A stretch of 64,000 nucleotides of DNA from Oscillatoriales cyanobacterium PMM_0080 (GTDB lineage Bacteria; Cyanobacteriota; Cyanobacteriia; Cyanobacteriales; Microcoleaceae): assembly GCA_949127775.1 (NCBI GenBank), contig CASBQF010000149.1, positions 1 to 64,000 on the forward strand. The letters run 5' to 3'. Below, one piece after another: positions 1 to 64,000 of the stretch. Every line of letters begins with the position of its first letter. Position 1 is the first letter of the stretch. Both the position numbers and the translations under genes were made by a program. The notes below the pieces were generated by a model. That model was not told the DNA's origin and did not search any database. It saw only the letters and a program-made list of their open reading frames with translations.

Positions 1-1221
1 CTCCACAAAATGCCGGTGCCGCAATTGACTGATTTGCTGATACCTTATTGGCAGAAAGCCGGTTATGAGTTTGATGCCCAGACCGATCGTTCCTGGCTCG
101 AACAAATGGCTGCTTTAATCGGCCCGAGTCTCGTTCGCTTAACCGATGCTGTCGATATGTGCAAGCTGTTCTTCTCTACTGCGGTGGAATACGAAGAAGA
201 GGCGATCGCACAATTGCAGCAACCAAAGGTAGCAGAGGCTTTGCTTGCTGTTCTACAAGCTCTGGAAAGCCATTCAACACTGGTATCAGCCGAAGCTCAG
301 AAAATCACTAAAAAGCTCAGTAAAGAGAAAAATCTGAACAAAGGGCTAATTATGCGATCGCTCCGAGCGGCTTTGACGGGTGCAATGCACGGCCCCGACT
401 TGATAGAATCTTGGGTACTTCTTAACCAGCGGGGAACGGATCGAGACCGATTGCAAACAGCTATTAGTAACTTAAATTTACCAGTTGTTGATAGTGCAGC
501 CGAAACTCCTTCCCCAGAATTACCAAAAGCAGAAGCAGTCCCTGAAACTCCTGCTAAAGAACAGCCAGCAGTTGAAATACCAACTGTTGAAACAGCAGCC
601 GCCGAGGTGACAGCAGTCGAAATACCTACCACTGTCACCATCCTAACGGAGATTCCAGCAGTCAAAATACCGACGGTAAAAATAGCCGGCACCGAGGTTT
701 CAGCAGTCGATATTTCGGCAATTGAAACAACCGCAGCAGTTGAAATACCTGCTGCCAACCAGCAAAAAACTATTGCGAGTGGAGAAATGACTTCATCAAA
801 CGAACCAGAAACAACTGTGATCATCACCGAAATTCCTGCTGGAAATGAAGCAGAAAGTTCGATCGGTACAACGAAAGTCGTAATTACCGAAGAATCGCCA
901 AATCAAGCCGATCAAATCAAAGAACAAGTTATCTCAATTTTGTCTGAGCTTCCGGCTTACATTGGTGCTTTTTACCAGCAGTACAAAAGTCCACTGACAG
1001 TCGTTGGTTTAATTTTAGCCTCGATTATTTCTTTGAAAGTGCTTTTGGGCATAGTAGACGAACTAAATGACATTCCTCTTTTAGCACCGACATTTGAGCT
1101 AATTGGCATCGGATACAGCGCTTGGTTTATCTACCGCTATTTGTTGCGCTCTTCCAACCGCCAACAATTAGGTCAAGAAATTCAAGCTTTGAAAGAACAA
1201 GTTTTTGGCAAAAAGTCCTAA
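1..1221 (+). CDS. gltX: Glutamyl-tRNA synthetase, C-terminal part with CAAD membrane domain (5' end outside window)
   Basis: The frame is open to the left edge (Leu-His-Lys precede the first in-window Met at position 10), so this is the 3' part of a longer gene. Residues 1-155 (counted from that Met) match the helical anticodon-binding end of class I glutamyl-tRNA synthetases, with the family-like stretch LRAALTGAMHGPDL near 120. Residues about 156-300 form a low-complexity linker rich in Val, Glu, Ile, Pro and Thr with repeated VEIPT-like units. Residues about 305-403 look like the CAAD domain: two hydrophobic helices (about 327-348 and 357-379) followed by an amphipathic tail. In cyanobacteria CAAD is known to anchor several aminoacyl-tRNA synthetases to membranes, so this enzyme is probably membrane-bound (inference). 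A strong terminator follows. The catalytic half is not visible, so the substrate assignment rests on the C-terminal fold. Confidence 0.85.
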   Translation, partial: LHKMPVPQLTDLLIPYWQKAGYEFDAQTDRSWLEQMAALIGPSLVRLTDAVDMCKLFFSTAVEYEEEAIAQLQQPKVAEALLAVLQALESHSTLVSAEAQKITKKLSKEKNLNKGLIMRSLRAALTGAMHGPDLIESWVLLNQRGTDRDRLQTAISNLNLPVVDSAAETPSPELPKAEAVPETPAKEQPAVEIPTVETAAAEVTAVEIPTTVTILTEIPAVKIPTVKIAGTEVSAVDISAIETTAAVEIPAANQQKTIASGEMTSSNEPETTVIITEIPAGNEAESSIGTTKVVITEESPNQADQIKEQVISILSELPAYIGAFYQQYKSPLTVVGLILASIISLKVLLGIVDELNDIPLLAPTFELIGIGYSAWFIYRYLLRSSNRQQLGQEIQALKEQVFGKKS

Positions 1222-1250
1222 GTTTTTGTTAGTAATTTGTTGATTTTGTA

Positions 1251-1297
1251 CCCGATACTGACAATTTTAAATCTGTTGTCAGTGTCGGGTTTTTTGA
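1251..1297 (+). terminator. Rho-independent terminator of gltX
   Basis: A 14-bp stem (CCCGATACTGACAA paired with TTGTCAGTGTCGGG, one G-T wobble) with a short loop is followed directly by a run of six T. It lies 30 bases after the gltX stop codon. Confidence 0.85.
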
Positions 1298-1350
1298 TAG
1301 AAGGAAGAAGGAAGAAGGAAAGTGCAGCAATATTTTTAGTAATATTAACG

Positions 1351-1723
1351 AGGAGACTGCACGTGTCGTGTCCCTACAATTAATTTGGCGTAGGGACACG
1401 GCACTGCCGTCTCCTAATTTCGGGTAAGATAAATTCCGATACCACCGGACAAATCACCAATCACCAATCATATTAATCCCGGCTGCGCCGGCATAATATA
1501 GAGGAGACGGCTTGGCCTTTGTCCCTACAATTAATCTGGCGTAGGGACAAAGGCCAAGCCGTTTCCTAATTTCTGGTAAGATAAATTCCGATACGACCGG
1601 ACTAATAACGAATAACGAATAACCATCATATTAATTCCGTCTGCGCCGGAATAATATAGAGGAGACGGCTTGGCCTTTGTCCCTACCGCGATTAATTGTA
1701 GGGACAAAGGCCAAGCCGTCTCC
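1351..1723. repeat. Three long-stem hairpin repeats (GGAGACGGC family) in a 590-bp intergenic region
   Basis: Hairpins lie at 1351-1415, 1502-1566 and 1661-1723. The last is a perfect 26-bp inverted repeat (1661-1686 against 1698-1723) around an 11-base loop. Each is followed by a related tail (TCCTAATTT, then a GATAAATTCCGAT-like segment), so the units are about 150 bp apart and imperfectly tandem. Short palindromes of the CGGCTGCGCCGG type and AATAACG microsatellites lie between them. The same family recurs near 8.5, 14.2-14.5, 33.7, 42.2 and 46.3 kb. No gene is seen in 1298-1810. Confidence 0.85.
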
Positions 1724-1810
1724 TAATTTTAGCTACTAATAATGCCGATGCTACCGGAAACGATATCACCAATAACGAATAACGAATAACTAAAAACCAA
1801 TAACTAATGA

Positions 1811-4800
1811 CTAAACCCCCGTAGCGGTAAAAGCTGCCCAGTGATACGGATTGGCAAATGGAGAGGGTTTGCGGTTGCGAATTTGCTGTAAAGAAGCTTC
1901 AGCAATTAGACGAGAACTTGGAGAAAGCCGATCGAACATTTGCGAAATTTGAGGTTGCAAATCCGCCAGCAACACCTCCAATTCCTCGCCAGTCAAATCC
2001 CGCAACCACCTTTGAGCATCCGCCAGCGCTAGCGCCACGTCTCCCACCTGCAACCGAGGAAACCGTCCGAGATTTTCATAAAACTTGCCCGTGATCAGCA
2101 GCGTCGAAACATCGTTTACCTTCCAAAAACTACTGACAACACTTGACGCACCAGCATACAACAAACCAGCCGACAAACCGACAAAATCTTCACCACCGCT
2201 GACAGATCCTGTGGCAATTTCGCAAGCCGATAAAGTAACTAGAAAGTATTGCCTAAAATCTAGATTGAAAATTTCCTCCAAACTCAGAGAATCATTCCTC
2301 AAAAATACTGCGGATTTCAGTGGTGCAGCTAAATCAAGCAAACTCAAACAAGCAAAGTGAGCACATTTTTTCTGCTGAAATAGTGCCGTTTGCCTAGCTG
2401 AATCTCCATCATTAGTAGATATCCTGGAAAAAGCTTTTTTAATTGCCGGCTTCTGGCGCAAAACTTCTGCACTGGCAAAATACTGGGAAATATTCCCAAC
2501 TTCAATGTTGCTGTAGAGCGAATTTTTGTTGAAAGTGGGAACTGACAAAACGTGCTGCAAACGTGGTCTATATCGGCCAATAGCTTTGCTGCGCGCGATT
2601 TGTTTTAAATGCAAGAGCTGACAGCTAGGAGCATAGCGGATTCCTCCCGCAAATCGATCGATCAAATAAGCAGTAGGTGTTGGAACTTCGCCAAAAGCCG
2701 AACCTTGAGAAAAATCCGAACCGGTATTTCCCTCCAGATTAAAACCACTGCGATCGCCCCAACCAGTCCTAAAACTCCCTCCGCCATCGCCAAACCCTTC
2801 TCTGATCCCCAGAGGCAAAGCGTGGAGCGGCAAAGCGTGCAAAAATCGGTGGGGCACAAAAATTAGCCGATCGCAATTCTCAGGAATCAGCGCCACCACT
2901 CGATCGATTTCTAGCAGCATCGCCAAGCGTTTGAGCCGAGCCGGGAGATGATTGATCCAGCGACCTTTTTGCTCAGAATAAGCGCTGAGGTACTCCCGGG
3001 CCCAAGTTTCGGCAGCCAGAGCATTTTTTGGGGAATACAGGTGAACGGCGGGATATTCTGCACTTTTGACGACCACAAAAGCCACCAGCAACTCGTCCAA
3101 ACTCGCCCAAACCACAGCAGCACAATTGGCATCAGGCAACAATTGGCGAATTTGGTCGAAAGCGATCGATTCAACCTTCCGGGCTAGGCTGAAGAAAGGA
3201 TCGTTTGGCTGCACCGATGCAATCAATCCATCAAACTGCCGCCACAATTGATTTAAGTACATGAAGTCTGAGTTTGGCAGCAGAGAACCGCTGTTGTTGC
3301 CTTCGCTATCGCTCTCAGCAATCAAGCTAGCGCTCGGCGAGGGCGATCGCTGTTGTTGCTGTCGCTGTTCCCCGGCTATTTCCTGTTGCAGCGACTCCAA
3401 CTCGCTTAGCACGGCTGCGGGAATGTCGCCTTTCGGGGTCAGGTGACATTTGACGAGCAGTTCAACCAAATTTCGATTTTTGTGTCGTTCGGCGTATTCC
3501 AGAGCCTTAGCGTAATATTGCGGCTGGGTTCTACCAAGTTCTAGGCAAACTTGCATCAGGCATTTATAGAGTCCAGTCCAAGTGCTGGCTAGTTTGAGTT
3601 TGGCGCTACTGGTACGTGAAGCGTAGCTATCCCGTAGGGAATCGCCCAAATCGGCCACATCAACCCCAGCTTCGCTGCGCAAGAATTCGACAGTATCGAC
3701 AGCAGTAGTAAAAACGTTGTAGGCGCGAAGCAACTCGCCTCGATCTCGGTAAGCTTGACCCAAATAAAATAGACTTTGGGCCCAGCGGTGGGGATAGGTT
3801 TCGGGGGTGTAGACTTGGGCAGCACTTTGATAGCAGCCGATCGCACTTTCGAGATGGGACGAGTTTTCCGCCTCCGTCAGTTCGCTAAAAGCGCGGCCGA
3901 GATAAATTTGCAGCATTGCCCAGCGATTAGCAGCTTTGGGTCTGGTGTAGACTTGTAAAGCATTTTGATAGCAGGCGATCGCGCTTTTGAGATTGCGGTT
4001 TTTTTCCCCTTTCACGTGTTCGCTAAAAGCGCGGCCGAGGTAGGCGTGCAGCATAGCCCAGCGTTCGGGAGTTTTTTGGCGGTTGCAAAAGAGTAAAGAA
4101 TTTTGATAGCAGGCGATCGCCAGTTCAGTATTTTCTGCTATTTCCCCTTTCACGCGCAGACTGTAAATCCTGCCGAGATAACTTTGGATCGAAGCCCAGG
4201 CTTCGGGAAATCTGTTGCGGCTGTAGACTTGTAAAGCATCTTGAAAGCAGGCGATCGCCATTTCCACATTTTCCACCGGATCGCCTTTAATGCGATCGAT
4301 AAACACCCGGCCCAAATTTCTTTGAGTCGTCGCCCACTGGAGTGGCAAAGCCTCCCGAGTCCGCACTTGCAAAGCTCTCTGATAGCAACTGACGGCGTAT
4401 TCGAGATTTTCGGCTCGGTTTCCCTGTAGCAACTCACAGTAAGTATTTGCCAAATTATTTTGAGTCGTAGCCCAGCGCCGAGGAAACGCCTTGCGGTTGT
4501 AAACTTGCAAAGCATTCTGATAGCAAGCAACTGCCTGTTCCATATTTTGGGCTTTGTCGCCCCGTCTGCGACGGCTGTAAGCGCGGCCGAGATTGTTTTG
4601 AGTGCTCGCCCACTCTCCCCCAGAATCCTCGCGCGTGCGAAATCGCAGCGCGTTTTCATAGCAGGATATTGCCTGTTCTAGATTGTCTGCCGGATCTTTT
4701 CTGAGGCGCTCGCTGTAAGCGTTTCCCAGGTTGTTTTGTAGTGTCGCCCACTGGGATGGGTATTGTTCGGGAGTACGCACTTGCAGGGCATTTTCAAAGC

Positions 4801-5509
4801 AAGCGATCGCCATTTCGATATTTTGAGCCTTATCGCCTTTGGGGCGATCGGTGTAAGCATTGCCCAGATTGTTTTGCATCAGGGCCCACTCTTGTGGAAA
4901 ATCTTTGCGGGTAAACACCTTAGCAACTGTTTCGTAACCGGCAATTTCGATTTCCAAGTTATTCGCCTTATTGCCGAGGGGAAACCGCCCAATTTTGTTG
5001 CTCAGATTGCCGATTAGGGCTGCCATGCGCCTGGTTTCCGATACTTTGGCAGTAGCAAAGAGCAAATTTGCCCAGCGGCGCAGCAATTCTGCGAAATTCT
5101 GGTCGAGTTTGTCTAAATTGCTTCTGAGCAGCGAATACAGGTGCTGCGAATCAGCGCTGCGCGCCACTGCTTGCAATACTTCGGCCAAAAAAGTCAGGTA
5201 GGCTAGCCCGGTTGCGGGAAAGTTAGAATTGCCCTTTGCCGATTCCAAGGGTGCGATCGTTTTTTGGAAAAATTTACCAGCTTTCAGCAAACTATCTCGC
5301 TTCAGCGCGGGCACTTCCAAGTAAAGCATTTGGACGAACCCAGAGTCGATCGACCTTGAGTCAGTCCTCAAAATCAAATCTATTCCTAAGTCCACAGGAT
5401 TTTCCAGCAGCGCTCGGAGCATATTAACATCAGTTTTGCGACGCCGTTCGTCCATCGTGCATTCCGCCGAATTATTAAACCGTTGTCGATCGCTGCTTCT
5501 GTGCAGCAA
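1811..5509 (-). CDS. TPR-repeat protein with C-terminal CHAT (caspase-like) domain lacking the catalytic His
   Basis: A 1232-residue protein. After an alpha-helical N-terminal region (about 1-190), nine TPR-like repeats of about 52 residues follow (about 200-600), each with a WA..QNNLG.AY core and an A.ACYQNALQV helix. The C-terminal third (about 840-1232) is a CHAT domain, the family that includes the TPR-CHAT protease of type III-E CRISPR effectors and many uncharacterised cyanobacterial proteins. The catalytic Cys is kept in LSACEIATG (Cys1096), but where the family has FACHG this protein reads FACLS, so the catalytic His is Leu1055. It may therefore be a non-proteolytic pseudo-enzyme (inference). 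Residues about 621-633 are encoded by a dispersed palindromic repeat. Alternative starts exist: Met19 is equally plausible. No CRISPR or effector partner is adjacent. Confidence 0.88.
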   Translation of the reverse strand: MLHRSSDRQRFNNSAECTMDERRRKTDVNMLRALLENPVDLGIDLILRTDSRSIDSGFVQMLYLEVPALKRDSLLKAGKFFQKTIAPLESAKGNSNFPATGLAYLTFLAEVLQAVARSADSQHLYSLLRSNLDKLDQNFAELLRRWANLLFATAKVSETRRMAALIGNLSNKIGRFPLGNKANNLEIEIAGYETVAKVFTRKDFPQEWALMQNNLGNAYTDRPKGDKAQNIEMAIACFENALQVRTPEQYPSQWATLQNNLGNAYSERLRKDPADNLEQAISCYENALRFRTREDSGGEWASTQNNLGRAYSRRRRGDKAQNMEQAVACYQNALQVYNRKAFPRRWATTQNNLANTYCELLQGNRAENLEYAVSCYQRALQVRTREALPLQWATTQRNLGRVFIDRIKGDPVENVEMAIACFQDALQVYSRNRFPEAWASIQSYLGRIYSLRVKGEIAENTELAIACYQNSLLFCNRQKTPERWAMLHAYLGRAFSEHVKGEKNRNLKSAIACYQNALQVYTRPKAANRWAMLQIYLGRAFSELTEAENSSHLESAIGCYQSAAQVYTPETYPHRWAQSLFYLGQAYRDRGELLRAYNVFTTAVDTVEFLRSEAGVDVADLGDSLRDSYASRTSSAKLKLASTWTGLYKCLMQVCLELGRTQPQYYAKALEYAERHKNRNLVELLVKCHLTPKGDIPAAVLSELESLQQEIAGEQRQQQQRSPSPSASLIAESDSEGNNSGSLLPNSDFMYLNQLWRQFDGLIASVQPNDPFFSLARKVESIAFDQIRQLLPDANCAAVVWASLDELLVAFVVVKSAEYPAVHLYSPKNALAAETWAREYLSAYSEQKGRWINHLPARLKRLAMLLEIDRVVALIPENCDRLIFVPHRFLHALPLHALPLGIREGFGDGGGSFRTGWGDRSGFNLEGNTGSDFSQGSAFGEVPTPTAYLIDRFAGGIRYAPSCQLLHLKQIARSKAIGRYRPRLQHVLSVPTFNKNSLYSNIEVGNISQYFASAEVLRQKPAIKKAFSRISTNDGDSARQTALFQQKKCAHFACLSLLDLAAPLKSAVFLRNDSLSLEEIFNLDFRQYFLVTLSACEIATGSVSGGEDFVGLSAGLLYAGASSVVSSFWKVNDVSTLLITGKFYENLGRFPRLQVGDVALALADAQRWLRDLTGEELEVLLADLQPQISQMFDRLSPSSRLIAEASLQQIRNRKPSPFANPYHWAAFTATGV
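3613..3647. repeat. Dispersed palindromic repeat inside the TPR-CHAT coding sequence
   Basis: The sequence ACGTGAAGCGTAGCTATCCC continues into GTAGGGAATCGCCC. It recurs almost exactly at 17551-17585, 33278-33308 (reverse) and, shorter, at 16087-16107. Here it is read in frame and encodes GDSLRDSYASRT between the last TPR and the linker to CHAT. Confidence 0.8.
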
Positions 5510-5656
5510 TTAAATCATTTCCTGGTTTAAATTTCAATCACCAACCGCAACTACCAGCCTCCGAGGAGAATTAAAGAAACCAGGTTTTTCTACCATAACT
5601 ATCCCCACACTGTATTTGCCTAAAAAAACAGGTTTCGGCACAAGTCTCAAACTTGA

Positions 5657-5694
5657 CAAACCCGCCCCGACAGATTTGCAGCGGGGCGGGTTTA
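5657..5694 (-). terminator. Terminator-like hairpin downstream of argD
   Basis: An 11-bp GC-rich inverted repeat (AAACCCGCCCC / GGGGCGGGTTT) lies about 80 bases beyond the argD stop codon. Read on the minus strand it ends in GGGTTTG with only a short T run, so it is a moderate rather than ideal terminator. The remaining intergenic space to 5509 holds short AAACCAGG-type repeats and no gene. Confidence 0.6.
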
Positions 5695-5776
5695 ATTTTA
5701 CCGGCGATTAATTTTAGTAGGGTGAGCAGTGCGCACCTTACCGCTACTACAGCTAACACCAATCAACTCAGTAGAT

Positions 5777-7048
5777 TTAGTGTACCGCTTGAGAGCGCAG
5801 CGCTGCTTCCACAGCAAGCAAAGCCCGATCGATTTCAGCAGCAGAGACAATCAGCGGCGGCACAAACCTCAGCACTTTCGGCCCAGCCGGAACCAACAGC
5901 ACACCAGCAGCGATCGCCGATTTGACAATATCGCCCGATGTCAGTGCAATATCAGCCTGCAATTCCATCCCCACAATCAAGCCCCAGCCGCGCACTTCAG
6001 CAATCAAATGCGGATATGTGGCCGCCAACTTATTGAGCCCAGCTTTCAACTGTTCCCCGCGCTGCTGGACGTTTTCCAGCAGGTTTTCCCGTTCCAAAGT
6101 TTGGCACACGCACAAAGCGACAGCGCAGGCGAAAGGATTGCCGCCAAAAGTGCTCGCGTGACTTCCTGCTTCAAATACATCGCAGGAAGACTTGCACAGC
6201 ATAGCGCCGATCGGGATACCGCCGCCCAAGCCTTTGGCAGAAGTAAAGATATCCGGTTCAATCCCGAGGTTTTCGTAACCCCAATATTTACCGCTGCGTC
6301 CCATCCCGACTTGCACTTCGTCCAGAATCAGCAAAATGCCTTTTTCGTCGCAAATCTCGCGAATCCGTTGGAAGTAGGCGATATCTCCGGGGCGAACTCC
6401 GCCTTCACCTTGCAGCGCTTCCATCATAATTGCAGCTACTTGGCGTTCATCTTTGTCGAGTTGCTCGATCGCCAGTTCGATCGCACTAATATCGTTATAG
6501 GGCACGTAGTGAAATCCGGGAACTAACGGACTAAAACCCTTCTGATATTTAGGTTGTCCCGTCGCCGTAATTGTCGCCAAAGTCCGCCCGTGGAAACTCG
6601 CCACCGCAGTAATGATTGTCGGATTCGAGATATTTAATTTTTCGTGGGCATACTTACGGGCAAGTTTAATTGCCGCTTCATTAGCTTCAGCGCCCGAGTT
6701 GCAAAAGAAGGCTCTGTCCGCGCAAGAATGGTCTACAAGCCACTTCGCCAGCTCGCCCTGTACGGGGATGTAATAAAGATTAGAAACATGGTGCAGCGTC
6801 TGAATTTGCCGATTTACCGCTGCAATCATCGCCGGGTGCGCGTGGCCCAGAGTGCAGGTAGCAATACCCGCCACAAAATCGAGATATTCGCGGCCCTGGG
6901 TATCCCAAACGCGACAACCTTCCCCTCGTTCTAGGGCTATATTAAAACGCCCGTAGGTTGTCATTACATATTTATCAAAGCTTTCAGAACTAAACGGGCT
7001 GGCTTCGACGTGGACTAAGGGTTCTTTTAGTAAGGTTTGTGGACTCAC
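5777..7048 (-). CDS. argD: Acetylornithine aminotransferase
   Basis: A 423-residue class III PLP aminotransferase, usual length for ArgD. It converts N-acetylglutamate semialdehyde to N-acetylornithine in cytosolic arginine synthesis. Visible family features are GAEANEAAIKLAR near residue 125, FHGRT, the ILDEVQVGMGRSG segment (Asp binding the PLP pyridine), and the Schiff-base lysine in TSAKGLGGG (Lys272). The same fold also serves succinyl-diaminopimelate transamination, so dual activity is possible. It is divergent from rca with only 129 bases between the proposed starts, so the two promoters must share this space. The start is supported by the N-terminal alignment to the family (FDKYVMTTYGR follows shortly). 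Confidence 0.93.
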   Translation of the reverse strand: MSPQTLLKEPLVHVEASPFSSESFDKYVMTTYGRFNIALERGEGCRVWDTQGREYLDFVAGIATCTLGHAHPAMIAAVNRQIQTLHHVSNLYYIPVQGELAKWLVDHSCADRAFFCNSGAEANEAAIKLARKYAHEKLNISNPTIITAVASFHGRTLATITATGQPKYQKGFSPLVPGFHYVPYNDISAIELAIEQLDKDERQVAAIMMEALQGEGGVRPGDIAYFQRIREICDEKGILLILDEVQVGMGRSGKYWGYENLGIEPDIFTSAKGLGGGIPIGAMLCKSSCDVFEAGSHASTFGGNPFACAVALCVCQTLERENLLENVQQRGEQLKAGLNKLAATYPHLIAEVRGWGLIVGMELQADIALTSGDIVKSAIAAGVLLVPAGPKVLRFVPPLIVSAAEIDRALLAVEAALRSQAVH

Positions 7049-7177
7049 GAATTGCTCCTTAAAAAATCATGTGCAGGTCTCGATTGTACGACAAAAATCC
7101 AGTTGCACGATGCAGGTTGTTACTTTTGTCATAGAATCGTAACAGCAGAAGCAATTAATCCTCAAACAAATCTACCG

Positions 7178-8452
7178 ATGAGTTATTACATTTCTCCTAA
7201 CTTTCTCGATAAAGTTGCGGTGCATATCACGAAGAACTTTTTAAATTTACCCGGCGTCAGAGTGCCCCTAATTTTAGGAATTCACGGCCGCAAAGGAGAA
7301 GGCAAAACCTTTCAAGCCGAACTGGTTTTTCAGCGACTGGGTTTTGAGCCAGTCATGATATCTGGTGGGGAATTAGAAAGTCCAGATGCGGGAGATCCGG
7401 CGCGTTTAATTCGGTTGCGCTACCGGGAAGCTGCGGAACAAATTCGGGTGCGCGGCGAGATGTGCGCCATTTTTATTAACGATTTAGATGCTGGTGCTGG
7501 TAGGTTCGATACTACTACTCAATATACTGTAAATACTCAGATGGTCAATGCCACTCTGATGAATATTGCTGACAATCCAACTAACGTGCAGTTACCGGGA
7601 AGTTATGACAGTACGCCACTGCATCGAGTACCAATTATTGTCACCGGAAATGATTTTTCGACTTTGTACGCGCCGCTGATTCGTGACGGGCGGATGGAAA
7701 AATTTTATTGGGAACCCAGCCGGGATGATAAGATTGGGATTGTTGGGGGAATTTTTGAGTCGGACAATTTATCACAAACCGAGATAGTAGGTTTGGTTGA
7801 TAATTTTGCCGATCAGGCGATCGACTTTTTTAGCGCTTTGCGATCGCGCATTTACGACGAACAAATCCGCGAATTCATTCACAAAATTGGAATCGAGCGA
7901 ATTTCCAAGCGTTTGGTAAACACCTTGGAAGCACCGCCCGATTTCCCCAACCCAAATTTTAGCCTCGCTCATTTATTAGAAATGGGTAGTTCAATGGTAG
8001 GTCAACAAAAGCGGGTGCAGGAAATGCGCTTAGTAGATGAATACAACCAATCGCGCTTATTCAACGTTCAAGGAACCGTCAATGTCCCTGCTGCTGCGCC
8101 AACCCAAAGTCAATTAAATGACCCGTCATCGAAATATTATAAGGCTTACGTCGAGCCAAGTTCTGAAGTGAGTAATGGTCAAGCCGCGCGACTGAACTCC
8201 GAGGTATTGGCACAAGTGCAGCAGTTGTTAGCAAGAGGCTGCAAAATTGGCATGGAATATGCAGACAATCGCCGATTTAAGACTGGTTCCTGGCAAAGTT
8301 GTGCCACAATCAAAACTGCACAGGAAAAAGATGTAGTTGCATCTTTAGAAACTTGCTTATCCGAACATGGCGGCGAATACGTGCGGCTGATTGGTATCGA
8401 TCCAAAAGTCAAGCGCCGGGTTGTTGAAACCATTATTCAGCGGCCAAAGTAG
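7178..8452 (+). CDS. rca: RuBisCO activase with C-terminal RbcS-like (SSUL) domain
   Basis: A 424-residue AAA+ protein. Residues about 1-290 are the activase ATPase: Walker A GRKGEGKT (37-44), Walker B region AIFINDLDAGAGR, and VTGNDFSTLYAPLIRDGRMEKF. A linker of about 50 residues rich in Pro, Gln and Ala leads to residues 338-422, which resemble the RuBisCO small subunit (VQQLLARGCKIGMEYAD, FKTGSWQSC, YVRLIGID). In cyanobacteria such SSUL tails are known to bind RuBisCO and to bring the activase into carboxysomes. The ATPase removes inhibitory sugar phosphates from RuBisCO. The frame is open back to 7037, but that would overlap the argD start; the ATG at 7178 begins MSYYISPNF, the expected activase N-terminus. 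The last codons are part of a 169-bp tandem duplication. Confidence 0.93.
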   Translation: MSYYISPNFLDKVAVHITKNFLNLPGVRVPLILGIHGRKGEGKTFQAELVFQRLGFEPVMISGGELESPDAGDPARLIRLRYREAAEQIRVRGEMCAIFINDLDAGAGRFDTTTQYTVNTQMVNATLMNIADNPTNVQLPGSYDSTPLHRVPIIVTGNDFSTLYAPLIRDGRMEKFYWEPSRDDKIGIVGGIFESDNLSQTEIVGLVDNFADQAIDFFSALRSRIYDEQIREFIHKIGIERISKRLVNTLEAPPDFPNPNFSLAHLLEMGSSMVGQQKRVQEMRLVDEYNQSRLFNVQGTVNVPAAAPTQSQLNDPSSKYYKAYVEPSSEVSNGQAARLNSEVLAQVQQLLARGCKIGMEYADNRRFKTGSWQSCATIKTAQEKDVVASLETCLSEHGGEYVRLIGIDPKVKRRVVETIIQRPK

Positions 8453-8770
8453 CCAATTTGTTTGTAGTGAGGACTTTAGTCCTTCTAAAACTAGGACTAA
8501 AGTCCTCACTACAAACCTGAAATTAGGACACGGCACTGCCGTGTCCCTACGATTAATCTGGTGTAGGGAAACGGCACTGCCGTGTCCTCTATATTACTCC
8601 GCTATTCAACGGCCAAAGTAGCCAATTTGTTTGTAGTGAGGACTTTAGTCCTTCTAAAACTAGGACTAAAGTCCTCACTACAAACCTAAAATCAGGAGAC
8701 GGCAGTGCCGTGTCCCTACGATTAATCTGGTGTAGGGAAACGGCACTGCCGTGTCCTCTATATTACTCCG
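8433..8770. repeat. 169-bp tandem duplication containing the rca 3' end and two hairpins per copy
   Basis: Copy 1 begins inside the last rca codons (ATTCAGCGGCCAAAGTAGCC) and copy 2 repeats them as ATTCAACGGCCAAAGTAGCC at 8604 with a period of 169 bases. Each copy has a perfect 23-bp inverted repeat (for example 8461-8483 against 8493-8515) followed by a hairpin of the GACACGGC family (8525-8588 and 8694-8758). The first hairpin could end rca transcription but lacks a T run. Confidence 0.88.
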
Positions 8771-8807
8771 TCGCAGCCGCAATTCATATAATGCACACCT
8801 GACCAAT

Positions 8808-9728
8808 TCAAGCTAAATTGTGCAAAAATTTATCCAAAGTTGTACGATCGCACATAGCAACCTGAGCACCCGCTTTAGTTGTGCACAGAGCGCCCGCTGC
8901 CGAACCCCACACCATTGCCTCTGACAGCGATCGACCACCATCTAACGCAGCCGCCAACCCGCCGTTAAAAGCGTCACCAGCAGCCACAGTATCGATCGCC
9001 CTCACCGCGAAAGCCGGCACAAAAAAGCTGTCATCCGCAGTCACAGCAACCGCCCCGCGATCGCCCAATTTGACAATAACATTCTCGACACCGCGTTCCT
9101 GCAACTGTTTGGCTGCTAAAATCGCAGTTTCGGGATTATTTACAGGGAAACCGACTAATTGACTGGCTTCCACTTCATTCGGTGTAATGATGTCAATTAA
9201 TGGATAAAGTTTGATAGGAAAATCAGCCACAGCCGGCGCCGGATCGAGAATCACTCGCACCCCCGCTTCACGAGCAATTTTCGCAGCTTTTAGGACAACT
9301 TCCAGCGGAATTTCTAACTGTAACAGCAACGATGTAGCTGACGGTAATAATTTTTCAAGACATTCGATATCTGCTTCACCGAGATTGTTATTCGCACCCG
9401 GAATCACAATAATATTATTTTGACCGCTATCATCTACCGCAATAACCGCCACACCTGAATGAGTATTTTTATCTATTAACACATTCTCGATATTTACACC
9501 ATAGTTTTGTAAGCTTGTCAACAATTCTTCAGCAAATTTATCATTACCAACACGGCCGATCATGTGAGCAGAAATGCCGAGACGGGCGGCTGCGACGGCC
9601 TGATTGGCTCCTTTCCCGCCGCCAGCCGTGAAAAAATTGCTCCCGATGATAGTTTCCCCAGGTTGCGGCAATCTGGGAGTTTTTGCTGCTAAGTCAATGT
9701 TGATACTTCCAAATACGATGATAGTCAT
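8808..9728 (-). CDS. rbsK: Ribokinase (PfkB family sugar kinase)
   Basis: A 306-residue PfkB-fold kinase of ribokinase length, using ATP to phosphorylate ribose or a related sugar in the cytosol. The N-terminal substrate signature is clear (GSINIDLAAKTPRLPQPGET, then GGGKGANQAVAAARLG around residue 37). The second PfkB signature near residue 250 reads DTVAAGDAFNGGLA, with Ala where most members have Gly before AGD; the catalytic Asp is kept. No ribose transporter or regulator is adjacent, so the physiological sugar is inferred from family resemblance only. The start ATG is preceded within 12 bases by an array of eight TTATTTG heptamers, leaving no Shine-Dalgarno sequence. Confidence 0.9.
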   Translation of the reverse strand: MTIIVFGSINIDLAAKTPRLPQPGETIIGSNFFTAGGGKGANQAVAAARLGISAHMIGRVGNDKFAEELLTSLQNYGVNIENVLIDKNTHSGVAVIAVDDSGQNNIIVIPGANNNLGEADIECLEKLLPSATSLLLQLEIPLEVVLKAAKIAREAGVRVILDPAPAVADFPIKLYPLIDIITPNEVEASQLVGFPVNNPETAILAAKQLQERGVENVIVKLGDRGAVAVTADDSFFVPAFAVRAIDTVAAGDAFNGGLAAALDGGRSLSEAMVWGSAAGALCTTKAGAQVAMCDRTTLDKFLHNLA

Positions 9729-9740
9729 AGTTGAAATTTG

Positions 9741-9796
9741 TTATTTGTTATTTGTTATTTGTTATTTGTTATTTGTTATTTGTTATTTGTTATTTG
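9741..9796. repeat. Heptanucleotide microsatellite (TTATTTG)x8 at the ribokinase translation start
   Basis: Eight perfect TTATTTG units. Read on the coding strand they are CAAATAA units that end 12 bases before the ribokinase ATG, replacing the normal ribosome-binding site. Confidence 0.95.
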
Positions 9797-9875
9797 GAAT
9801 TGGGTATGGGGTACGGGACATGGCGCGAAAAGCATTGGAACTAAGTAGGTCATTGCAAAAAAACAATAGTATCTG

Positions 9876-9943
9876 GTAGGGGCGGGTTTAGCAAATAATC
9901 ACGAGATACAAGCCAGTTGATAGAGGCAAAACCCGCCCTCCCC
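9876..9943. repeat. Inverted repeat between ribokinase and the response regulator
   Basis: GGGGCGGGTTT at 9879-9889 pairs with AAACCCGCCC at 9929-9938 around a loop of about 40 bases. It belongs to a GGGCGGG dispersed family (compare 10770-10797 and 53235-53260). No T run follows, so a terminator role is uncertain. Confidence 0.6.
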
Positions 9944-9971
9944 ATCTAATGTTTATTTGTACCCACCTACT

Positions 9972-10020
9972 TAACCAATAACCAATAACCAATAACTAAT
10001 AACAAGTAACCAATAACCAT
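9972..10020. repeat. Degenerate heptamer array (TAACCAA)x7 upstream of the response regulator
   Basis: Seven units of TAACCAA with a few substitutions fill the 50 bases before the first possible start codon (GTG at 10026). Confidence 0.88.
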
Positions 10021-10025
10021 TAAAC

Positions 10026-10757
10026 GTGCTACAACAGTTATGGTCTTCATCGGTCAATTCAATGGCTGCAATTATTCTCGATCGCAATCCCTGTGTCCTG
10101 CTAGTAGAAACAGACGAAGTTCTCGCCGGACACTTGAGTCTAGACTTAAAATCATCCGGGTACGAACCCGTAGTAGCTTCTAACACCGCCACAGGCCAAC
10201 ATTTAGCCCATGAATTGCAGCCAGCTTTGATTGTAATCGATCGCATACTTGGCCCAGAGTCGGGACTGACGCTATGTTCTCATCTCCGAAGTATTGGTAA
10301 TCGATCGCCAGTGCTACTATTGATTGGTCGTGATACAGTTGACGATCGCGTGGCTTGTCTAGAAGCTGGCGCAGATGATTATTTTCTCAAGCCTTACCGC
10401 AGTGAAGATTTTTTGCAGTTGGTGCGCTTGTATTTGCAGCCGGATCACACCAGCAACGAACAATTGAGGTTTGGCGATTTAGTTTTGGATTTAGCCTCTA
10501 GGCGAGCTCTGCGCAACGGACGGACGATCGACCTGACGATGAAAGAATTTGAGCTGCTAAAGTATTTGATGGAACATCCCCGCGACGTGTTAACTCGCGA
10601 ACAAATTCTGGAAAATGTTTGGGGTTACGACTTTCTCGGCGAGTCGAATGTGATTGAGGTTTACATCCGCTATCTGCGCCTCAAAATTGAAGATGAAGGC
10701 GAAAAGCGCTTGATCCAGACGGTGCGCGGTGTTGGCTATGTGATGCGGGAAGCTTGA
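10026..10757 (+). CDS. nblR: OmpR-family response regulator, NblR-like
   Basis: A 243-residue regulator with an N-terminal receiver (about 20-135) and a C-terminal winged helix (about 145-243). The phospho-acceptor Asp lies in ALIVIDRILGPESG and the conserved Lys in FLKPYR. The acidic pocket reads ETDE rather than DD, an atypical feature also known for NblR. The effector is strongly OmpR-like (TMKEFELLKYLMEHP, ILENVWGYDF, IQTVRGVGYV). Its closest remembered relative is NblR, which controls phycobilisome breakdown and survival under nutrient or light stress; this is recognition of sequence style, not a search result, and RpaA/RpaB-type regulators are the alternatives. The start is either GTG 10026 or ATG 10062 (Met13); the latter fits family length better. 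A microsatellite occupies the leader. Confidence 0.8.
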   Translation: MLQQLWSSSVNSMAAIILDRNPCVLLVETDEVLAGHLSLDLKSSGYEPVVASNTATGQHLAHELQPALIVIDRILGPESGLTLCSHLRSIGNRSPVLLLIGRDTVDDRVACLEAGADDYFLKPYRSEDFLQLVRLYLQPDHTSNEQLRFGDLVLDLASRRALRNGRTIDLTMKEFELLKYLMEHPRDVLTREQILENVWGYDFLGESNVIEVYIRYLRLKIEDEGEKRLIQTVRGVGYVMREA

Positions 10758-10923
10758 AGACAGTTGACAGGTAGGGGCGGTGCCCCCGTGCCCGCCCTCT
10801 CAATTGACAGTTGACGGTTGTCATTGGTTAAAAATTCCCAATTCCCCATTACTAATCCCCCATTCCCAATTCCCTATTACCCATTACTAATCCCCCATTC
10901 CCAATTTAAAATCTAAAATCATT

Positions 10924-11439
10924 ATGAGTTATTTACCTAATTTCCTGATTATTGGGGTAATTGTATTTTTGCTGGGATGTTCACCCACTTTACCTGTCGC
11001 AAATGCCGATGCTACTGGTATTTTGGTGTCGCAGTCTCCGACGGCGACAACATCCGCTCAAGTTTTGCCGATTTCTGCTAGAGCTCGGATAGCCGATCGC
11101 CCAATTAAACTCGAAGTCGCCAAAACATCGGAACAACAGGCTATGGGTTTAATGTACAGAACTTCTTTGCCGGATGACAGAGGAATGCTGTTTGAGTTTA
11201 AACCGGCGCGGTTGGTCAATTTTTGGATGAAAAATTGCAAGATTTCTCTGGATATGATTTTTCTGCGGGATGGAGTTGTTGAGGCGATCGAAGTTTCTGC
11301 ACCTCCTTGTACCGCCGATCCTTGTCCTACCTACGGGCCAGATACTGCTGTCGATCGAGTGATCGAGCTCCGGGGCGGGCGAGCTGCTGAACTCGGTGTC
11401 AAAGTGGGCGATCGGATTGCGATCGAGTTTTTGAAGTAA
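10924..11439 (+). CDS. DUF192 family lipoprotein
   Basis: A 171-residue protein with a lipoprotein signal (hydrophobic residues 6-18, lipobox LLGC with Cys19) and a low-complexity Thr/Ser/Ala linker to about residue 50. Residues about 55-171 carry the DUF192 pattern: LEVAKTSEQQAMGLMYR, DDRGMLFEF, VNFWMKNCKISLDMIFL and the GxAxELGVKVGD end. Its biochemical role is unknown in this family; it is expected to sit on the periplasmic side of a membrane. It stands alone after a leader full of CCCAATTCCC-type repeats (10825-10910). Confidence 0.85.
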   Translation: MSYLPNFLIIGVIVFLLGCSPTLPVANADATGILVSQSPTATTSAQVLPISARARIADRPIKLEVAKTSEQQAMGLMYRTSLPDDRGMLFEFKPARLVNFWMKNCKISLDMIFLRDGVVEAIEVSAPPCTADPCPTYGPDTAVDRVIELRGGRAAELGVKVGDRIAIEFLK

Positions 11440-12312
11440 AAATTGTGACAGTCTCAGGGCTTACGCATCGGGACTAGAAACCCGGTTTATTCCCATATTT
11501 CTCGTCAAAATTTTGTAGAAACCGGGTTTCTGAGGTCACTCCCCTCTTCATGTCGGGCTGAGTTGTGCTTCGGGAAACTGAAAAAATTTATAAACTTTAC
11601 AAAAATTGATAAAATCTGTTAAATTATTAATGAACGATTCAGCACAAACACCAAAAGATTTGGTACGATGTCAATCTCAGTCAGTCTGGACTTGAGCTTG
11701 TTCGGGAAAGCTGTAAATAGTCAGTCCCAGGTATGAGATGAGTCAGCGACTCGCGATCGATCCTGAGAGACGATGGTCAGCCTCAAAGGCTAGCAGCGCC
11801 CAAAAAAATTGTCTGTAACTTCTGGCGATCGAGTTTCATCTACTGGGCCTATCTGAAGTAAGATGCTACGAGCCAATTTAATTGGCACACTTAACTTTAG
11901 GTAGCAGTACGTGAGGTCGATCGGAACATCTCACCAAGATTGCCGAAGTAGATTTGCGGATTCTGCATTTTGGCAGATGAAGTTAAGCTCGGAAACGGTA
12001 CGAGTAGCTTTAAGTAGATAGCAGAATTTATTTAGACTCGCGCTGCATAGATGCCAAGGTATTCAGTTCACCGATCGCAAGTCGATCGCACATTCTTCAA
12101 CCCCATAGCGAAAAAATCCCCAAACCTTTCACTTTTTGGGAAAGGCTGGTTTTAGAGTCGCACTCAACAACAAACTTGGCATTTTCAACTTCGGCCAATA
12201 CTGTTTTTACAGATATCCACGGTTCCAAGACAGATTTAAAACTGGCTTATCACTAATCAAAAACATCAGGTTCTGATCGGAAAATGGTGTCCTACACTAA
12301 GAGGAAAAATTC
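11440..12312. other. 870-bp region without a recognisable gene
   Basis: No open frame of convincing quality was found on either strand. A palindromic pair (AGAAACCCGGTTT at 11476-11488 against AAACCGGGTTTCT at 11519-11531) of a dispersed cyanobacterial type lies near the left end. The remaining 750 bases have non-repetitive, mixed composition and could hold a promoter with a long leader or a non-coding RNA, but nothing specific can be assigned. Confidence 0.5.
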
Positions 12313-12528
12313 ATGGCACCCGCTACATACACAAGATTACTTCGATTTTTACAAGAAGATTTAGCAATCTCTCGTGCATCAATTGATGTCGCCGAACGTG
12401 TTGGCAGTAACGAACAGCGACAACGCGATCGAGACCCGAATTCTCTGCCAATGGTATTGTGGCAGTACGGTTTGGTGACGTTAGAACAATTGGACAAAAT
12501 TTTTGATTGGTTGGCCCAGGCATATTAA
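12313..12528 (+). CDS. DUF2949 family protein
   Basis: A 71-residue protein matching the small cyanobacterial DUF2949 family: RLLRFLQEDLAISRASI at the start and LPMVLWQYGLVTLEQLDKIFDWL at the end, with a short charged spacer between. Function unknown. It has a good ribosome site (AGAGGAAAAA about 8 bases before ATG). It follows the long non-coding stretch at 11440-12312, so it may have an unusually long leader. Confidence 0.82.
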   Translation: MAPATYTRLLRFLQEDLAISRASIDVAERVGSNEQRQRDRDPNSLPMVLWQYGLVTLEQLDKIFDWLAQAY

Positions 12529-12656
12529 AAGGATTTTAGATTTTAGAAAGCATCTAAAACCCAAAATCCCTTTAATAAATTCAATATCTCCCAAAAAGGC
12601 TTTTTCAAACAGGCAAGATGCCTGTTCCACAAGAATTATTGAAGATATCTATTGGA

Positions 12657-13814
12657 TTAAGACTCAGCCAAAAGTTTCGCAGCAGCGGCAACGCCGGCAC
12701 CGGGAGTAAAACCTTCGTAACCCATTTCGCGCAGCACCACTTCTAAAGAAGAAATAGCTGCTAAGATATCCCGATCGCACACAAAGCCCAAATGACCAAT
12801 TCGGAAGATTTTACCTTTCAAATGGTCTTGTCCGTCGGCTAGGGCAATATCAAAAGTCTTTCTCATCAAAGTCCGCACCTTCTGTGCATCTACTTCGGCG
12901 GGCGGCATCACCGAGGTAATCGCAGGGCTGGCGCAACCATCAGCAGCAAATAAGGGCAAACCCAAAGCTTGTACAGCCGCACGGGTAGTTGTCATCAACC
13001 GTTTGTGGCGCGCGAATACATTTTCTAGTCCTTCAGCTTTCATCATCTGCAATGTAACTTGCAGGGCAAAAAACATATTGACTGGTGGAGTAAAAGGAGT
13101 CGTATTTTTAGCAGCTTCTTTGCGATATTTGCCCAAATCTAAGTAATAGCGGGGCAGTTTCGCAGTTTTGTAAGCTTCCCAAGCTTTCGGCCCCACGGCT
13201 ACAAAACCCAAACCAGGGGGAATCATGTAAGCTTTCTGAGAGCCGGAAGCAATCACATCTATTCCCCAAGCATCCATCGGCACATTCGCAGCACCTAAAC
13301 TGGTGACAGCATCCACCATAATTAAGGCTTCACCGTGGGCTTTAACATGGCGGTTGATGGTTTCGAGGTCATTGAGCACACCCGTGGAAGTTTCAGAGTG
13401 AGTGATGATCACAGCTTTGATTTGCTTGCCTTTGTCTGCTTCGAGTTTTTCGCGGAAGTCTTCGGGATCTAAAGGTTGGCCCCATTCAGCTTTGACGATT
13501 TCGACATTTAAACCGTAAGCTTCGGCTACTTCGGCCCAACGTTCGCCAAATTTACCATTGGTGCCGACTAAAACTCGATCGCCCGCACTCAAGAAATTAA
13601 TTATCGCAGCTTCCATCGCGCCGGTACCGGAAACCGTTAAACTCAGCACGTCACTCTTCGTTTGGTGTAACCATTTCAGGTTTTCGGTACAGTCAGCAAA
13701 AATCGCATCAAACTCCTTGCTGCGGTGCCCCATCGGGTGTTTTGCCATCGCTAGCAAAGCCGCTTCGGGTACCGGCGTCGGGCCGGGAATCATCAGCATT
13801 AACTTGTTGTCCAT
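12657..13814 (-). CDS. Class V aminotransferase, alanine/serine-glyoxylate type
   Basis: A 385-residue PLP enzyme, usual for alanine-glyoxylate and serine-glyoxylate aminotransferases. Diagnostic stretches are MIPGPTPVPEAALLAMAKHPMG at the N-terminus (start well supported), VSGTGAMEAAI near 60, HSETSTGVLND near 140, MVDAVTSLGA near 170 and the PLP lysine in ASGSQKAYMIPPGL near 195. It probably transaminates glyoxylate to glycine in photorespiration, fitting the nearby RuBisCO activase gene, although the amino donor cannot be read from sequence. In older annotations this family was also called soluble hydrogenase small subunit, a misnomer. Confidence 0.9.
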   Translation of the reverse strand: MDNKLMLMIPGPTPVPEAALLAMAKHPMGHRSKEFDAIFADCTENLKWLHQTKSDVLSLTVSGTGAMEAAIINFLSAGDRVLVGTNGKFGERWAEVAEAYGLNVEIVKAEWGQPLDPEDFREKLEADKGKQIKAVIITHSETSTGVLNDLETINRHVKAHGEALIMVDAVTSLGAANVPMDAWGIDVIASGSQKAYMIPPGLGFVAVGPKAWEAYKTAKLPRYYLDLGKYRKEAAKNTTPFTPPVNMFFALQVTLQMMKAEGLENVFARHKRLMTTTRAAVQALGLPLFAADGCASPAITSVMPPAEVDAQKVRTLMRKTFDIALADGQDHLKGKIFRIGHLGFVCDRDILAAISSLEVVLREMGYEGFTPGAGVAAAAKLLAES

Positions 13815-13899
13815 GATATGTCCTAACTTTTTTTGTGGGAGTTAATAGAATAAATCAAAAAGCTCTATTACCAAGTTCGAACTCTAGGTTTTTTAATTT

Positions 13900-14145
13900 T
13901 TAATTTTTAATTTCTCTAGGATTAGTCTCATTGAGAGACCAGCGGTGTTCTACTGCTAAGTTCGATCGCTCACAGCTTTGTTCTAATTGCTTTTGAATCG
14001 CCAGGGCTTTGCGCAGTGTAATAATCAGTTGGTGAACTTGTTGGTGCTGCGCCGATTGTGGACTAACAGCAAACATCGTCTTGCGTTCTAACAATTGAAG
14101 TAGCAATTCGTAGTGAATATAGGATGGAAGGGGAATTGGCTCCAT
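13900..14145 (-). CDS. Small conserved cyanobacterial protein, DUF5340-like
   Basis: An 81-residue protein if the second Met is used (MEPIPLPSYIHYELLLQLL); the frame begins four codons earlier at 14157. The sequence is mostly helical with a Gln/Leu-rich middle (QVHQLIITLRKALAIQKQLEQ). It resembles the small cyanobacterial DUF5340 family; function unknown. The C-terminus runs into an AT-rich stretch that also supplies the stop. Confidence 0.65.
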   Translation of the reverse strand: MEPIPLPSYIHYELLLQLLERKTMFAVSPQSAQHQQVHQLIITLRKALAIQKQLEQSCERSNLAVEHRWSLNETNPREIKN

Positions 14146-14220
14146 GAAAGCTAACATACCTCAGTAAAGCGACACCCTATGCTATTCGCATTAGGGATCA
14201 TATCAATTTCGGCTGCACCG

Positions 14221-14530
14221 GAGGAGACGGCAATGCCGTATCCCTACCCCAAAATTATATTGTAGGAAAACGACATTGCCGTGTCCTGATTTTGGGTAAT
14301 GTTAATGAGGAGACGGCAATGCCGTATCCCTACCCCAAAATTATATTGCGCAAGAAACGGCATTGCCGTGTCCTGATTTGGGTAATGTTAATGAGGATAC
14401 GGCATTGCCGTGTCCCTACCCCAAAATTATATTGTGGCGATGTCGGCATTGCCGTGTCCTGATTTTGGGTGATGTTAATGAGGAGACGGCATTGCCGTAT
14501 CCCTACCCCAAAATTATATTGTGGCGATGT
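14221..14530. repeat. Four tandem ~86-bp hairpin units ending inside trpC
   Basis: Units start at 14221, 14307, 14393 and 14480, each beginning GAGGAGACGGCA (third: GAGGATACGGCA), containing CCCTACCCCAAAATTATATTG, and ending with TGTCCTGATTT. Unit 4 is cut short because its right half is the trpC 3' end. Unit 3 carries GTGGCGATGTCGGC, identical to the last trpC codons, so part of the gene end was copied into the array. Confidence 0.9.
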
Positions 14531-15413
14531 CGGCGGCAAGCAAGGCTAAAGCAGCGCCCGGATCTGGTTGTTTGACCAAAGATTCGCCGATCAGAACAGC
14601 TTCGGCACCGGCCATCGCAACTCGATCGAGGTCGCCCTGAGTGTGGATTCCTGACTCGCTGACGATGAGGATATTTTTTCCTTGAATTTCGGTTTGGCGC
14701 GAGGCTAATAGTTGGCTGGTGGTTTCTAAACTGACGGAAAAGTCTTCTAGGTTGCGGTTGTTGATGCCGATCAGGTGAACGCCTTGGAGGGTTAATACTC
14801 GATCGAGTTCTTCGAGAGTATGAACTTCGACTAAAGCTGTCATGCCCAAAGTCTTGACAATTTTCACAAAGTATTGTAAGTCTTTGTCGGATAGAATGGC
14901 TGCGATTAAAAGTACGGCATCCGCGCCGTTAATGCGGGCGAGATAGATTTGGTAAGGATAGATAATAAACTCTTTGCAAAGTAGTGGTAATTCGACGGCG
15001 GCACGGATTTTGCTGAGGTTTTCAAAGCTACCTTGAAAGAACTTTTCGTCGGTGAGTACGGAGATACAAGTTGCGCCGTTTTCTTGGTACGATCGGGCAA
15101 TTTCCACTGGGTCGAAATCGTCACGAATTACGCCTTTGCTGGGGGAAGCTTTTTTGACTTCAGCGATGATGGCTGGTTTAGTTTTACCATTTTTGAGCGC
15201 AGCAAGAAAGTCGCGAATCGGGGGTGAGAATGGGAGTCTTTTGTGAAGTTCGGCTAAGGGAGTGCGATCGCGCTTTTGGGCTACTTCAGCTTCTTTTTCC
15301 CAGACAATTTCTTCGAGGATGTGCCGCGGTTCGGCATCCGGTACGGCGATTTTGTAGCTGAGGTAGAGCACGGAGACTGAGGTGCTGGGCGGACGGCGGC
15401 GGATTTGAAGCAT
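14514..15413 (-). CDS. trpC: Indole-3-glycerol phosphate synthase
   Basis: A 299-residue beta/alpha barrel enzyme of tryptophan synthesis, converting carboxyphenylaminodeoxyribulose phosphate to indoleglycerol phosphate. Visible signatures are [26 protein letters not shown] (catalytic Lys), [61 protein letters not shown] and [12 protein letters not shown]. The first 30 residues ([16 protein letters not shown]) are the usual cyanobacterial extension, supporting the start. The last codons and the stop lie in a repeat unit of the adjacent array, so the C-terminus (ADIATI) is partly repeat-encoded. Confidence 0.95.
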
Positions 15414-15439
15414 GGTAGAGGGGAGAAAGGGCGATCGGG

Positions 15440-15760
15440 TTAATCTTCGTAGTGATAGCGAGCTTGGATAAAATCAATTCGATTTTCGCTCACTAAGTAA
15501 ACTATTCTATGCTCTTGGGTAAGCCTTCGCGACCACGTACCCGCAGCCAAATATTTTAGGGGTTCTGGTTTGCCGATACCTGTGAACGGATCGCGCACGA
15601 TTGCTTCTACCAATTTTAAGAATCGGAGGGCAACTTTGCGATCGACTTCGACCCAATAGGTGAGGTCTTCTAGGAATTTAGGCTGAAAAACTGCATCACG
15701 AACAGCGGTTTTCTCCGGTTCAGGCGTTTCTTGTGGCTGTTGTTTACGCTTCTTCGCCAA
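15440..15760 (-). CDS. YoeB-type toxin (Txe/YoeB mRNA interferase)
   Basis: A 106-residue RelE-superfamily toxin. After a charged 20-residue N-terminal extension, the core has [26 protein letters not shown], then [10 protein letters not shown] (catalytic-type Glu), [15 protein letters not shown] (Arg) and the C-terminal ARYHYED with the His-Tyr pair typical of YoeB. The family cleaves mRNA at the ribosome. It overlaps the upstream antitoxin by 17 bases, so the two are co-translated. Confidence 0.85.
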
Positions 15761-16040
15761 GTCCTAACTCCTGGCGTAATTCTCTAACAGTCTGAGGTTT
15801 GACAATTCTGGCTTGTGCGTCTTTCAGAGCGCTTAAGAGGCGATCGGCATTTTTGGGCGATCGCAACAGGTAGACTGTCTCTATTAAGCTTGCCAATTCG
15901 TCAGCGGCAATTAAGGCTACGTTTTCGCCGTCTTTGCGGGTGATGATGATGGCATCGCGATCGTTGATGACTTGTTCGCACAGTTCCTCAAGATTCGCTT
16001 GAGCTTCAGTATAGGTGACTTGGGTTTGTGTGAGTGACAT
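15744..16040 (-). CDS. Phd/YefM-type antitoxin
   Basis: A 98-residue antitoxin beginning MSLTQTQVTYTEAQANLEELCEQV, with the typical IITRKDGENVALIAADELASLIETVYLLRS centre (DNA-binding Phd/YefM fold) and a disordered C-terminal toxin-binding tail. The frame extends upstream to 16106, but that part (KRSYPVDDRP) comes from a dispersed palindrome, so Met23 is taken as the start. It should neutralise the adjacent YoeB-like toxin and repress its own promoter (family knowledge). Confidence 0.85.
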   Translation of the reverse strand: MSLTQTQVTYTEAQANLEELCEQVINDRDAIIITRKDGENVALIAADELASLIETVYLLRSPKNADRLLSALKDAQARIVKPQTVRELRQELGLGEEA

Positions 16041-16086
16041 GGTTTTTGGCTTACCAATACTAAGAATATTATAAGGGCGATCGTCT

Positions 16087-16107
16087 ACGGGATAGCTACG
16101 CTTCACG
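16087..16107. repeat. Dispersed palindromic repeat upstream of the antitoxin
   Basis: ACGGGATAGCTACGCTTCAC is the reverse of the repeat found in the TPR-CHAT gene. It lies about 45 bases upstream of the YefM start, in its promoter region. Confidence 0.7.
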
Positions 16108-16129
16108 GGCTTTTTTCAATTGGGGCAGG

Positions 16130-16440
16130 AATATTGAATTTTCACATACTCTTTGAGTACGGGGCAAGAAGGGTGAAAAATGTGCGATCGCCTTCCTGGA
16201 TTTTTTCAATTAATGAACGCCGTCCCAAGGATTCCATGATTTTCAACAATTGCGATACTGCTACGCAATGCTGGCGCGAACGAGATAACTGCATATTTTC
16301 TCGCAGTTTCGCGATTGAAACTGGCGCGGATTCACTTGCTAGCTATAACATAACTTGTTTTTCCGACTCGGATAAGCGATTAAATGGCTGATGCAATAAA
16401 GATCCTAAATCACCTAAAAATAGTGTATCATCAGACAAAG
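16130..16440 (-). pseudogene. Remnant of an NB-ARC/WD40-type signalling ATPase gene
   Basis: On the minus strand from about 16436 a frame reads SDDTLFLGDLGSLLHQPFNR, then LSESEKQVML, a TAG stop, LASESAPVSIAKL, and ESLGRRSLIEKI. After FFTL the expected continuation PVLKEYV appears in another frame. This matches the winged-helix segment that follows the NB-ARC ATPase in large cyanobacterial WD40 proteins (RLSDLEKEVMYWLA, ESLGRRSLIEK, PVVMEYV). The fragment is about 100 residues, with one in-frame stop and at least one frameshift and neither the ATPase nor the repeats nearby, so it is a decayed remnant. Open frames on the opposite strand here are not convincing. Confidence 0.72.
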
Positions 16441-16459
16441 GTTCATAGATATTGCCGTT

Positions 16460-16861
16460 ATGAAAGGTATGAAACGAATTTTCGGTGTTTTTTTTGTTCT
16501 AGGTCTCACTATATCCACTCTTGCTTCTAACCTTCCAACAAACGCCCAAAGCAATCAAAAAAGTGGAAATACGGGTAATTCAGGTAATATTGCTGCTACT
16601 GATATCCGTGTTTTTCGCAATCCAAGGGAAGGAGATGATATTCCAGTGGATGTAGTAGTAAAAGGCGCGAGTGGGCTAAATGAGAGAGCACGTCAGCAAG
16701 GGGCTAATGCTTTTTGCAAGGCAAATCAATATAGCGAAGCCATAAGTTTTGATTACGAACGTGATGGTACCATCGGTACTATGCAGTGGAATCAAAAAAG
16801 TGAGCGATGGGAATTTTGTGCAAGCTGTACAATGTACCTGACGAAAGTAACTTGTAAGTAA
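16460..16861 (+). CDS. Secreted hypothetical protein
   Basis: A 133-residue protein with a clear signal peptide (basic start, hydrophobic 8-21, likely cleavage after NAQ near residue 30). The mature part begins with a Gly/Asn/Ser-rich linker and then has DIRVFRNPREGDD and four cysteines (FCK, FCASC, TCK), suggesting disulfide bonds outside the cytosol. The family is not recognised. Start alternatives Met1 and Met4 are close together. Confidence 0.6.
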   Translation: MKGMKRIFGVFFVLGLTISTLASNLPTNAQSNQKSGNTGNSGNIAATDIRVFRNPREGDDIPVDVVVKGASGLNERARQQGANAFCKANQYSEAISFDYERDGTIGTMQWNQKSERWEFCASCTMYLTKVTCK

Positions 16862-17197
16862 GTCGATTATCAAGCTAGCGAATCTACAACTAAGTACCGT
16901 TCTTACATAACACTTTGTTCTAAGAAAGCTACCTTTCTATTTCCCGGTGTGAAATAGGAGAAAAGGTAAACGGCTAGCGTCGCTAGCCCAATATTCGTAA
17001 AGAGCGCTATTTCTTTTACCTCATTTTTAAGAGCGATCGCCCTTCTATTACCGAAGCGCGTTCGCTCTTGTTTTAAGTATCACTAATTCTGCTTCTCCAA
17101 CACCATAGAAGATTTTCACCGCTTTAACAACCATTTATAAGGCAAGCTATATTGCTAATATGTCTGATTTGACATATAATCTCAAAAAACCTCAACT
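16862..17197. other. Intergenic region without a recognisable gene
   Basis: About 335 bases holding a short inverted GGCTAGCGTCGCTAGCC palindrome near 16971 and a HIP1 site, but no credible frame. In particular, no toxin gene is present in front of the XRE gene that follows. Confidence 0.5.
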
Positions 17198-17539
17198 ATG
17201 GACACAGCTAAACGTCAACGCTTACAAGCAGCAGGATGGACTATTGGAACAGCAGAGGAATTCCTCGGACTTTCAGCAGAAGAAACAGCCTTCATAGAAA
17301 TGAAACTTGCACTGAGTAAAGCCATCAAACAAAACCGACTTAGCCAACAAATGACTCAGTACGAGCTTGCCCAAAAAATTAAGTCTAGTCAGTCAAGAGT
17401 TGCTAAAATAGAAGCTGGCGATCCTTCCGCTTCCCTCGATCTCCTGATTCGCACCTTGCTTACCTTCGGTGCTACACGCCAAGACATTGCTGAGGTAATT
17501 CTTAACAGCGGTTCCTCACAAATATCTCATGTTAACTAA
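17198..17539 (+). CDS. XRE-family helix-turn-helix protein (HigA-like, apparently solitary)
   Basis: A 113-residue DNA-binding protein. The N-terminal QAAGWTIGTAEEFLGLSAEE and ETAFIEMKLALSKAIKQ are typical of HigA2/XRE antitoxin-like proteins; the helix-turn-helix lies at about 50-85 (MTQYELAQKIKSSQSRVAKIEAG). Such proteins commonly pair with a RelE/HigB-like toxin encoded just upstream, but none is visible here. It may be an orphan antitoxin or the regulator of the MNT/HEPN pair downstream (inference). A dispersed palindrome begins 12 bases after its stop. Confidence 0.75.
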   Translation: MDTAKRQRLQAAGWTIGTAEEFLGLSAEETAFIEMKLALSKAIKQNRLSQQMTQYELAQKIKSSQSRVAKIEAGDPSASLDLLIRTLLTFGATRQDIAEVILNSGSSQISHVN

Positions 17540-17550
17540 ATTACTCAAAG

Positions 17551-17585
17551 TACGTGAAGCGAAGCTATCCCGTAGGGAATCGCCC
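17551..17585. repeat. Dispersed palindromic repeat between XRE and MNT genes
   Basis: TACGTGAAGCGAAGCTATCC followed by CGTAGGGAATCGCCC, nearly identical to the copy embedded in the TPR-CHAT gene at 3613-3647. Confidence 0.85.
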
Positions 17586-17605
17586 TCCAAGCATCCATCA
17601 CAAAT

Positions 17606-17932
17606 ATGAACATCAACGATAAACTCAAAACCATCCTAACTGACTTACGATCGCACTTCGAGCACCTTTACGGCGATCGTCTCACCAACATGGTACTCTA
17701 CGGTTCCCAGGCGCGCGGCGACGCACATCCCGATTCAGATATAGATGTGTTAGTAGTTCTCAAAGCACCAGTTCAAGCCGGCGAAGAAATTGATAGAACT
17801 CTCCCAATTGTAGCAGATTTGTCCCTTCAAAATGACGTAGTAATTAGCTGCCACTTTATAAATGAAGAACGGTTTACTAACTATCAAGGCCCTTTGCTCA
17901 GAAATATCCGTAGAGAGGGGATTTTAATATGA
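17606..17932 (+). CDS. Minimal nucleotidyltransferase (MNT/MntA-like)
   Basis: A 108-residue protein of the polymerase-beta superfamily. The signature GSQARGDAHPDSDIDVLV (residues 33-50) supplies the Gly-Ser and two catalytic Asp (45 and 47); a third acidic position is likely in LQNDVVIS. Members of this family act as antitoxins, and some AMPylate the paired HEPN toxin. Its stop overlaps the next start by four bases (ATGA), showing translational coupling to the HEPN gene. A complete MNT/HEPN module is therefore present. Confidence 0.85.
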   Translation: MNINDKLKTILTDLRSHFEHLYGDRLTNMVLYGSQARGDAHPDSDIDVLVVLKAPVQAGEEIDRTLPIVADLSLQNDVVISCHFINEERFTNYQGPLLRNIRREGILI

Positions 17933-18318
17933 CACCCGCTCAATTAAACTTACTCCTCAAAGCACGTCAAAGCCTTTGGGCCGCCAGATTAATATTAGAT
18001 GGCGAATACCCAGATTATGCAGCCTCTCGCGCTTATTACACAATGTTTTATATTGCTGAAGCATTTCTAGAAGGGGAAGGGCTATCTTTTTCCAAATATT
18101 CCGCAGTTATTAGTGCCTTTGGCCGAGAATTTGCTCGTACAGGAAGAGTACCTGTGAAATTTCACCAATTCCTAATTAGATCACAGGAATTGCGAAATGC
18201 TGGAGACTATGGGGAAATTAATGCTGTAACGGCTAATCAAGCAGCAGAATCGATCGCCCAAGCTGAAGAATTTCTCGAATTAGCTGAAAATTTGATGGGA
18301 ATTCTACCGCCGCCCTAA
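17929..18318 (+). CDS. HEPN-domain protein (UPF0332 type), partner of MNT
   Basis: A 129-residue all-helical protein. SLWAARLILDGEYPDYAASRAYYTMFYIAEAFL and the C-terminal ELRNAGDYGEINAVTANQA..AEEFL match the UPF0332 branch of HEPN proteins. The usual His after the first helix pair (KHSGV in relatives) is Tyr here (SKYSAV), and no clear R-x4-6-H RNase motif is visible, so ribonuclease activity is doubtful. Together with the overlapping MNT gene it forms a toxin-antitoxin-like or defence module. Confidence 0.8.
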   Translation: MTPAQLNLLLKARQSLWAARLILDGEYPDYAASRAYYTMFYIAEAFLEGEGLSFSKYSAVISAFGREFARTGRVPVKFHQFLIRSQELRNAGDYGEINAVTANQAAESIAQAEEFLELAENLMGILPPP

Positions 18319-18341
18319 GTAACTGCGATCGCACTTTCGTC

Positions 18342-18890
18342 TCATTTCCCTACTTCCTCGGCCATCAAAGCAAAATTCCGCAGATTTTTCACAACAAAAT
18401 ATCCGCCCTCTTTGACAAAATCGCCGCCGCAAGTCACCGGAATTCGTTCCTGATAAGCTTTCAGTGCCAAAATCCAATCATTTTCTGGCAATTCGAGAGA
18501 GATTTTCTGCAACTTACCCACTACAAATCCCATCATCGTCACTTTACCAATTTTCTCTCCTGCTTGGCGATCGACCTTCACAACAAATCCCTGAATTTCA
18601 GTATTGTTTAACGAAGTAATTAAATCGCTTAAAATCTCTAATTGAGAACGCTTTTCTACCTGTTCTAGTTCCTTGATCATGTCACCCATCACTACACCAT
18701 AATCATCAAAATTATGGGTGACAGGTTGCTTGATTTCAAATAATTCGCCCTCGTCACTATTCTTGTGCCAAATCCAGGCTCTTTCATAAAACAAGCCTTC
18801 ATTATGCCAGCCGTTTGTCTGCAAGTATTCTCCCAGAACTTGTGGATCTATAGTCTTGAGAATTTTGTTGTCTCGAACAGTTACTTTCAT
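18342..18890 (-). CDS. Uncharacterised protein coupled to DUF4365 gene
   Basis: A 182-residue soluble protein of unknown family. The N-terminal part (TIDPQVLGEYLQTNGWHNEG, then ERAWIWHKN) looks like a small alpha/beta domain; the middle (DDYGVVMGDMIKELEQVEKRSQLEILSDLI) is helical. The C-terminal part (IQGFVVKVDRQAGEKIGKVTMMGFVVGKLQKI) is beta-rich, with a possible nucleic-acid-binding look (inference only). Its ATG overlaps the stop of the upstream DUF4365 gene by four bases, so the two products are made together and probably act together. No membrane segment or catalytic motif is evident. Confidence 0.7.
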   Translation of the reverse strand: MKVTVRDNKILKTIDPQVLGEYLQTNGWHNEGLFYERAWIWHKNSDEGELFEIKQPVTHNFDDYGVVMGDMIKELEQVEKRSQLEILSDLITSLNNTEIQGFVVKVDRQAGEKIGKVTMMGFVVGKLQKISLELPENDWILALKAYQERIPVTCGGDFVKEGGYFVVKNLRNFALMAEEVGK

Positions 18891-19381
18891 GGTAAACCTC
18901 GTTGGCTAATGCGCTGCATCATGGATTCAAGAGCTTCTACGGTAAACAGATTACTGCGGGGCAACTCAACGGTTATATTGGTTGTGTTTTGAGTTGCAGG
19001 CATCCCCAGCAACGATACCCAGTAGGCACAATACCTCGTAAACATTTCCTGTTCAGATTGTTGTATCCAGTCTCCTATATTTTCGGGGACTAAAACCACA
19101 ACTAAAAGGCGAGGAACAAAGGAGTCGATTCTCAAATCGTTGTAGTTTTTGAGACTCAGAGGATATCGGATACAGTCGGCATTGAGTAGAGTCCTTGATG
19201 TACATTTTAACTGTAAGTTAAGTTCTGGACAGTTGGCAGGCCCCTGAATACCTACTGCTGTGAGGTGCAAGTCAATGCTGTTATCATCTGACTCTGGTTG
19301 ATCAACTCTCACGCCGGCCACTGCTGCCACAGCGCGCACGTAAGCTTTGCTAAATTGTTCTTTTCGCTGGTTTAGTTCCAT
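18887..19381 (-). CDS. DUF4365-like protein (PD-(D/E)XK-like)
   Basis: A 164-residue protein. The N-terminal region (QRKEQFSKAYVRAVAAVAG) followed by SDDNSIDLHLTAVG and LNLQLKCTSR gives the D...Q-x-K arrangement seen in DUF4365 and other restriction-endonuclease-like folds, where the first Asp and the Lys bind metal and phosphate. The rest (LRIDSFVPRLLVVVLVP, WIQQSEQEMFTRYCAYWVSL) also fits DUF4365. Proteins of this type often occur in defence or mobile contexts, but no function is established. It is the first gene of a two-gene coupled unit. Confidence 0.65.
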   Translation of the reverse strand: MELNQRKEQFSKAYVRAVAAVAGVRVDQPESDDNSIDLHLTAVGIQGPANCPELNLQLKCTSRTLLNADCIRYPLSLKNYNDLRIDSFVPRLLVVVLVPENIGDWIQQSEQEMFTRYCAYWVSLLGMPATQNTTNITVELPRSNLFTVEALESMMQRISQRGLP

Positions 19382-19474
19382 TTAAACACAATTATCAAAA
19401 GGGCGATCGCGATCGCACATTAGTCCCAACCAACACGTCAAACTATCAGTCTCCCATCGCTCCAATCAGCCCCT

Positions 19475-19590
19475 CGATCCCCCCTAGCCCCCCTTGAAAA
19501 AAGGGGGGGACAAGAGCATTCCAAGCCCGTCTTAAAAGGGCAAAAATGAATTTCAAAGTCCCCCTTCTTAAGGGGGATTTAGGGGGATCG
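19475..19590. repeat. G/C-run inverted repeat (cyanobacterial CCCCCCTAGCCCCCC type)
   Basis: CGATCCCCCCTAGCCCCCCT at the left pairs imperfectly with AAGGGGGATTTAGGGGGATC at the right, around an inner AAAAAGGGGGGG/CCCCCTTCTTAAGG pair. This is a common dispersed repeat; no gene lies in 19382-19660. Confidence 0.8.
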
Positions 19591-19660
19591 AGACTCGACT
19601 ACAAACGAAATTTATCAAGGGTTGACTCTTGAGTAGACACTCATCGGGACACCGCCCACA

Positions 19661-21100
19661 TTAATGACCAGCCGCAGCCCCAGCCGCCCGTTTGAAAGCC
19701 TCATCCAATACTTCCGAAAGCGTCGGATGCGTGTGAACTCGGAATGCTAAAGTGTTCACAGAATCGCGCTGGGCGATCGCATTTGCCGCCTCCTGAATCA
19801 AATCCGAAGCGTGCAAACCAAAAATGTGAACTCCCAGCAATTCCCCAGTATCTTTCCGGTAAATCACCTTAGCCATACCGTCGGTTTCACCCTCGGCAAT
19901 CGCCTTAGAATTTCCCTTAAAATAACTCTTGACAGAAGCGACCTCAAACCCTTCGGTTTTTCCTAACTCCTTCGCCGCAGGTTCAGTCATCCCCACATAG
20001 CTAATTTCTGGGTGAGTAAAAGCCGCCGCCGGGATACTTAAATAGTCAACTTCGCGAGTCCGCCCGCAGATATTTTCTACAGCAGCAATTCCCTGAGCAG
20101 ATGCAGTGTGTGCTAACATCATCTTGCCATTGACATCGCCGATCGCCCACAAATTCGCGATCGGTTCTCCCGCCGCCAAAACCTGCATCTTATCGTTAAC
20201 TGGGATATAACCGCGCATCGTTTCCACGCCAACAGTTTCTAGTCCCAAATTCTTGCTGACGGGAACTCGGCCAGTCGCCACCAAACAAGCATCAACTTCC
20301 AAAACTTCGACAACTTCCTTAGTTTTGAAATCAACTAATTCAATCAGCACCGGCGAACCAGGAGTAATCTTTTTCGCCAAAACACCAACTTTTGTTTCAA
20401 TATCGCGGGGTGTAATTAACACTCGTTCTGCTAATTTAGCAATATCCGGGTCAAAAGTTGGCATCAATTGATCTAGAGCTTCAATCATCGTAACTTCGCA
20501 GCCCAAGGCTGTGTAAATATCCGAAAACTCTAAACCAATATAGCCACTGCCAATAATTGCAATCCACTTCGGTAGCGATTCCAATCTGACAGCATCGTCG
20601 CTAGTAAAAACAGTTTTGCCGTCAATTTCAATCCCAGGAGGGACGAAGGGAATTGAACCGGGGGCGAGAATAATATCCTTGGCGGTAATAGTTTTCTCGC
20701 CTTTATCGGTTTCGATGGTGATTTTTTGAGATGCGGCGATTTTGCCCCAACCTTGGATGATCTCGACGTTCAAACGCTTGAGGCTGTTGGTCAGGTCGCC
20801 GCGAAGTTTGCTAACCATAGTATTAGCATGATTGGCGATCGCCCCGCGATCGAAATCCACACTCCCCAACTGAATCCCCAAAGCCTTCAAATGGTGAGCA
20901 TTCCGCAAATCTCGCACCCGCCCCGCAGCCGCCAACAGCGCCTTAGAGGGAATACAGCCTCGGTTGACACAAGTTCCCCCCATGTCGCCCGCTTCGATAA
21001 TTGCCACTTTCAGCCCGCAGCTAACCGCGTGGATGGCCGCCCCGTGTCCGCCGACACCGGCGCCGATAATTGCTAAATCGTAATCAAATCCCTGAGTCAC
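19661..21100 (-). CDS. lpdA: Dihydrolipoyl dehydrogenase
   Basis: A 479-residue FAD-dependent disulfide oxidoreductase, the E3 component of pyruvate dehydrogenase and glycine cleavage complexes. Features in order: FAD-binding [13 protein letters not shown] (11-23), redox cysteines in [16 protein letters not shown] (Cys44, Cys49), NAD-binding [19 protein letters not shown] near 190, second FAD contact [20 protein letters not shown] near 325, and the dimer-interface HTHPTLSE at the C-terminus. It ends in an Ala-rich tail (RAAGAAAGH). No other complex subunit is adjacent. Confidence 0.94.
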
Positions 21101-21378
21101 CTGATTCTCCTAGTGTTATTTCTATCTGAGACTTAAGTCAAAATACCGTATTTCCGTCATTTCAAGCTGATGCGTTGCGATCGCAACCCTTTAACAGCGG
21201 TAATAGTTACAAAAGTCCTATCTTCTTATTCTCGACTAGACTAGGGTTAATTAGACAACTTTGACCAATAACTGAGATTTTTCAGAGTCAATAGTTTTGA
21301 GACAGTACCTGCTTGGTGGTTTTAATCCGGTTTAGAAGTCTAATATCGGTAATTTTTAGGGTTTTCTGGAGGATACTT

Positions 21379-21645
21379 ATGATGGAAGACGATGACCAAA
21401 AAGATTCACGCCGCACTTCGGCTCAATCATTTTTTGAGTCCCTTGATGAGCTATTTGATTCTATAGAAACCAGTAGCAGTTCAGCAGCAGAATCTCTGTC
21501 GGCCTCCGTTGAACCCAAGCCTTCGAGTCCGCCGAAGAAGACCAGACCTGCGAAAATTAATTTGTCGGATTTTGAAGATGCGATCGCCGATTTGGAACAG
21601 TTTATCCAGAAAAAACGCGAGAAACGCCCGGAATCCAAAGAATAG
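21379..21645 (+). CDS. Small conserved hypothetical protein
   Basis: An 88-residue acidic protein when started at ATG 21379, which has a perfect GGAGG six bases upstream; the frame is open 22 codons further back but that part looks like leader. Layout: acidic N-terminus (MMEDDDQKDS), Ser-rich region (about 30-50), Pro/Lys stretch (PSSPPKKTRPAK), and a C-terminal helix FEDAIADLEQFIQKKREKR with coiled-coil character. No known domain is recognised. Confidence 0.65.
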   Translation: MMEDDDQKDSRRTSAQSFFESLDELFDSIETSSSSAAESLSASVEPKPSSPPKKTRPAKINLSDFEDAIADLEQFIQKKREKRPESKE

Positions 21646-21730
21646 CAGGTATAAACCAATTTTTCAGTGCATCACAACTCCTGCGGTCGATCGAACTTAA
21701 CAGCTCGTGCAGGGGTAAAATCAACTGGAT

Positions 21731-23962
21731 TTACTGTGACTGCCGATCGCTGAGCGAAGTCGAAGTGTTGGGTTTAAACTGCTGCGGTAATCGGCTTGAT
21801 CGCACTTCGATGGCCCCATCGCCGATCGCACCCACAGGCATTTCCCACTCATCAACATCATTGCGGAACTTCACCGCAATATCAGCACCATTAATAATCG
21901 CCCCCAACAGCCGCAGAGATTTACTCGACTCCTCATCATCAGATTCCAGCAACTGATCCGCAGCCTCAGACAACATACTAGACAGAGTATAACCAGCCCG
22001 CGCCACCAAAATTATACCGTCCGTGTACGGTTCCAGCGTCAGCGCATCATTACACTCGCTCAACGCCGGAGAATCCACAACCACAAAATCAAAGCGGTTG
22101 CGAACATCCTCAAACAACCTCCGCATTTCGCTCGATTCCAGTACCGCCGAAGCCTGACGCAAAAAGCCCGGACTCGGCACCACGTATAAGTTCTCTACCT
22201 CTGGAACCAAAAGCACGCACTCGCTCATATTGCCGTAATAGTGCAAAGGTTCCACCGTCGCCAGAGGATCAGCAGCGATTTTCAAAGATTCCACATTAGA
22301 AGGCGATCGCAAATCTGCTTCAATTAACAAAGTCCGTTTACCCGATCGCGCCGACGCAATTGCCAAATTATAAGCACTAAAACTCTTCCCCTCCAAAGGA
22401 GCCGCCGAAGTCAGCAACACCACCTTCACAGGTTTTTCACCAATTCGGCGCAAATTAGTCCGCAACCGCTCGTAAAACTCCAAATAAGGCGAATTGGGTT
22501 CCAAAGCCAAAGGCATCTCATCCCCGTAGGAATCAAACGCAATCACTTCAGGCAAAACTGCCAATATCGGCACCTCTTTTTCCACCAAAGCCGCCCGCAC
22601 TTCTTCCCAACTGTAAAACTTGCCGTTGAGCATCCCCAACAAAAATATCAACCCACCACCGAGCAACAATCCCACAAATCCACCCACCGCCAGCATCACG
22701 GGTAAACCTCTCTTGCTGGACTCAATATCATCGGTTTTGGGAAGTTGGGCGATCGTCAAACTCCCGGTTGTCTCAGCTACCGCCGCCTCCGCATCTACCA
22801 AAGCCGACTGCATCTTATCGTAGAGAGATTTTTTCAACGCCACTTGCTGAGCTAACCGCGCTTGTTCTAACTGCTTGTTGGGGATTCTGGCGTATTCCCG
22901 GCGCAATTGCTGTTCAGTTTTCTCCACTCCTTTGAGTTGCTGTTGCGCTATATCCCGCTGCGTTTGTAAAGCAATCAAACTTTGAGCTAACTGCTGTCTA
23001 GCTGGGTCTAAAGAAGAGTCTACCCGAATTCGATCGGCACTTCGGAGCGGAGCAGCCACCCCGTTACCGCCGAGCACCTCAGACTGTCGCTGCTGCAACT
23101 GCTGTTCAAAAACAAGTTTTTGCTTGAGCAATTCGACAATTTTCGGGTGTTCCTCCTGCAAGTCGCTACGTAGAATTTTGAGCTGAGACTCGATCGAAAA
23201 CAGTTGCACTCGCAATTGCGCAATAATTGGATCGGCAGACAGTGCTTGAGCGACGTAAGCTTGCTCTACATTCAATCCCAACCGCTCCTGCAAGCTTTTA
23301 AGTTGAGCCTCAATTCCTCCCAACTGCAAGCGGAGCTGCCGCTGCTGCTGTTCGGTACTGATAATCGCTTGCGGAAGTACACCGCTCTGAGCTGCTAAAA
23401 TTGAAGTTCCTTCTCGTTTTTCGTAAGTTTCGAGTTTTTTTTCCGTCTCTCTAAGCTCCTGAGTTACTTTCGGCAAACGCTTGTTAATTTGGGCGATCGT
23501 TTCGTTGAGTCTAGAACGATTAATCGTTTGGCTGCGAGCCACCATTTCTTTCATCAGCGCCTCTGCTACCGCTTCTGCTTTTTTGCGATCGGTATTTTTG
23601 TATAATACTTGAATCAAAGCGCTAGGATCGCTAGTCTTGCTCGGCATCTTTACCTGCACGTCGTCTGTCAGCTTTTTAGCAGAAACATTGACTTTTTTCG
23701 CAACTGCTTCAATCACCATTCTATCCAACAGCGTACCTTTAGTTATTTCTTGTCCTTCCTGTTGAATTTTAGTAGTAGTCGATGAAAAAATTACCGTCGG
23801 TCTGCGATATGCCAGCGTACCAGCAGCAGCGTAAACTGGCGGCGGAGTTGGCTGCAAAGCCACTACTCCTGACACGCCCACAGTTGCCGCCAGAGTGGCC
23901 AGTCCCACCCACTTGTACTGATCGAAAGCAATTAAATAACGTTTAACAGCAGATAAAGTCAT
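21731..23962 (-). CDS. Wzc/CpsD-like chain-length determinant and P-loop ATPase for exopolysaccharide
   Basis: A 743-residue inner-membrane protein from ATG 23962. A first membrane helix (about 18-38), a Wzz periplasmic domain, long coiled coils (about 165-395) and a second helix (GLPVMLAVGGFVGLLLGGG, about 420-445) precede a cytoplasmic ATPase (about 505-700). The P-loop reads APLEGKSFSAYN where tyrosine kinases have PGEGKS(T/S), and Walker A' reads LIEADLR rather than LIDADLR; Walker B is FVVVDSPAL. The C-terminus lacks the Tyr cluster of BY-kinases, so autophosphorylation is doubtful. It probably controls polymer length with the Wza-like protein upstream. The frame extends back through a microsatellite that would encode NYQLPIT repeats; this is not taken as coding. 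Confidence 0.87.
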   Translation of the reverse strand: MTLSAVKRYLIAFDQYKWVGLATLAATVGVSGVVALQPTPPPVYAAAGTLAYRRPTVIFSSTTTKIQQEGQEITKGTLLDRMVIEAVAKKVNVSAKKLTDDVQVKMPSKTSDPSALIQVLYKNTDRKKAEAVAEALMKEMVARSQTINRSRLNETIAQINKRLPKVTQELRETEKKLETYEKREGTSILAAQSGVLPQAIISTEQQQRQLRLQLGGIEAQLKSLQERLGLNVEQAYVAQALSADPIIAQLRVQLFSIESQLKILRSDLQEEHPKIVELLKQKLVFEQQLQQRQSEVLGGNGVAAPLRSADRIRVDSSLDPARQQLAQSLIALQTQRDIAQQQLKGVEKTEQQLRREYARIPNKQLEQARLAQQVALKKSLYDKMQSALVDAEAAVAETTGSLTIAQLPKTDDIESSKRGLPVMLAVGGFVGLLLGGGLIFLLGMLNGKFYSWEEVRAALVEKEVPILAVLPEVIAFDSYGDEMPLALEPNSPYLEFYERLRTNLRRIGEKPVKVVLLTSAAPLEGKSFSAYNLAIASARSGKRTLLIEADLRSPSNVESLKIAADPLATVEPLHYYGNMSECVLLVPEVENLYVVPSPGFLRQASAVLESSEMRRLFEDVRNRFDFVVVDSPALSECNDALTLEPYTDGIILVARAGYTLSSMLSEAADQLLESDDEESSKSLRLLGAIINGADIAVKFRNDVDEWEMPVGAIGDGAIEVRSSRLPQQFKPNTSTSLSDRQSQ

Positions 23963-23967
23963 AACTA

Positions 23968-24016
23968 TTGGTAATTGGTAATTGGTAATTGGTAATTGGT
24001 AATTGGTAATTGGTAA
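23968..24016. repeat. Heptanucleotide microsatellite (TTGGTAA)x7 at the Wzc start
   Basis: Seven perfect units directly before the Wzc ATG (five bases away), in frame with it. They occupy the ribosome-binding position. Confidence 0.95.
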
Positions 24017-24086
24017 GGTGCGACTGCACACCCTAATAATGAATAATTTTGTTAACGATGACTAATGACTAATGACTAATGACTAA

Positions 24087-24203
24087 GGAATGAGAATTAA
24101 ATAACTTCCACAAATTTGTGGGATGGGCGTCCCGCCCGTCTTGAACAGGCAGGATGCCTGTTCCACAATAACAATTAAAATTGTAAGTTATTTGATTTGC
24201 GAT
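24087..24203. mobile_element. 117-bp MITE-like element, copy 1
   Basis: Nearly identical to 58326-58443. The ends are inverted (TTAAATAACTT ... AAGTTATTTGA) and the interior has a GGGATGGGCGTCCCGCCCGT palindrome and an ACAGGCAGGATGCCTGT palindrome. It has no coding capacity. It lies between the Wzc and Wza-like genes, flanked by GACTAAT microsatellites (24057-24085 and 24201-24237). Confidence 0.75.
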
Positions 24204-24233
24204 GACTAATAACTAATAACTAATGACCAATGA

Positions 24234-25838
24234 CTACCGATTATTATTATTATTAGACGGCCCAAACAGATTTTTCACCCCATTTCTCAACTGCTCAAAA
24301 AACAGAATAAATCCCAAAGTATCGCGGAATGGTCGAGTAACAGTATTAATCACATAACTAACACGCTCTACCAGATTTCTACCAATCACAATCACATCAT
24401 TATCTTCCAGCATCGGGTTCTGAGAAACATTACCCTCCAAAGCAGCTTTAGCATCTATCTTTCGGTTGATTGCTCTACCTTGCTTTTGGTCAAACCGAAT
24501 TAAAGCCATTTTGCGCAAGTCAGCCAGATTCACAGGTAAGTTGTTGATAGCATCCAAAAACTTGCTGCCATTTTCTAGGTAGAACGAGGTCAAACCACCA
24601 CTAGCGTAACTCAAAACTCGAACGTACACTCTCGGCTTAATCAGGGTAGACCGCGCAACCAGAGCTTTGTCGTAGTCTAGGTTTTTGATACTCGCGTCCA
24701 ATTCCGGGATGACAATCACATCTCCCGAGGCCAAAGGAAAATCGAACAAATCGTTAGCCTTGGCTAGGGGACTATAGAGGTCGATGGGTTGCTCTACGGA
24801 TGAGCCGTCCACCAGCGTCCGCCTTACTCGCACCGCCCGCAAATCAGCTTTTCCCGTGACTCCCCCTGCAATCGTCAAAGCAGCGGAAATTCGACCAGAA
24901 CCCGCCGGAAGCGTGTAAAAACCAGGTTTGCCGACTTCTCCGGTGACAGTGATTTGGACGGGGACAGCGGCAGCAGCTAGGCTGTACCTGGATGCTAAAT
25001 CTTGATCGGATTTGCGATCGGGCGTAACCTGTTTATACGGTACAACGATCGCATCTCCATCTTCCAAACGCAAATCCGGCGGAGCAATACCAGTTTGCAG
25101 CGGCGTCAAAATATCCACAATTTGCTCCGCGACACCACCACCAGGCAAAGTCCGTCGCACCAGCACCGCCCGCAGTTGGGCCGTAGGATTAGTCCCAGCA
25201 GCCGCCGCCAGAGCCGCCGGAATCTGCGGGGTTTGCAGCGGATAAAAGCCCGGCCTAGCCACTTCCCCCGTCACCGTCACCACCACCGGGCGCTGAACCA
25301 CCAAAGCAGCCGAGACTTGAGGATTTTTGATGAATTGGGTGAACCGTTCTCGGAGGCGCTGCTGTGCTTCTTCCACAGTAAGACCACGCACATTTACTGT
25401 TCCGATTAGCGGCAGTACAATTATGCCTTCGGGGCTGATTGCACCTGCAAAACTTAACTCTGGGAAACGCTGAACTTGAATAGAAATCTGGTCTCCCGGG
25501 CCCAGACGATAGGGCCGATTCCGAAAAGCTGGGTTAATTTCCCGGTTGGGCTGTACTCGCAGTGGCGGTGGCGGTACGCGCAATGGTTGTGGTGGTACAC
25601 GCAATGGCGGCGGAGGTACGAGCTCGGAATTAGGAACAAAAGGTTGAGAAAAAGCCGTTTCTGAGAAATTTTTACCATTAAAACCCCAGAATACAGCAAC
25701 AAAAGATATAGTCCAAGCAGTCGAATACAGACCTGCCAAGGAAAAAGCAACGCGATTTTTTATTGTGAATTTTTCTAGCATTTTAAAGGTATAAAAAAGG
25801 ATAATCTTCTGAAAAATTCGCTGATTTTTAAATTTCAT
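24234..25838 (-). CDS. Polysaccharide export outer-membrane protein (Wza-like, SLBB domains)
   Basis: A 534-residue export protein. An N-terminal hydrophobic segment (about 32-52) and a Pro-rich heptad linker (PPPPLRVPPQPLRV, about 75-100) precede the Poly_export domain (YRLGPGDQISIQVQRFPELSFAG, about 110-190). At least two SLBB domains follow (VVVTVTGEVARPGFYPL near 200, VQITVTGEVGKPGFYTLPAG near 300), then a third less regular repeat. The C-terminus carries an Asn run. It should form the outer-membrane exit channel working with the Wzc-like protein. Met20 (MLEKFTIKNRV) is an alternative start. Start and stop are each close to microsatellites or repeats. Confidence 0.87.
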   Translation of the reverse strand: MKFKNQRIFQKIILFYTFKMLEKFTIKNRVAFSLAGLYSTAWTISFVAVFWGFNGKNFSETAFSQPFVPNSELVPPPPLRVPPQPLRVPPPPLRVQPNREINPAFRNRPYRLGPGDQISIQVQRFPELSFAGAISPEGIIVLPLIGTVNVRGLTVEEAQQRLRERFTQFIKNPQVSAALVVQRPVVVTVTGEVARPGFYPLQTPQIPAALAAAAGTNPTAQLRAVLVRRTLPGGGVAEQIVDILTPLQTGIAPPDLRLEDGDAIVVPYKQVTPDRKSDQDLASRYSLAAAAVPVQITVTGEVGKPGFYTLPAGSGRISAALTIAGGVTGKADLRAVRVRRTLVDGSSVEQPIDLYSPLAKANDLFDFPLASGDVIVIPELDASIKNLDYDKALVARSTLIKPRVYVRVLSYASGGLTSFYLENGSKFLDAINNLPVNLADLRKMALIRFDQKQGRAINRKIDAKAALEGNVSQNPMLEDNDVIVIGRNLVERVSYVINTVTRPFRDTLGFILFFEQLRNGVKNLFGPSNNNNNR

Positions 25839-25953
25839 CTTCGCCAGTCTCGACTAAAAATCTGGAGTTGCCTAATAACGGGATAATTTCCGGCATATCT
25901 CGTACTTCTAAATCAAATTCATTCACTGAAAATCAGAGTAAGGTATTGCGTAT

Positions 25954-26026
25954 TAGACATCTCCCAAAAAGCCTATTTTGAACAAGCTAGGAGTGCCTGT
26001 TTCACAAGAATTATGGGAGATGTCTA
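25954..26026. repeat. Short inverted-repeat element in the 390-bp gap before the Wza-like gene
   Basis: TAGACATCTCCCA (25954-25966) pairs exactly with TGGGAGATGTCTA (26014-26026); the interior contains a GCCTGTTTCACAAGAATT segment shared with 12615-12645 and 36545-36565. The remainder of 25839-26227 shows no gene. Confidence 0.7.
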
Positions 26027-26227
26027 TTTAAATTGTAGATTCAGGGTGATACCATTTTTTTAAAGTTATGACAGACTTGCCAAACAGGGAAAGTGGATAA
26101 ATTACCATGTCTTGTCGTCCTCCATCTCTATCTGATCTTTAGAAAAATGGTATGAGTTCTCTCGTCCATCTCACCAGAGTTTGATTGTTTTTTAACATAC
26201 ACTTAAAATGCAGAATAGCTTACCTAC

Positions 26228-26947
26228 TTACTCAAATTGAAAAATTTCTGCCATTAATTGAGTCTGAATAGTTTGACCGAGAGACTCCAGCAACGGTTCA
26301 ACTATCTTAATGTCTCCCTGCGGTTGAATGGGAAGGATGATGCTGACAGCAACCCAAGAAGCCCGGCGGTTCGACAGTCTAGCAATGCTATCTTCCCAAA
26401 ACCAGCGACTGGTTGCGGGAGAACCCCCGTTAGGCCAAGCGTACCACTGCATGACAGCAAAAGTTTGTTGGGGAGTCCAGCTTCGGAAAAACCTAGTCTC
26501 GACGGTAGGCGGGGACTTGTCGCCTATGGGCGCTAATTTAACTGTAAATCCCAAAGTTCGGTGAAAATCTGTTTGCCACCGATGAAATCCATCAATATCC
26601 AGCCATTCTACCTGGGGCTGGTTTTTAGGGCCATTTTGAGGCAACAACAATAAAATGGCAATTGTTTGATGATTTTTAACTTCTTCAACTAACCATCTGT
26701 GCCCGCCAATTTGGACGTTATTCTGGATGCGGACTACTTCCCAGCCGGGGATTGTCATCCCATTTTGGCGCAAACTTCTCAATTGCTTCAGGTTTGCAAC
26801 TGGTGGCGGGTTTGTCCAAGGCCACCTTCCTGTCGCGTAGCCTGGAATTGCTACTACCCCAACCAGTACCAGCAAAAATACCAGTACCACAATTTTAGAT
26901 AATTCGTGCCGCCGCAGTAGTTTCCGTGATGAAATCATTTGTTTCAT
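26228..26947 (-). CDS. Cyanoexosortase B system-associated protein
   Basis: A 239-residue protein if started at the ATG at 26947, which overlaps the exosortase stop (ATGA); the frame is open further upstream inside the exosortase gene but this is unlikely to be used. One N-terminal membrane helix (SKIVVLVFLLVLVGVVAIPGY, about 17-37) is followed by a periplasmic domain with WPWTNPPPVANL, WEVVRIQNNVQIGGHRW and a C-terminal VEPLLESLGQTIQTQ helix. It resembles the EpsI-like partner proteins of cyanobacterial exosortases. Its role is presumably accessory to sorting of PEP-CTERM-like proteins or polysaccharide secretion (family context). Confidence 0.75.
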   Translation of the reverse strand: MKQMISSRKLLRRHELSKIVVLVFLLVLVGVVAIPGYATGRWPWTNPPPVANLKQLRSLRQNGMTIPGWEVVRIQNNVQIGGHRWLVEEVKNHQTIAILLLLPQNGPKNQPQVEWLDIDGFHRWQTDFHRTLGFTVKLAPIGDKSPPTVETRFFRSWTPQQTFAVMQWYAWPNGGSPATSRWFWEDSIARLSNRRASWVAVSIILPIQPQGDIKIVEPLLESLGQTIQTQLMAEIFQFE

Positions 26948-27822
26948 GAATTGGCAGACTGGATTGGAAAATACTTTTCCATCCCGTTTAGGAGAAGTAC
27001 CAATAAGCCAAGTATACAAGCAGAATACAAGTCTCCACCCCATCCGGCGTGCAACCAATTAAATAGCCCCTCTCTCTGGGTTCCATGAAAGTAAGTCAGC
27101 AAAGTGTTGCGGATAATATTGGAACTGATGCTAATAATAGATGTACTCGCTAAAAACAAAATGCTTCTTTTGTGAGAGTCCCAAACTCCCGTCCAATCCA
27201 GCAGAATTAAGCTGACATAAAGACTGGTAAATAGCATTTTTAAGCCTGCACAGTGGGGCGCAACTTCGACAATGCGATCGTTTACGTACAGATAAATTTC
27301 TTCCACTCTCACGTTGAGACCAACTTTAATTAATATCAAGCCTGATATTTCAGCAATGAAGTGCTGCAACGGCAAGGCATAGGGTTCTATGAGGTAAGGA
27401 ATGTGGTTTGGCGATGCCAGAAATATGAATAAAAGTGGCATTCCCTGCAATTTTAAGCCGGGAATTCCTTTTAAAGACAAGCAAATGCTGACTAGCATTA
27501 CTGGTAAGGATAAATTTACCAAATCGCTCAAGCGACTTAGATAAAACAGCGTCGCTAATACCAACAAAAAGGTTCCTAAAGGATGCGACGAGTTGGGCAA
27601 GCGACGCCAGCACTTTCGATTCGTCCAAGCAATATAACCCGCGTAGGGCAAACCTATGATTCCGTGGCTGAAATATTCGTGTTCGATGCTGATGTTTTTG
27701 TTGAACCAGCCGTCGTACCAGTGTACTATCAGGGGGGCGTACAGCAGCACTAGGAGCAGCGTGATACCTTCGCCCAGGAGGTATCGCTTGAGAACAATGT
27801 GAATTCTGCGCTGGATGTGCAT
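26944..27822 (-). CDS. Cyanoexosortase B
   Basis: A 292-residue polytopic membrane protein with about eight helices. The exosortase catalytic triad is visible: Cys191 in VAPHCAGLKML, Arg238 in SNIIRNTLLTYFHG and His258 in WLHAGWGGD. The N-terminal stretch ISIEHEYFSHGIIGLPYAGYIAW is characteristic of the cyanobacterial B-type enzyme. Exosortases are thought to process PEP-CTERM-type C-terminal tails during export and cluster with exopolysaccharide genes, as here. The next gene overlaps by four bases. No PEP-CTERM substrate is encoded in the window. Confidence 0.85.
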   Translation of the reverse strand: MHIQRRIHIVLKRYLLGEGITLLLVLLYAPLIVHWYDGWFNKNISIEHEYFSHGIIGLPYAGYIAWTNRKCWRRLPNSSHPLGTFLLVLATLFYLSRLSDLVNLSLPVMLVSICLSLKGIPGLKLQGMPLLFIFLASPNHIPYLIEPYALPLQHFIAEISGLILIKVGLNVRVEEIYLYVNDRIVEVAPHCAGLKMLFTSLYVSLILLDWTGVWDSHKRSILFLASTSIISISSNIIRNTLLTYFHGTQREGLFNWLHAGWGGDLYSACILGLLVLLLNGMEKYFPIQSANS

Positions 27823-28112
27823 GGTTTGAGAAGTTTTGAGATTACCGCGCCAAGCCGAACAACACGAAAGCGGTTTTGAACTATGAGTTATGGATTTGTT
27901 AATTCCCTAGTCCCAGGTTTTGAGAACTGTACCCTACTGCTTGAAACACCCTCAGCATAACTTTTATGCACAATTAAGTAAATCCACTTAATTCAAGGTA
28001 AAATACCGATCGCTAAACAGTTTACTGTGTATGTCTTCTTCGGTCTTGAGTCTTGCGTCTTCCTTTTGTCAACTGTCAACCCTTCCTTCTGTCAACTGTC
28101 AACTCTCAACTG

Positions 28113-29237
28113 TCAAACGATCGCCTTTACCACCTGCTCAATCTGAATATTACTCAATCCGGGATACATTGGCAATGATAAAATCTGCTCGCACAGGGTT
28201 TCGGCGCGGGGAAAGTCGCCGCGATTGCCTAAGTTTTGGTAGGCGGGTTGCAGGTGGCAAGGTACGGGATAGTGTATACCTGTTTGGATGCCATCTCGGG
28301 CGAGTTTTTCCTGAAGCGTGTTTCGGTCGATCGGGCTTTTCTCAGTAACTCGAATCACATATAGGTGATAAATGTGACCGCTGTGGCTGTGATTGGCGAT
28401 CGGTACAATGCCTTGATGCTTCAGAGGTTCTAGTAAAGTATTGTAGTATTGGGCTGCTAAAGTGCGATCGCGATTCCATTTTTCCAAGTAAGGCAATTTA
28501 ACATTAAGCACGGCCGCTTGCAAATTGTCGAGGCGGCTGTTGGTACCGATTTCTGTGTGCAAATATTTGCTAGGTGCTCCGTAATTGCGGAGAGTTCGCA
28601 TTTTTTGTGCGATTTCTGCATCGTTAGTAATTAACATCCCACCATCGCCAAAAGAACCGAGGTTTTTGCTGGGATAAAAGCTGAATGCTGCTGCTTTCCC
28701 AATAGAACCTGCGCGGTATCCTTCTCTTTCGGCTAAATGTGCTTGGGCGGCATCTTCAAATATGATTATATCGTGGCGGTTTGCCAAATCTAAAAGTTGC
28801 CTAGGCGACACCATTTGACCGTATAAATGCACCGGAATAATTGCTTTAGTTTTTGAGGTAATCGCTGTTTCGGCTGCTGTGAGGTCGAGCAGGGCAGTGT
28901 CAGGGTCGCAATCTACGAGAATAGGTATAGCCTTCGCTTGAATCACACCAATTATGGTGGCGATAAAGGTGTTGGCTGGGAGAATCACCTCGTCTCCTGG
29001 ATGAATCCCGCAAGCTTGGAGTCCCAGGGCGATCGCATCTGTCCCGCAAGCTACTCCTACGCCATATTGTACTCCAGAAGCTGCTGCAAATGCTGTTTCA
29101 AATTCGGTCAATGCTTGACCTAAAATAAAGTCTCCCCGCTGGATGATTTCTCCAATTACTTGTTCTATTTGGGATTGAATTGGTTGGTGTTGTAGAGAGA
29201 GGTTGACAAAAGGAACTTTTGTGGGAATACTACTCAT
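28113..29237 (-). CDS. DegT/DnrJ/EryC1/StrS family sugar aminotransferase
   Basis: A 374-residue PLP enzyme from the Met at 29237 (six codons inside the longest frame, giving MSSIPTKVPFVNLSLQHQP). Signature stretches are GVGVACGTDAIALGLQA, DEVILPANTFIAT, AIIPVHLYGQMV, IFEDAAQAHLAE and the PLP lysine in FSFYPSKNLGSFGDGG. It likely aminates a nucleotide-linked keto-sugar for surface polysaccharide, consistent with the Wza/Wzc/exosortase genes nearby. The precise sugar cannot be read. The 290 bases on its 3' side contain only TCAACTGTCAA-type repeats. Confidence 0.88.
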   Translation of the reverse strand: MSSIPTKVPFVNLSLQHQPIQSQIEQVIGEIIQRGDFILGQALTEFETAFAAASGVQYGVGVACGTDAIALGLQACGIHPGDEVILPANTFIATIIGVIQAKAIPILVDCDPDTALLDLTAAETAITSKTKAIIPVHLYGQMVSPRQLLDLANRHDIIIFEDAAQAHLAEREGYRAGSIGKAAAFSFYPSKNLGSFGDGGMLITNDAEIAQKMRTLRNYGAPSKYLHTEIGTNSRLDNLQAAVLNVKLPYLEKWNRDRTLAAQYYNTLLEPLKHQGIVPIANHSHSGHIYHLYVIRVTEKSPIDRNTLQEKLARDGIQTGIHYPVPCHLQPAYQNLGNRGDFPRAETLCEQILSLPMYPGLSNIQIEQVVKAIV

Positions 29238-29281
29238 GCAAAATGGGGATAGCAATTATTTATATTAACATTAAAATTTGA

Positions 29282-29470
29282 AAATGTAGGGTGCGCATTG
29301 CGCACCTTACCAATTATAAACAAAGTCGCTATTTCGGTAATATAGAATCCGATAATTTTACGGCAATCCAATTCAGGGAATACAAAAAATTAAAATGTAG
29401 GGTGCGCAATGCGCACCTTGCCAATTATAACCAAAGTCGCTGTTCTTTGGTAATATAGAATCTAATATTT
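29282..29470. repeat. Two imperfect 110-bp tandem copies with GGTGCGCATTGCGCACC palindrome
   Basis: Copies start at 29282 and 29392 (AAAATGTAGGGTGCGCA ... CCAATTATAA ... AAAGTCGCT ... GGTAATATAGAATC). Each carries a perfect 8-bp-arm palindrome. They fill the space between the divergent aminotransferase and aldo-keto reductase genes. Confidence 0.85.
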
Positions 29471-29486
29471 TTTTTAGCGAGGAATC

Positions 29487-30524
29487 ATGGAATACAAAAA
29501 ACTCGGCGACAGCGACTTATTAGTATCTGAAATCTGTTTGGGTACGATGACTTACGGCCAGCAAAATACTGTGGAAGACGCAGCCCAACAGCTCGATTTT
29601 GCCATTGATAGAGGAATCAACTTTATCGATACAGCAGAAATGTATCCTGTCCCCGGAAAGCCCGAAAGTCAGGGTAAAACAGAGGAATATATCGGCGAAT
29701 GGTTGGTGAAACAGCAGCGGGATAAAGTCATTATAGCGACGAAAGTGGCGGGGAGAAGCACTCGATTAAAGTGGATTCGGGAAGGAAAAAATCAGATCGA
29801 TCGCCCAAATGTCGAAAAAGCAGTCAACAATAGCCTGAAACGCCTGCAAACTGACTACATCGACCTTTATCAGATCCACTGGCCCGATCGCTACGTGCCG
29901 CTATTTGGCGCGCCCGACTACGATATCGCCCAAGAGCGTGAAACTGTACCGATTTTGGAACAATTAGACGTATTTGCGGACTTGATTAAAGCTGGCAAAA
30001 TCCGCTATTTGGGTTTGAGTAACGAGACACCTTGGGGAGTTTCGGAGTTTTGTGGATTGGCTGAGAAACACGGTTTGCCGAAAGTTGTTTCGATTCAGAA
30101 TGCTTTTAGTTTGAGCAATCGGACATTTCATATAAATTTAGCGGAAACTTGCCGTTTTAAGAATGTGGGATTGATGGCTTACAGTCCTTTGGGATTTGGA
30201 ATTTTAACGGGTAAATACTTGAATGGGATTCCCGAAAATTCTCGACTGTCTTTGTTTGCAGGATTCGGCCAGCGTTACGATAAAACGAATCTGAATGATG
30301 CGGTGAAAGCGTATGTTGAAATTGCTACAAAATACAATTTGACTCCGGCTAAGATGGCTTTGGCTTACGTGCGATCGCGCTGGTTTGTCACGAGCACAAT
30401 TATCGGTGCAACATCGATCGCACAACTTGAGGAAAATCTCAGCAGTTTGGATGTGAATTTGGATCGGGAAATCGTAGCAGAAATCAATGCGGTGCACGCT
30501 AAGTATCCCAATCCGACACCGTAA
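29487..30524 (+). CDS. Aldo/keto reductase (Tas-like)
   Basis: A 345-residue NADP(H)-dependent aldo/keto reductase, length and internal sequence close to the Tas subgroup. It begins MEYKKLGDSDLLVSEICLGTMTYG. The catalytic tetrad is visible as Asp in NFIDTAEMY, the Tyr four residues on, Lys in VIIATKVAG and His in LYQIHWPDR. The C-terminal cofactor contact is STIIGATSIAQLEENL. Substrate unknown. A modest GCGAGGAATC ribosome site precedes the ATG. The leader contains tandem palindromes. Confidence 0.9.
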   Translation: MEYKKLGDSDLLVSEICLGTMTYGQQNTVEDAAQQLDFAIDRGINFIDTAEMYPVPGKPESQGKTEEYIGEWLVKQQRDKVIIATKVAGRSTRLKWIREGKNQIDRPNVEKAVNNSLKRLQTDYIDLYQIHWPDRYVPLFGAPDYDIAQERETVPILEQLDVFADLIKAGKIRYLGLSNETPWGVSEFCGLAEKHGLPKVVSIQNAFSLSNRTFHINLAETCRFKNVGLMAYSPLGFGILTGKYLNGIPENSRLSLFAGFGQRYDKTNLNDAVKAYVEIATKYNLTPAKMALAYVRSRWFVTSTIIGATSIAQLEENLSSLDVNLDREIVAEINAVHAKYPNPTP

Positions 30525-30629
30525 GTTTATTAGTAGGTTGGGTTGAGGAAACGAACCCTACGTTTCACTTCACCCAACTTACCACTTGTTTGATATCATA
30601 TCTGTTGTACAAATCAAAAATATAGCGAA

Positions 30630-31046
30630 GTGGCAGAAATTGTCCAACAGTATATAATAGATTCAAGCAGAGAAGTTGGCAGCGGTTATGAATGGACAGG
30701 TAGCGGAAGCGAACCGCAATGGAACAATCCTAAATCAACTAAAGCCTACGATCATATAGAGAGTTATCACGGGCCTAAACGTAAAGCCAACAGATTTGTC
30801 GGTAGAGCAGCAAGCAGTAATGATGACCAAGGACAATGGCTAAATGCAGAGGACTGGATAATGGCTGAGCAATTAGTACCAAAATATTCAGGGAAGTACA
30901 TAATTGATTTTCAGCGTCCTATTGGTAGAGTTTATCATCCAGACGGAACGATTACTGAAAATGTCTCTCGCGCTTTTATTCAAAGGGATGTTGATGGAAC
31001 GCTGAATTCCGGTTATCCGGTAGTAAATAGCAGCACTTTATCGTGA
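30630..31046 (+). CDS. Orphan toxin-like domain protein (polymorphic-toxin C-terminal type)
   Basis: A 138-residue protein with no signal, membrane segment or delivery domain. Its core KSTKAYDHIESYHGPKRKAN, VGRAASS..QGQWLNAEDWIMAEQ, and GKYIIDFQRPIGRVYHPDGT has the look of small secreted nuclease toxin tails (conserved Asp-His, a second His, Trp-Leu, then beta-rich VYHPDGT). A specific family could not be named. The start is GTG 30630 without a good ribosome site; the frame is open 12 codons upstream to a stop at 30591, so it may be the detached C-terminal end of a once larger polymorphic toxin. The gene after it is 19 bases away and probably encodes its immunity protein (inference). Confidence 0.6.
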   Translation: MAEIVQQYIIDSSREVGSGYEWTGSGSEPQWNNPKSTKAYDHIESYHGPKRKANRFVGRAASSNDDQGQWLNAEDWIMAEQLVPKYSGKYIIDFQRPIGRVYHPDGTITENVSRAFIQRDVDGTLNSGYPVVNSSTLS

Positions 31047-31065
31047 GTGAATGGGAGTAATGGCA

Positions 31066-31590
31066 ATGAATAATAGTTATAAACTTAAGATCGAATTAGA
31101 AAAGCTCAGTTTTGATATCTACGCTGAACCTCCAGAAGATCCATTGGGCGAATTTTCTGAGTTTGAAATGGGATTAAGGCGTTTCTTTTTTGAATACAAT
31201 CATGTAGTTTTATGGAAAATAGGATCAGAAAAAATCCAAGTTTTTTTAGAGCCGGACATATGTTTGATTTGGGATAAACTACCAGTCAAAATTGCCGAGC
31301 TATCGCAAGGTAAAAAAATCGAAATTACGTTTGCTGAAAGTTGCTGTATAACTATTAAATTAGTACCCGCTGGAAATAAAATTAACTGCACTTTGATTAA
31401 GTTTGGATCTTCCTACTGGGAAAAGAAGTTTGAGTGCGATCGCGCTCAAGTATTAGATGCGCTGAGAGGATTTCTTGAGGAAGTGATGCAGCTAGCTGTA
31501 GATAAGGGTTACATCACGTTAGAAGAGAAGGGGGAGTTTATTCGTCCGGCTTTTGGTAGCAGTACGGATGCTGTGGTATTAGGCAAGTAG
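31066..31590 (+). CDS. Uncharacterised protein, probable immunity partner
   Basis: A 174-residue soluble acidic protein starting MNNSYKLKIELEKLSFDIYAEP; GGGAG lies eight bases before this ATG (earlier Met codons at 31051 and 31060 fit less well). It is beta-rich in the middle (KKIEITFAESCCITIKLV, INCTLIKFG) and ends with a helix (VLDALRGFLEEVMQLAVDKGY). No known family is recognised. Size, acidity and position right after the toxin-like gene fit an immunity protein, but this is context-based. Confidence 0.6.
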   Translation: MNNSYKLKIELEKLSFDIYAEPPEDPLGEFSEFEMGLRRFFFEYNHVVLWKIGSEKIQVFLEPDICLIWDKLPVKIAELSQGKKIEITFAESCCITIKLVPAGNKINCTLIKFGSSYWEKKFECDRAQVLDALRGFLEEVMQLAVDKGYITLEEKGEFIRPAFGSSTDAVVLGK

Positions 31591-32085
31591 TGGGTTTGGG
31601 TGGTGTTTTGGGCGATCGGCCTTTTTTATATATTTCTGAAACCCATTACCATATCTGCCTGCGAGCGATTCAATCGGCGCTCAATTCTTAATAGATATTT
31701 AGGTTGAGTTGGCATCCACTTTACCCATAACGCGGTCTACCAGGCTATGCAAGCGTATTAGATTAAAGCGGCATCGGATGTCGGCAATCGGATGTTTAAA
31801 TCTCCGTAATAAAGACAACAAACGGTCTTATTTATCTTGACAATGTACCGATCTAATGTTAAATTCTTAAAATACAAGCTCAAACAAAACTTCCTCACAT
31901 TGCCAAGTGTAAGAAAGACAACGCTTTAATGTCTTGTAGTTTTTGCAATAGCAAATCATATCTGATACGGAAAAGGCCCGCCTGAAGTAACGATTCAGAC
32001 AGAGGCCTTGCTTTAGCTAGCAAACTCACGGTGGTTTGACATCTCAACTTCAGACCACCACAAGTCAACGTAACTTTGGAAATAT
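31591..32085. other. 495-bp gap with a possible decayed reading frame
   Basis: On the minus strand about 31700-31815 reads LRRFKHPIADIRCRFNLIR and then LHSLVDRVMGKVDANST before a stop, which looks protein-like but has no start or family match. A second inverted GGCCCGCCTG/CAGAGGCC-type pair lies near 31975-32006. No complete gene is supported. Confidence 0.4.
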
Positions 32086-32364
32086 ATGTCCCACAATTAT
32101 ACTCCACAATGCGAGTCGTTGTACATCAGCCTTGGGCGGGTTAAGAAAATCCTCTCTGCTTTGGAGGAGTTAAAGCCCGCTTGGGCAGAGTGTATCCGCA
32201 GTCTGCTTGAGGAAAAGGATGAAACTATCGAAGAACAGCAACAAGAAATAGATGACTTGAGGCGCGAACGTGATTGGCAGCCTAATGCCTGGGATAACGA
32301 TGGTTCATCAAATGCAGATTGTCACGATCGCGAATATGCAGCCCAAAGACTAGGAAGCTGGTAG
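32086..32364 (+). CDS. Hypothetical coiled-coil protein
   Basis: A 92-residue acidic protein. Residues about 15-65 form a helical, heptad-like stretch (LEELKPAWAECIRSLLEEKD, ETIEEQQQEIDDLRRERD) and the end is polar (NAWDNDGSSNADCHD). No family is recognised and the ribosome site is weak, so the gene is plausible but not certain. An inverted repeat CGATCGCCCTT/AAAGGGCGATCG (32370-32418) follows its stop and may act as a terminator. Confidence 0.45.
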   Translation: MSHNYTPQCESLYISLGRVKKILSALEELKPAWAECIRSLLEEKDETIEEQQQEIDDLRRERDWQPNAWDNDGSSNADCHDREYAAQRLGSW

Positions 32365-32451
32365 AAAGCCCGATCGCCCTTCCCATCAAAAAAATAGGAC
32401 AATGGTAAAGGGCGATCGTCCTTCACCCTAAAATCTTTCTCAACTAAACCT

Positions 32452-32856
32452 ATGAGTACAATTCGCTTACAACTAGCCGAATACTTGAAATGTCGAGGTT
32501 TCATCCCCGAAAACTTGATTGAAGCTGCCGGCGAAACACTCAATCCTGAAACCATATACCAACTGATCGAAACAGCAGAAAAGCTCAGCCATATAGACTT
32601 ATCCGTCTTAGCCGCCATTATAGATGGCTTGAGCAAACTCAATGGTTTTCCAGTCGGCATCGGAGAAGTCCTAATGTTTTTTCCTGACGTTTCCGAGGAA
32701 GCATTGGCACAATCGCCTTGGCGCGAACTTTACCTCGTCGATAATGAAATTCCTCCCTATGATTGGGGAGATGTAGATCCGATGAAACTTGGTCAACCTG
32801 TGCGCTATATACCGGGAGTAGGTGCCGTTATTCTTGAAGACGAAAGGGTAAAGTAA
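32452..32856 (+). CDS. Candidate antitoxin of the PemK/MazF-like toxin
   Basis: A 134-residue acidic protein, MSTIRLQLAEYLKCRGFIPENL, helical in the first half (ETIYQLIETAEKLSHIDLSVLAAIIDGLSKL) and ending in a Pro-rich part (EIPPYDWGDVDPMKLGQPVRYIPG). No MazE, Phd or RHH fold is recognised. It ends five bases before the GTG of the toxin gene, so the two are co-transcribed; the acidic, possibly disordered C-terminus fits a toxin-binding role. It may represent an uncommon antitoxin type (inference). Confidence 0.65.
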   Translation: MSTIRLQLAEYLKCRGFIPENLIEAAGETLNPETIYQLIETAEKLSHIDLSVLAAIIDGLSKLNGFPVGIGEVLMFFPDVSEEALAQSPWRELYLVDNEIPPYDWGDVDPMKLGQPVRYIPGVGAVILEDERVK

Positions 32857-32861
32857 TCAGC

Positions 32862-33230
32862 GTGACTAATACATTCAATATCCGCGATATTTTACTGGTT
32901 GATTTCCCTCCTCAAACGCCTGCACTGCACGAACAACAAGGAAGACGCCCTGCTGTAGTAGTGGGGAACCCAAGCGACACAGGTACGATCCGTTTTGAGC
33001 TTGTAATTGTTGTGCCGATTACCAGACAATCAGGAGATTGGACTGCACAAAATCTCATTTTATATCCAAGTCTTCGGGCAGGAGTGGGAAATCTAACTGC
33101 CGACTCGATAGTATTGCTGGATCAAGTACGCACTGTAGATATCCGGCGAGTATTGCGCTATCTCGGCAGTTTAACCGCAGAAGAGTATCAGCCGATCGCA
33201 AATGGACTCAAGCTAATGTTCGGCTTTTAA
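32862..33230 (+). CDS. PemK/MazF-family endoribonuclease toxin
   Basis: A 122-residue protein starting with GTG. It shows the MazF/PemK pattern: IRDILLVDFPPQTP at the start, then the signature EQQGRRPAVVVGNP, VIVVPITRQ, and TADSIVLLDQVRTVDIRRVLRYLGSLTAEEY. The Arg of GRRPAVVV and the Thr of VPIT are the usual active-site positions. The family cuts mRNA at short sequence motifs. Coupled to the preceding gene. Confidence 0.82.
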   Translation: MTNTFNIRDILLVDFPPQTPALHEQQGRRPAVVVGNPSDTGTIRFELVIVVPITRQSGDWTAQNLILYPSLRAGVGNLTADSIVLLDQVRTVDIRRVLRYLGSLTAEEYQPIANGLKLMFGF

Positions 33231-33269
33231 ATTATCCCTCAATGACCTAACAGTCGATCGTGCAGATGC

Positions 33270-33692
33270 TTAATTTGATTCCCTACGGGATAGCTTCGCT
33301 TCACGCACTTTTTGTTGTTTTTCCCGCAAAAACTCGGCAAAATCGCAGACTTCAGCCACTAAATCTTCAGATAAATTATCCAAAACTGACTGTAAACGCT
33401 CTCGAAGTCCCATCATTTCGCTGGCAGATTTTACTAATTGCAACTGATGCGGATAAACCGTCTCAACGCCGATAGTTTCCATAAATGATTCGGGTTCATC
33501 CTGAGTTGCAGTCACAAAATCTCCGCCCACTTCCGCTTTCACCCATCCGCCAAATAACTCGACTAAATAAGCTTCACCGTTTTTGAATATCTCAACAATT
33601 GCCCCGGCTGTTTCTGGTGGCGCAATTTGGCCATCCCCGAAGGCGACTGCTTCGATTAAATTAACTGAATCGAATAATTTAAATTTGCTCAT
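33270..33692 (-). CDS. DUF4926-like protein with DUF2281-like tail and repeat-encoded C-terminus
   Basis: A 140-residue protein from ATG 33692 (MSKFKLFDSVNLIEAVAFGD), a typical DUF4926 start; the frame begins seven codons earlier. Residues about 1-60 (IVEIFKNGEAYLVELFGG) fit the small beta-rich DUF4926 fold. Residues about 100-130 (LRERLQSVLDNLSEDLVAEVCDFAEFLREK) resemble the helical DUF2281 type often found in antitoxin-like genes. The last 12 residues (VREAKLSRRESN) are read from a dispersed palindrome, which also sets the stop codon. Possibly an antitoxin-like protein; no toxin is adjacent on this strand. Confidence 0.65.
   Translation of the reverse strand: MSKFKLFDSVNLIEAVAFGDGQIAPPETAGAIVEIFKNGEAYLVELFGGWVKAEVGGDFVTATQDEPESFMETIGVETVYPHQLQLVKSASEMMGLRERLQSVLDNLSEDLVAEVCDFAEFLREKQQKVREAKLSRRESN
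33278..33308. repeat. Dispersed palindromic repeat forming the 3' end of the DUF4926-like gene
   Basis: ATTCCCTACGGGATAGCTTC followed by GCTTCACGCAC; reverse orientation of the copies at 3613 and 17551. It encodes the last residues of the gene on the minus strand. Confidence 0.82.
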
Positions 33693-33719
33693 TGCTGTCT
33701 CCCAAAGTAACAAGAAATT

Positions 33720-33824
33720 AGGAGACGGCAGTGCCGTTTCCCTACAATTAATCGGGTGATAGTTACATCTACGATCGAGGAAGATTGATTATTTTCGGGT
33801 AGGGACACGGCACTGCCGTGTCCT
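33720..33824. repeat. Hairpin repeat of the GGAGACGGC family with long loop
   Basis: GGAGACGGCAGTGCCGTTTC near the left end pairs with GACACGGCACTGCCGTGTCC at the right around a loop of about 60 bases. Each arm is itself palindromic (GGCAGTGCC / GGCACTGCC). It lies between the DUF4926-like gene start and the uvrB stop. Confidence 0.85.
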
Positions 33825-33837
33825 CCGTTGCTATTCC

Positions 33838-35850
33838 TTAATGTCCCAATAGCTTATCGCGCAAATGCTTAATTCGATCGCGCAACTTACCAGCCTCCTC
33901 AAATTCCAACTTCTTAGCCGCCGCCTTCATCTGTCCTTCCAACTGCCCGATTAACTGAGGAATTTCGTCTAAAGATAGCTCGTTTACCTGTTCGTAAACC
34001 TCCTCCAACTGCTGAGAATTCAGTTTCCGCGACACGTCCAAAAATGCCAGAATCGCGTTAGTCGATCGCTTTTTGGCGATCGGCTGTGGCGTAAGCCCGT
34101 GCATCTTATTGTAGGCTAGCTGAATTCCCCGGCGGCGATCGGTTTCGTCGATCGCCTTAACCATGCTATCAGTCAACTTATCCGCATACAAAATAGCCTG
34201 TCCCCGAATGTGGCGCGCCGCCCTCCCAATCGTTTGAATCAACGAACGTGCCGATCGCAAAAAACCCTCCTTATCCGCATCCAAAATCACCACCAGAGAC
34301 ACCTCCGGCAAATCCAAACCTTCCCGCAGCAAGTTCACACCAATCAATACATCAAACTTGCCATCCTGCAAATCTTGAATAATTTCGATGCGTTGAATCG
34401 ACTGGATTTCCGAGTGCAAATACCGGACTCTAATCCCCCTTTCCTGCAAATATTCGGTTAAATCTTCCGCCATTCGCTTCGTTAAAGTTGTCACCAAAAC
34501 CCGCTCATTCAGGCTAACTCTCTGATTTATTTCTCCCAACAAATCGTCAATTTGTCCTTCCGTCGGACGCACAAATATCGTCGGATCTACCACTGCCGTC
34601 GGACGGATCACCTGTTCGGCAACTCTTCCTTCAGAAATCTCGATTTCCCAATCTCCAGGCGTAGCAGAAACAAAAATGCACTGATTCTCCCTTGCCCAAA
34701 ATTCCTCTGCTTTCAAAGGGCGGTTATCGGCCGCGCTGGGCAATCGAAAACCGTGTTCGATCAATACTTTTTTGCGTGCTTGATCGCCGTTGTACATCCC
34801 GCGAATTTGGGGGACTGTGACGTGGGATTCATCTATCACCAACATCCAATCTTTCGGAAAATAATCAATCAAACATTCGGGTGGTTCTCCGGCATTTCTG
34901 CCTGCTAAATGCCGCGAATAGTTTTCAACTCCGTTGCAGTAACCGACTTCCCGCAACATTTCCAAATCGTAGCGGGTGCGCTGTTCTATCCGCTGAGCTT
35001 CTAAGAGTTTCCCTTCTTTTTCAAATTCTACCAGCCTGTCTTCTAATTCGAGTTCGATTCCCTGACAAGCGGCTTCTAATTTATCATCGGCGGTGACAAA
35101 GTGACGCGCTGGATAAATATTTAAAGCCGTTGTACTGGCGATAATTTTACCAGTTACGGGGTCAACGTACCGAATGGCATCGATTTGATCTCCGAAGAAT
35201 TCAACGCGAATAATTCGATCTTCGTAGGCGGGGCCGATTTCCACAACGTCGCCTTTGACGCGAAATTTCCCTCTGCCTAAATCTATGTCATTACGGCTGT
35301 ATTGAACATTGACTAAATCTCGCAAGATTTGTCGCTGATCGACTTCCATTCCTACTTGCAAAGGAATGGCTGCTTTCAGGTATTCTGCGGGCATTCCCAA
35401 ACCGTAGATGCAGCTAATTGATGCTACGACAATTACGTCGCGGCGTTCAAAGAGCGATCGCGTCGCGGAGTGTCGCAGCATATCGATCTCGTCGTTAATT
35501 GCTGCCGTCTTCTCAATGAAAGTATCGCTGACTGCGATGTATGCTTCAGGTTGATAATAGTCGTAATAACTGACAAAGTATTCGACTGCATTGTTGGGGA
35601 AAAAATTTCGCAGTTCGTTGCACAGTTGAGCAGCGAGGGTTTTGTTATGTGCTAAGACTAAGGTGGGTCTGCCGATTTGTTCGATCGCCGAGGCAATGGT
35701 GAAGGTTTTGCCCGTACCTGTGGCGCCGAGTAAAGTTTGAAATCGATCGCCCGCAGAAATGCCTTTGACGAGTTGCTCGATCGCTAGCGGTTGGTCGCCC
35801 GTGGGCTTGAAGGGCGCTTGCAATTGAAAAGATGCTGCCGCAGTTACCAT
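33838..35850 (-). CDS. uvrB: UvrABC excinuclease subunit B
   Basis: A 670-residue DNA repair helicase, usual length. Motifs in order: [14 protein letters not shown] near 14, Walker [13 protein letters not shown] near 40, the beta-hairpin [13 protein letters not shown] near 93, LLVIDESH-type DEXX box ([14 protein letters not shown] near 338), motif [23 protein letters not shown] and [11 protein letters not shown] near 540, and a C-terminal UVR domain (about 632-667, [22 protein letters not shown]) that binds UvrC. It acts with UvrA and UvrC in nucleotide excision repair of UV damage. Start is clear by family alignment. Stand-alone gene. Confidence 0.96.
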
Positions 35851-36021
35851 AGGAAAATGTAGCTATTACCGATAAATCTTAACAAAAATGGAGAGATTAT
35901 GCAATTTAGTTAAGAAAATAGTTAGACTTTATAATATTATTTTAATTATCAGCCGAAATAGCAAGCAGAAAGCCCAGAAAAGCAGTTGTCCGAACCCAGC
36001 AATCAGCAAGGAAAAAAAATT

Positions 36022-36495
36022 ATGCCTCTCACACCCAAAGATAAAGTCAAGGCGAGCGCTCGCGGCACCAAAGGCACTACTAAAGCCCTACCACCCGCCA
36101 ACGAAGCCAAATCAGCGGGCATTCAAGTTTATCAGCCGCAACATATGCACGACAACCGCCCTGTCGGCCCAGACGATTTTACCATCAGCGAGATAGTCTC
36201 GATGTCGGGGAATCGCCCGATCGGCGCTAGCACCCTGCACATCAGCGAAACCTACGGTACTATAGGCAATCGCCCGATCGAAGCCAGCGACTTTGAAGTG
36301 GTGGCGACATTGGGGAGACGCCCGATCGGCTCCAGCGCCATGCAAGTCAGCGAAATGTTCAGTATGTCCGGTGCCCGCCCGATCGGCGTTAGCCTTCTGC
36401 ACATTGATGAAGTTTACTCCACAATGGGAGGAGAGCGCCCCATTGCCTCAAACGAAATTGACGATAGCTCGAATTTAATGGGCTTCTTAGATTAG
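36022..36495 (+). CDS. NRPIG-repeat protein of unknown function
   Basis: A 157-residue protein from ATG 36022 (an in-frame TTG lies 12 codons upstream). After a basic, low-complexity N-terminus (about 1-50), five to six repeats of about 20 residues follow, each starting NRPIG(A/S)S and continuing with a hydrophobic-x-Ile-Ser-Glu core and a Ser/Gly turn (NRPVGPDDFTISEIVSMSG, NRPIGASTLHISETYGTIG and so on). The period suggests a solenoid or stacked beta fold. The repeated DNA carries CGCCCGATCGG at each unit. No named family is recognised. Its stop codon lies inside the inverted end of the element that follows. Confidence 0.75.
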   Translation: MPLTPKDKVKASARGTKGTTKALPPANEAKSAGIQVYQPQHMHDNRPVGPDDFTISEIVSMSGNRPIGASTLHISETYGTIGNRPIEASDFEVVATLGRRPIGSSAMQVSEMFSMSGARPIGVSLLHIDEVYSTMGGERPIASNEIDDSSNLMGFLD

Positions 36496-36614
36496 ACAAG
36501 ATTGCAAAATTCATTTTAATCAAATTTTGTAACAGGCTCTCCGGCCTGTTCCACAAGAAATATTTTTTGTGTGGGCCGGAGAGCCTGTCCTAGTTATTTT
36601 TGCAATCTTGTCTA
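36493..36614. mobile_element. 122-bp MITE-like element overlapping a stop codon
   Basis: Perfect 17-bp terminal inverted repeats: TAGACAAGATTGCAAAA (36493-36509) and TTTTGCAATCTTGTCTA (36598-36614). Inside are CAGGCTCTCCGGCCTGTTCC and its reverse partner GGCCGGAGAGCCTGTCCT. The TAG at 36493-36495 is the stop of the NRPIG gene. No coding capacity. Microsatellite (ATAACCA) follows at 36680-36700. Confidence 0.78.
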
Positions 36615-36700
36615 TTAAGTTGACTGTTGTTAGATGTTAGTTGTTAAATCAATTCCGACGCCGCCGGAATTGATATGGACTAATAACCAATAACCAATAA

Positions 36701-39631
36701 CTAACTTATTGGCTTTTGATATTTACTCAACAAAGCAGCAAATCGCTTGTAATCCAAAGGCTTCCTCAAATATTCTGCCGCTCCCAATTCCAAACCCTGA
36801 CTTTTGTCATCCAAAAAAGTCAACATAATCACCGGAATATTCGTCAAATCCGGATCGGCTTTCAACGCCGACAGCACCGCCCAGCCGTCCATACTCGGCA
36901 TCATCACGTCCAGAGTAATCGCATCTGGGCGCAACTCCTTAGCCAACAAAAGCCCCGCTTCACCGCTAGCCGACGATCGCACCCGAAATCCCTGTTTCGA
37001 CAAGCAGCGGGTAATTAAATCTCGCGCGTCGGGATCGTCGTCAATCACCAGCACAGTAGCAGCATTAGGCAACTCCAGCGGTTGCGATCGCACTTCTATG
37101 GGCTTCTTCACTTTGATCGGGACTACAATTGTATCCAAGTTCGAGGAAGCATCGGCTGGTATTTGCGCGATCGCCCGATCGCCCTCCACTTGTTTCTCGC
37201 TTTTAACCGCAAGCGGCAACCGGATCGTAAAATTAGAACCGCAATCAAACTTGCTCTCAACCGTAATATCCCCGCCCATCATCTGGCAAAACTTCCGGCT
37301 AATTGTCAGCCCCAAACCGGTGCCACCGTACCTGCGGGTAGTGGAATCGTCCGCTTGGGTGAAAGCTCCAAACAGCCTCGACACCTGATCGTCAGTCATC
37401 CCAATGCCCGTATCAGTGACTTGAAACACGAGCATCGCAGGCTTTTCACACTGAGAAATCGCTGTCAAGAGTTCCTCAGAATTGTCCACCGACAAAACTT
37501 CCCCTGCTTCCTGCCAAACATTAATTGTAATTTTCCCTCGATCGGTAAACTTAGCAGCATTGCTCGCCAAATTCAACAGCGCTTGTCGCAACTTCGACGA
37601 ATCCGAGTATATCGTGCCAATATTGTCGCAATTGATGCTCAAACTATTACCGTTTTTCCCCACCAGCGGTTGCACCGTAGTCACCACCTGCTGGACCAAA
37701 CTCAATACATCGAAACTCTCCAAGTAAAGAGTCATCTTTCCTGCTTCAATTTTAGAAATATCCAGGATGTCACTAATAATATTTAGCAACTGCTTCCCGG
37801 CAATATTAATACTTGCCAAATCCATCACAAACTCTTCTTCGCCCAGTTCCTGAGCCTCTTCTTGTAGCAGCTCACTGTACCCAATAATCGCATTCAGGGG
37901 CGTGCGCAACTCGTGAGTCATATTTGCCAAAAAAGTGCTTTTCGCCCGGTTAGCCGCTTCCGCAGCGTTTTTCGCGACTTCCAATTCGATCGATCGCTCC
38001 TCTAGCTGCCGCTGTCGCACTTCCAAACCTTTGAGCAAACTGCTAATTTGCTGAGCCATTGTATTAAGAGTAGAAGATAGCACCCCGATCGCATCATTAG
38101 ACACCACAGGCGATCGAGCCATCAAATCACCGCTCGCCATCTGTTGAGCCGTTTCGCGCAGTAACCCAAGATTCCGAATAATCGCCGACACCGACACCAA
38201 ACCAACAATTCCGGCGATCGAACTCAAAACCCAAGCAGCCATCAACCAACGCTGAGTGCGGCTCGCCGCAAAGAGAGTCTGATCCACCAGCACCCCCATT
38301 GCTTCATTAGGAATCCTCTGGGCCAGCACCGAGGCTGAGTCTATTGCCAGCAAATAGTTCTGCATCTCCACAGAACCCATCCACCCGACTCCCACCGCCA
38401 TCCAAGTTATCAGTACCAATATCACAAATAGCCCGATCAAAGAAGCCCGACTTCCCAGAGAAATCTGCCTCGGAGCAAGTGCCGCCGCCCAAGGATAGGT
38501 TTTGAGAAAAGGATCGGGCTGCACTGGTGCGCCCGAATTCCAAATCTCGTCAATTTGACCATCCGATCGCACCTTACCAATTCGCACAGTTTTCCAAGTA
38601 TGCTGAGTTTGGGCATCTATTTTCACCTTGCCCGATGGCGCGACAAACTCCATATTTTTAGCAGCCGCCCTGACTTTAACCACATCTGTCGAACCAGCTT
38701 TTTCTACTGCTTGCTTCCACAGATAAACCCCCAAATAAGCCGCTTCTATCGGGTCATCCGTGACTCTATTTTCCCCATATTTAGCTTTATAAGCCTTGAC
38801 AAATTTCCGATTTTCTGCTGAATCCACCGTTTGAAAATAGTTCCAAACCACCAAATGTCCAGCAATATTGGACGGCCCGATCGCCCGCACTTCCTCTTCT
38901 GCTACGCTCACCGACATCACCGGCAAATCCTCCGGCTTCAAGCCAGCTTCCCGCAACTTTTGGAAAAAAGCCACATTGGTGTCACCGTTGAGAGTATTGA
39001 GAATAGCATCCGGTTTCACTGCTAAGATATCTGCGATCGCCTCATCCACATCCCTCGAACCAAGCGGCAGATACACTTCCCCCGCCAACTCTCCCCCGAG
39101 TGCCGCCAGTTGAGCCTTCACAATCAGATTTGCCGTGCGGGGAAAAATATAATCCGAACCCAACAGAAAAATTTTCCGCTTCCCCTGCGCCAGCAAATAA
39201 TTCACCCCAGGCACAATCTGTTGATTCGGAGCAGCACCAGTGTAGATAATATTCGGACACTGTTCTAGCCCTTCATACTGCACCGGATAAAACAGCAACC
39301 CGTTGCTCTGCTCAAAAGCCGGCAGTACAGCCTTGCGACTAGCCGAAGTCCAACAGCCAAATACCACCGCTACCTGCGCTTCTAAGAGCAATTGCTTAGC
39401 TTTTTGAGCAAAAATCTGCAAATCGCTGGCTCCATCTTCTATCAACGCTTTCAATGGGCGTCCGAGCACTCCTCCTGCCGCGTTAATTTCCTCAACCGCC
39501 AACAGCGTCGCATCTTTAACAGAAATTTCGCTGATGGACATCGTGCCTGTCAGCGAATGCAACACGCCTATTTCGATCGGCTCACGAGTCTGGGCTGCTG
39601 CTTCGAGGGGGTTACTGGTGCTTGCTCCCAT
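36701..39631 (-). CDS. Hybrid histidine kinase with UrtA-like (urea/amide-binding) sensor domain
   Basis: A 976-residue protein. Residues about 18-385 match the UrtA/AmiC class of periplasmic binding proteins closely ([48 protein letters not shown]). Then a membrane helix (about 397-418), a short external loop, a second helix (about 465-488) with HAMP, a coiled linker, the HisKA domain with phospho-His573 in [14 protein letters not shown], the HATPase ([31 protein letters not shown]), and a C-terminal receiver with Asp908 in [13 protein letters not shown]. It probably senses urea or short amides and signals to unlinked regulators. No signal peptide is visible, although the sensor should be outside; an in-frame stop lies three codons upstream. 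Confidence 0.88.
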
Positions 39632-40226
39632 AGAGTTTTAGGTACTTTTTGCTGATAACAGAAATTTTAGTTGAATCCATGCGGAAGTTAGCCTTGATGC
39701 TAACTCTTGTTTAACAGATTGTTTAGGGCGATCGCCACAAAACTTGCCAATTAGCGCAGCCTATTGATTTCAAGGCTCAAACTCCCAACCTTAACTTAAG
39801 CTTGCACGAACAGGAGAGCCTATTTCTCTCTTCATCTTGTACGTATGTCGAAACAGCCTCATCAAAGAAACAAATGAAGCTACATATACTGAAGGTACTG
39901 ATCAGGACGATCGGCCCAGATGAAAAACTTCCCCCACTTTACATCTGGCTAAACCATTCAGAGCTCGGGCCGGGATGCAAGTCACCAAGCAATCTCAGGT
40001 ACTTACGCACAATTCCCCAACCACTCTCTCCCTTCCGACCGATAAAAATCTCCGTAATTTCTCTTACAATAAAACTTAAAAATCAAAACTCAAGCACAAT
40101 TCCCCAACCCTCTCTCCCTTCCGGCAGAGGGAACTCTCCGTGATTTCCCTTAGAATCAATCTAAGGTTAACTTTTAAGCAACCTTGTTAAAAATAACTTT
40201 TGCAAACAACAATAAGGTGAATACTA
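39632..40226. other. 590-bp region without a supported gene
   Basis: Two imperfect copies of an ACAATTCCCCAACC...CTCTCTCCCTTCC segment (about 40009-40090 and 40095-40165) dominate the right half. An open frame over 39802-40143 is built largely from these and is not accepted. The left half shows a HIP1 site and no structure. Confidence 0.5.
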
Positions 40227-40433
40227 ATGAATCTCGAAGAAAATGCGATCCCCACTGTCAGCGATAGTGAAGTCACGCTACCAAAATCAAGGGAAAAATT
40301 GCTCGGCGAGGTAACAGAAAAAGCTCTCGGCCAGCAGAAACAAGAAAATGCTCAAACTATGCGCGCTGTCGAACAGTTGAAAGAAGAACTTCAGCAGAAA
40401 ATAGATGAAGAATGTTATCACAAGCCTGATTAA
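40227..40433 (+). CDS. Small hydrophilic protein, possibly CsbD-related
   Basis: A 68-residue charged helical protein (KSREKLLGEVTEKALGQQKQ, then EQLKEELQQKIDEE). Its size and layout are reminiscent of the CsbD-like gene downstream, but the similarity is too weak for a family assignment. A TAAGGTGAATACTA leader provides a modest ribosome site, and a strong terminator follows, both supporting a real short gene. Confidence 0.6.
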   Translation: MNLEENAIPTVSDSEVTLPKSREKLLGEVTEKALGQQKQENAQTMRAVEQLKEELQQKIDEECYHKPD

Positions 40434-40452
40434 AATTAATACCGATTTTTTG

Positions 40453-40493
40453 AGAGTGTGGGTAAGATGAGGTCTTGCCCACACTCTATTTTT
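40453..40493 (+). terminator. Rho-independent terminator after the small hydrophilic gene
   Basis: AGAGTGTGGGTAAGA pairs with TCTTGCCCACACTCT (one mismatch) across a short loop and is followed by ATTTTTG. The following 340 bases to 40833 hold CTATTCCTTATTC repeats (40667-40700) and no gene. Confidence 0.85.
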
Positions 40494-40833
40494 GAAGCAA
40501 GAAATCAATAAAAAATTCTCATATTTTATTTTTTGACTATAAAGATTTCTGAACCAACGGGTAGCTATACGAGTTTTTCCTGCGAAACACTTCGTTGCAG
40601 CTAGCAGTTTAGGTAAAGCAACAGTAAGCATGAAAGTCACAGTCTATTCTCGACCCAACAATAACTATTCCCTATTCCTTATTCCCTATTCCTTATTCAT
40701 GACATCCGTTAAATCCCGTACACTGTTCGTTGGCAGAACTTTCTTCCTACAGATAGATGGCCACCTAGCTTCTTGTTCCCTATGATTAGTTTAAGTAGAA
40801 AATGTCAAACTCAATACAGACAAGGAGAAACCA

Positions 40834-41016
40834 ATGAGCATTGAAGATAAAGCAAAGGCAACTGGCAAAAATATCGAAGGCGTCGCTCAAGAAGCCCTAG
40901 GCAACGTCACTGGAGATCCCAAGGATAAAGCTGAAGGCAAAATGAAGCAAAAGCAAGCAGAAGCCAGCCACGCGATCGAAGATGTCAAAGATGAGATTAA
41001 AAAGAAAATAGACTAA
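40834..41016 (+). CDS. CsbD family stress-response protein
   Basis: A 60-residue protein: MSIEDKAKATGKNIEGVAQE, ALGNVTGDPKDKAEGKMKQK and a charged tail. This is the CsbD pattern (general-stress protein of unknown biochemistry, widespread in bacteria). An AAGGAGAAACC ribosome site precedes the ATG. It sits in a run of four small genes that look stress-related. Confidence 0.88.
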   Translation: MSIEDKAKATGKNIEGVAQEALGNVTGDPKDKAEGKMKQKQAEASHAIEDVKDEIKKKID

Positions 41017-41027
41017 GCCTAATACTC

Positions 41028-41060
41028 ATTGAGAGGGTCTCTAAACCTGACCCTCTCAAT
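41028..41060 (+). terminator. Terminator-like hairpin after csbD-like gene
   Basis: ATTGAGAGGGT pairs with ACCCTCTCAAT around a ten-base loop. No T run follows, so termination may be partial and the lipoprotein gene could be read through. Confidence 0.6.
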
Positions 41061-41093
41061 TACTCAAAATCTTTTCATAACGGAGGAAAAAAG

Positions 41094-41537
41094 GTGAGTT
41101 TATTGCAGCAGAGTCGCAAAATGATGGCGGGTTTACTCTTAGTTTTAATGCTGGCTATTACTACTGCCTGCGCGCCCAGTGTTTCATCCCAAAAACCGAC
41201 TAATGTACCTGTAGCAATTGGCGGTAGTCAGGGCTATTACGCCCAGCTAGAACTTGGCAATACCGCATCAGGTCAAGATTTTGGTCAATGGGTAACAAAG
41301 ACGGCTAAAGGTCTGGTTCAGGATGCTTACGTGCGTGACAATAACAAATTGGGAGTTGTAATTACCCCACAAGTCCGCCCTACTGAAGTGAAAGATTTGG
41401 CGAAATCTTTAGCCCAAGGTTTTCACCGCAATTTCCCCAATCAGGATGTAAGTGTTTTGGTTTATGCTCCTGACAAGAAACTGATTTTGACAGCTAAGTA
41501 CGATCAGCAATCAAATCAGATTGAATACAAGTCTTGA
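41094..41537 (+). CDS. Hypothetical lipoprotein
   Basis: A 147-residue protein starting with GTG behind an ACGGAGGAAAAAAG ribosome site. Lipoprotein signal: hydrophobic 10-22, lipobox ITTAC with Cys26. The mature domain (YYAQLELGNTASGQDFGQWV, LGVVITPQVRPTEVKDLAKS, VSVLVYAPDKKLILTAKY) is alpha/beta and not recognised. Likely anchored in the membrane facing the periplasm. Confidence 0.7.
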   Translation: MSLLQQSRKMMAGLLLVLMLAITTACAPSVSSQKPTNVPVAIGGSQGYYAQLELGNTASGQDFGQWVTKTAKGLVQDAYVRDNNKLGVVITPQVRPTEVKDLAKSLAQGFHRNFPNQDVSVLVYAPDKKLILTAKYDQQSNQIEYKS

Positions 41538-41653
41538 CCTGGATAAAAAGCTTGAATTAGAGCCACGTAGCGGTTTTGAATTCGGGATTTTTTTGAAGAC
41601 TAAACAATCTTAATTTTAGACTGAACTGTTGTGTAGATAGGAAAAGAAGTACA

Positions 41654-42166
41654 ATGAGTAGCAGCGATAATTACAAAAGTCAAATCATGAGCGATTTGGC
41701 AAAGGGCGATAAAGAAATGATGCCGGAGACAACCGGTGAAGAGTACGAAAATTTTGACGATTTTGCTCAGAGAACTTCGCCGGATCAGCGCAAAAAATTA
41801 TTCGGGCGTTCTCTGAATCACGATTCCTTGCCGCCTGCACAGTTGGAACCAGAATTGCAAAAGGCGATCGCCCAAATTAAGCCAAACGAACGCGATGATG
41901 TGGCCCGGGAATTCTTCAAGCAGTTGGACAAGAGAGGATTGAACGATCGCCAATTGGAAAAACAGCTAGGACTTTCTACTCACCATGCCAGCCGCATGAA
42001 TGCTGACGATGTTACCAAGCTGGCCTCATTTACCTATCACAGTCACCCGGATATTTTCCAAGACGTGCTAGCCCAACAGCCGAGTTTGATGAAGTTTTTG
42101 GGAAATCCAGTGGTTGCGGGTATTTTGGGAATAGTTGCTGCTAAATGGCTCAATAACCGTAAGTAA
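41654..42166 (+). CDS. Conserved hypothetical protein with C-terminal hydrophobic helix
   Basis: A 170-residue protein. Acidic N-terminus (about 1-50), a helical centre (AIAQIKPNERDDVAREFFKQLDKRGLND, LGLSTHHASRMNADDVTKLASFTYHSHPDIF) and a C-terminal hydrophobic segment (FLGNPVVAGILGIVAAKWL, about 148-166) that may insert in a membrane. It resembles proteins seen only in cyanobacteria, function unknown. It is 116 bases after the lipoprotein gene, probably one transcription unit. Confidence 0.7.
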   Translation: MSSSDNYKSQIMSDLAKGDKEMMPETTGEEYENFDDFAQRTSPDQRKKLFGRSLNHDSLPPAQLEPELQKAIAQIKPNERDDVAREFFKQLDKRGLNDRQLEKQLGLSTHHASRMNADDVTKLASFTYHSHPDIFQDVLAQQPSLMKFLGNPVVAGILGIVAAKWLNNRK

Positions 42167-42218
42167 TCGAGCAAACACTTGCATTCTTGACTGCAAATCT
42201 TTTTGATTACCAATTATA

Positions 42219-42350
42219 TCAATTCCGGCTGCGCCGGAATGATATAGAGGACACGGCAGTGCCGTTTCCCTACGCCAGATTAATTGTAGGGAGACGGCAC
42301 TGCCGTGTCCTGATTTCGGGTAATATTAATTCCGATGCAACCCGAATTGA
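42219..42350. repeat. Palindromes and a hairpin of the GACACGGC family
   Basis: ATTCCGGCTGCGCCGGAAT (42221-42239) is a near-perfect palindrome, followed by a hairpin at 42247-42311 with both arms carrying GGCAGTGCC / GGCACTGCC, and then GGGTAATATTAATTCCGATG, the same tail as after the copies near 1.4 kb. Confidence 0.85.
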
Positions 42351-42465
42351 TATTACTAATTCTTGCTCAGATTTAAAAATAGCTGCATAGCAGTCAACAG
42401 CCCTACACCTGACAGTCCGCAAAATTAAATGTAGAGTGAAGTCTTGCCGTGAATCAGAAAAAAAG

Positions 42466-43248
42466 ATGAACATATCCACTATTTGGCGAAAACTCCGCAG
42501 CCAGCAAGCCTTCTGCTTGGCTGCACTGCTTGCGGGTTGCCTGGTATTTATAGGTTGTTCCCCCGCCCAGTCAGCGGCTGGCAATTCAGTCGATCCCAAG
42601 TTGAAAGAGCAGGTTTTGCAGATTATCCGCGAAAACCCGAAAGCTATTTTGGATTCTGTACAAGCCTTCCAGCAAGAGCAGCAGCAGTCTCTCAAAGCGG
42701 CGCAGCAGTCATTTTTGCAGGAGATGAAAACTAATCCCAAATCTTCGATCGGGGATTCTCCCAGCACGGGATCAGCTTCGCAGCAGGTTGTACTTTTAGA
42801 ATTTTCTGATTTTCAATGTCCGTTTTGCGCCCGTGCTTACGATACTGTCAAGCAGTTTATGGCAAAACACCAGGACAAAGTTACTTTAGCTTACAAGCAT
42901 TTTCCCTTGAGTTCAATTCATCCTCAAGCGTTGCCAGCAGCTAAAGCAGCTTGGGCGGCTCAGCAGCAGGGTAAGTTCTGGGAATATTACGGCGCTTTGT
43001 TTGAAGGGCAGAAAAAGTTAGGTGAGCCACTTTACGGATCGATCGCCCAAAAGCTCAATCTAAAAGTAGATAAATTCAACACCGATCGCAACAGCCCCGC
43101 CGCCGATGCCGCAATTGGGAAAGATATTCAACTCGCTCAACAACTGGGGATTGAAGGTACTCCGTTCTTTATTATGAACGGCCAAACTTTCTCCGGGGCG
43201 ATCGAGCTTGCTGAAATGGAAAAGATTCTGGCTAGCGTGTCGAAATAG
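42466..43248 (+). CDS. DsbA-like thiol oxidoreductase lipoprotein
   Basis: A 260-residue protein from ATG 42466 (the frame begins ten codons earlier with GTG). A lipobox lies in LVFIGC near residue 31 and a Gln/Ala-rich helical spacer follows. The thioredoxin-fold domain (about 105-260) has VLLEFSDFQCPFCARAYDT with a CPFC active site and the cis-Pro loop EGTPFFIMNG. This is the Com1/DsbA-like class that oxidises or isomerises disulfides outside the cytosol. DHPC variation (CPFC) is seen; direction of electron flow cannot be read. It may serve the cysteine-rich exported proteins of this genome. Confidence 0.87.
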   Translation: MNISTIWRKLRSQQAFCLAALLAGCLVFIGCSPAQSAAGNSVDPKLKEQVLQIIRENPKAILDSVQAFQQEQQQSLKAAQQSFLQEMKTNPKSSIGDSPSTGSASQQVVLLEFSDFQCPFCARAYDTVKQFMAKHQDKVTLAYKHFPLSSIHPQALPAAKAAWAAQQQGKFWEYYGALFEGQKKLGEPLYGSIAQKLNLKVDKFNTDRNSPAADAAIGKDIQLAQQLGIEGTPFFIMNGQTFSGAIELAEMEKILASVSK

Positions 43249-43397
43249 GTTAGAAATAACGCATTGTCATTACCCGGTTTCTTGGACGGTGGTGGCTCAA
43301 GAGCGATAGACTCCGATCTAGAAACCGGATTTTTGAACTGCGATGGGCGATCGAACTGCTCGCCATCAATAATTTTTGGTCGCAGACTATAAAAATA

Positions 43398-43423
43398 CGT
43401 TCCCAGCGCGGAGGCTGGGAACG
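43398..43423. repeat. CGTTCCCAGC hairpin, possible rpe terminator
   Basis: CGTTCCCAGC pairs with GCTGGGAACG around GCGGAG. This hairpin is a common dispersed cyanobacterial element. It lies 33 bases beyond the rpe stop. AAACCGGATTTTT-type repeats precede it at 43266-43336. Confidence 0.65.
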
Positions 43424-43455
43424 ACAAAAACTAGAAAAACCCGAAAAATCTTTGA

Positions 43456-44157
43456 TTAGACAGCAGCCAACTGAGGAGTTGGGCGCTTGCTGTGACGGAT
43501 ACCCTCGATCGCACCTGCGTAATCGTCCGCCTTAAACACGGCCGAACCCGCGACGATCGCATTTGCGCCCGCTTCCAGAACTTCCCAGGTATTGTTCACC
43601 TTCAAACCACCATCCACCTCAATCCAAGGATCGAGGCCCTTGTCGTCGCACATTTTGCGCAAGGAGCGAATTTTCGGCAACACAGCCGGGATAAAACTTT
43701 GACCGCCAAAGCCCGGATTGACGCTCATAATCAGCACCAAATCGCAAAGTTCCAGCACGTACTCGATCAACTCTAGCGGCGTGGAAGGATTCAGAACCAC
43801 ACCAGCCTGCTTGCCCAATTCCCGAATTTGCCCCAGAGTGCGGTGCAAGTGAGGCGAAGCATTGTGCTCGGCGTGAACCGAAATAATGTCAGCACCAGCC
43901 TTCGCAAAGTCCTCAACGTACTTCTCCGGCTCCACAATCATCAGGTGGACATCGATTATCTTGGTAGTAACAGGACGAATTGCTTCCACAATCAGCGGCC
44001 CGATCGTAATATTAGGAACAAAGCGACCGTCCATCACATCTACGTGAATCCAGTCAGCCCCAGCTTTGTCGATCGCCCGAATCTCATCTCCGAGACGGCT
44101 AAAATCGGCTGATAATATGGATGGAGCAATCACAATCGGTTTTTGGGATTTGGTCAT
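43456..44157 (-). CDS. rpe: Ribulose-phosphate 3-epimerase
   Basis: A 233-residue beta/alpha barrel enzyme of the Calvin cycle and pentose phosphate pathway, interconverting ribulose-5-phosphate and xylulose-5-phosphate. Family stretches: [57 protein letters not shown] and [10 protein letters not shown]. Metal-ligand His and Asp residues are in these motifs. The frame continues 26 codons upstream, but the ATG at 44157 gives the normal length, with AGGAG upstream. Confidence 0.95.
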
Positions 44158-44397
44158 GGCTTTCGTAGGTTCTCCTGTCTCCTGTGGTGTATCCAGCTTA
44201 TCAAAATACGGCTCTTCGGGTCGAAAACTTGCCAACGCTAGATATGTCTCCTTGCAAACACCAAAAATTTTGCCTCTAACAAACAGTTTTTGTGCAAAAC
44301 CTGCCCTGCTGGGAATTTTGGTTTAAGATATAAATTTTGCCTCTAATAAATAACTTTTGTACCAATCTCACCTGCTAAAAATTTTGAGTAGCCAATT

Positions 44398-44772
44398 ATG
44401 AAAAACCAAGATCCCTTAGAAAATCCTGAACTCGATCGTGCAAGTCTGTTTGTATTAATGATCCCAGTCATCGGCTTTTTCCCCGCCCTCTGGAATCTTT
44501 ACCGCCGTGAAGGCAGCCCCGAAAGCAAAGCCGTCAGCCGCTTGGCAATTGCCCTTGCATTTAGTTGGCTCTTAGGACATATTCTTTTAGAAGCGGGAGC
44601 GATTTCTGCGGAATCCCCGACACTTACCATGTTATTAATGAGTAGCCTGCTGACAACCAGCTATTTCATCATCGCGATCGGACTGATGGTTCGCCTCTGG
44701 AAACGTCAACCGCTATGGTTGCCCGGAATTAGCCGCGTAGCCGAGCAAGTGGTGGGAAAACATTTATCATAG
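44398..44772 (+). CDS. Small membrane protein of unknown function
   Basis: A 124-residue protein with three predicted membrane helices (about 16-34, 48-66 and 76-97) and a basic C-terminus. The start MKNQDPLENPELDRASLFVLMIPVIGF and the RLAIALAFSWLLGHILLEAG segment look like a family of short membrane proteins found in cyanobacteria. Function unknown. The leader contains an imperfect duplication of TTTTGCCTCTAA (44272-44345). Confidence 0.7.
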   Translation: MKNQDPLENPELDRASLFVLMIPVIGFFPALWNLYRREGSPESKAVSRLAIALAFSWLLGHILLEAGAISAESPTLTMLLMSSLLTTSYFIIAIGLMVRLWKRQPLWLPGISRVAEQVVGKHLS

Positions 44773-44877
44773 TTGAGGGTTCTTTAAAGCCCCTACCATA
44801 TTGATTGAGTGCATCTTTAGCTTGATACTACATATTGCCATTATCTTTTTTTATTTTTGTTGTGTGTGAGGAAGCCA

Positions 44878-46293
44878 GTGCCAGCTCAAAAAACTCCTAA
44901 TCAAGACCATATCAAACAATCAACTGCCCAACCTTCAACCAAAAAATCGCACCAGCCCCACCGAGGCCGATGGCTGGGTTTTGGTTTTGGTTTGGCTGGA
45001 GTCGCCATGCTTTCAGCCACAGCCGGAGCACTGTTAGCCGTCTCCCTTTCCACAACCCCGCTTCAGCAACAAAAATTGAGTCCTGAAGAAGCGGCGGTAT
45101 TTTCTCAAGGCGACATGGCAAAGCTCAACATGAAAATGCCAGAACTCACTCGCCCAGTTAATATTTTAGTTCTAGGACTTAAGGTGCTGAGTTCAGACAT
45201 CAAGGGTTCTCCCGACAAGGACAAGGGATATGAAGTTTGGGAAAATTCTTTCAAGGGATTAACCGACACGATGCTGTTGGTGAGGTTCGATCCTCAAAAT
45301 AAAAAGTTAAGCGTGCTTTCTATTCCCCGAGATACCCGCACCTACGTTGAGGGTAGGGGTGAGGTGAAAATCAACGAAGCTAATTATTACGGCGGCCCAG
45401 CTTCATCAGCGAAGTCAGTCAGCGGACTGCTGGGTGGCGTGGGAATCGATCGCTATGTCACAGTCAATGTTCAAGGTATCAAAAGTTTGGTAGATGCCCT
45501 TGGTGGCATTACTCTTAATGTCCCTAAAGACATGAAGTATACTGATGAAAGCCAACATTTATATATAGATTTAAAGGCTGGTAAGCAGCTTCTCAACGGC
45601 GAACAAATCGTGCAATATCTGCTTTACCGGCATGACGATTTGGGCGATATCGGGCGGGTGCAGCGGCAGCAATTGTTGATGCGGGCTTTTGTGGAAGAGC
45701 AAGTTAATGTTGGTTTGCTGGCTCGGATGCCGAAGATTTTGTCGGTAATTCAGTCTCACCTTGACACGAATTTGAGTATAGAAGAATTGGTGGCTTTGGC
45801 TGGTTTTTCTACTCAAATAGACCGCGCTGGTGTGCAGATGTTGATGGTTCCTGGCAAGTTTAGCGATACCAAGGATTACAAGGCTAGCTACTGGTTGCCA
45901 GACCAAAATGCGATCCAAACTTTAGTGGCAGAACATTTTGAATATGGCCAGAATACTTGGAAAATTGAGAATGCTGATGCGACTTTTTTGAAAGTGGCAG
46001 TTCAAGATAGTACCGGAGATCGATCGGCTGTTGAAGATTTTGTCAGGACTTTAACTCGGGCCGGCTATCGAAATGTTCAGGTTTATAAAGCTTGGCCCGA
46101 ACCGCTAGATGTAACGACGATTGTAGCTCAAGATGGCGATGTTAAAGGTGCCCAAGCGATTCGCCAGTCTTTGGGTTTTGGAGAGGTACTGGTTGAGAGT
46201 ACCGGTGCTTTGCAATCCGATGTGACAGTCAGATTGGGTAAAGATTGGTTGGAAAAAAAGGCTCAGTCAGGTGGGGACTTTAAGTCTTTTTAA
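44878..46293 (+). CDS. LytR-CpsA-Psr (LCP) family protein
   Basis: About 471 residues. One N-terminal membrane helix (about 37-62), then the LCP domain: RPVNILVLGLKVL, GLTDTMLLVRFDPQNKKLSVLSIPRDTRTYV, KINEANYYGGP, QYLLYRHDDLGDIGRVQRQQ. A C-terminal LytR_C-like domain follows (about 370-460). LCP proteins transfer glycan polymers from lipid carriers to peptidoglycan or other acceptors on the outer face. The start is uncertain: TTG 44857, GTG 44866 or GTG 44878; the last is taken because AGGAAG lies just before it. It is followed by a tandem repeat array. Confidence 0.87.
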   Translation: MPAQKTPNQDHIKQSTAQPSTKKSHQPHRGRWLGFGFGLAGVAMLSATAGALLAVSLSTTPLQQQKLSPEEAAVFSQGDMAKLNMKMPELTRPVNILVLGLKVLSSDIKGSPDKDKGYEVWENSFKGLTDTMLLVRFDPQNKKLSVLSIPRDTRTYVEGRGEVKINEANYYGGPASSAKSVSGLLGGVGIDRYVTVNVQGIKSLVDALGGITLNVPKDMKYTDESQHLYIDLKAGKQLLNGEQIVQYLLYRHDDLGDIGRVQRQQLLMRAFVEEQVNVGLLARMPKILSVIQSHLDTNLSIEELVALAGFSTQIDRAGVQMLMVPGKFSDTKDYKASYWLPDQNAIQTLVAEHFEYGQNTWKIENADATFLKVAVQDSTGDRSAVEDFVRTLTRAGYRNVQVYKAWPEPLDVTTIVAQDGDVKGAQAIRQSLGFGEVLVESTGALQSDVTVRLGKDWLEKKAQSGGDFKSF

Positions 46294-46312
46294 ACAGGTT
46301 TTCAAACTCAGT

Positions 46313-46612
46313 ATTCGTAGGGACACAGCGCCATGCTGTGTCCTCTTTTTATGTCAAATTCAATATTCGCAGGGAAACGGCACTGCTGTGTCCTCTTTTT
46401 ATGTCAAATTCAATATTCGTAGGGAAACAGCACTGCTGTGTCCTCTTTTTTGGTCAAATTCAATATTCGTAGGGAAACAGCACTGCTGTGTCCTCTTTTT
46501 TGGTCAAATTCAATATTCGTAGGGACACAGCGCCATGCTGTGTCCTCTTTTTATGTCAAATTCAATATTCGTAGGGAAACAGCACTGCTGTGTCCTCTTT
46601 TTATGTCAACAA
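46313..46612. repeat. Six tandem ~50-bp hairpin units
   Basis: Units start at 46313, 46365, 46415, 46465, 46515 and 46567, each with ATTCGTAGGGA(A/C)AC, a palindromic centre (AGCACTGCTGT or AGCGCCATGCTGTG), TCCTCTTTTT and GTCAAATTCAAT. Two centre variants alternate along the array. No spacers or cas genes, so this is not a CRISPR. It lies between convergent genes and may stop transcription from either side. Confidence 0.9.
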
Positions 46613-46636
46613 GTTTCGTAAAGTCAAATCCAAAAT

Positions 46637-49312
46637 CTAAAATCGATTTACCGGGGCAAAATTGTAACCATCAGCCGATCGAGTGTCCGGTACGACTTGC
46701 AAAAGAACTATATTGCTGTTACGATCGCCACTTGACAAAAATCTAATCTCCCCAGTAGCGCCACTCACCTTAAAATCGGAGCCAGCCAAAGTAGAGGCCA
46801 ACATCACTCGCCCGGCTTCACCGCTATTCGGAGCAATTTTGCCGATCGACCTTCCCAGCAGCAAAACCTGCACCGCATCATAACTCATCGCCGTCCGCCA
46901 GTTAACATCAATTCCCCACAAATTCTTAGATAATTCTACAAACTTTTGATTTTTACTATCAGCAAAATGCCAAGGGACAGAAATTACTGTCCCGTTCAAA
47001 TCCGCTCCACCTTGTTTTAATAAATCCGTATTATAGAGAGCATCGCCACCAATTATTGGCAAACGTTTTTGATTGTTTCGAGCAATTTCTAAAGATAAAT
47101 TTAAAGTTTCTGAATCTGGCAGTAACACCAACACATCTGCTTCAATCCGCTCCAGGTGCGCTGTAGCATTTGGCTCAGACAAATCTACTTCTTTAACAAC
47201 TTGACCACCTTCTAAAACTAGAGTAGTCGAAAAAGCTGTTTGCAAAGATTTACTATAAGAACTTTTGGAATTATAAAAAATCGCAGCCGTGCTTTTTTTC
47301 ATACCAGTTAACATATAGCGAGCTAAAGCCGTACCTGTAAATTGGTCGCTTGGTATCGTCCGAAACAAATAGTTCACGCCGTCAGCGCGCCTCGGAGCCG
47401 TTGCTAATTCAATGCTCGTGCTCGTAGGTGCGATCGCCACCATTTGACTTTCACTGTAAATTGGAGCAACGGCGATCGAAGTTTTGCTGCTACCGTGACC
47501 AACAACCGCTAAAATATTAACATCTTTTATGAGACTTTGAGCAATTGCCTGCGCCCGATTTTGATCATTACCATCATCAGCAATTACCACCTTTAAAGGC
47601 ACTCCTGCCTTAATTGCTTCATCTTGAGCTTGAGCGATCCCGCGCAATATTTCTGCGGCGGCGCTGGGATTGTCGCCAATCGGAACTACCGCCGCAATTT
47701 TTAGAGACTGTGCATTGCTGAGACGAGCATTGTTGAGATAAATCAAACTTTCTGGATCGTTACGATCGGCTTTCAAAACCGCTTCTAGTTTATTTGCAGC
47801 CGTTTTAAAATCTTTTGCCAGTATAGCCCGAACTCCTGCTTGCTTATCAGCAGTTGCGATGTTACCAAACAAAAGGCGATCGCCTTCACTTATATAATTA
47901 CTGACATCTAAATTTGGCAGAGGCGATCCAGTTTGCCGGTTGGGAACTTGTAGAACATCGGTATTCAGTTTAGGCTCTGGAAAATTTACAGCAGCTTTCA
48001 TAAAACTTGTCAACTGATTTCTAAATAAAAAAGAGGTGATACCTAAAGTAATTAAGGCAATCGACAATATATAAATAGTCCAATTCTTTTTGCTGATAAT
48101 TACAGGAATTCTTGGCTGATGGCTGGTAGATAAAACAGGAGTTATTGGTTCCTCCAAAGCTGCCAGCATTTCTTGGGCAGTTACGAAGCGACTTAGCGGA
48201 TGAAACCTAATTGCCTTATCTAGAATAGCCGCAAATCTGACACTCACCTTGACATCGTGATTACGCCAAACAATCTCCCTTGTTTGGGAATCAGTTTCTA
48301 ACTCCCGCGGCCACTTTCCCGTCAACAAATAGATTGCAGTCAATCCCAAACTGTACAAATCGCTAGAATACTCTGGTCTTCCGGCTGCTTGTTCCGGCGA
48401 CATGAATTGTGGCGTTCCCATTGAGGCAGTTAGATCGCTATCCCACGTATTTACTACCTGACTCATTGTTTCCTTAACCACGCCGAAATCAATCAGCACT
48501 GGTTCATCGTCACACTTGCGTATAAGAACATTTTGTGGCTTGATATCTCGGTGAATAATCTGTTTGCTATGAATATATTCCAAAACTGGCAGCAGACTTA
48601 CAAGCAGTTTTTTGACATCTTTTTCACTCATTTTGCCAGCAGATTTTACTCGATCGCTAAGTGTTTCTCCGTCTATCCATTCTTGAGCCAGGAAAAACAA
48701 ACCATCTTCTTCAAAATGACCATAAAGTTGGGGGATTTGAGAATGTCCCTCGCCCAATTTTTCCAAAACAGCGGCTTCCTGACCAAAACGTTCTCGCACG
48801 CTTTGGTCAATTTTAGGATTTTTGGTGTGAGGTTTTAGCTGTTTAATTACGCAGTGGCGGTGGGAAGGCATTTGGATATCTTCTGCCAGCAAAGTCAAGC
48901 CAAAACCACCTTCTCCCAGTTTTTTGAACACCCGGTAACGATTGTTCAAAAGTCGATCGGGTTCTGTTTGTTCCGGCGACTGCAAAATCTCCTCGTTGAT
49001 TTGGACTTGGCTTTCTACTGCTAGAATGCCATATTTGCCGCTCCCGTTTGGTTCGGCATGAATTAGCATGGATTCGCCGCCGTTGTCTTTGAATTTTCTC
49101 CTGAGTTCAAAAATGCGATCGACGATTATTCTATGTTCGTCAACTGTGGGGGGACGCTTGTATAGCGCATTAAAAATCGCTGCTGGTTCGACATATTTGC
49201 CGTAGTGTTTGCTCAACAGCAGTAGCACGATATATTCTTCTTTGTTTAGGTTTACGCACTCTGAACCCAGCTTGACGGAGCGGGTTTTAGTGTGGATGCT
49301 TAAGTTGTCCAT
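46637..49312 (-). CDS. Winged-helix / Ser-Thr kinase / periplasmic binding fusion
   Basis: An 891-residue protein with an unusual order of domains. Residues 1-100: winged helix of the OmpR output type (VNLNKEEYIVLLLLSKHYGK, HRIIVDRIFELRRKF, GSGKYGIL). Residues about 125-395: complete Ser/Thr protein kinase (Gly loop GEGGFG 133-138, Lys157 in VIKQL, HRDIKPQN 254-261, DFG 275-277, SPEQAAGRPEYSSDLYSLG). One membrane helix (NWTIYILSIALITLGITSF, about 408-427). A short TPR-like helical linker, then residues about 540-880: ABC-type amino-acid/ANF-receptor-like binding domain (AAVVPIGDNPSAAAEILRG, AVVGHGSSKTSIAVAPIY, TTIPSDQFTGTALA). It could bind a small ligand outside and act on kinase or DNA inside. 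Confidence 0.88.
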   Translation of the reverse strand: MDNLSIHTKTRSVKLGSECVNLNKEEYIVLLLLSKHYGKYVEPAAIFNALYKRPPTVDEHRIIVDRIFELRRKFKDNGGESMLIHAEPNGSGKYGILAVESQVQINEEILQSPEQTEPDRLLNNRYRVFKKLGEGGFGLTLLAEDIQMPSHRHCVIKQLKPHTKNPKIDQSVRERFGQEAAVLEKLGEGHSQIPQLYGHFEEDGLFFLAQEWIDGETLSDRVKSAGKMSEKDVKKLLVSLLPVLEYIHSKQIIHRDIKPQNVLIRKCDDEPVLIDFGVVKETMSQVVNTWDSDLTASMGTPQFMSPEQAAGRPEYSSDLYSLGLTAIYLLTGKWPRELETDSQTREIVWRNHDVKVSVRFAAILDKAIRFHPLSRFVTAQEMLAALEEPITPVLSTSHQPRIPVIISKKNWTIYILSIALITLGITSFLFRNQLTSFMKAAVNFPEPKLNTDVLQVPNRQTGSPLPNLDVSNYISEGDRLLFGNIATADKQAGVRAILAKDFKTAANKLEAVLKADRNDPESLIYLNNARLSNAQSLKIAAVVPIGDNPSAAAEILRGIAQAQDEAIKAGVPLKVVIADDGNDQNRAQAIAQSLIKDVNILAVVGHGSSKTSIAVAPIYSESQMVAIAPTSTSIELATAPRRADGVNYLFRTIPSDQFTGTALARYMLTGMKKSTAAIFYNSKSSYSKSLQTAFSTTLVLEGGQVVKEVDLSEPNATAHLERIEADVLVLLPDSETLNLSLEIARNNQKRLPIIGGDALYNTDLLKQGGADLNGTVISVPWHFADSKNQKFVELSKNLWGIDVNWRTAMSYDAVQVLLLGRSIGKIAPNSGEAGRVMLASTLAGSDFKVSGATGEIRFLSSGDRNSNIVLLQVVPDTRSADGYNFAPVNRF

Positions 49313-49472
49313 GAAGAAAGAAGTTCGGCAACGGATTTTTTAACGGATTTAACGGATGTATAGTGGAGTTTGCATCTAAATTAAAAAACATGAACTTTTA
49401 GTTTTTTAATTTAAAAATTCCAAGGTCAAAAGTTTCTTTAACGTTATCGTCAAACAGTGGTAATTGCCAAGG

Positions 49473-50402
49473 TTAAAGAGGCGGATTTTCGGCTAATGCC
49501 GTAGGCAATCGCCCTTTGATCCAATCGAGTAAAATAGGGTTGACTATTTCCGGTGCTTCATCCTGGGGACAGTGGCCGACTCCCTCCAAAGGAATAAACT
49601 GTTCCACAGCCGGGAATTTAGCCAATTCTCGCCCCAGGGCGATCGGCTCCCAAGGGTCATCTGTACCCCACAAAATCAAAGCTGGACAGCTCAAACGTGG
49701 CAGCAAATCCTCCGGTAACGGCCCTTGAGAATAACTGATAAATGCCACAAATACATCGACTGCGCCCTTGTCTCGCGCTGGTTTTAACAGGATTTCTACC
49801 AGTTCGTCGCTGACAGCTTCAGGACGATGGTAGGCTTGCAAAAGCACTTTTTTTACGGTTTTTGGCGTTGCTAATTGTTTGAAAAATAATTGACTTATCC
49901 ATTTGACATTTAAGATTTTTTGTGCTATCGGCGCTCCAAAACTCCGATACCAAGGCATTTCGGCGCGTTTGCGATCGTGCAACAAACGCAACGAACAATT
50001 GAGTAAAATTACGCCAGAAGCAATATCGGGAAAATCCACAGCGGCTTGCATAATTGCGACACAGCCGATCGAATTTCCCACCAAAAAAGCAGGCCCGCCC
50101 GCAACTTCCCGACAAAAATCAGCAATCAACTGTCCCCAAGTTTCAAAAGTATAGTCAATTTCCAGTTTCGGCGCGGGTTTAGCGGAACCACCAAAACCGA
50201 TAAGATCGATCGCATAACAGCGACAATCAGCAGCCAACGCCGGCAAATTCTTGCGCCAATGGCCCCAAGACGCACCGAAACCGTGGACAAACACCACCGC
50301 AGGGCCCTGGGAACCGGCAGTCTGGTAGCAAATCGGAAAGCCTTTCCACATCCAGGTTTGAGGCGCGGCAAGTGTTGACAGAACGGGAGTAGAAGGTGTC
50401 AT
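49473..50402 (-). CDS. Alpha/beta hydrolase
   Basis: A 309-residue alpha/beta-fold hydrolase. Oxyanion HGFGASWGHW near 40, catalytic Ser in LVGNSIGC near 109, Asp in WGTDDPWEP near 246 and His in GVGHCPQDEAPE near 275. It is similar to chloroplast-type esterases; substrate unknown. The start MTPSTPVLS is the only near Met. The gene is divergent from the agmatinase-type gene; the 260 bases between them contain CTCTGCGCC repeats. Confidence 0.88.
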   Translation of the reverse strand: MTPSTPVLSTLAAPQTWMWKGFPICYQTAGSQGPAVVFVHGFGASWGHWRKNLPALAADCRCYAIDLIGFGGSAKPAPKLEIDYTFETWGQLIADFCREVAGGPAFLVGNSIGCVAIMQAAVDFPDIASGVILLNCSLRLLHDRKRAEMPWYRSFGAPIAQKILNVKWISQLFFKQLATPKTVKKVLLQAYHRPEAVSDELVEILLKPARDKGAVDVFVAFISYSQGPLPEDLLPRLSCPALILWGTDDPWEPIALGRELAKFPAVEQFIPLEGVGHCPQDEAPEIVNPILLDWIKGRLPTALAENPPL

Positions 50403-50665
50403 AAGAGTAAAAATTTAAGAGTAAGAAGGACTGAAGTCCTTACTACAAAAGGTAGCGTAATTCGAGGCAACCACGGGGACATAAATCCCAAAGCCTCCCT
50501 CCATTCTCCCTCTCTGCGCCCTCTGCGCCCTCTGCGGTTAAATCCTCTTTCTTCTTCCTCTTCTTTATATCCTTGACATCCGTTGCCGAACTTCCTTTGC
50601 ACCACGAACCAATATTGTGCCACCATTAAAGATGCTGCATTTTTTGCCTTATTGAAATTTCATCT

Positions 50666-51595
50666 ATGCCAACGATCGTCTCAACTTCCGTCGTACCGTT
50701 TCTCGGTTCCGAAATTGTACCCGACTACGACACCGCCAAAGTAGTTATATTGCCAATTCCCTACGAAGCTACCACCACATACCGCCGAGGCTGCGAAAAC
50801 GGGCCCGCGAAACTACTAGAAGCTTCTCATCAACTCGAATGCTACGACGAAGAACTAGATTCCGAAGTTTGCTACGATGTGGGAATTTATACAAAAGAGC
50901 CGATCGCCGATACCCGTAATCGCCAGCCAGTTTCATCCCTAGAAATGCTGCGAGTCACCCAAGCCGCAGTGTATCAGCTAGTTACCGAAAATAAATTTGT
51001 GATTTCCCTCGGAGGCGAACACAGCATCACCGCCGGCGTTGTCGAAGGTTATCGCCAAGCGTATCCAGACGAACCTTTTACAGTCGTGCAAATCGATGCC
51101 CACGGCGACTTGCGGCACGAGTACGAAGGCTCGATTCATAACCACGCCTGTGTGATGCGGCGCGTTGTGGATATGGGTTTACCGACATTGCAAATCGGCA
51201 TTCGGGCTATTTGCAAGGAAGAAGCAGACTTGATTAAAGCCAAACAGCTAAACGTGATTCGAGCTCGTGAAATTGCTAATCAACCAGATTGGGCCGATCG
51301 GGCAATTGCCAGCATCACAACTAAACGGGTATTTTTGACGATAGACTTAGACGGCATCGATCCGACTTTAATGCCTGGGGTTGGCACTCCCGAACCGGGC
51401 GGGCTAAATTGGTATTCGCTCACCGGATTTTTACGCCGCGTGTTCGAGTCCTACGAAGTAATCGGCTGTGACATTATGGAATTAGCACCTCTTGTAGACT
51501 CTGTAGTCTCAGAATTTACGGCTGCCAAATTAGCATACAAACTTATTGGATATCAAGCTCTGGCTCAAGGTTGGCTAAAGCAAGACGAAGGATAA
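50666..51595 (+). CDS. speB: Agmatinase-type ureohydrolase
   Basis: A 309-residue enzyme of the arginase/agmatinase family, which cleaves guanidino compounds to urea using a binuclear metal site. Metal ligands: His in LGGEHSIT, Asp/His in VQIDAHGDL, His in SIHNHACVMRR, and DLDGIDPTLMPG (two Asp). C-terminal ELAPLVDSVV is typical of agmatinases. It would give putrescine from agmatine. A few cyanobacterial relatives use other guanidines, so substrate is not certain. Confidence 0.85.
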   Translation: MPTIVSTSVVPFLGSEIVPDYDTAKVVILPIPYEATTTYRRGCENGPAKLLEASHQLECYDEELDSEVCYDVGIYTKEPIADTRNRQPVSSLEMLRVTQAAVYQLVTENKFVISLGGEHSITAGVVEGYRQAYPDEPFTVVQIDAHGDLRHEYEGSIHNHACVMRRVVDMGLPTLQIGIRAICKEEADLIKAKQLNVIRAREIANQPDWADRAIASITTKRVFLTIDLDGIDPTLMPGVGTPEPGGLNWYSLTGFLRRVFESYEVIGCDIMELAPLVDSVVSEFTAAKLAYKLIGYQALAQGWLKQDEG

Positions 51596-51726
51596 ATCGC
51601 GACAAATAAAAAATAGTCTGTTGGTAAGGTTAAAACTAACGTAAAGCCCAAAAACAGCCTATTTTATTCGCGCTCTCGTCTTTCATATTTCATGCTGGCA
51701 AATACTGCTCTTCACCTCCTGAAAAC

Positions 51727-52284
51727 ATGAATTTAATCATCGAAACAACAGGTACTCCGATTAATGGCTATGCTCCCGATTTTGAACTGCCGGGAGTTGA
51801 TGCAGATGTACATCATTTATCTCGATATTTAGAAAAATTTCGGGCGATCGGGGTGATATTTATGTGTAATCATTGCCCTTATGTGCAGTTGTATCTCGAT
51901 CGCCTAAAAGAACTTCAAGCAGAGTTTCAAGATCGAGATGTTACCTTAATCGGGATTAATGCTAATGATGCCAACCAGTATCCCGATGACAGTTTTGAAA
52001 ACATGAAAATTTTTGCAGCCAATAATCAACTCAACTTCCCGTACATCCGAGATGTTGCTCAAGATGTAGCCCATAGTTTTGGGGCTTCTAAAACGCCGGA
52101 GGTTTTTTTGTTAGACCAAGATGGCAGATTGCGCTATAAAGGTTTAATTGACGACAATGCCGACGATCGGGCGGCGGTGCAGGTTTCTTATCTGCGAAGT
52201 GCGATCGACCAATTGCTCAATAATGAATCGGTAGATCCTCATACTACAGAATCGATTGGTTGTTCTGTTAAATGGCGAGAATAG
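51727..52284 (+). CDS. Thioredoxin-like (AhpC/TSA) family protein
   Basis: A 185-residue soluble protein. The fold is shown by PDFELPGVDADVHHLSRYL, VIFMCNHCPYVQLYLDRL (CxxC motif CNHC) and the cis-Pro stretch GASKTPEVFLLDQDGRLRYKGLIDD. Similar proteins are found widely in cyanobacteria; likely a thiol-dependent peroxidase or reductase. The stop codon TAG (52282-52284) is the first three bases of the palindromic repeat that follows. Confidence 0.85.
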   Translation: MNLIIETTGTPINGYAPDFELPGVDADVHHLSRYLEKFRAIGVIFMCNHCPYVQLYLDRLKELQAEFQDRDVTLIGINANDANQYPDDSFENMKIFAANNQLNFPYIRDVAQDVAHSFGASKTPEVFLLDQDGRLRYKGLIDDNADDRAAVQVSYLRSAIDQLLNNESVDPHTTESIGCSVKWRE

Positions 52285-52417
52285 ACGGCGGTTGAAACCG
52301 CGTCTACACAAAGGAAGTCCGCCTCCGCGGACTGAAGAAAAGATAACATATTTGAACCGCGTATTCTTCAACCCGCGGAGGCGGGTTTTGTCTGTATAGA
52401 CGCGGTTTCAACCGCCC
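52282..52417. repeat. Nested inverted repeats before modA
   Basis: TAGACGGCGGTTGAAACCGCG at the left pairs with GACGCGGTTTCAACCGCC at the right; inside, AGTCCGCCTCCGCGGACT and AACCCGCGGAGGCGGGTT are further palindromes. A second, direct-type copy of the family is at 55303-55380. The array spans the short space between the thioredoxin-like gene and modA. Confidence 0.85.
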
Positions 52418-52432
52418 GGTCTTCTATTTCTG

Positions 52433-53221
52433 ATGAAATCAAAAAATACACGCATCCTCAATTTAATTATCGCAGCAATTGTGGCGATCGCACTACTGAT
52501 CGATTGGACTCCAGCCACAGCCCAGCAGCGCACATCATTAACTGTATCCGCTGCCATCAGTCTCTCACCAGCCTTAGCAGAAATCAAGAGAGTTTATCAA
52601 ACCAGCAATCCCAATGTTAATATTACCTATAATTTTGGTGCTTCCGGTGGTCTAGCCCAGCAAATTCAGCAGGGTGCATCAGTAGATGTATTTTTCAGCG
52701 CTGCTACTAAAGCAATGGATGGTTTGCAGCGAGCTAATTTACTCCTTAACCAGACGCGCCGCAATTTGCTAACAAATCGCCTGGTTTTGATTGTTCCTAA
52801 AAATGGCGCTGTTTTAAGCGATTTTAAACAGTTGACAGATGCGAAAATCAAGAAAATTGCGATCGGCGAACCCCAAAGCGTACCCGTTGGACAATACGCC
52901 CAAGAAATGCTAACTAAGCTGGGATTGTGGCAGCAAATTAAGCCAAAATTGGTGTTCGGAAATAACGTCCGCCAAGTGCTGACATTTGTCGAAAGTGGTA
53001 ACGTTGATGCTGGTATAGTTTACACCACTGATGCCAAAGCATCGGACAAAATAACTGCACGATTAACGGCGGCAGAAAATTTGCACTCGCCCATTGTTTA
53101 TCCGCTGGCAGTTATCAGAAATAGCCGCCATCCCGATGCCGCAAAAACGTTTGTTGAGTTTTTGGCGGGCGATCGGGCTAAAATAGTATTTCAGAAATAC
53201 GGATTTGGTTTAACTCGTTAA
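52433..53221 (+). CDS. modA: Molybdate ABC transporter substrate-binding protein
   Basis: A 262-residue periplasmic binding protein. Signal peptide (about 1-30, hydrophobic IIAAIVAIALLIDW, cleavage after TATAQ). The mature part has the ModA order: LTVSAAISLSPALAEI (oxyanion Ser), YNFGASGGLAQQIQQGA, VFFSAATKAMD, VPVGQYAQEML, and VDAGIVYTTDA. It delivers molybdate to the ModBC transporter encoded 130 bases downstream. Molybdenum is needed for nitrate reductase cofactor. Confidence 0.92.
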   Translation: MKSKNTRILNLIIAAIVAIALLIDWTPATAQQRTSLTVSAAISLSPALAEIKRVYQTSNPNVNITYNFGASGGLAQQIQQGASVDVFFSAATKAMDGLQRANLLLNQTRRNLLTNRLVLIVPKNGAVLSDFKQLTDAKIKKIAIGEPQSVPVGQYAQEMLTKLGLWQQIKPKLVFGNNVRQVLTFVESGNVDAGIVYTTDAKASDKITARLTAAENLHSPIVYPLAVIRNSRHPDAAKTFVEFLAGDRAKIVFQKYGFGLTR

Positions 53222-53349
53222 TTAGAAACCCGGAGGGCGGGCACGGGGGCACCGCCCCTACAGTTTATTCTCTTCCTTCGCGTCTTCGCGGTTCGTTTTA
53301 AAAAATCTCATTCAAAAATCATCTAAAACTGCGATAGTTAATCCCAAAT

Positions 53350-55290
53350 ATGGAATTTGACTTATCTCCATTATGGATATCCCTGAAATCATCAGCCATC
53401 GCCACACTCTTTACCTTTTTTCTCGGAATAGCCGCCGCCCGGTGGATGCTTTCAACTCGCATCCGAGGTAAAGCTTTCATTGAAGGCATTTTCATCTCTC
53501 CCTTAGTTTTGCCGCCCACAGTCGTCGGATTTTTGTTGCTGCTGCTGTTTGGGAGAAATGGCGCGATCGGTCAATTGTTGCTAAAATTCGACTTAATTAT
53601 CATCTTCACTTGGCAAGCAGCCGTAATTACTGCCACAGTTGTCTCATTTCCCCTGATGTACAAAACTGCTTTGGGATCTTTTGAGCAAATTGATGCCAAT
53701 CTTCTCAACGCAGCCCGCACTTTGGGCGCTTCGGAGTGGACAGTCTTTTGGCGGATTATGTTGCCGCTAGCATGGCCGGGAATTCTAGCCGGAACTATTC
53801 TGGCATTTGCCCGCGCTTTGGGTGAATTTGGGGCGACGTTGATGTTAGCTGGAAATATTCCTGGACAAACTCAAACTATCCCGATGGCAATTTATTTTGC
53901 TGTGGAAGCTGGGGATATGAGGCAAGCTGCTATTTGGGTTTTGATTATTCTCAGTCTTTCTTTAAGTGTGCTGACTGCTGTTAATTATTGGACTGATTTA
54001 CAAAAAAAATCGGCGAAACCAAATCTTAAATATCGCAATTCTCAGTCATCTATAAATGTGGTTCATGGTTATCGCCGGGACGGGCAAGATGCCCATCTCA
54101 CAATTCTGGACGGGCAAGATACCCATCCCACAACTTATTTAGAGTTTCCAAGTAAGCTGCAATCTAATGTTGCTAGATTGACCAATTATGGCGGCACAAG
54201 TCAAAAAAATAATCAATCAGAAAATGGACTTTATTTAAACATTTTCAAACCTCTCTCTGGCTTTGCCTTGAATGTTGGCTTTGATATTGGCATGGAAGTG
54301 TTGGGAATTTTGGGCGCGTCGGGTTCCGGCAAGAGTATGACTCTGCGCTGCATCGCTGGTTTGGAAACTCCAACCAGCGGTAAAATTGCAGTTAACGGTA
54401 AGGTTTTATTTGACTCCGTACAGGGCATTAATGTACCTTCTAAAGACCGTCGCATTGGTTTTTTGTTTCAAAACTATGCTTTGTTTCCTCACCTGACTGT
54501 GGCTGAAAATATTGCCTTTGGCTTGCAGCAGTTATCCGCAAGCGAGCAAAATATTCGAGTCAAAGAACAGCTAATCTCGGTGCAAATGTCGGGGCTGGAA
54601 AACCGTTATCCTCACGAACTTTCGGGTGGCCAGCAGCAGCGGGTGGCCTTGGCGAGGGCGATCGCCCCGAATCCCGATTTGCTGCTGTTAGATGAACCGT
54701 TTTCAGCTTTGGATACGCACCTGCGCAGTCAACTGGAACGCGAGTTGATGCAGACTCTGGCTAATTATCGGGGCATTACTTTGTTTGTCAGTCACAATTT
54801 AGAGGAAGTTTACCGGGTGTGCAAAAATCTGTTGGTGTTGGCGGAGGGAAGTGCGATCGCCTTTGATACCAAAGAGCATATTTTCGATCGCCCTCGCAAC
54901 TTCACAGTCGCCCAGTTGACTGGCTGTAAGAACTTCTCCGAAGCCGGAGCGATCGCGGAAACTGTCATAGAGGCGATCGACTGGGGCTGCAATCTGACTG
55001 TCGTCGAACCACTTCCCAAATCTCTAGTTTCTGTCGGAATTCGGGCTCATCAACTAAGTTTTGTGAGCGGGTGCGATCGTGAAAATACTTTTGCTTGTTG
55101 GATCGCCTCGACTGTGGAAACTCCGCATCGCGTGACATTATATCTCAAATTGCACTCCCCTCCCCATGATTCCCAAGATTATCAATTGCAAGCTGAAGTT
55201 TTCAAAGAAAAGTGGAGGGCTATGAAGGACAAACCTTTTCCTTGGTATGTTCATTTTGAGCCAATTAGGTTAATATTAATGGAAGCCTGA
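53350..55290 (+). CDS. modBC: Fused molybdate transporter permease-ATPase (ModB-ModC)
   Basis: A 646-residue fusion. Residues about 1-215: ModB permease with five to six helices and the EAA motif AARTLGASEWTVFWRIMLP. Residues about 220-300: hydrophilic linker, partly made of a dispersed repeat (DGQDAHLTILDGQDTHPTTY region, about 243-262). Residues about 300-510: ModC ATPase with Walker A GASGSGKS, Q-loop LFQNYALFP, signature ELSGGQQQRVALARAI, Walker B LLLLDEPFSALD and H-loop FVSHN. Residues about 570-646: TOBE-like end (VGIRAHQLSF). ModBC fusions are known in cyanobacteria. Imports molybdate with ModA. Confidence 0.93.
   Translation: MEFDLSPLWISLKSSAIATLFTFFLGIAAARWMLSTRIRGKAFIEGIFISPLVLPPTVVGFLLLLLFGRNGAIGQLLLKFDLIIIFTWQAAVITATVVSFPLMYKTALGSFEQIDANLLNAARTLGASEWTVFWRIMLPLAWPGILAGTILAFARALGEFGATLMLAGNIPGQTQTIPMAIYFAVEAGDMRQAAIWVLIILSLSLSVLTAVNYWTDLQKKSAKPNLKYRNSQSSINVVHGYRRDGQDAHLTILDGQDTHPTTYLEFPSKLQSNVARLTNYGGTSQKNNQSENGLYLNIFKPLSGFALNVGFDIGMEVLGILGASGSGKSMTLRCIAGLETPTSGKIAVNGKVLFDSVQGINVPSKDRRIGFLFQNYALFPHLTVAENIAFGLQQLSASEQNIRVKEQLISVQMSGLENRYPHELSGGQQQRVALARAIAPNPDLLLLDEPFSALDTHLRSQLERELMQTLANYRGITLFVSHNLEEVYRVCKNLLVLAEGSAIAFDTKEHIFDRPRNFTVAQLTGCKNFSEAGAIAETVIEAIDWGCNLTVVEPLPKSLVSVGIRAHQLSFVSGCDRENTFACWIASTVETPHRVTLYLKLHSPPHDSQDYQLQAEVFKEKWRAMKDKPFPWYVHFEPIRLILMEA
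54077..54135. repeat. In-frame dispersed repeat in the ModBC linker
   Basis: Two copies of GGACGGGCAAGATGCCCATC / GGACGGGCAAGATACCCATC separated by 32 bases lie inside the coding sequence, encoding DGQDAHLTI and DGQDTHPTT. GGGCAAGATGCCC is a dispersed palindrome. Confidence 0.8.
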
Positions 55291-55302
55291 GTTGACCAGA
55301 TA

Positions 55303-55380
55303 GGACGTACGGTCAAAACCGCGTCTTGTAAAACAAAGATCGGACGTACGGTTGAAACCGCCCGGTCTTCTACAACGAAC
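55303..55380. repeat. Direct repeats of the GGTTGAAACCGC family
   Basis: AGGACGTACGGTCAAAACCG (55303) and CGGACGTACGGTTGAAACCG (55343), the second followed by CCCGGTCTTCTAC, which also follows the repeat before modA (52410-52428). These fill the space between modBC and msrB. Confidence 0.78.
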
Positions 55381-55408
55381 TAATTTCATCTACACCAAAC
55401 ATTAAACC

Positions 55409-55807
55409 ATGACAGACAAAGTACAAAAAACCGACGCCGAATGGCAACAGCAACTAACGCCAGAACAGTTCAAAGTTACCAGAAAAAAGGGAACCGAAAG
55501 AGCTTTTAGCGGCGAATATCACGACAACAAAAAGCCCGGAATTTATAAGTGCATTTGCTGCGGTACAGAACTATTTGAATCGGGAACAAAATACGATTCC
55601 GGTACCGGTTGGCCGAGTTTCTACGCTCCCATAAAAGAAGAAAATGTCAGGAATGAGTCGGATAACGCCTTGTTCATGCGCCGCACGGAGGTACTCTGCG
55701 CTGTCTGCGACTCTCATCTTGGTCACGTATTCAATGATGGGCCAAGGCCCACCGGTCAACGTTACTGCATGAATTCTGCTGCTCTTGATTTCGTCCCCAA
55801 AGCTTAA
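55409..55807 (+). CDS. msrB: Peptide-methionine (R)-S-oxide reductase
   Basis: A 132-residue MsrB. Two zinc-binding CxxC pairs (CICC near 50 and CAVC near 98), the family stretches [19 protein letters not shown] and [25 protein letters not shown] with the catalytic Cys in RYCMNS. It reduces methionine R-sulfoxide in oxidised proteins, using thioredoxin. Start has the usual [15 protein letters not shown] sequence. Confidence 0.94.
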
Positions 55808-55937
55808 ATTCACTCAATCTTTCTCAGCAAGGTGCTCTGGAACGGGATCAAAAGCCTGTTCCAGACAATGGATGTTCAAAATGCACCTGTACTGGTATCT
55901 TATGGTGGAGGCAAAAAGAGTAAAAAATAGTGGCGGC

Positions 55938-56666
55938 ATGGGGATGGTTTATCAGCGAGTTTTGCTGAAGCTCAGCGGTGAAGCGCTGATGGGTGGATTG
56001 GGTTACGGGATCGATCCGGTAGTTGTTGGGTCGATCGCCCAGGAAGTAGCCAAAGTCGTCGCCCAAGGCATTCAAATTGCGATCGTTGTCGGCGGCGGCA
56101 ACATTTTTCGCGGCGTGAAAGCTGCTTCGGCCGGCATGGATCGGGCAACGGCTGATTATGTGGGTATGATTGCGACGGTGATGAATGCGATCACTTTGCA
56201 GGATGCTCTGGAACAAGCAGGGGTGCCAACCAGAGTCCAATCGGCGATCGCCATGCAAGAAATCGCTGAACCCTACATCCGGCGGCGGGCAATTCGCCAC
56301 CTGGAAAAAAAACGGGTAGTGATTTTTGGCGCTGGTTCTGGCAATCCTTTTTTTACTACTGATACTACAGCCGCATTGCGAGCGGCAGAAATTGATGCAG
56401 AGGTGATTTTTAAAGCTACTAAGGTAGATGGGGTGTACGATGCCGACCCCCACGTCAACCCCAACGCGCGCAGGTATCAAAGCCTCACCTACGCCCACGT
56501 CTTGAACCAAGACTTGCGGGTGATGGATAGTACCGCGATCGCCCTTTGCAAAGAAAATAATATTCCTATTGTGGTATTTGACCTGACAGTATCAGGCAAC
56601 ATTTACCGAGCAGTAATGGGAGAATCTATTGGAACTCTTGTCGGAGGTTTTTGTGAAGTTAGCTGA
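55938..56666 (+). CDS. pyrH: UMP kinase
   Basis: A 242-residue amino-acid-kinase-fold enzyme that phosphorylates UMP. Signatures: [15 protein letters not shown] at the start, [53 protein letters not shown], and [11 protein letters not shown]. The frame is open back to 55785, but the ATG at 55938 gives the family N-terminus (a second Met two codons on is possible). It overlaps frr by 14 bases, forming the common pyrH-frr unit. Confidence 0.95.
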
Positions 56667-57201
56667 ATCAGAAGATCATATGCAAAAAGCAGTTGAGGCT
56701 ACTCAACGGTCTTTTAATACTATCCGGACGGGACGGGCAAATGCCTCTCTCCTCGATCGAATCATGATAGATTACTACGGTGCTCCAACTCCGATCAAAT
56801 CCCTTGCCAACATCGGCACACCGGATGCGTCTACAATCAGTATTCAACCTTTCGATCGTACAGCACTTACCTCGATCGAAAAAGCAATTTCGTTGTCCGA
56901 TGTAGGGCTCGTCCCCAACAACGACGGTTCAGTTATTCGCTTGAACATTCCACCGCTGACGAGCGAAAGACGCCAAGAATTTGTCAAAATGGCCGCGAAG
57001 TTTGCCGAAGAAGGTAAAGTTGCAATTCGCAATATCCGCCGCGATGCAGTTGAGTCGATTCGTAAGCAAGAAAAAAGCAGCGATATCTCTAAAGATGAAT
57101 CGCGAGACTTGCAAGATAAAATTCAAAAGCTGACGGACAAATACATTGCCAAAATAGAAGAAGTTCTGGCTGGCAAAGAGAGAGATATTACGACAGTCTA
57201 A
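56653..57201 (+). CDS. frr: Ribosome recycling factor
   Basis: A 182-residue RRF, normal length, from GTG 56653 with CGGAGG six bases before it. Sequence: [68 protein letters not shown], then a helical end [20 protein letters not shown]. It splits post-termination ribosomes with EF-G. It overlaps pyrH, allowing translational coupling. Confidence 0.95.
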
Positions 57202-57427
57202 TAGTCTGTAGTTAATTATTGTTAGTTATTGGTTATCTGTGAGTTACTCCTGATAACTGATAACTAATAACTAATAACTCATGACAACAGACAAGTGACT
57301 AAAATATTTGATTGCATTATTATCGATCGCCTCTTCATGGGAACTGATCTGATTTTGGTCAGTCCTTTGGCTAGGGCATTCTATCACTTTACAGGAGCTG
57401 CGAGTCAAAGCGGGCGTCAAATTGCCG

Positions 57428-57895
57428 ATGACTACTAATATGATCGTTTATTTTTATAGACTAGAGGAGCCTTACGGCTGCTTTTCTAACTTTTCACTAC
57501 ACGACATTTCCCTACACGGTCAAGATTGGTTGACTGTGGAACATTACTATCAATCCCAAAAATTTGTCGGTAGCGCTGATGAAAGATTAGTGGCGGCGAT
57601 TCGAGCCGTACCAACTCCTCAAGAAGCAGCCCAATTAGGTCGCGCTCCAAACAACCGGATGCGCCCTGATTGGGAATCGGTGAAAATTCCGATTATGCGC
57701 GAAGCAGTTTTAACTAAGTTTCTGACTCATGCAGACATTCAAGCTATTCTCCTCGCCACAGGGGATCAATTGATTGTGGAGGATTCGCCAACGGATTACT
57801 ACTGGGGCTGCGGCTGCGATGGCACCGGACAAAATCATTTGGGTAAAGTTTTAATGAGCGTGCGCAGCGAAATTTGTCAACGCCTTGCGGGCTGA
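57428..57895 (+). CDS. NADAR-family protein (YbiA-like)
   Basis: A 155-residue protein of the NADAR/YbiA superfamily: YFYRLEEPYGCFSNFS, DWLTVEHYYQSQKF, and DYYWGCGCDGTGQNHLGKVL with the conserved Trp-Gly and Asn. Proteins of this family are linked to riboflavin intermediates and, more recently, to removal of ADP-ribose from DNA or nucleotides in toxin-defence contexts. Met at 57440 (MIVYFYRLEEP) is an alternative start. No partner toxin is next to it. Upstream (57251-57284) is an ATAACTA microsatellite. Confidence 0.85.
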   Translation: MTTNMIVYFYRLEEPYGCFSNFSLHDISLHGQDWLTVEHYYQSQKFVGSADERLVAAIRAVPTPQEAAQLGRAPNNRMRPDWESVKIPIMREAVLTKFLTHADIQAILLATGDQLIVEDSPTDYYWGCGCDGTGQNHLGKVLMSVRSEICQRLAG

Positions 57896-58325
57896 ATAAA
57901 AAGTTTAATTTTGTGGTCTATTTCCATTATATTAAGTTATACTAACAAATGTCAAGTTGTCCTAACAATCAATAATCCTGATATTGAGTGTTTAAGATTG
58001 CGAAAAATTTATAAGCAGATTAAAATAATAATAATAATTATTATTATTTGGTTAAGTCGCTCTGCCTGTTGAAGGCAAGGACTAAAGTGGTGCGATCGAA
58101 GAATTTGCTTTCCCAGGGCGTAATCGGGCAATACGCGGTTCTCTCTAGTCATTACCCGACTCATTAATTGTACAGATCGGTTAAATTTAAAAATCAGGCT
58201 GATGCAGTTGAGTCCGATCGATCTCATAAGCTGTCGCACATTTAAATTCTATATTTAGGGCGGGCGGGACACCCCACAAGAGTTTGATTTTTTTTTGATG
58301 TGCAATTTAAATGCAGGACAGCTTA
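57896..58325. other. AT-rich intergenic region before the phytochrome gene
   Basis: About 430 bases. A perfect AT-only palindrome AATAATAATAAT/ATTATTATTATT is at about 58023-58049. No credible gene; the remainder may hold the promoter for the phytochrome gene downstream. Confidence 0.5.
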
Positions 58326-58443
58326 GGAATGAGAGTTAAATAACTTCTACAAGTTTGTGGGATGGGCGTCACGCCCGTCTTGAACAGGCTCTCCGGCCTG
58401 TTCCACAATAAGAATTAAAATTGTAAGTTATTTAATTTGTGAT
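58326..58443. mobile_element. 118-bp MITE-like element, copy 2
   Basis: Pairs with 24087-24203 in length, end sequences (GTTAAATAACTT ... AAGTTATTTAATTT) and interior order, differing by a few bases and in the central palindrome (GGCTCTCCGGCC here). It ends 60 bases before the phytochrome ATG, so it lies in its promoter or leader. Confidence 0.75.
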
Positions 58444-58502
58444 CCTTATCAAATCAAGACTTCTTATTCTTATCGTAATTTTTAAATTTCAAAAGGAGAT
58501 TT

Positions 58503-61500
58503 ATGCAACTCACAGAAAATACGCAGGAATTACATCACAAACTAGACAGAGAAGTTTTGGTACGGGGGATAACTGAACGCATCCGCCAATCTTTAGAATT
58601 AGAAGATATTTTAACCAGTACGGTAGCAGAAGTGCGCTCTTTTTTGAAGACAGATCGCATCATGATTTACAGGTTTACTCCCGACGGCAGCGGAGAAGTT
58701 ATTGCCGAATCAATTAATAACAACCGTCTCCCTTCTTTGCAAGGTTTGCACTTTCCAGCCGACGATATTCCCCCCCAGGCGCGGGAGATGTATGTCAGTA
58801 TGCGTCAGCGCACAATCGTCGATGTTAAGTCCGGGACGATCGTCCTGAGTCCCTTGGATGCTGCGGATACTGGTCAACCTTTAGCAAATGAAGAGATGCA
58901 CTATCGATCGCTCGATCCTTGCCACACAGCTTACCTGATGGCAATGGGAGTGCAATCTTCCTTCATCGTGCCGATTTTGCACCGCAGGATCGTCTCGCAA
59001 AATAGCAAAACAGATATCTGCGAGGCCCCCACGTGCGTGACTAGATACGAACCCGGAAACGATCGCAAAACTCACATTGAACTTTGGGGACTTTTGGTGT
59101 CTCACCACTCGGTTCCCCGCAATATTTTACCAACAGATTTAGACGTGGTTCAGCTCGTAGCAGATCAATTGTCGATCGCCATCGGCCACTCGCTCCTGCT
59201 CCAGCAAACCCGCTCTCAAGCCGCCCGGGAAGCTACGGTGAGTCGCATCACAGCTTTGTTGTACGGTCAGGCTAACATTCAACTGCAACAGGCTTTAGAA
59301 GCCACTGTCACCGCTTTGGGTGGCAGTGGCGGCAGACTTTATCTCAATTCCTCGAAAACTAACGGTGAACAGTTATCGGTGGCTAAGATCGATCGAGCAT
59401 TTCCCATTATCGCTACCCAAAGCGATACAAACTTTGAACTATTTGCCACAGGCGAGCAACCGAAACTTCCCGAGTGGGAGACAGTTAGGGCGATCGAATC
59501 TCATCCCCTCTGGCAGCAATTGCTAAGCCAAGGATTTAAAAATAAACAAGAGTTTCCCAATTTTCCAATTCCAAGTTCTCAATTCCCACTTTGGATAATT
59601 ACAGACTTATACAAAGAACCTTTATTTAGAGTTTTAGTCCCCGCTTTCCAAACTACTCAAATTCGGGGTTTGCTGGTAATTCCCTTGCACCACCAACAAC
59701 AAGTAGTCGGCTGTTTGACTATTTTTCGCAATGAAATTGATACCGAAAAAATGTGGGCGGGACGCTTTGACAGCAGCGCTGCACAAATCCTGCCCAGACA
59801 ATCCTTTGAAGTCTGGAAAGAAATCAAAAAAGGTCAGTCGCCTGAATGGAAATGGGAGGAAATTGAGCAAGCTTTAGCTATAGGCAGCCAATTTTGTGCG
59901 GCAATTGGGCAGTACCTTCTTTATCAACAAGTGCAGGCCCTGAATGCTAACTTAGAGCGCCAAGTTCTTGAGCGCACCGCCCAGTTGCAAAAATCCTTGG
60001 ACTTTGCTCAAGTATTGACGCGAGTTAGAGACCAAATTCGCAGCACCTTGGATTTGAAAACGATACTGCAAACTATTGTGCGAGAAGTGAGAGATTTGTT
60101 GGATACCGATCGCACGGTAATTTTTCAATTTGGATCAGGCGAACAGGGCGAGGTCGTTGTCGAAGCTGTTCGCGGCCAGTGGCAGTCAATTTTAGGTCTC
60201 AAATCTCCACAAAATTGCTTTCCCGAAGGCTCAGACTGCTTTTATCGAGGCGGACGGGTGCGAGCAATTAATGATATTTATACTGAGGATTTAACGTCCT
60301 GTCATCGCGAATTTCTGGAAAATTTGCAGGTGAGGGGCAGTTTAATTGTGCCGATGATTGGCAAAAATTCTCAATTGTGGGGATTGCTGATTGCCCACGA
60401 GTGTTCTGGGCCGAGGGTTTGGGAAACCGCAGAACAGGAGTTGGTGCAACATTTGGTCGCTCAAGCTGCGATCGCCATTCACCAAGCAGAACTTTATCAA
60501 GAAAGTCTGAATGCAGCAACTGCCGATCGAGCAAAAGCCGAACAGCTAGCCCAAACCGTCACAGAATTGCACAATACCCAAGCCCAACTGATTCAAACCG
60601 AGAAAATGTCCAGTCTCGGACAATTGGTGGCGGGAGTCGCCCACGAAATCAATAATCCCGTTAACTTTATCTACGGTAATCTGTCCCACGCCAGCGAATA
60701 CACCAAAGATTTGCTCTGCTTGGTGGAACTCTACCGCCACCACTACCCCAATCCCCACCCAGAAATTAGCGAGTGCTCCGAAGCTATAGAGATAGACTTT
60801 CTAGCCGAAGATTTCCCCAAAATTTTGGGTTCCATGAAACTCGGAGTTGAGCGCATCCGCCAGTTAGTTGTATCTTTGCGGAATTTTTCCAGGAGCGATC
60901 GAGTCGAGAAAACAACCGTTGACATTCACGAGGGCATCGACAGTACCCTGTTGATTTTGCAGCACCGGATCAATGCCACCTCCGATCGCGAAAATATAAA
61001 AATCATCAAAGAGTACGGCGATTTGCCACAAATTGAGTGTTATACCAGCTCGCTCAATCAGGTATTTATGAATCTGATCAGCAATGCCGTTGATGCCCTT
61101 GAAATGGGAGAAAAACAGGGATTTATGAATGTTCCTTGCAAGTGGACAAGTGCAGCGGCGACATATGTAAGCTCCCAAAAACAGGCTGTAGAGCCAGTAG
61201 ATATCAACGCCAGCACCGAGTATTTGATTCCTGATTTCCCATCTCCTTGCATTCGGATTCGCACCGAGTTAATCGATCAAAAAACGGTAAGAATTTGCAT
61301 TGCCGACAACGGTCATGGCATCCCCAAAGAGTTGATTTCTCATATATTTAATCCCTTTTTTACTACTAAACCCGTCGGTCGGGGGACGGGTTTAGGACTG
61401 TCTATCAGTTATCAAATTGTAGTTGAGAAACACCAAGGGGTACTCAAGTGTGTTTCTGGGCCGGGTCAGGGTACGCAGTTCTCGATCGAGATTCCGCTAA

Positions 61501-61505
61501 ATTAG
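58503..61505 (+). CDS. Cph2-like phytochrome histidine kinase with a second cyanobacteriochrome-type GAF
   Basis: A 1000-residue cytosolic photoreceptor. GAF1 (about 35-235) has the phytochrome motif FPADDIPPQAR (DIP at 88-90) and chromophore Cys140-His141 in DPCHTAYL. GAF2 (about 240-480) ends with a tongue containing PRQSFEVW (about 430-437), as in PHY domains, so GAF1-GAF2 is a knotless Cph2-type module without an N-terminal PAS. A coiled linker leads to GAF3 (about 505-670) with DCFYRGGRVRAINDIY and Cys600-His601 in LTSCHREFL, a cyanobacteriochrome-like site. A kinase follows: His714 in VAGVAHEINNPVNF, N-box MNLISNAVDAL, DNGHGIP, GRGTGLGLSIS. An AAAGGAG ribosome site supports the start. 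No cognate response regulator is adjacent. Confidence 0.88.
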   Translation: MQLTENTQELHHKLDREVLVRGITERIRQSLELEDILTSTVAEVRSFLKTDRIMIYRFTPDGSGEVIAESINNNRLPSLQGLHFPADDIPPQAREMYVSMRQRTIVDVKSGTIVLSPLDAADTGQPLANEEMHYRSLDPCHTAYLMAMGVQSSFIVPILHRRIVSQNSKTDICEAPTCVTRYEPGNDRKTHIELWGLLVSHHSVPRNILPTDLDVVQLVADQLSIAIGHSLLLQQTRSQAAREATVSRITALLYGQANIQLQQALEATVTALGGSGGRLYLNSSKTNGEQLSVAKIDRAFPIIATQSDTNFELFATGEQPKLPEWETVRAIESHPLWQQLLSQGFKNKQEFPNFPIPSSQFPLWIITDLYKEPLFRVLVPAFQTTQIRGLLVIPLHHQQQVVGCLTIFRNEIDTEKMWAGRFDSSAAQILPRQSFEVWKEIKKGQSPEWKWEEIEQALAIGSQFCAAIGQYLLYQQVQALNANLERQVLERTAQLQKSLDFAQVLTRVRDQIRSTLDLKTILQTIVREVRDLLDTDRTVIFQFGSGEQGEVVVEAVRGQWQSILGLKSPQNCFPEGSDCFYRGGRVRAINDIYTEDLTSCHREFLENLQVRGSLIVPMIGKNSQLWGLLIAHECSGPRVWETAEQELVQHLVAQAAIAIHQAELYQESLNAATADRAKAEQLAQTVTELHNTQAQLIQTEKMSSLGQLVAGVAHEINNPVNFIYGNLSHASEYTKDLLCLVELYRHHYPNPHPEISECSEAIEIDFLAEDFPKILGSMKLGVERIRQLVVSLRNFSRSDRVEKTTVDIHEGIDSTLLILQHRINATSDRENIKIIKEYGDLPQIECYTSSLNQVFMNLISNAVDALEMGEKQGFMNVPCKWTSAAATYVSSQKQAVEPVDINASTEYLIPDFPSPCIRIRTELIDQKTVRICIADNGHGIPKELISHIFNPFFTTKPVGRGTGLGLSISYQIVVEKHQGVLKCVSGPGQGTQFSIEIPLN

Positions 61506-61531
61506 CCAGAAAAACCTCAAAAATGAACACC

Positions 61532-61565
61532 CAGAACCCTGATTTCTTTAAGAAGTCGGGGTTCT
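61532..61565. terminator. Hairpin between convergent phytochrome and DUF4276 genes
   Basis: AGAACCCTGATTTCTT pairs with AAGAAGTCGGGGTTCT (three mismatches). Located in the 70-base convergent gap, it could act on both strands, although it lacks a T run. Confidence 0.55.
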
Positions 61566-61576
61566 AACATCGGACA

Positions 61577-62185
61577 TCAAGAAATTATTTTGTCTTCATC
61601 GCAGAGAGAGATAATTCGATTCACAAAAGCTTTTAGCTCTGGACAAGCTTGAATCGCAATCATCAGATCATTTTTTTTCAAAATAGCCTTTCCATCAATC
61701 ACTTTGTCATAGTCTCTTCTGCATTTTCCTGTTCTAAAAATCTCCTTAATCCGATAGGAAGGTGGCTTTTGGTGATTCACAGTTTCAGGCAAACCACTAG
61801 GAGCAGAACGGTTGTGTTTCGCCAGCTTCTGGATAGTTGTCCAGTAGGGAAGAAGCCATGCTTCAAAATCATGTAATGCTGTGTGAGGATAGAAGTTTGG
61901 GTTTTTATCTACCCATGTCATCATTTTCTCTTTAGCATCATTGGCATCATTAAAGTCTTGCTTTCCGGTATAAACGTCTGTAAGTGCAATTACAGCATCA
62001 TAGCCATCATTATCGAGGAGATTTTCAACAATACGCTTGAGCTTTTTTTCCTTGGGAATTCCACCATTTTGTGGTTTAAAGTCGAGTCTGGGCATTTTTT
62101 GCTCTAAACGACTTTCCAGAAACTCACGAAGCTTCTTTCTAAATGCCATTTCAGTAGCACCTTCAACCAAAATAGCAATTTTCAT
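61577..62185 (-). CDS. DUF4276 (TOPRIM-like) protein, partner of AAA ATPase
   Basis: A 202-residue protein from ATG 62185, which overlaps the ATPase stop (ATGA); the frame extends ten codons upstream but the coupled start is preferred. MKIAILVEGATEMAF carries the first acidic motif (Glu8 in VEG, Glu12) and VIALTDVYTGKQDFNDANDAKEKM the second, matching the DUF4276 TOPRIM-like pattern for metal-dependent nucleotidyl transfer or nuclease action. The C-terminal ALHDFEAWLLPYW is also typical. Such proteins are commonly co-encoded with RecF/Rad50-like ATPases, as here. Confidence 0.8.
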   Translation of the reverse strand: MKIAILVEGATEMAFRKKLREFLESRLEQKMPRLDFKPQNGGIPKEKKLKRIVENLLDNDGYDAVIALTDVYTGKQDFNDANDAKEKMMTWVDKNPNFYPHTALHDFEAWLLPYWTTIQKLAKHNRSAPSGLPETVNHQKPPSYRIKEIFRTGKCRRDYDKVIDGKAILKKNDLMIAIQACPELKAFVNRIISLCDEDKIIS

Positions 62186-63330
62186 GGACGGCCACCCATC
62201 ACATTCATTTCCCAAAGCTGGTCAAGACTATAATCTTCTAACCATTTATCCAGATTAAAAGTGTCACCCCACCTCATTTTTGCCTCCCCTTCCTCCAAAT
62301 CGCAGACCAAAACCTCGCTTGGATCGAGAAATCTGATGAGTCTATCTGAGTGTGTGGCAACTATCAGTTGAGTGTGTTTTGAAGCTTCCCTCATTAGATA
62401 AACTAAGTGTCTTAAAAGTTCCGGGTGTAGGCTAACTTCTGGTTCATCTAGCAACGTAATAGTTGTTAAAGTTTGACTTTGAAGGAGCGTAACCAACCAG
62501 AGAAAACGCAGCGTTCCCTCTGATAACTCATGGATATAGAAAGGCTGAGAAAAATTTTGATCTTTCCAAGTCATAGACATAGTTCCTGCGGCAACCGGAG
62601 GAAAGTTTAATCGCTCGAAATCTGGAAACGCAGCAGAAATGATATTTTCAACCATTTCAAAACGGTCGGGATCGGTTTCCCGAAGGTCATAAAGACAGGA
62701 AACCAGGTTTTCACCGCTGGCCCCAGGCAACTTTGCAGGGCGCATTGCTTGAGGTAGACGGATGGGACTTTTCTCTGAAATATCGAGTGGTCCATAATAT
62801 GTGCAAGAAGCAAGGCTCTTTCTCAGGCTCTCAGGTTCGCGATACATTTTAGGAACTTGAGAAAGGGACGTTTCAAGAGGATTATGCTCCCAATTCGGTC
62901 TCACAAATCCTCTGCTTTCTTCTTGAGAATATTTAATATCCAAACCTTGTGATTCAATATACTTGAATGGTTCAGCTCTGTTGAGATTTCTCTGCTGTGT
63001 TAAAGATTCGTCTCTAACTTCATAAGATAAACCTTTAGGTGACAATATTAAGCCGTACTTCAAAGGTTGTTCCTTTGGCACTTGCATTGAAATCTTAATT
63101 TCAAGTTCTTGTACTTTACCTCTTGTCAAAATTTCATTCAAGCCGCCTTTAAGTTGCAATAAATTCTGTAAATTTCCACTTGCTGAAGCGGCTAGTATTG
63201 AAAGAATATCTAAAAAAGAAGTTTTTCCTGCTCCGTTTGCACCAATCATGACGATGAGATTTCTCATCTCAAGCTCAATATTTTGAAGACGCCGAAAACC
63301 CCTTACTGATATATTTTCAAATCTATTCAT
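62182..63330 (-). CDS. RecF/OLD-like AAA (ABC-type) ATPase
   Basis: A 382-residue protein (ATG 63330 gives MNRFENISVRGFRRLQN). Walker A GANGAGKTS (30-38), a middle domain (about 90-260), the ABC signature LSEGTLRFLWLV near 280, Walker B TITLLDEPEVSLHPELL near 305, and the H-loop IVATHSDRLI near 338. This is the AAA15/AAA21-type ATPase typical of two-gene immune or repair modules. It likely binds DNA or a phage factor and controls the TOPRIM-like partner (inference). The four-base overlap with the partner gene supports joint action. Confidence 0.85.
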   Translation of the reverse strand: MNRFENISVRGFRRLQNIELEMRNLIVMIGANGAGKTSFLDILSILAASASGNLQNLLQLKGGLNEILTRGKVQELEIKISMQVPKEQPLKYGLILSPKGLSYEVRDESLTQQRNLNRAEPFKYIESQGLDIKYSQEESRGFVRPNWEHNPLETSLSQVPKMYREPESLRKSLASCTYYGPLDISEKSPIRLPQAMRPAKLPGASGENLVSCLYDLRETDPDRFEMVENIISAAFPDFERLNFPPVAAGTMSMTWKDQNFSQPFYIHELSEGTLRFLWLVTLLQSQTLTTITLLDEPEVSLHPELLRHLVYLMREASKHTQLIVATHSDRLIRFLDPSEVLVCDLEEGEAKMRWGDTFNLDKWLEDYSLDQLWEMNVMGGRP

Positions 63331-63513
63331 ACTACTAACCATCATTACTATCAATAGTTAAACTAGCCTAGACAGATATATCCAGACTAGGCTAAGTATA
63401 CCTGCCTGACAGACATTAGGGGTTTAGTGAAGCCAGATGGGTGTATGAAACGCTCTACATCGCTTGGGTTGGCGCAGCATGAAAAGTCGTTGGAGCAGGC
63501 CGTTCACAAGTCT

Positions 63514-64000
63514 TTAAGGTAAAACCAATTTGAGCAGCACAGAGCCGATCGATCCCAGAAGACCCATAAAGTCGCCACGGCTTGCTGTGCGGGGTTCCGT
63601 TGGCTTTTGGCGCGCCACAATCGCTTCGACTAACTGCTTTGACAACTGCTGACCTTGGACATTTCCTTCAGCGGCAAAGAGTTGATTTGCTCTAGTAGCG
63701 TCTTGAGTCGCGCCGCCGAAGTCTCCCAAGTCAGCGCGAGACATACTGCGTGCAAAATAAACGGCTGCTAAATCTGGCTTCAAATTCAGGGATTGATTGT
63801 AATAATCAATGGCGTTTCTGTAGTTTCCCGCTTGAGCTTCTTTGACTCCCAACCGATAGAAGTCTTCAGCGCTGCCGATATTAGTTGGCATTCCTCTAAC
63901 TCCCAGCAGTTGGGCGTTAGTTAAATTGGCGCCTTGCAAATTGGCGTCGCTGAGATAGGCACTTCTCAAGTCAGCCCCAGTGAGGTTGGCTCCGCTGAGG
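63514..64000 (-). CDS. Pentapeptide-repeat / TPR protein, C-terminal part (5' end outside window)
   Basis: The frame is open to the right edge (LSGANLTGADLRSA), so the gene begins beyond the window. The visible 162 residues start with A(D/N)LxxA pentapeptide repeats (about four), then two TPR units (SAEDFYRLGVKEAQAGNYRNAIDYYNQSLNLKPD and LAAVYFARSMSRADLGDFGGATQDATRANQL), then a hydrophobic end (FMGLLGSIGSVLLKLVLP) that could insert in a membrane. Function unknown; proteins with this mix of repeats are common in filamentous cyanobacteria. Confidence 0.8.
   Translation of the reverse strand, partial: LSGANLTGADLRSAYLSDANLQGANLTNAQLLGVRGMPTNIGSAEDFYRLGVKEAQAGNYRNAIDYYNQSLNLKPDLAAVYFARSMSRADLGDFGGATQDATRANQLFAAEGNVQGQQLSKQLVEAIVARQKPTEPRTASRGDFMGLLGSIGSVLLKLVLP

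Follow-up and report, generated by a model that had tools for sequence, protein, structure and literature searches.

The gene described here lies on the minus strand of a 64,000-nucleotide stretch of a contig from a filamentous Oscillatoriales cyanobacterium (the whole stretch is called the window), as an ATG-started frame without an internal stop codon (Table 1). Pfam matched its 891-residue product to Pkinase (residues 126–351, E = 7e-39) and to Peripla_BP_6 (residues 550–859, E = 1.7e-23; ANF_receptor also matched, E = 9e-16), and hydropathy averaged over 19 residues gave a single peak at residue 412 (mean 2.09; next highest value elsewhere, 1.19). With a kinase, a membrane helix and a Peripla_BP/ANF domain in one chain, the protein is a kinase/periplasmic-binding-domain receptor. 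HisKA/HATPase and receiver domains gave no Pfam match in it at a threshold of E = 10, so it is not a two-component hybrid kinase. A preliminary description of this DNA had proposed the same domain order, with a complete kinase, a single membrane helix and an external ligand-binding domain, and Pfam and hydropathy bear it out. From the order of the domains and the single helix, the N-terminal head and the kinase would be cytoplasmic, and the binding domain would lie outside. The start codon and the entire chain are conserved among orthologs; this start is supported because conservation begins there, the DNA ahead of it aligning poorly across 12 loci. The 12 orthologs and their dN/dS values (see below) rule out a chance open frame.

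Table 1. Features of the receptor gene; positions are those of the window, residues those of the encoded protein.
Feature	Position	Strand	Description or evidence
Whole gene, 891 aa	46637..49312	-	winged helix / Ser/Thr kinase / membrane helix / helical linker / periplasmic binding domain
OmpR/PhoB-type winged-helix head (predicted), aa 1-98	49019..49312	-	Pfam, NCBIfam, profile, predicted model, fold search
Helix 3 of winged helix (recognition-helix position), aa 57-73	49094..49144	-	DSSP of model and residue comparison
Variable head-kinase linker, aa 99-119	48956..49018	-	mean identity 0.63, dN/dS 0.38
Hanks-type Ser/Thr kinase, aa 120-390	48143..48955	-	Pfam and ortholog alignment
Single transmembrane helix, aa 411-430	48023..48082	-	hydropathy
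Helical, TPR-like linker outside membrane (predicted), aa 469-535	47708..47908	-	three helices in low-confidence model; weak TPR_1 match in relative L143
Peripla_BP_6 / ANF-receptor ligand-binding domain, aa 536-891	46640..47707	-	Pfam and profile comparison

The kinase domain has the catalytic Lys, HRD, DFG and APE-like motif expected of a Hanks-type Ser/Thr kinase, and belongs to that class. Its motifs are the Gly loop GEGGFG, Lys157, Glu179, HRD (254–256), Asn261, DFG (275–277) and SPE (305–307). The Gly loop, Lys157, Glu179, HRD and Asn261 are invariant in 12 aligned chains, and the Asp of DFG is kept in 11 of them, the remaining ortholog (L046, the same as L094) having YFG.

Among proteins of known structure, profile comparison relates the outer domain chiefly to amino-acid-binding proteins: 3td9 (E = 1.3e-18), 4mlc/4q6b, 3ip5–3ipc (a series that we take to be Atu2422) and 1z15. 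Ser609, Thr632, Tyr686 and Asp757 align with 3ip5/3ipc residues that are presumably equivalent to Ser79, Thr102, Tyr150 and Glu226 of LivJ, which bind the ligand backbone, and all four are invariant among orthologs. By this alignment, the residues with which related binding proteins grip the backbone of an amino acid appear to be retained, and the ligand is most likely an alpha-amino acid or a close analogue. Gly607 occupies the one position near the binding site where 3ip5 and 3ipc differ (Phe and Ala, at what is presumably residue 77), and may leave room for a larger ligand side chain. The preliminary description had allowed for a degenerate, ligand-free external domain; the sequence, which is what we looked at, gives that no support. 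AlphaFold2 returned a pLDDT of 44 for the outer domain, too low to use except as a hint of linker helices, three of which occupy the linker within that otherwise unusable model (block pLDDT 44–77). The resemblance of this linker to TPR comes from a weak TPR_1 match in a relative (L143; E = 0.0019); in the window protein itself Pfam gave no TPR match.

Several lines of evidence bear on the fold of the head. In the whole-protein Pfam scan, Trans_reg_C matched residues 19–86 at E = 1.6e-5 and 25.3 bits against a cut-off of 26.2, and in a genome scan it reached 30.0 bits, above that cut-off. The end of the NCBIfam model for RpaB, a cyanobacterial regulator, matched residues 2–87 at E = 1e-6, far under the model’s own cut-off. 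When a profile of 13 heads was compared with the PDB, it matched the DNA-binding domains of RstA (E = 5.8e-5) and CadC (E = 0.007), also those of PcoR and ArlR, and one non-regulator, MJ0882, at E = 0.084. An AlphaFold2 model of the head, built on 12 close sequences (pLDDT of the five models, 43 to 72), runs strand-strand, three helices, strand-strand; its mean pLDDT is 71.8, with values of about 90 across residues 41–70 and below 50 at residues 1–8. Every one of the 50 Foldseek rows listed for this model is an OmpR/PhoB/ToxR/CadC-type regulator or the DNA-binding domain of one, the top match being at E = 1.6e-3 and none at E = 0.001 or better. VIA-align placed RstA first (Z = 11.4, rmsd 2.8, 89 residues aligned). 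The fold matches include both CadC and ToxR domains, and CadC is also a profile match. An OmpR/PhoB-type winged helix, with N-terminal sheet, three helices and C-terminal hairpin, is well supported for a prediction, and the alternative, some other fold for the N-terminal domain, did not survive the profile, predicted model, Foldseek and VIA-align comparisons. Among the 13 heads 62 of 112 columns are invariant; Thr8 and Thr10, just before the first modelled strand, are invariant too. With a profile built on 15 response regulators, the heads reach 28–40 bits and the regulators 71–143, so no recent copying of the head from a response regulator is visible.

We searched for the head in 59 genomes: the window’s own, 28 others of its genus and 30 outside the genus. 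It was found at 72–95% identity in 12 of the 28 (13 of 29 with the window’s own). Three of the 30 outside genomes gave weak matches only (E = 2e-5 to 6e-4), in frames of 234, 255 and 511 residues, the last two of which begin like response regulators. A phylum-wide search of 386 genomes retrieved the head at E = 1e-67 or better in four, all in the genus (seven genomes of the genus are among the rows listed), and eight more genomes matched at E = 1e-7 to 9e-7, there in frames the size of a regulator. Two head peptides, searched against a collection of 84,980 species, were found at 11 loci, apparently 11 of the 12 same-genus orthologs. Among the genomes searched, the head is restricted to one genus. 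Ten of the 12 orthologs that we extracted are complete frames of about 890–900 residues; another (G027) is cut by a contig end, and the last (G018) is split by a stop codon in frame ahead of the membrane helix, giving 401 + 492 residues. The full chains of 11 orthologs are 71–95% identical to the window’s, well above what chance would give. No headless ortholog was seen in the genus, where genomes without the gene show binding-domain relatives of at most 46% identity (threshold E = 1e-60), and no other kinase-linked winged helix of receptor size occurs in the genus among the matches listed.

From 11 sequences (55 pairs), the median dN/dS is 0.23 for the head, 0.11 for the kinase, 0.21 for the linker helices, 0.17 for the binding domain and 0.65 for the membrane region; the head is under purifying selection. 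We therefore regard it as very improbable that the head is a passive, functionless leftover of gene fusion: its confinement to one genus, and there to 13 of 29 genomes, would suit such a leftover, but its dN/dS and its many invariant columns would not.

The genomic place of the gene is not fixed, and its neighbors name no pathway. An alpha/beta hydrolase gene stands directly upstream on the same strand in eight of 13 loci, the window included, and beyond it in several loci are agmatinase-like, thioredoxin-like and molybdate-transport genes (labelled by eye); orthologs G027 and G015 have different neighbors. In three of the 12 orthologs (G020, G009 and G007, which are L091, L093 and L096) the genes that immediately precede the receptor gene on its strand are a response regulator and histidine kinase pair, an assignment checked with Pfam in L091 only. 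The 230 bp upstream of 12 loci, which align poorly, contain no element common to all. An ATCCGTT direct repeat lies 24–45 bp before the start in four of the 12 (the window, L086, L087 and L094); it has no chance matches in shuffles of the window, and 141 matches in the genome versus 0 for a reversed control. This candidate for an autoregulatory element is, with those 141 matches, a dispersed repeat that gives no sign of autoregulation.

Another set of observations concerns the positions by which the head would contact DNA, for which 12 heads were compared with 15 response regulators (12 from the window’s genome and three that neighbor orthologs). The helix-2 Arg of 11 regulators is Pro43 in all 12 heads, the Trp conserved in all 15 regulators is Tyr51, the Val that precedes the wing turn in 14 is Glu87, and the wing Arg of 10 is Pro88, each again in all 12 heads; the wing is one residue longer in the heads (VRGxGY in regulators, EPNGSGKYG in the window head), which makes its columns alignment-dependent. 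Where RstA has Arg207, mutation of which to Ala abolishes DNA binding (PMC4117788), 11 heads have Glu69 and one has Gln, with Arg in just four of the 15 regulators. The Arg of the LRxK motif is Arg or Lys in every head, and the wing Tyr is retained once the extra wing residue is taken into account. In CadC, Arg50, Trp58, Arg76, Thr92 and Tyr98 are named as highly conserved contacts (PMC5430869); by our own mapping, the 12 heads have Pro for Arg50, Tyr for Trp58, Arg (seven) or Lys (five) for Arg76 and Ala, Thr or Ser for Thr92, and keep Tyr98 with the longer wing. Basic residues are also kept or added in the heads (Lys35, Lys39, Lys52, Arg53, Lys73, Lys75 and Lys93; Arg66 in 11 of 12; Arg or Lys71), and the charged-residue counts of the head are similar to those of five regulators. 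The DNA-binding-like head of the preliminary description therefore stands as a fold, but with several OmpR-family contact positions replaced in the 12 heads compared its canonical DNA contacts appear to be partly lost. We put the chance that the head truly binds DNA at a little under one half.

These same residues bear on two other readings of the head. It is possible, though we think it doubtful, that the head serves as a docking module for proteins or as an autoinhibitor, on a winged-helix fold without DNA binding, and would select kinase substrates, dimerise the receptor, or block the kinase until ligand is present. The replaced contact positions are themselves (nearly) invariant in the 12 heads, which together with purifying selection argues for such a module, and the response regulator and histidine kinase pair ahead of three orthologs would be a possible partner; the retained and added basic residues and the regulator-like charge counts argue against it, as does the work on CadC, according to which specificity residues vary between members of the family (PMC5430869). 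A ToxR/CadC-style, membrane-tethered transcription factor with an inserted kinase, whose head would grip promoters and be switched by ligand-driven phosphorylation, seems to us distinctly unlikely. Its order would be that of CadC and ToxR, which recur among the structural matches noted above, and the basic residue at the CadC Arg76 position and the Tyr98 equivalent would fit. Against it are the lack of the helix-2 and wing Arg in all 12 heads and the lack of a DNA element common to all upstream regions.

Relatives of the outer domain were then collected as two sets, 11 at first and then 39 with frames of more than 700 residues from the matches listed (at most four candidates scored per genome); one near a contig end was left out, and 38 were scanned. 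By Pfam, the first set holds five kinases, four CHAT proteins, one caspase + nSTAND1 + WD40 protein (L119) and one without a Pfam effector (L109); the second holds Pkinase in 17, CHAT in five and Peptidase_C14 in three, with overlapping matches to AAA_22 (11), AAA_16 (10) and AAA_35 (8), and was sorted by local prototypes into 17 kinase, 12 AAA/STAND-like, six CHAT and three caspase chains. In total, 22 of 50 sampled cyanobacterial chains that share the sensor have kinases, and the effectors of the rest are for the most part CHAT proteases, caspases or AAA/STAND-like NTPases. A hydropathy peak of at least 1.6 precedes the binding domain in 35 of the 38; two others reach 1.29 and 1.39, and L143 reaches 0.68, the cut having been placed after the first of its two binding domains. 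The plan of effector, helix, TPR-like linker and flytrap is widespread among the sampled cyanobacterial chains, and suggests a modular coupling of extracellular small molecules to signalling, possibly including cell-death-type effectors; among the best literature matches listed, none described this sensor joined to CHAT or STAND. At E = 10, neither the head profile nor the response-regulator profile matched any of the 50 sampled loci, so that within the sample the winged-helix head is peculiar to this receptor family. In both of two trees (from short searches with SH-aLRT as the sole support measure, and drawn without seven orthologs, two copies from the window and identical rows), the five rows of that family form a clade of their own (stem 0.67), apart from the clades that hold most other kinase/binding-domain fusions. 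This separation disfavors descent from those fusions, and a separate assembly of the winged-helix receptor is favored, not proven.

We tentatively propose, at somewhat less than an even chance, a ligand-gated, single-pass receptor Ser/Thr kinase that has gained a head and controls it in cis; we infer each of ligand identity, dimerisation, cis-phosphorylation and the target of the head. A small ligand would be bound by the periplasmic flytrap domain, which would close; closure would be relayed by the linker helices and, across the membrane, by the single helix so that kinase domains meet and are switched on by trans-autophosphorylation. The head, about 20 residues from the kinase, would be its nearest substrate or regulated partner, a module added in this genus, and the active kinase would phosphorylate other targets besides. 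The grip of the head on its target, whether DNA or protein, would then vary with the state of the kinase. There are precedents for such a last step (PMC4601284): Stk1 targets Thr128/130 of GraR, placed by modelling in the N-terminal sheet of an OmpR-type domain, and this phosphorylation strengthens DNA binding, and PknH phosphorylates EmbR, which starts with an OmpR-type domain. The invariant Thr8 and Thr10 of the head might be its counterpart here. A more specific version, in effect a fusion of PknH with EmbR under the control of a flytrap, would have an amino acid outside and, inside, a kinase that switches its own promoter-binding head; this we consider rather unlikely.

For most bacterial receptor kinases, little is known of the signals they perceive or of their targets. 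The present chain combines a screenable ligand-class sensor and a candidate output module beside the kinase, and therefore both ends are testable in a single protein.

CadC and ToxR have no kinase between head and membrane, whereas the cyanobacterial receptor has one there (residues 120–390), and their periplasmic domains differ from the receptor’s; with an enzyme domain between head and membrane helix, the receptor falls outside a ToxR/CadC class defined by having none. Shared with CadC and ToxR are the N-terminal OmpR-type winged helix, the one membrane helix and the periplasmic sensor (PMC5430869). The preliminary description knew of no system with this layout, which is too broad a claim, as kinase + ANF/solute-binding receptors are in print (PMC1262709, PMC2176072). 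In Nostoc sp. PCC 7120, a Ser/Thr kinase and a branched-chain-amino-acid-type receptor domain likewise share a chain, and ANF is among the domains added to cyanobacterial kinases (Krupa and Srinivasan 2005, PMC1262709; Zhang 2007, PMC2176072); the portions of these papers available to us mention no winged-helix head on that protein, and none of the 14 added domain types named there in the 2007 survey is a winged helix. Amino-acid-binding proteins are also wired or linked to Ser/Thr kinases in Streptomyces coelicolor, which has a kinase with a Glu/Gln solute-binding domain, and in M. tuberculosis, where the PknG gene is beside glnH (PMC1262709), but the solute-binding domain is of another kind and the same portion of that paper leaves a winged helix unmentioned. 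A Nostoc punctiforme protein has the same kind of sensor, with a metacaspase where the receptor has its kinase (PMC2853523). A winged-helix head on a receptor kinase was not found among the matches listed from the open-licence PMC literature. Kinase/flytrap receptors are thus already known, and the novelty narrows to the head, which appears new on such a receptor and was seen in one genus among the genomes searched. In PknH–EmbR and Stk1–GraR, too, the target of a Ser/Thr kinase contains an OmpR-type DNA-binding domain (PMC4601284), but there the kinase and the winged helix are separate proteins, whereas the cyanobacterial receptor has both in one chain.

Among same-genus orthologs of the receptor gene, synonymous divergence is lower in the winged-helix head (median dS 0.38, aa 1-98) and in the Peripla_BP_6 binding domain (0.49, aa 536-880) than in the kinase that lies between them (0.92, aa 120-390); recombination or extra constraint could explain the lower values at the two ends. 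One ortholog (L046, the same locus as L094, in genome G014) has YFG in place of the kinase DFG motif while retaining the remainder of the chain. Judging from this substitution, its kinase is probably inactive. The window's genome also encodes a pair of frames at another locus that resembles a split version of the kinase/binding-domain receptor (see table).

The ATCCGTT direct repeat ahead of the gene is a member of a dispersed short repeat family: its pattern occurs 141 times in the window's genome, versus 0 times for the reversed control. The window holds a second binding-domain receptor; by eye, we saw no signal or membrane helix ahead of its binding domain, and an in-frame stop is located just upstream of its frame.

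Features located in the window, elsewhere in its genome, and in a sampled cyanobacterial locus
Feature	Position	Strand	Description
Second binding-domain receptor	window 36701-39631	-	976 aa; Peripla_BP_5 (E 4e-155), HAMP, HisKA, HATPase, receiver
Tandem array	window 46302-46609		immediately downstream of gene; unit 50 bp (or 102 bp), 91% matches across ~6 copies
Direct repeat of ATCCGTT	window 49330-49357		just before start codon of gene
Kinase and binding-domain frames	G000:C124:21156-24046 (L051)		neighbouring and overlapping; window's genome
Giant chain	L119:2418-8099	-	1894 aa; caspase, nSTAND1, WD40 and Peripla_BP_6 in a single protein

Kinases are not the sensor's sole partners: in the sampled cyanobacterial chains, the TPR-like linker and Peripla_BP_6 sensor are also fused to CHAT proteases (loci L112, L114, L117, L118, L146, L149, L153, L158, L166), caspases (L144, L145, L147, L119) and AAA/STAND-like NTPases (L138, L151, L152, L155-L157, L159-L162, L164, L169). 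Besides the giant chain in the table, a second one, a frame of 3065 aa (L133), has a caspase-like start, as judged by eye, and carries the sensor near its end. We regard the CHAT, caspase and AAA/STAND-like chains with this sensor as candidate ligand-gated receptors of the cell-death type.
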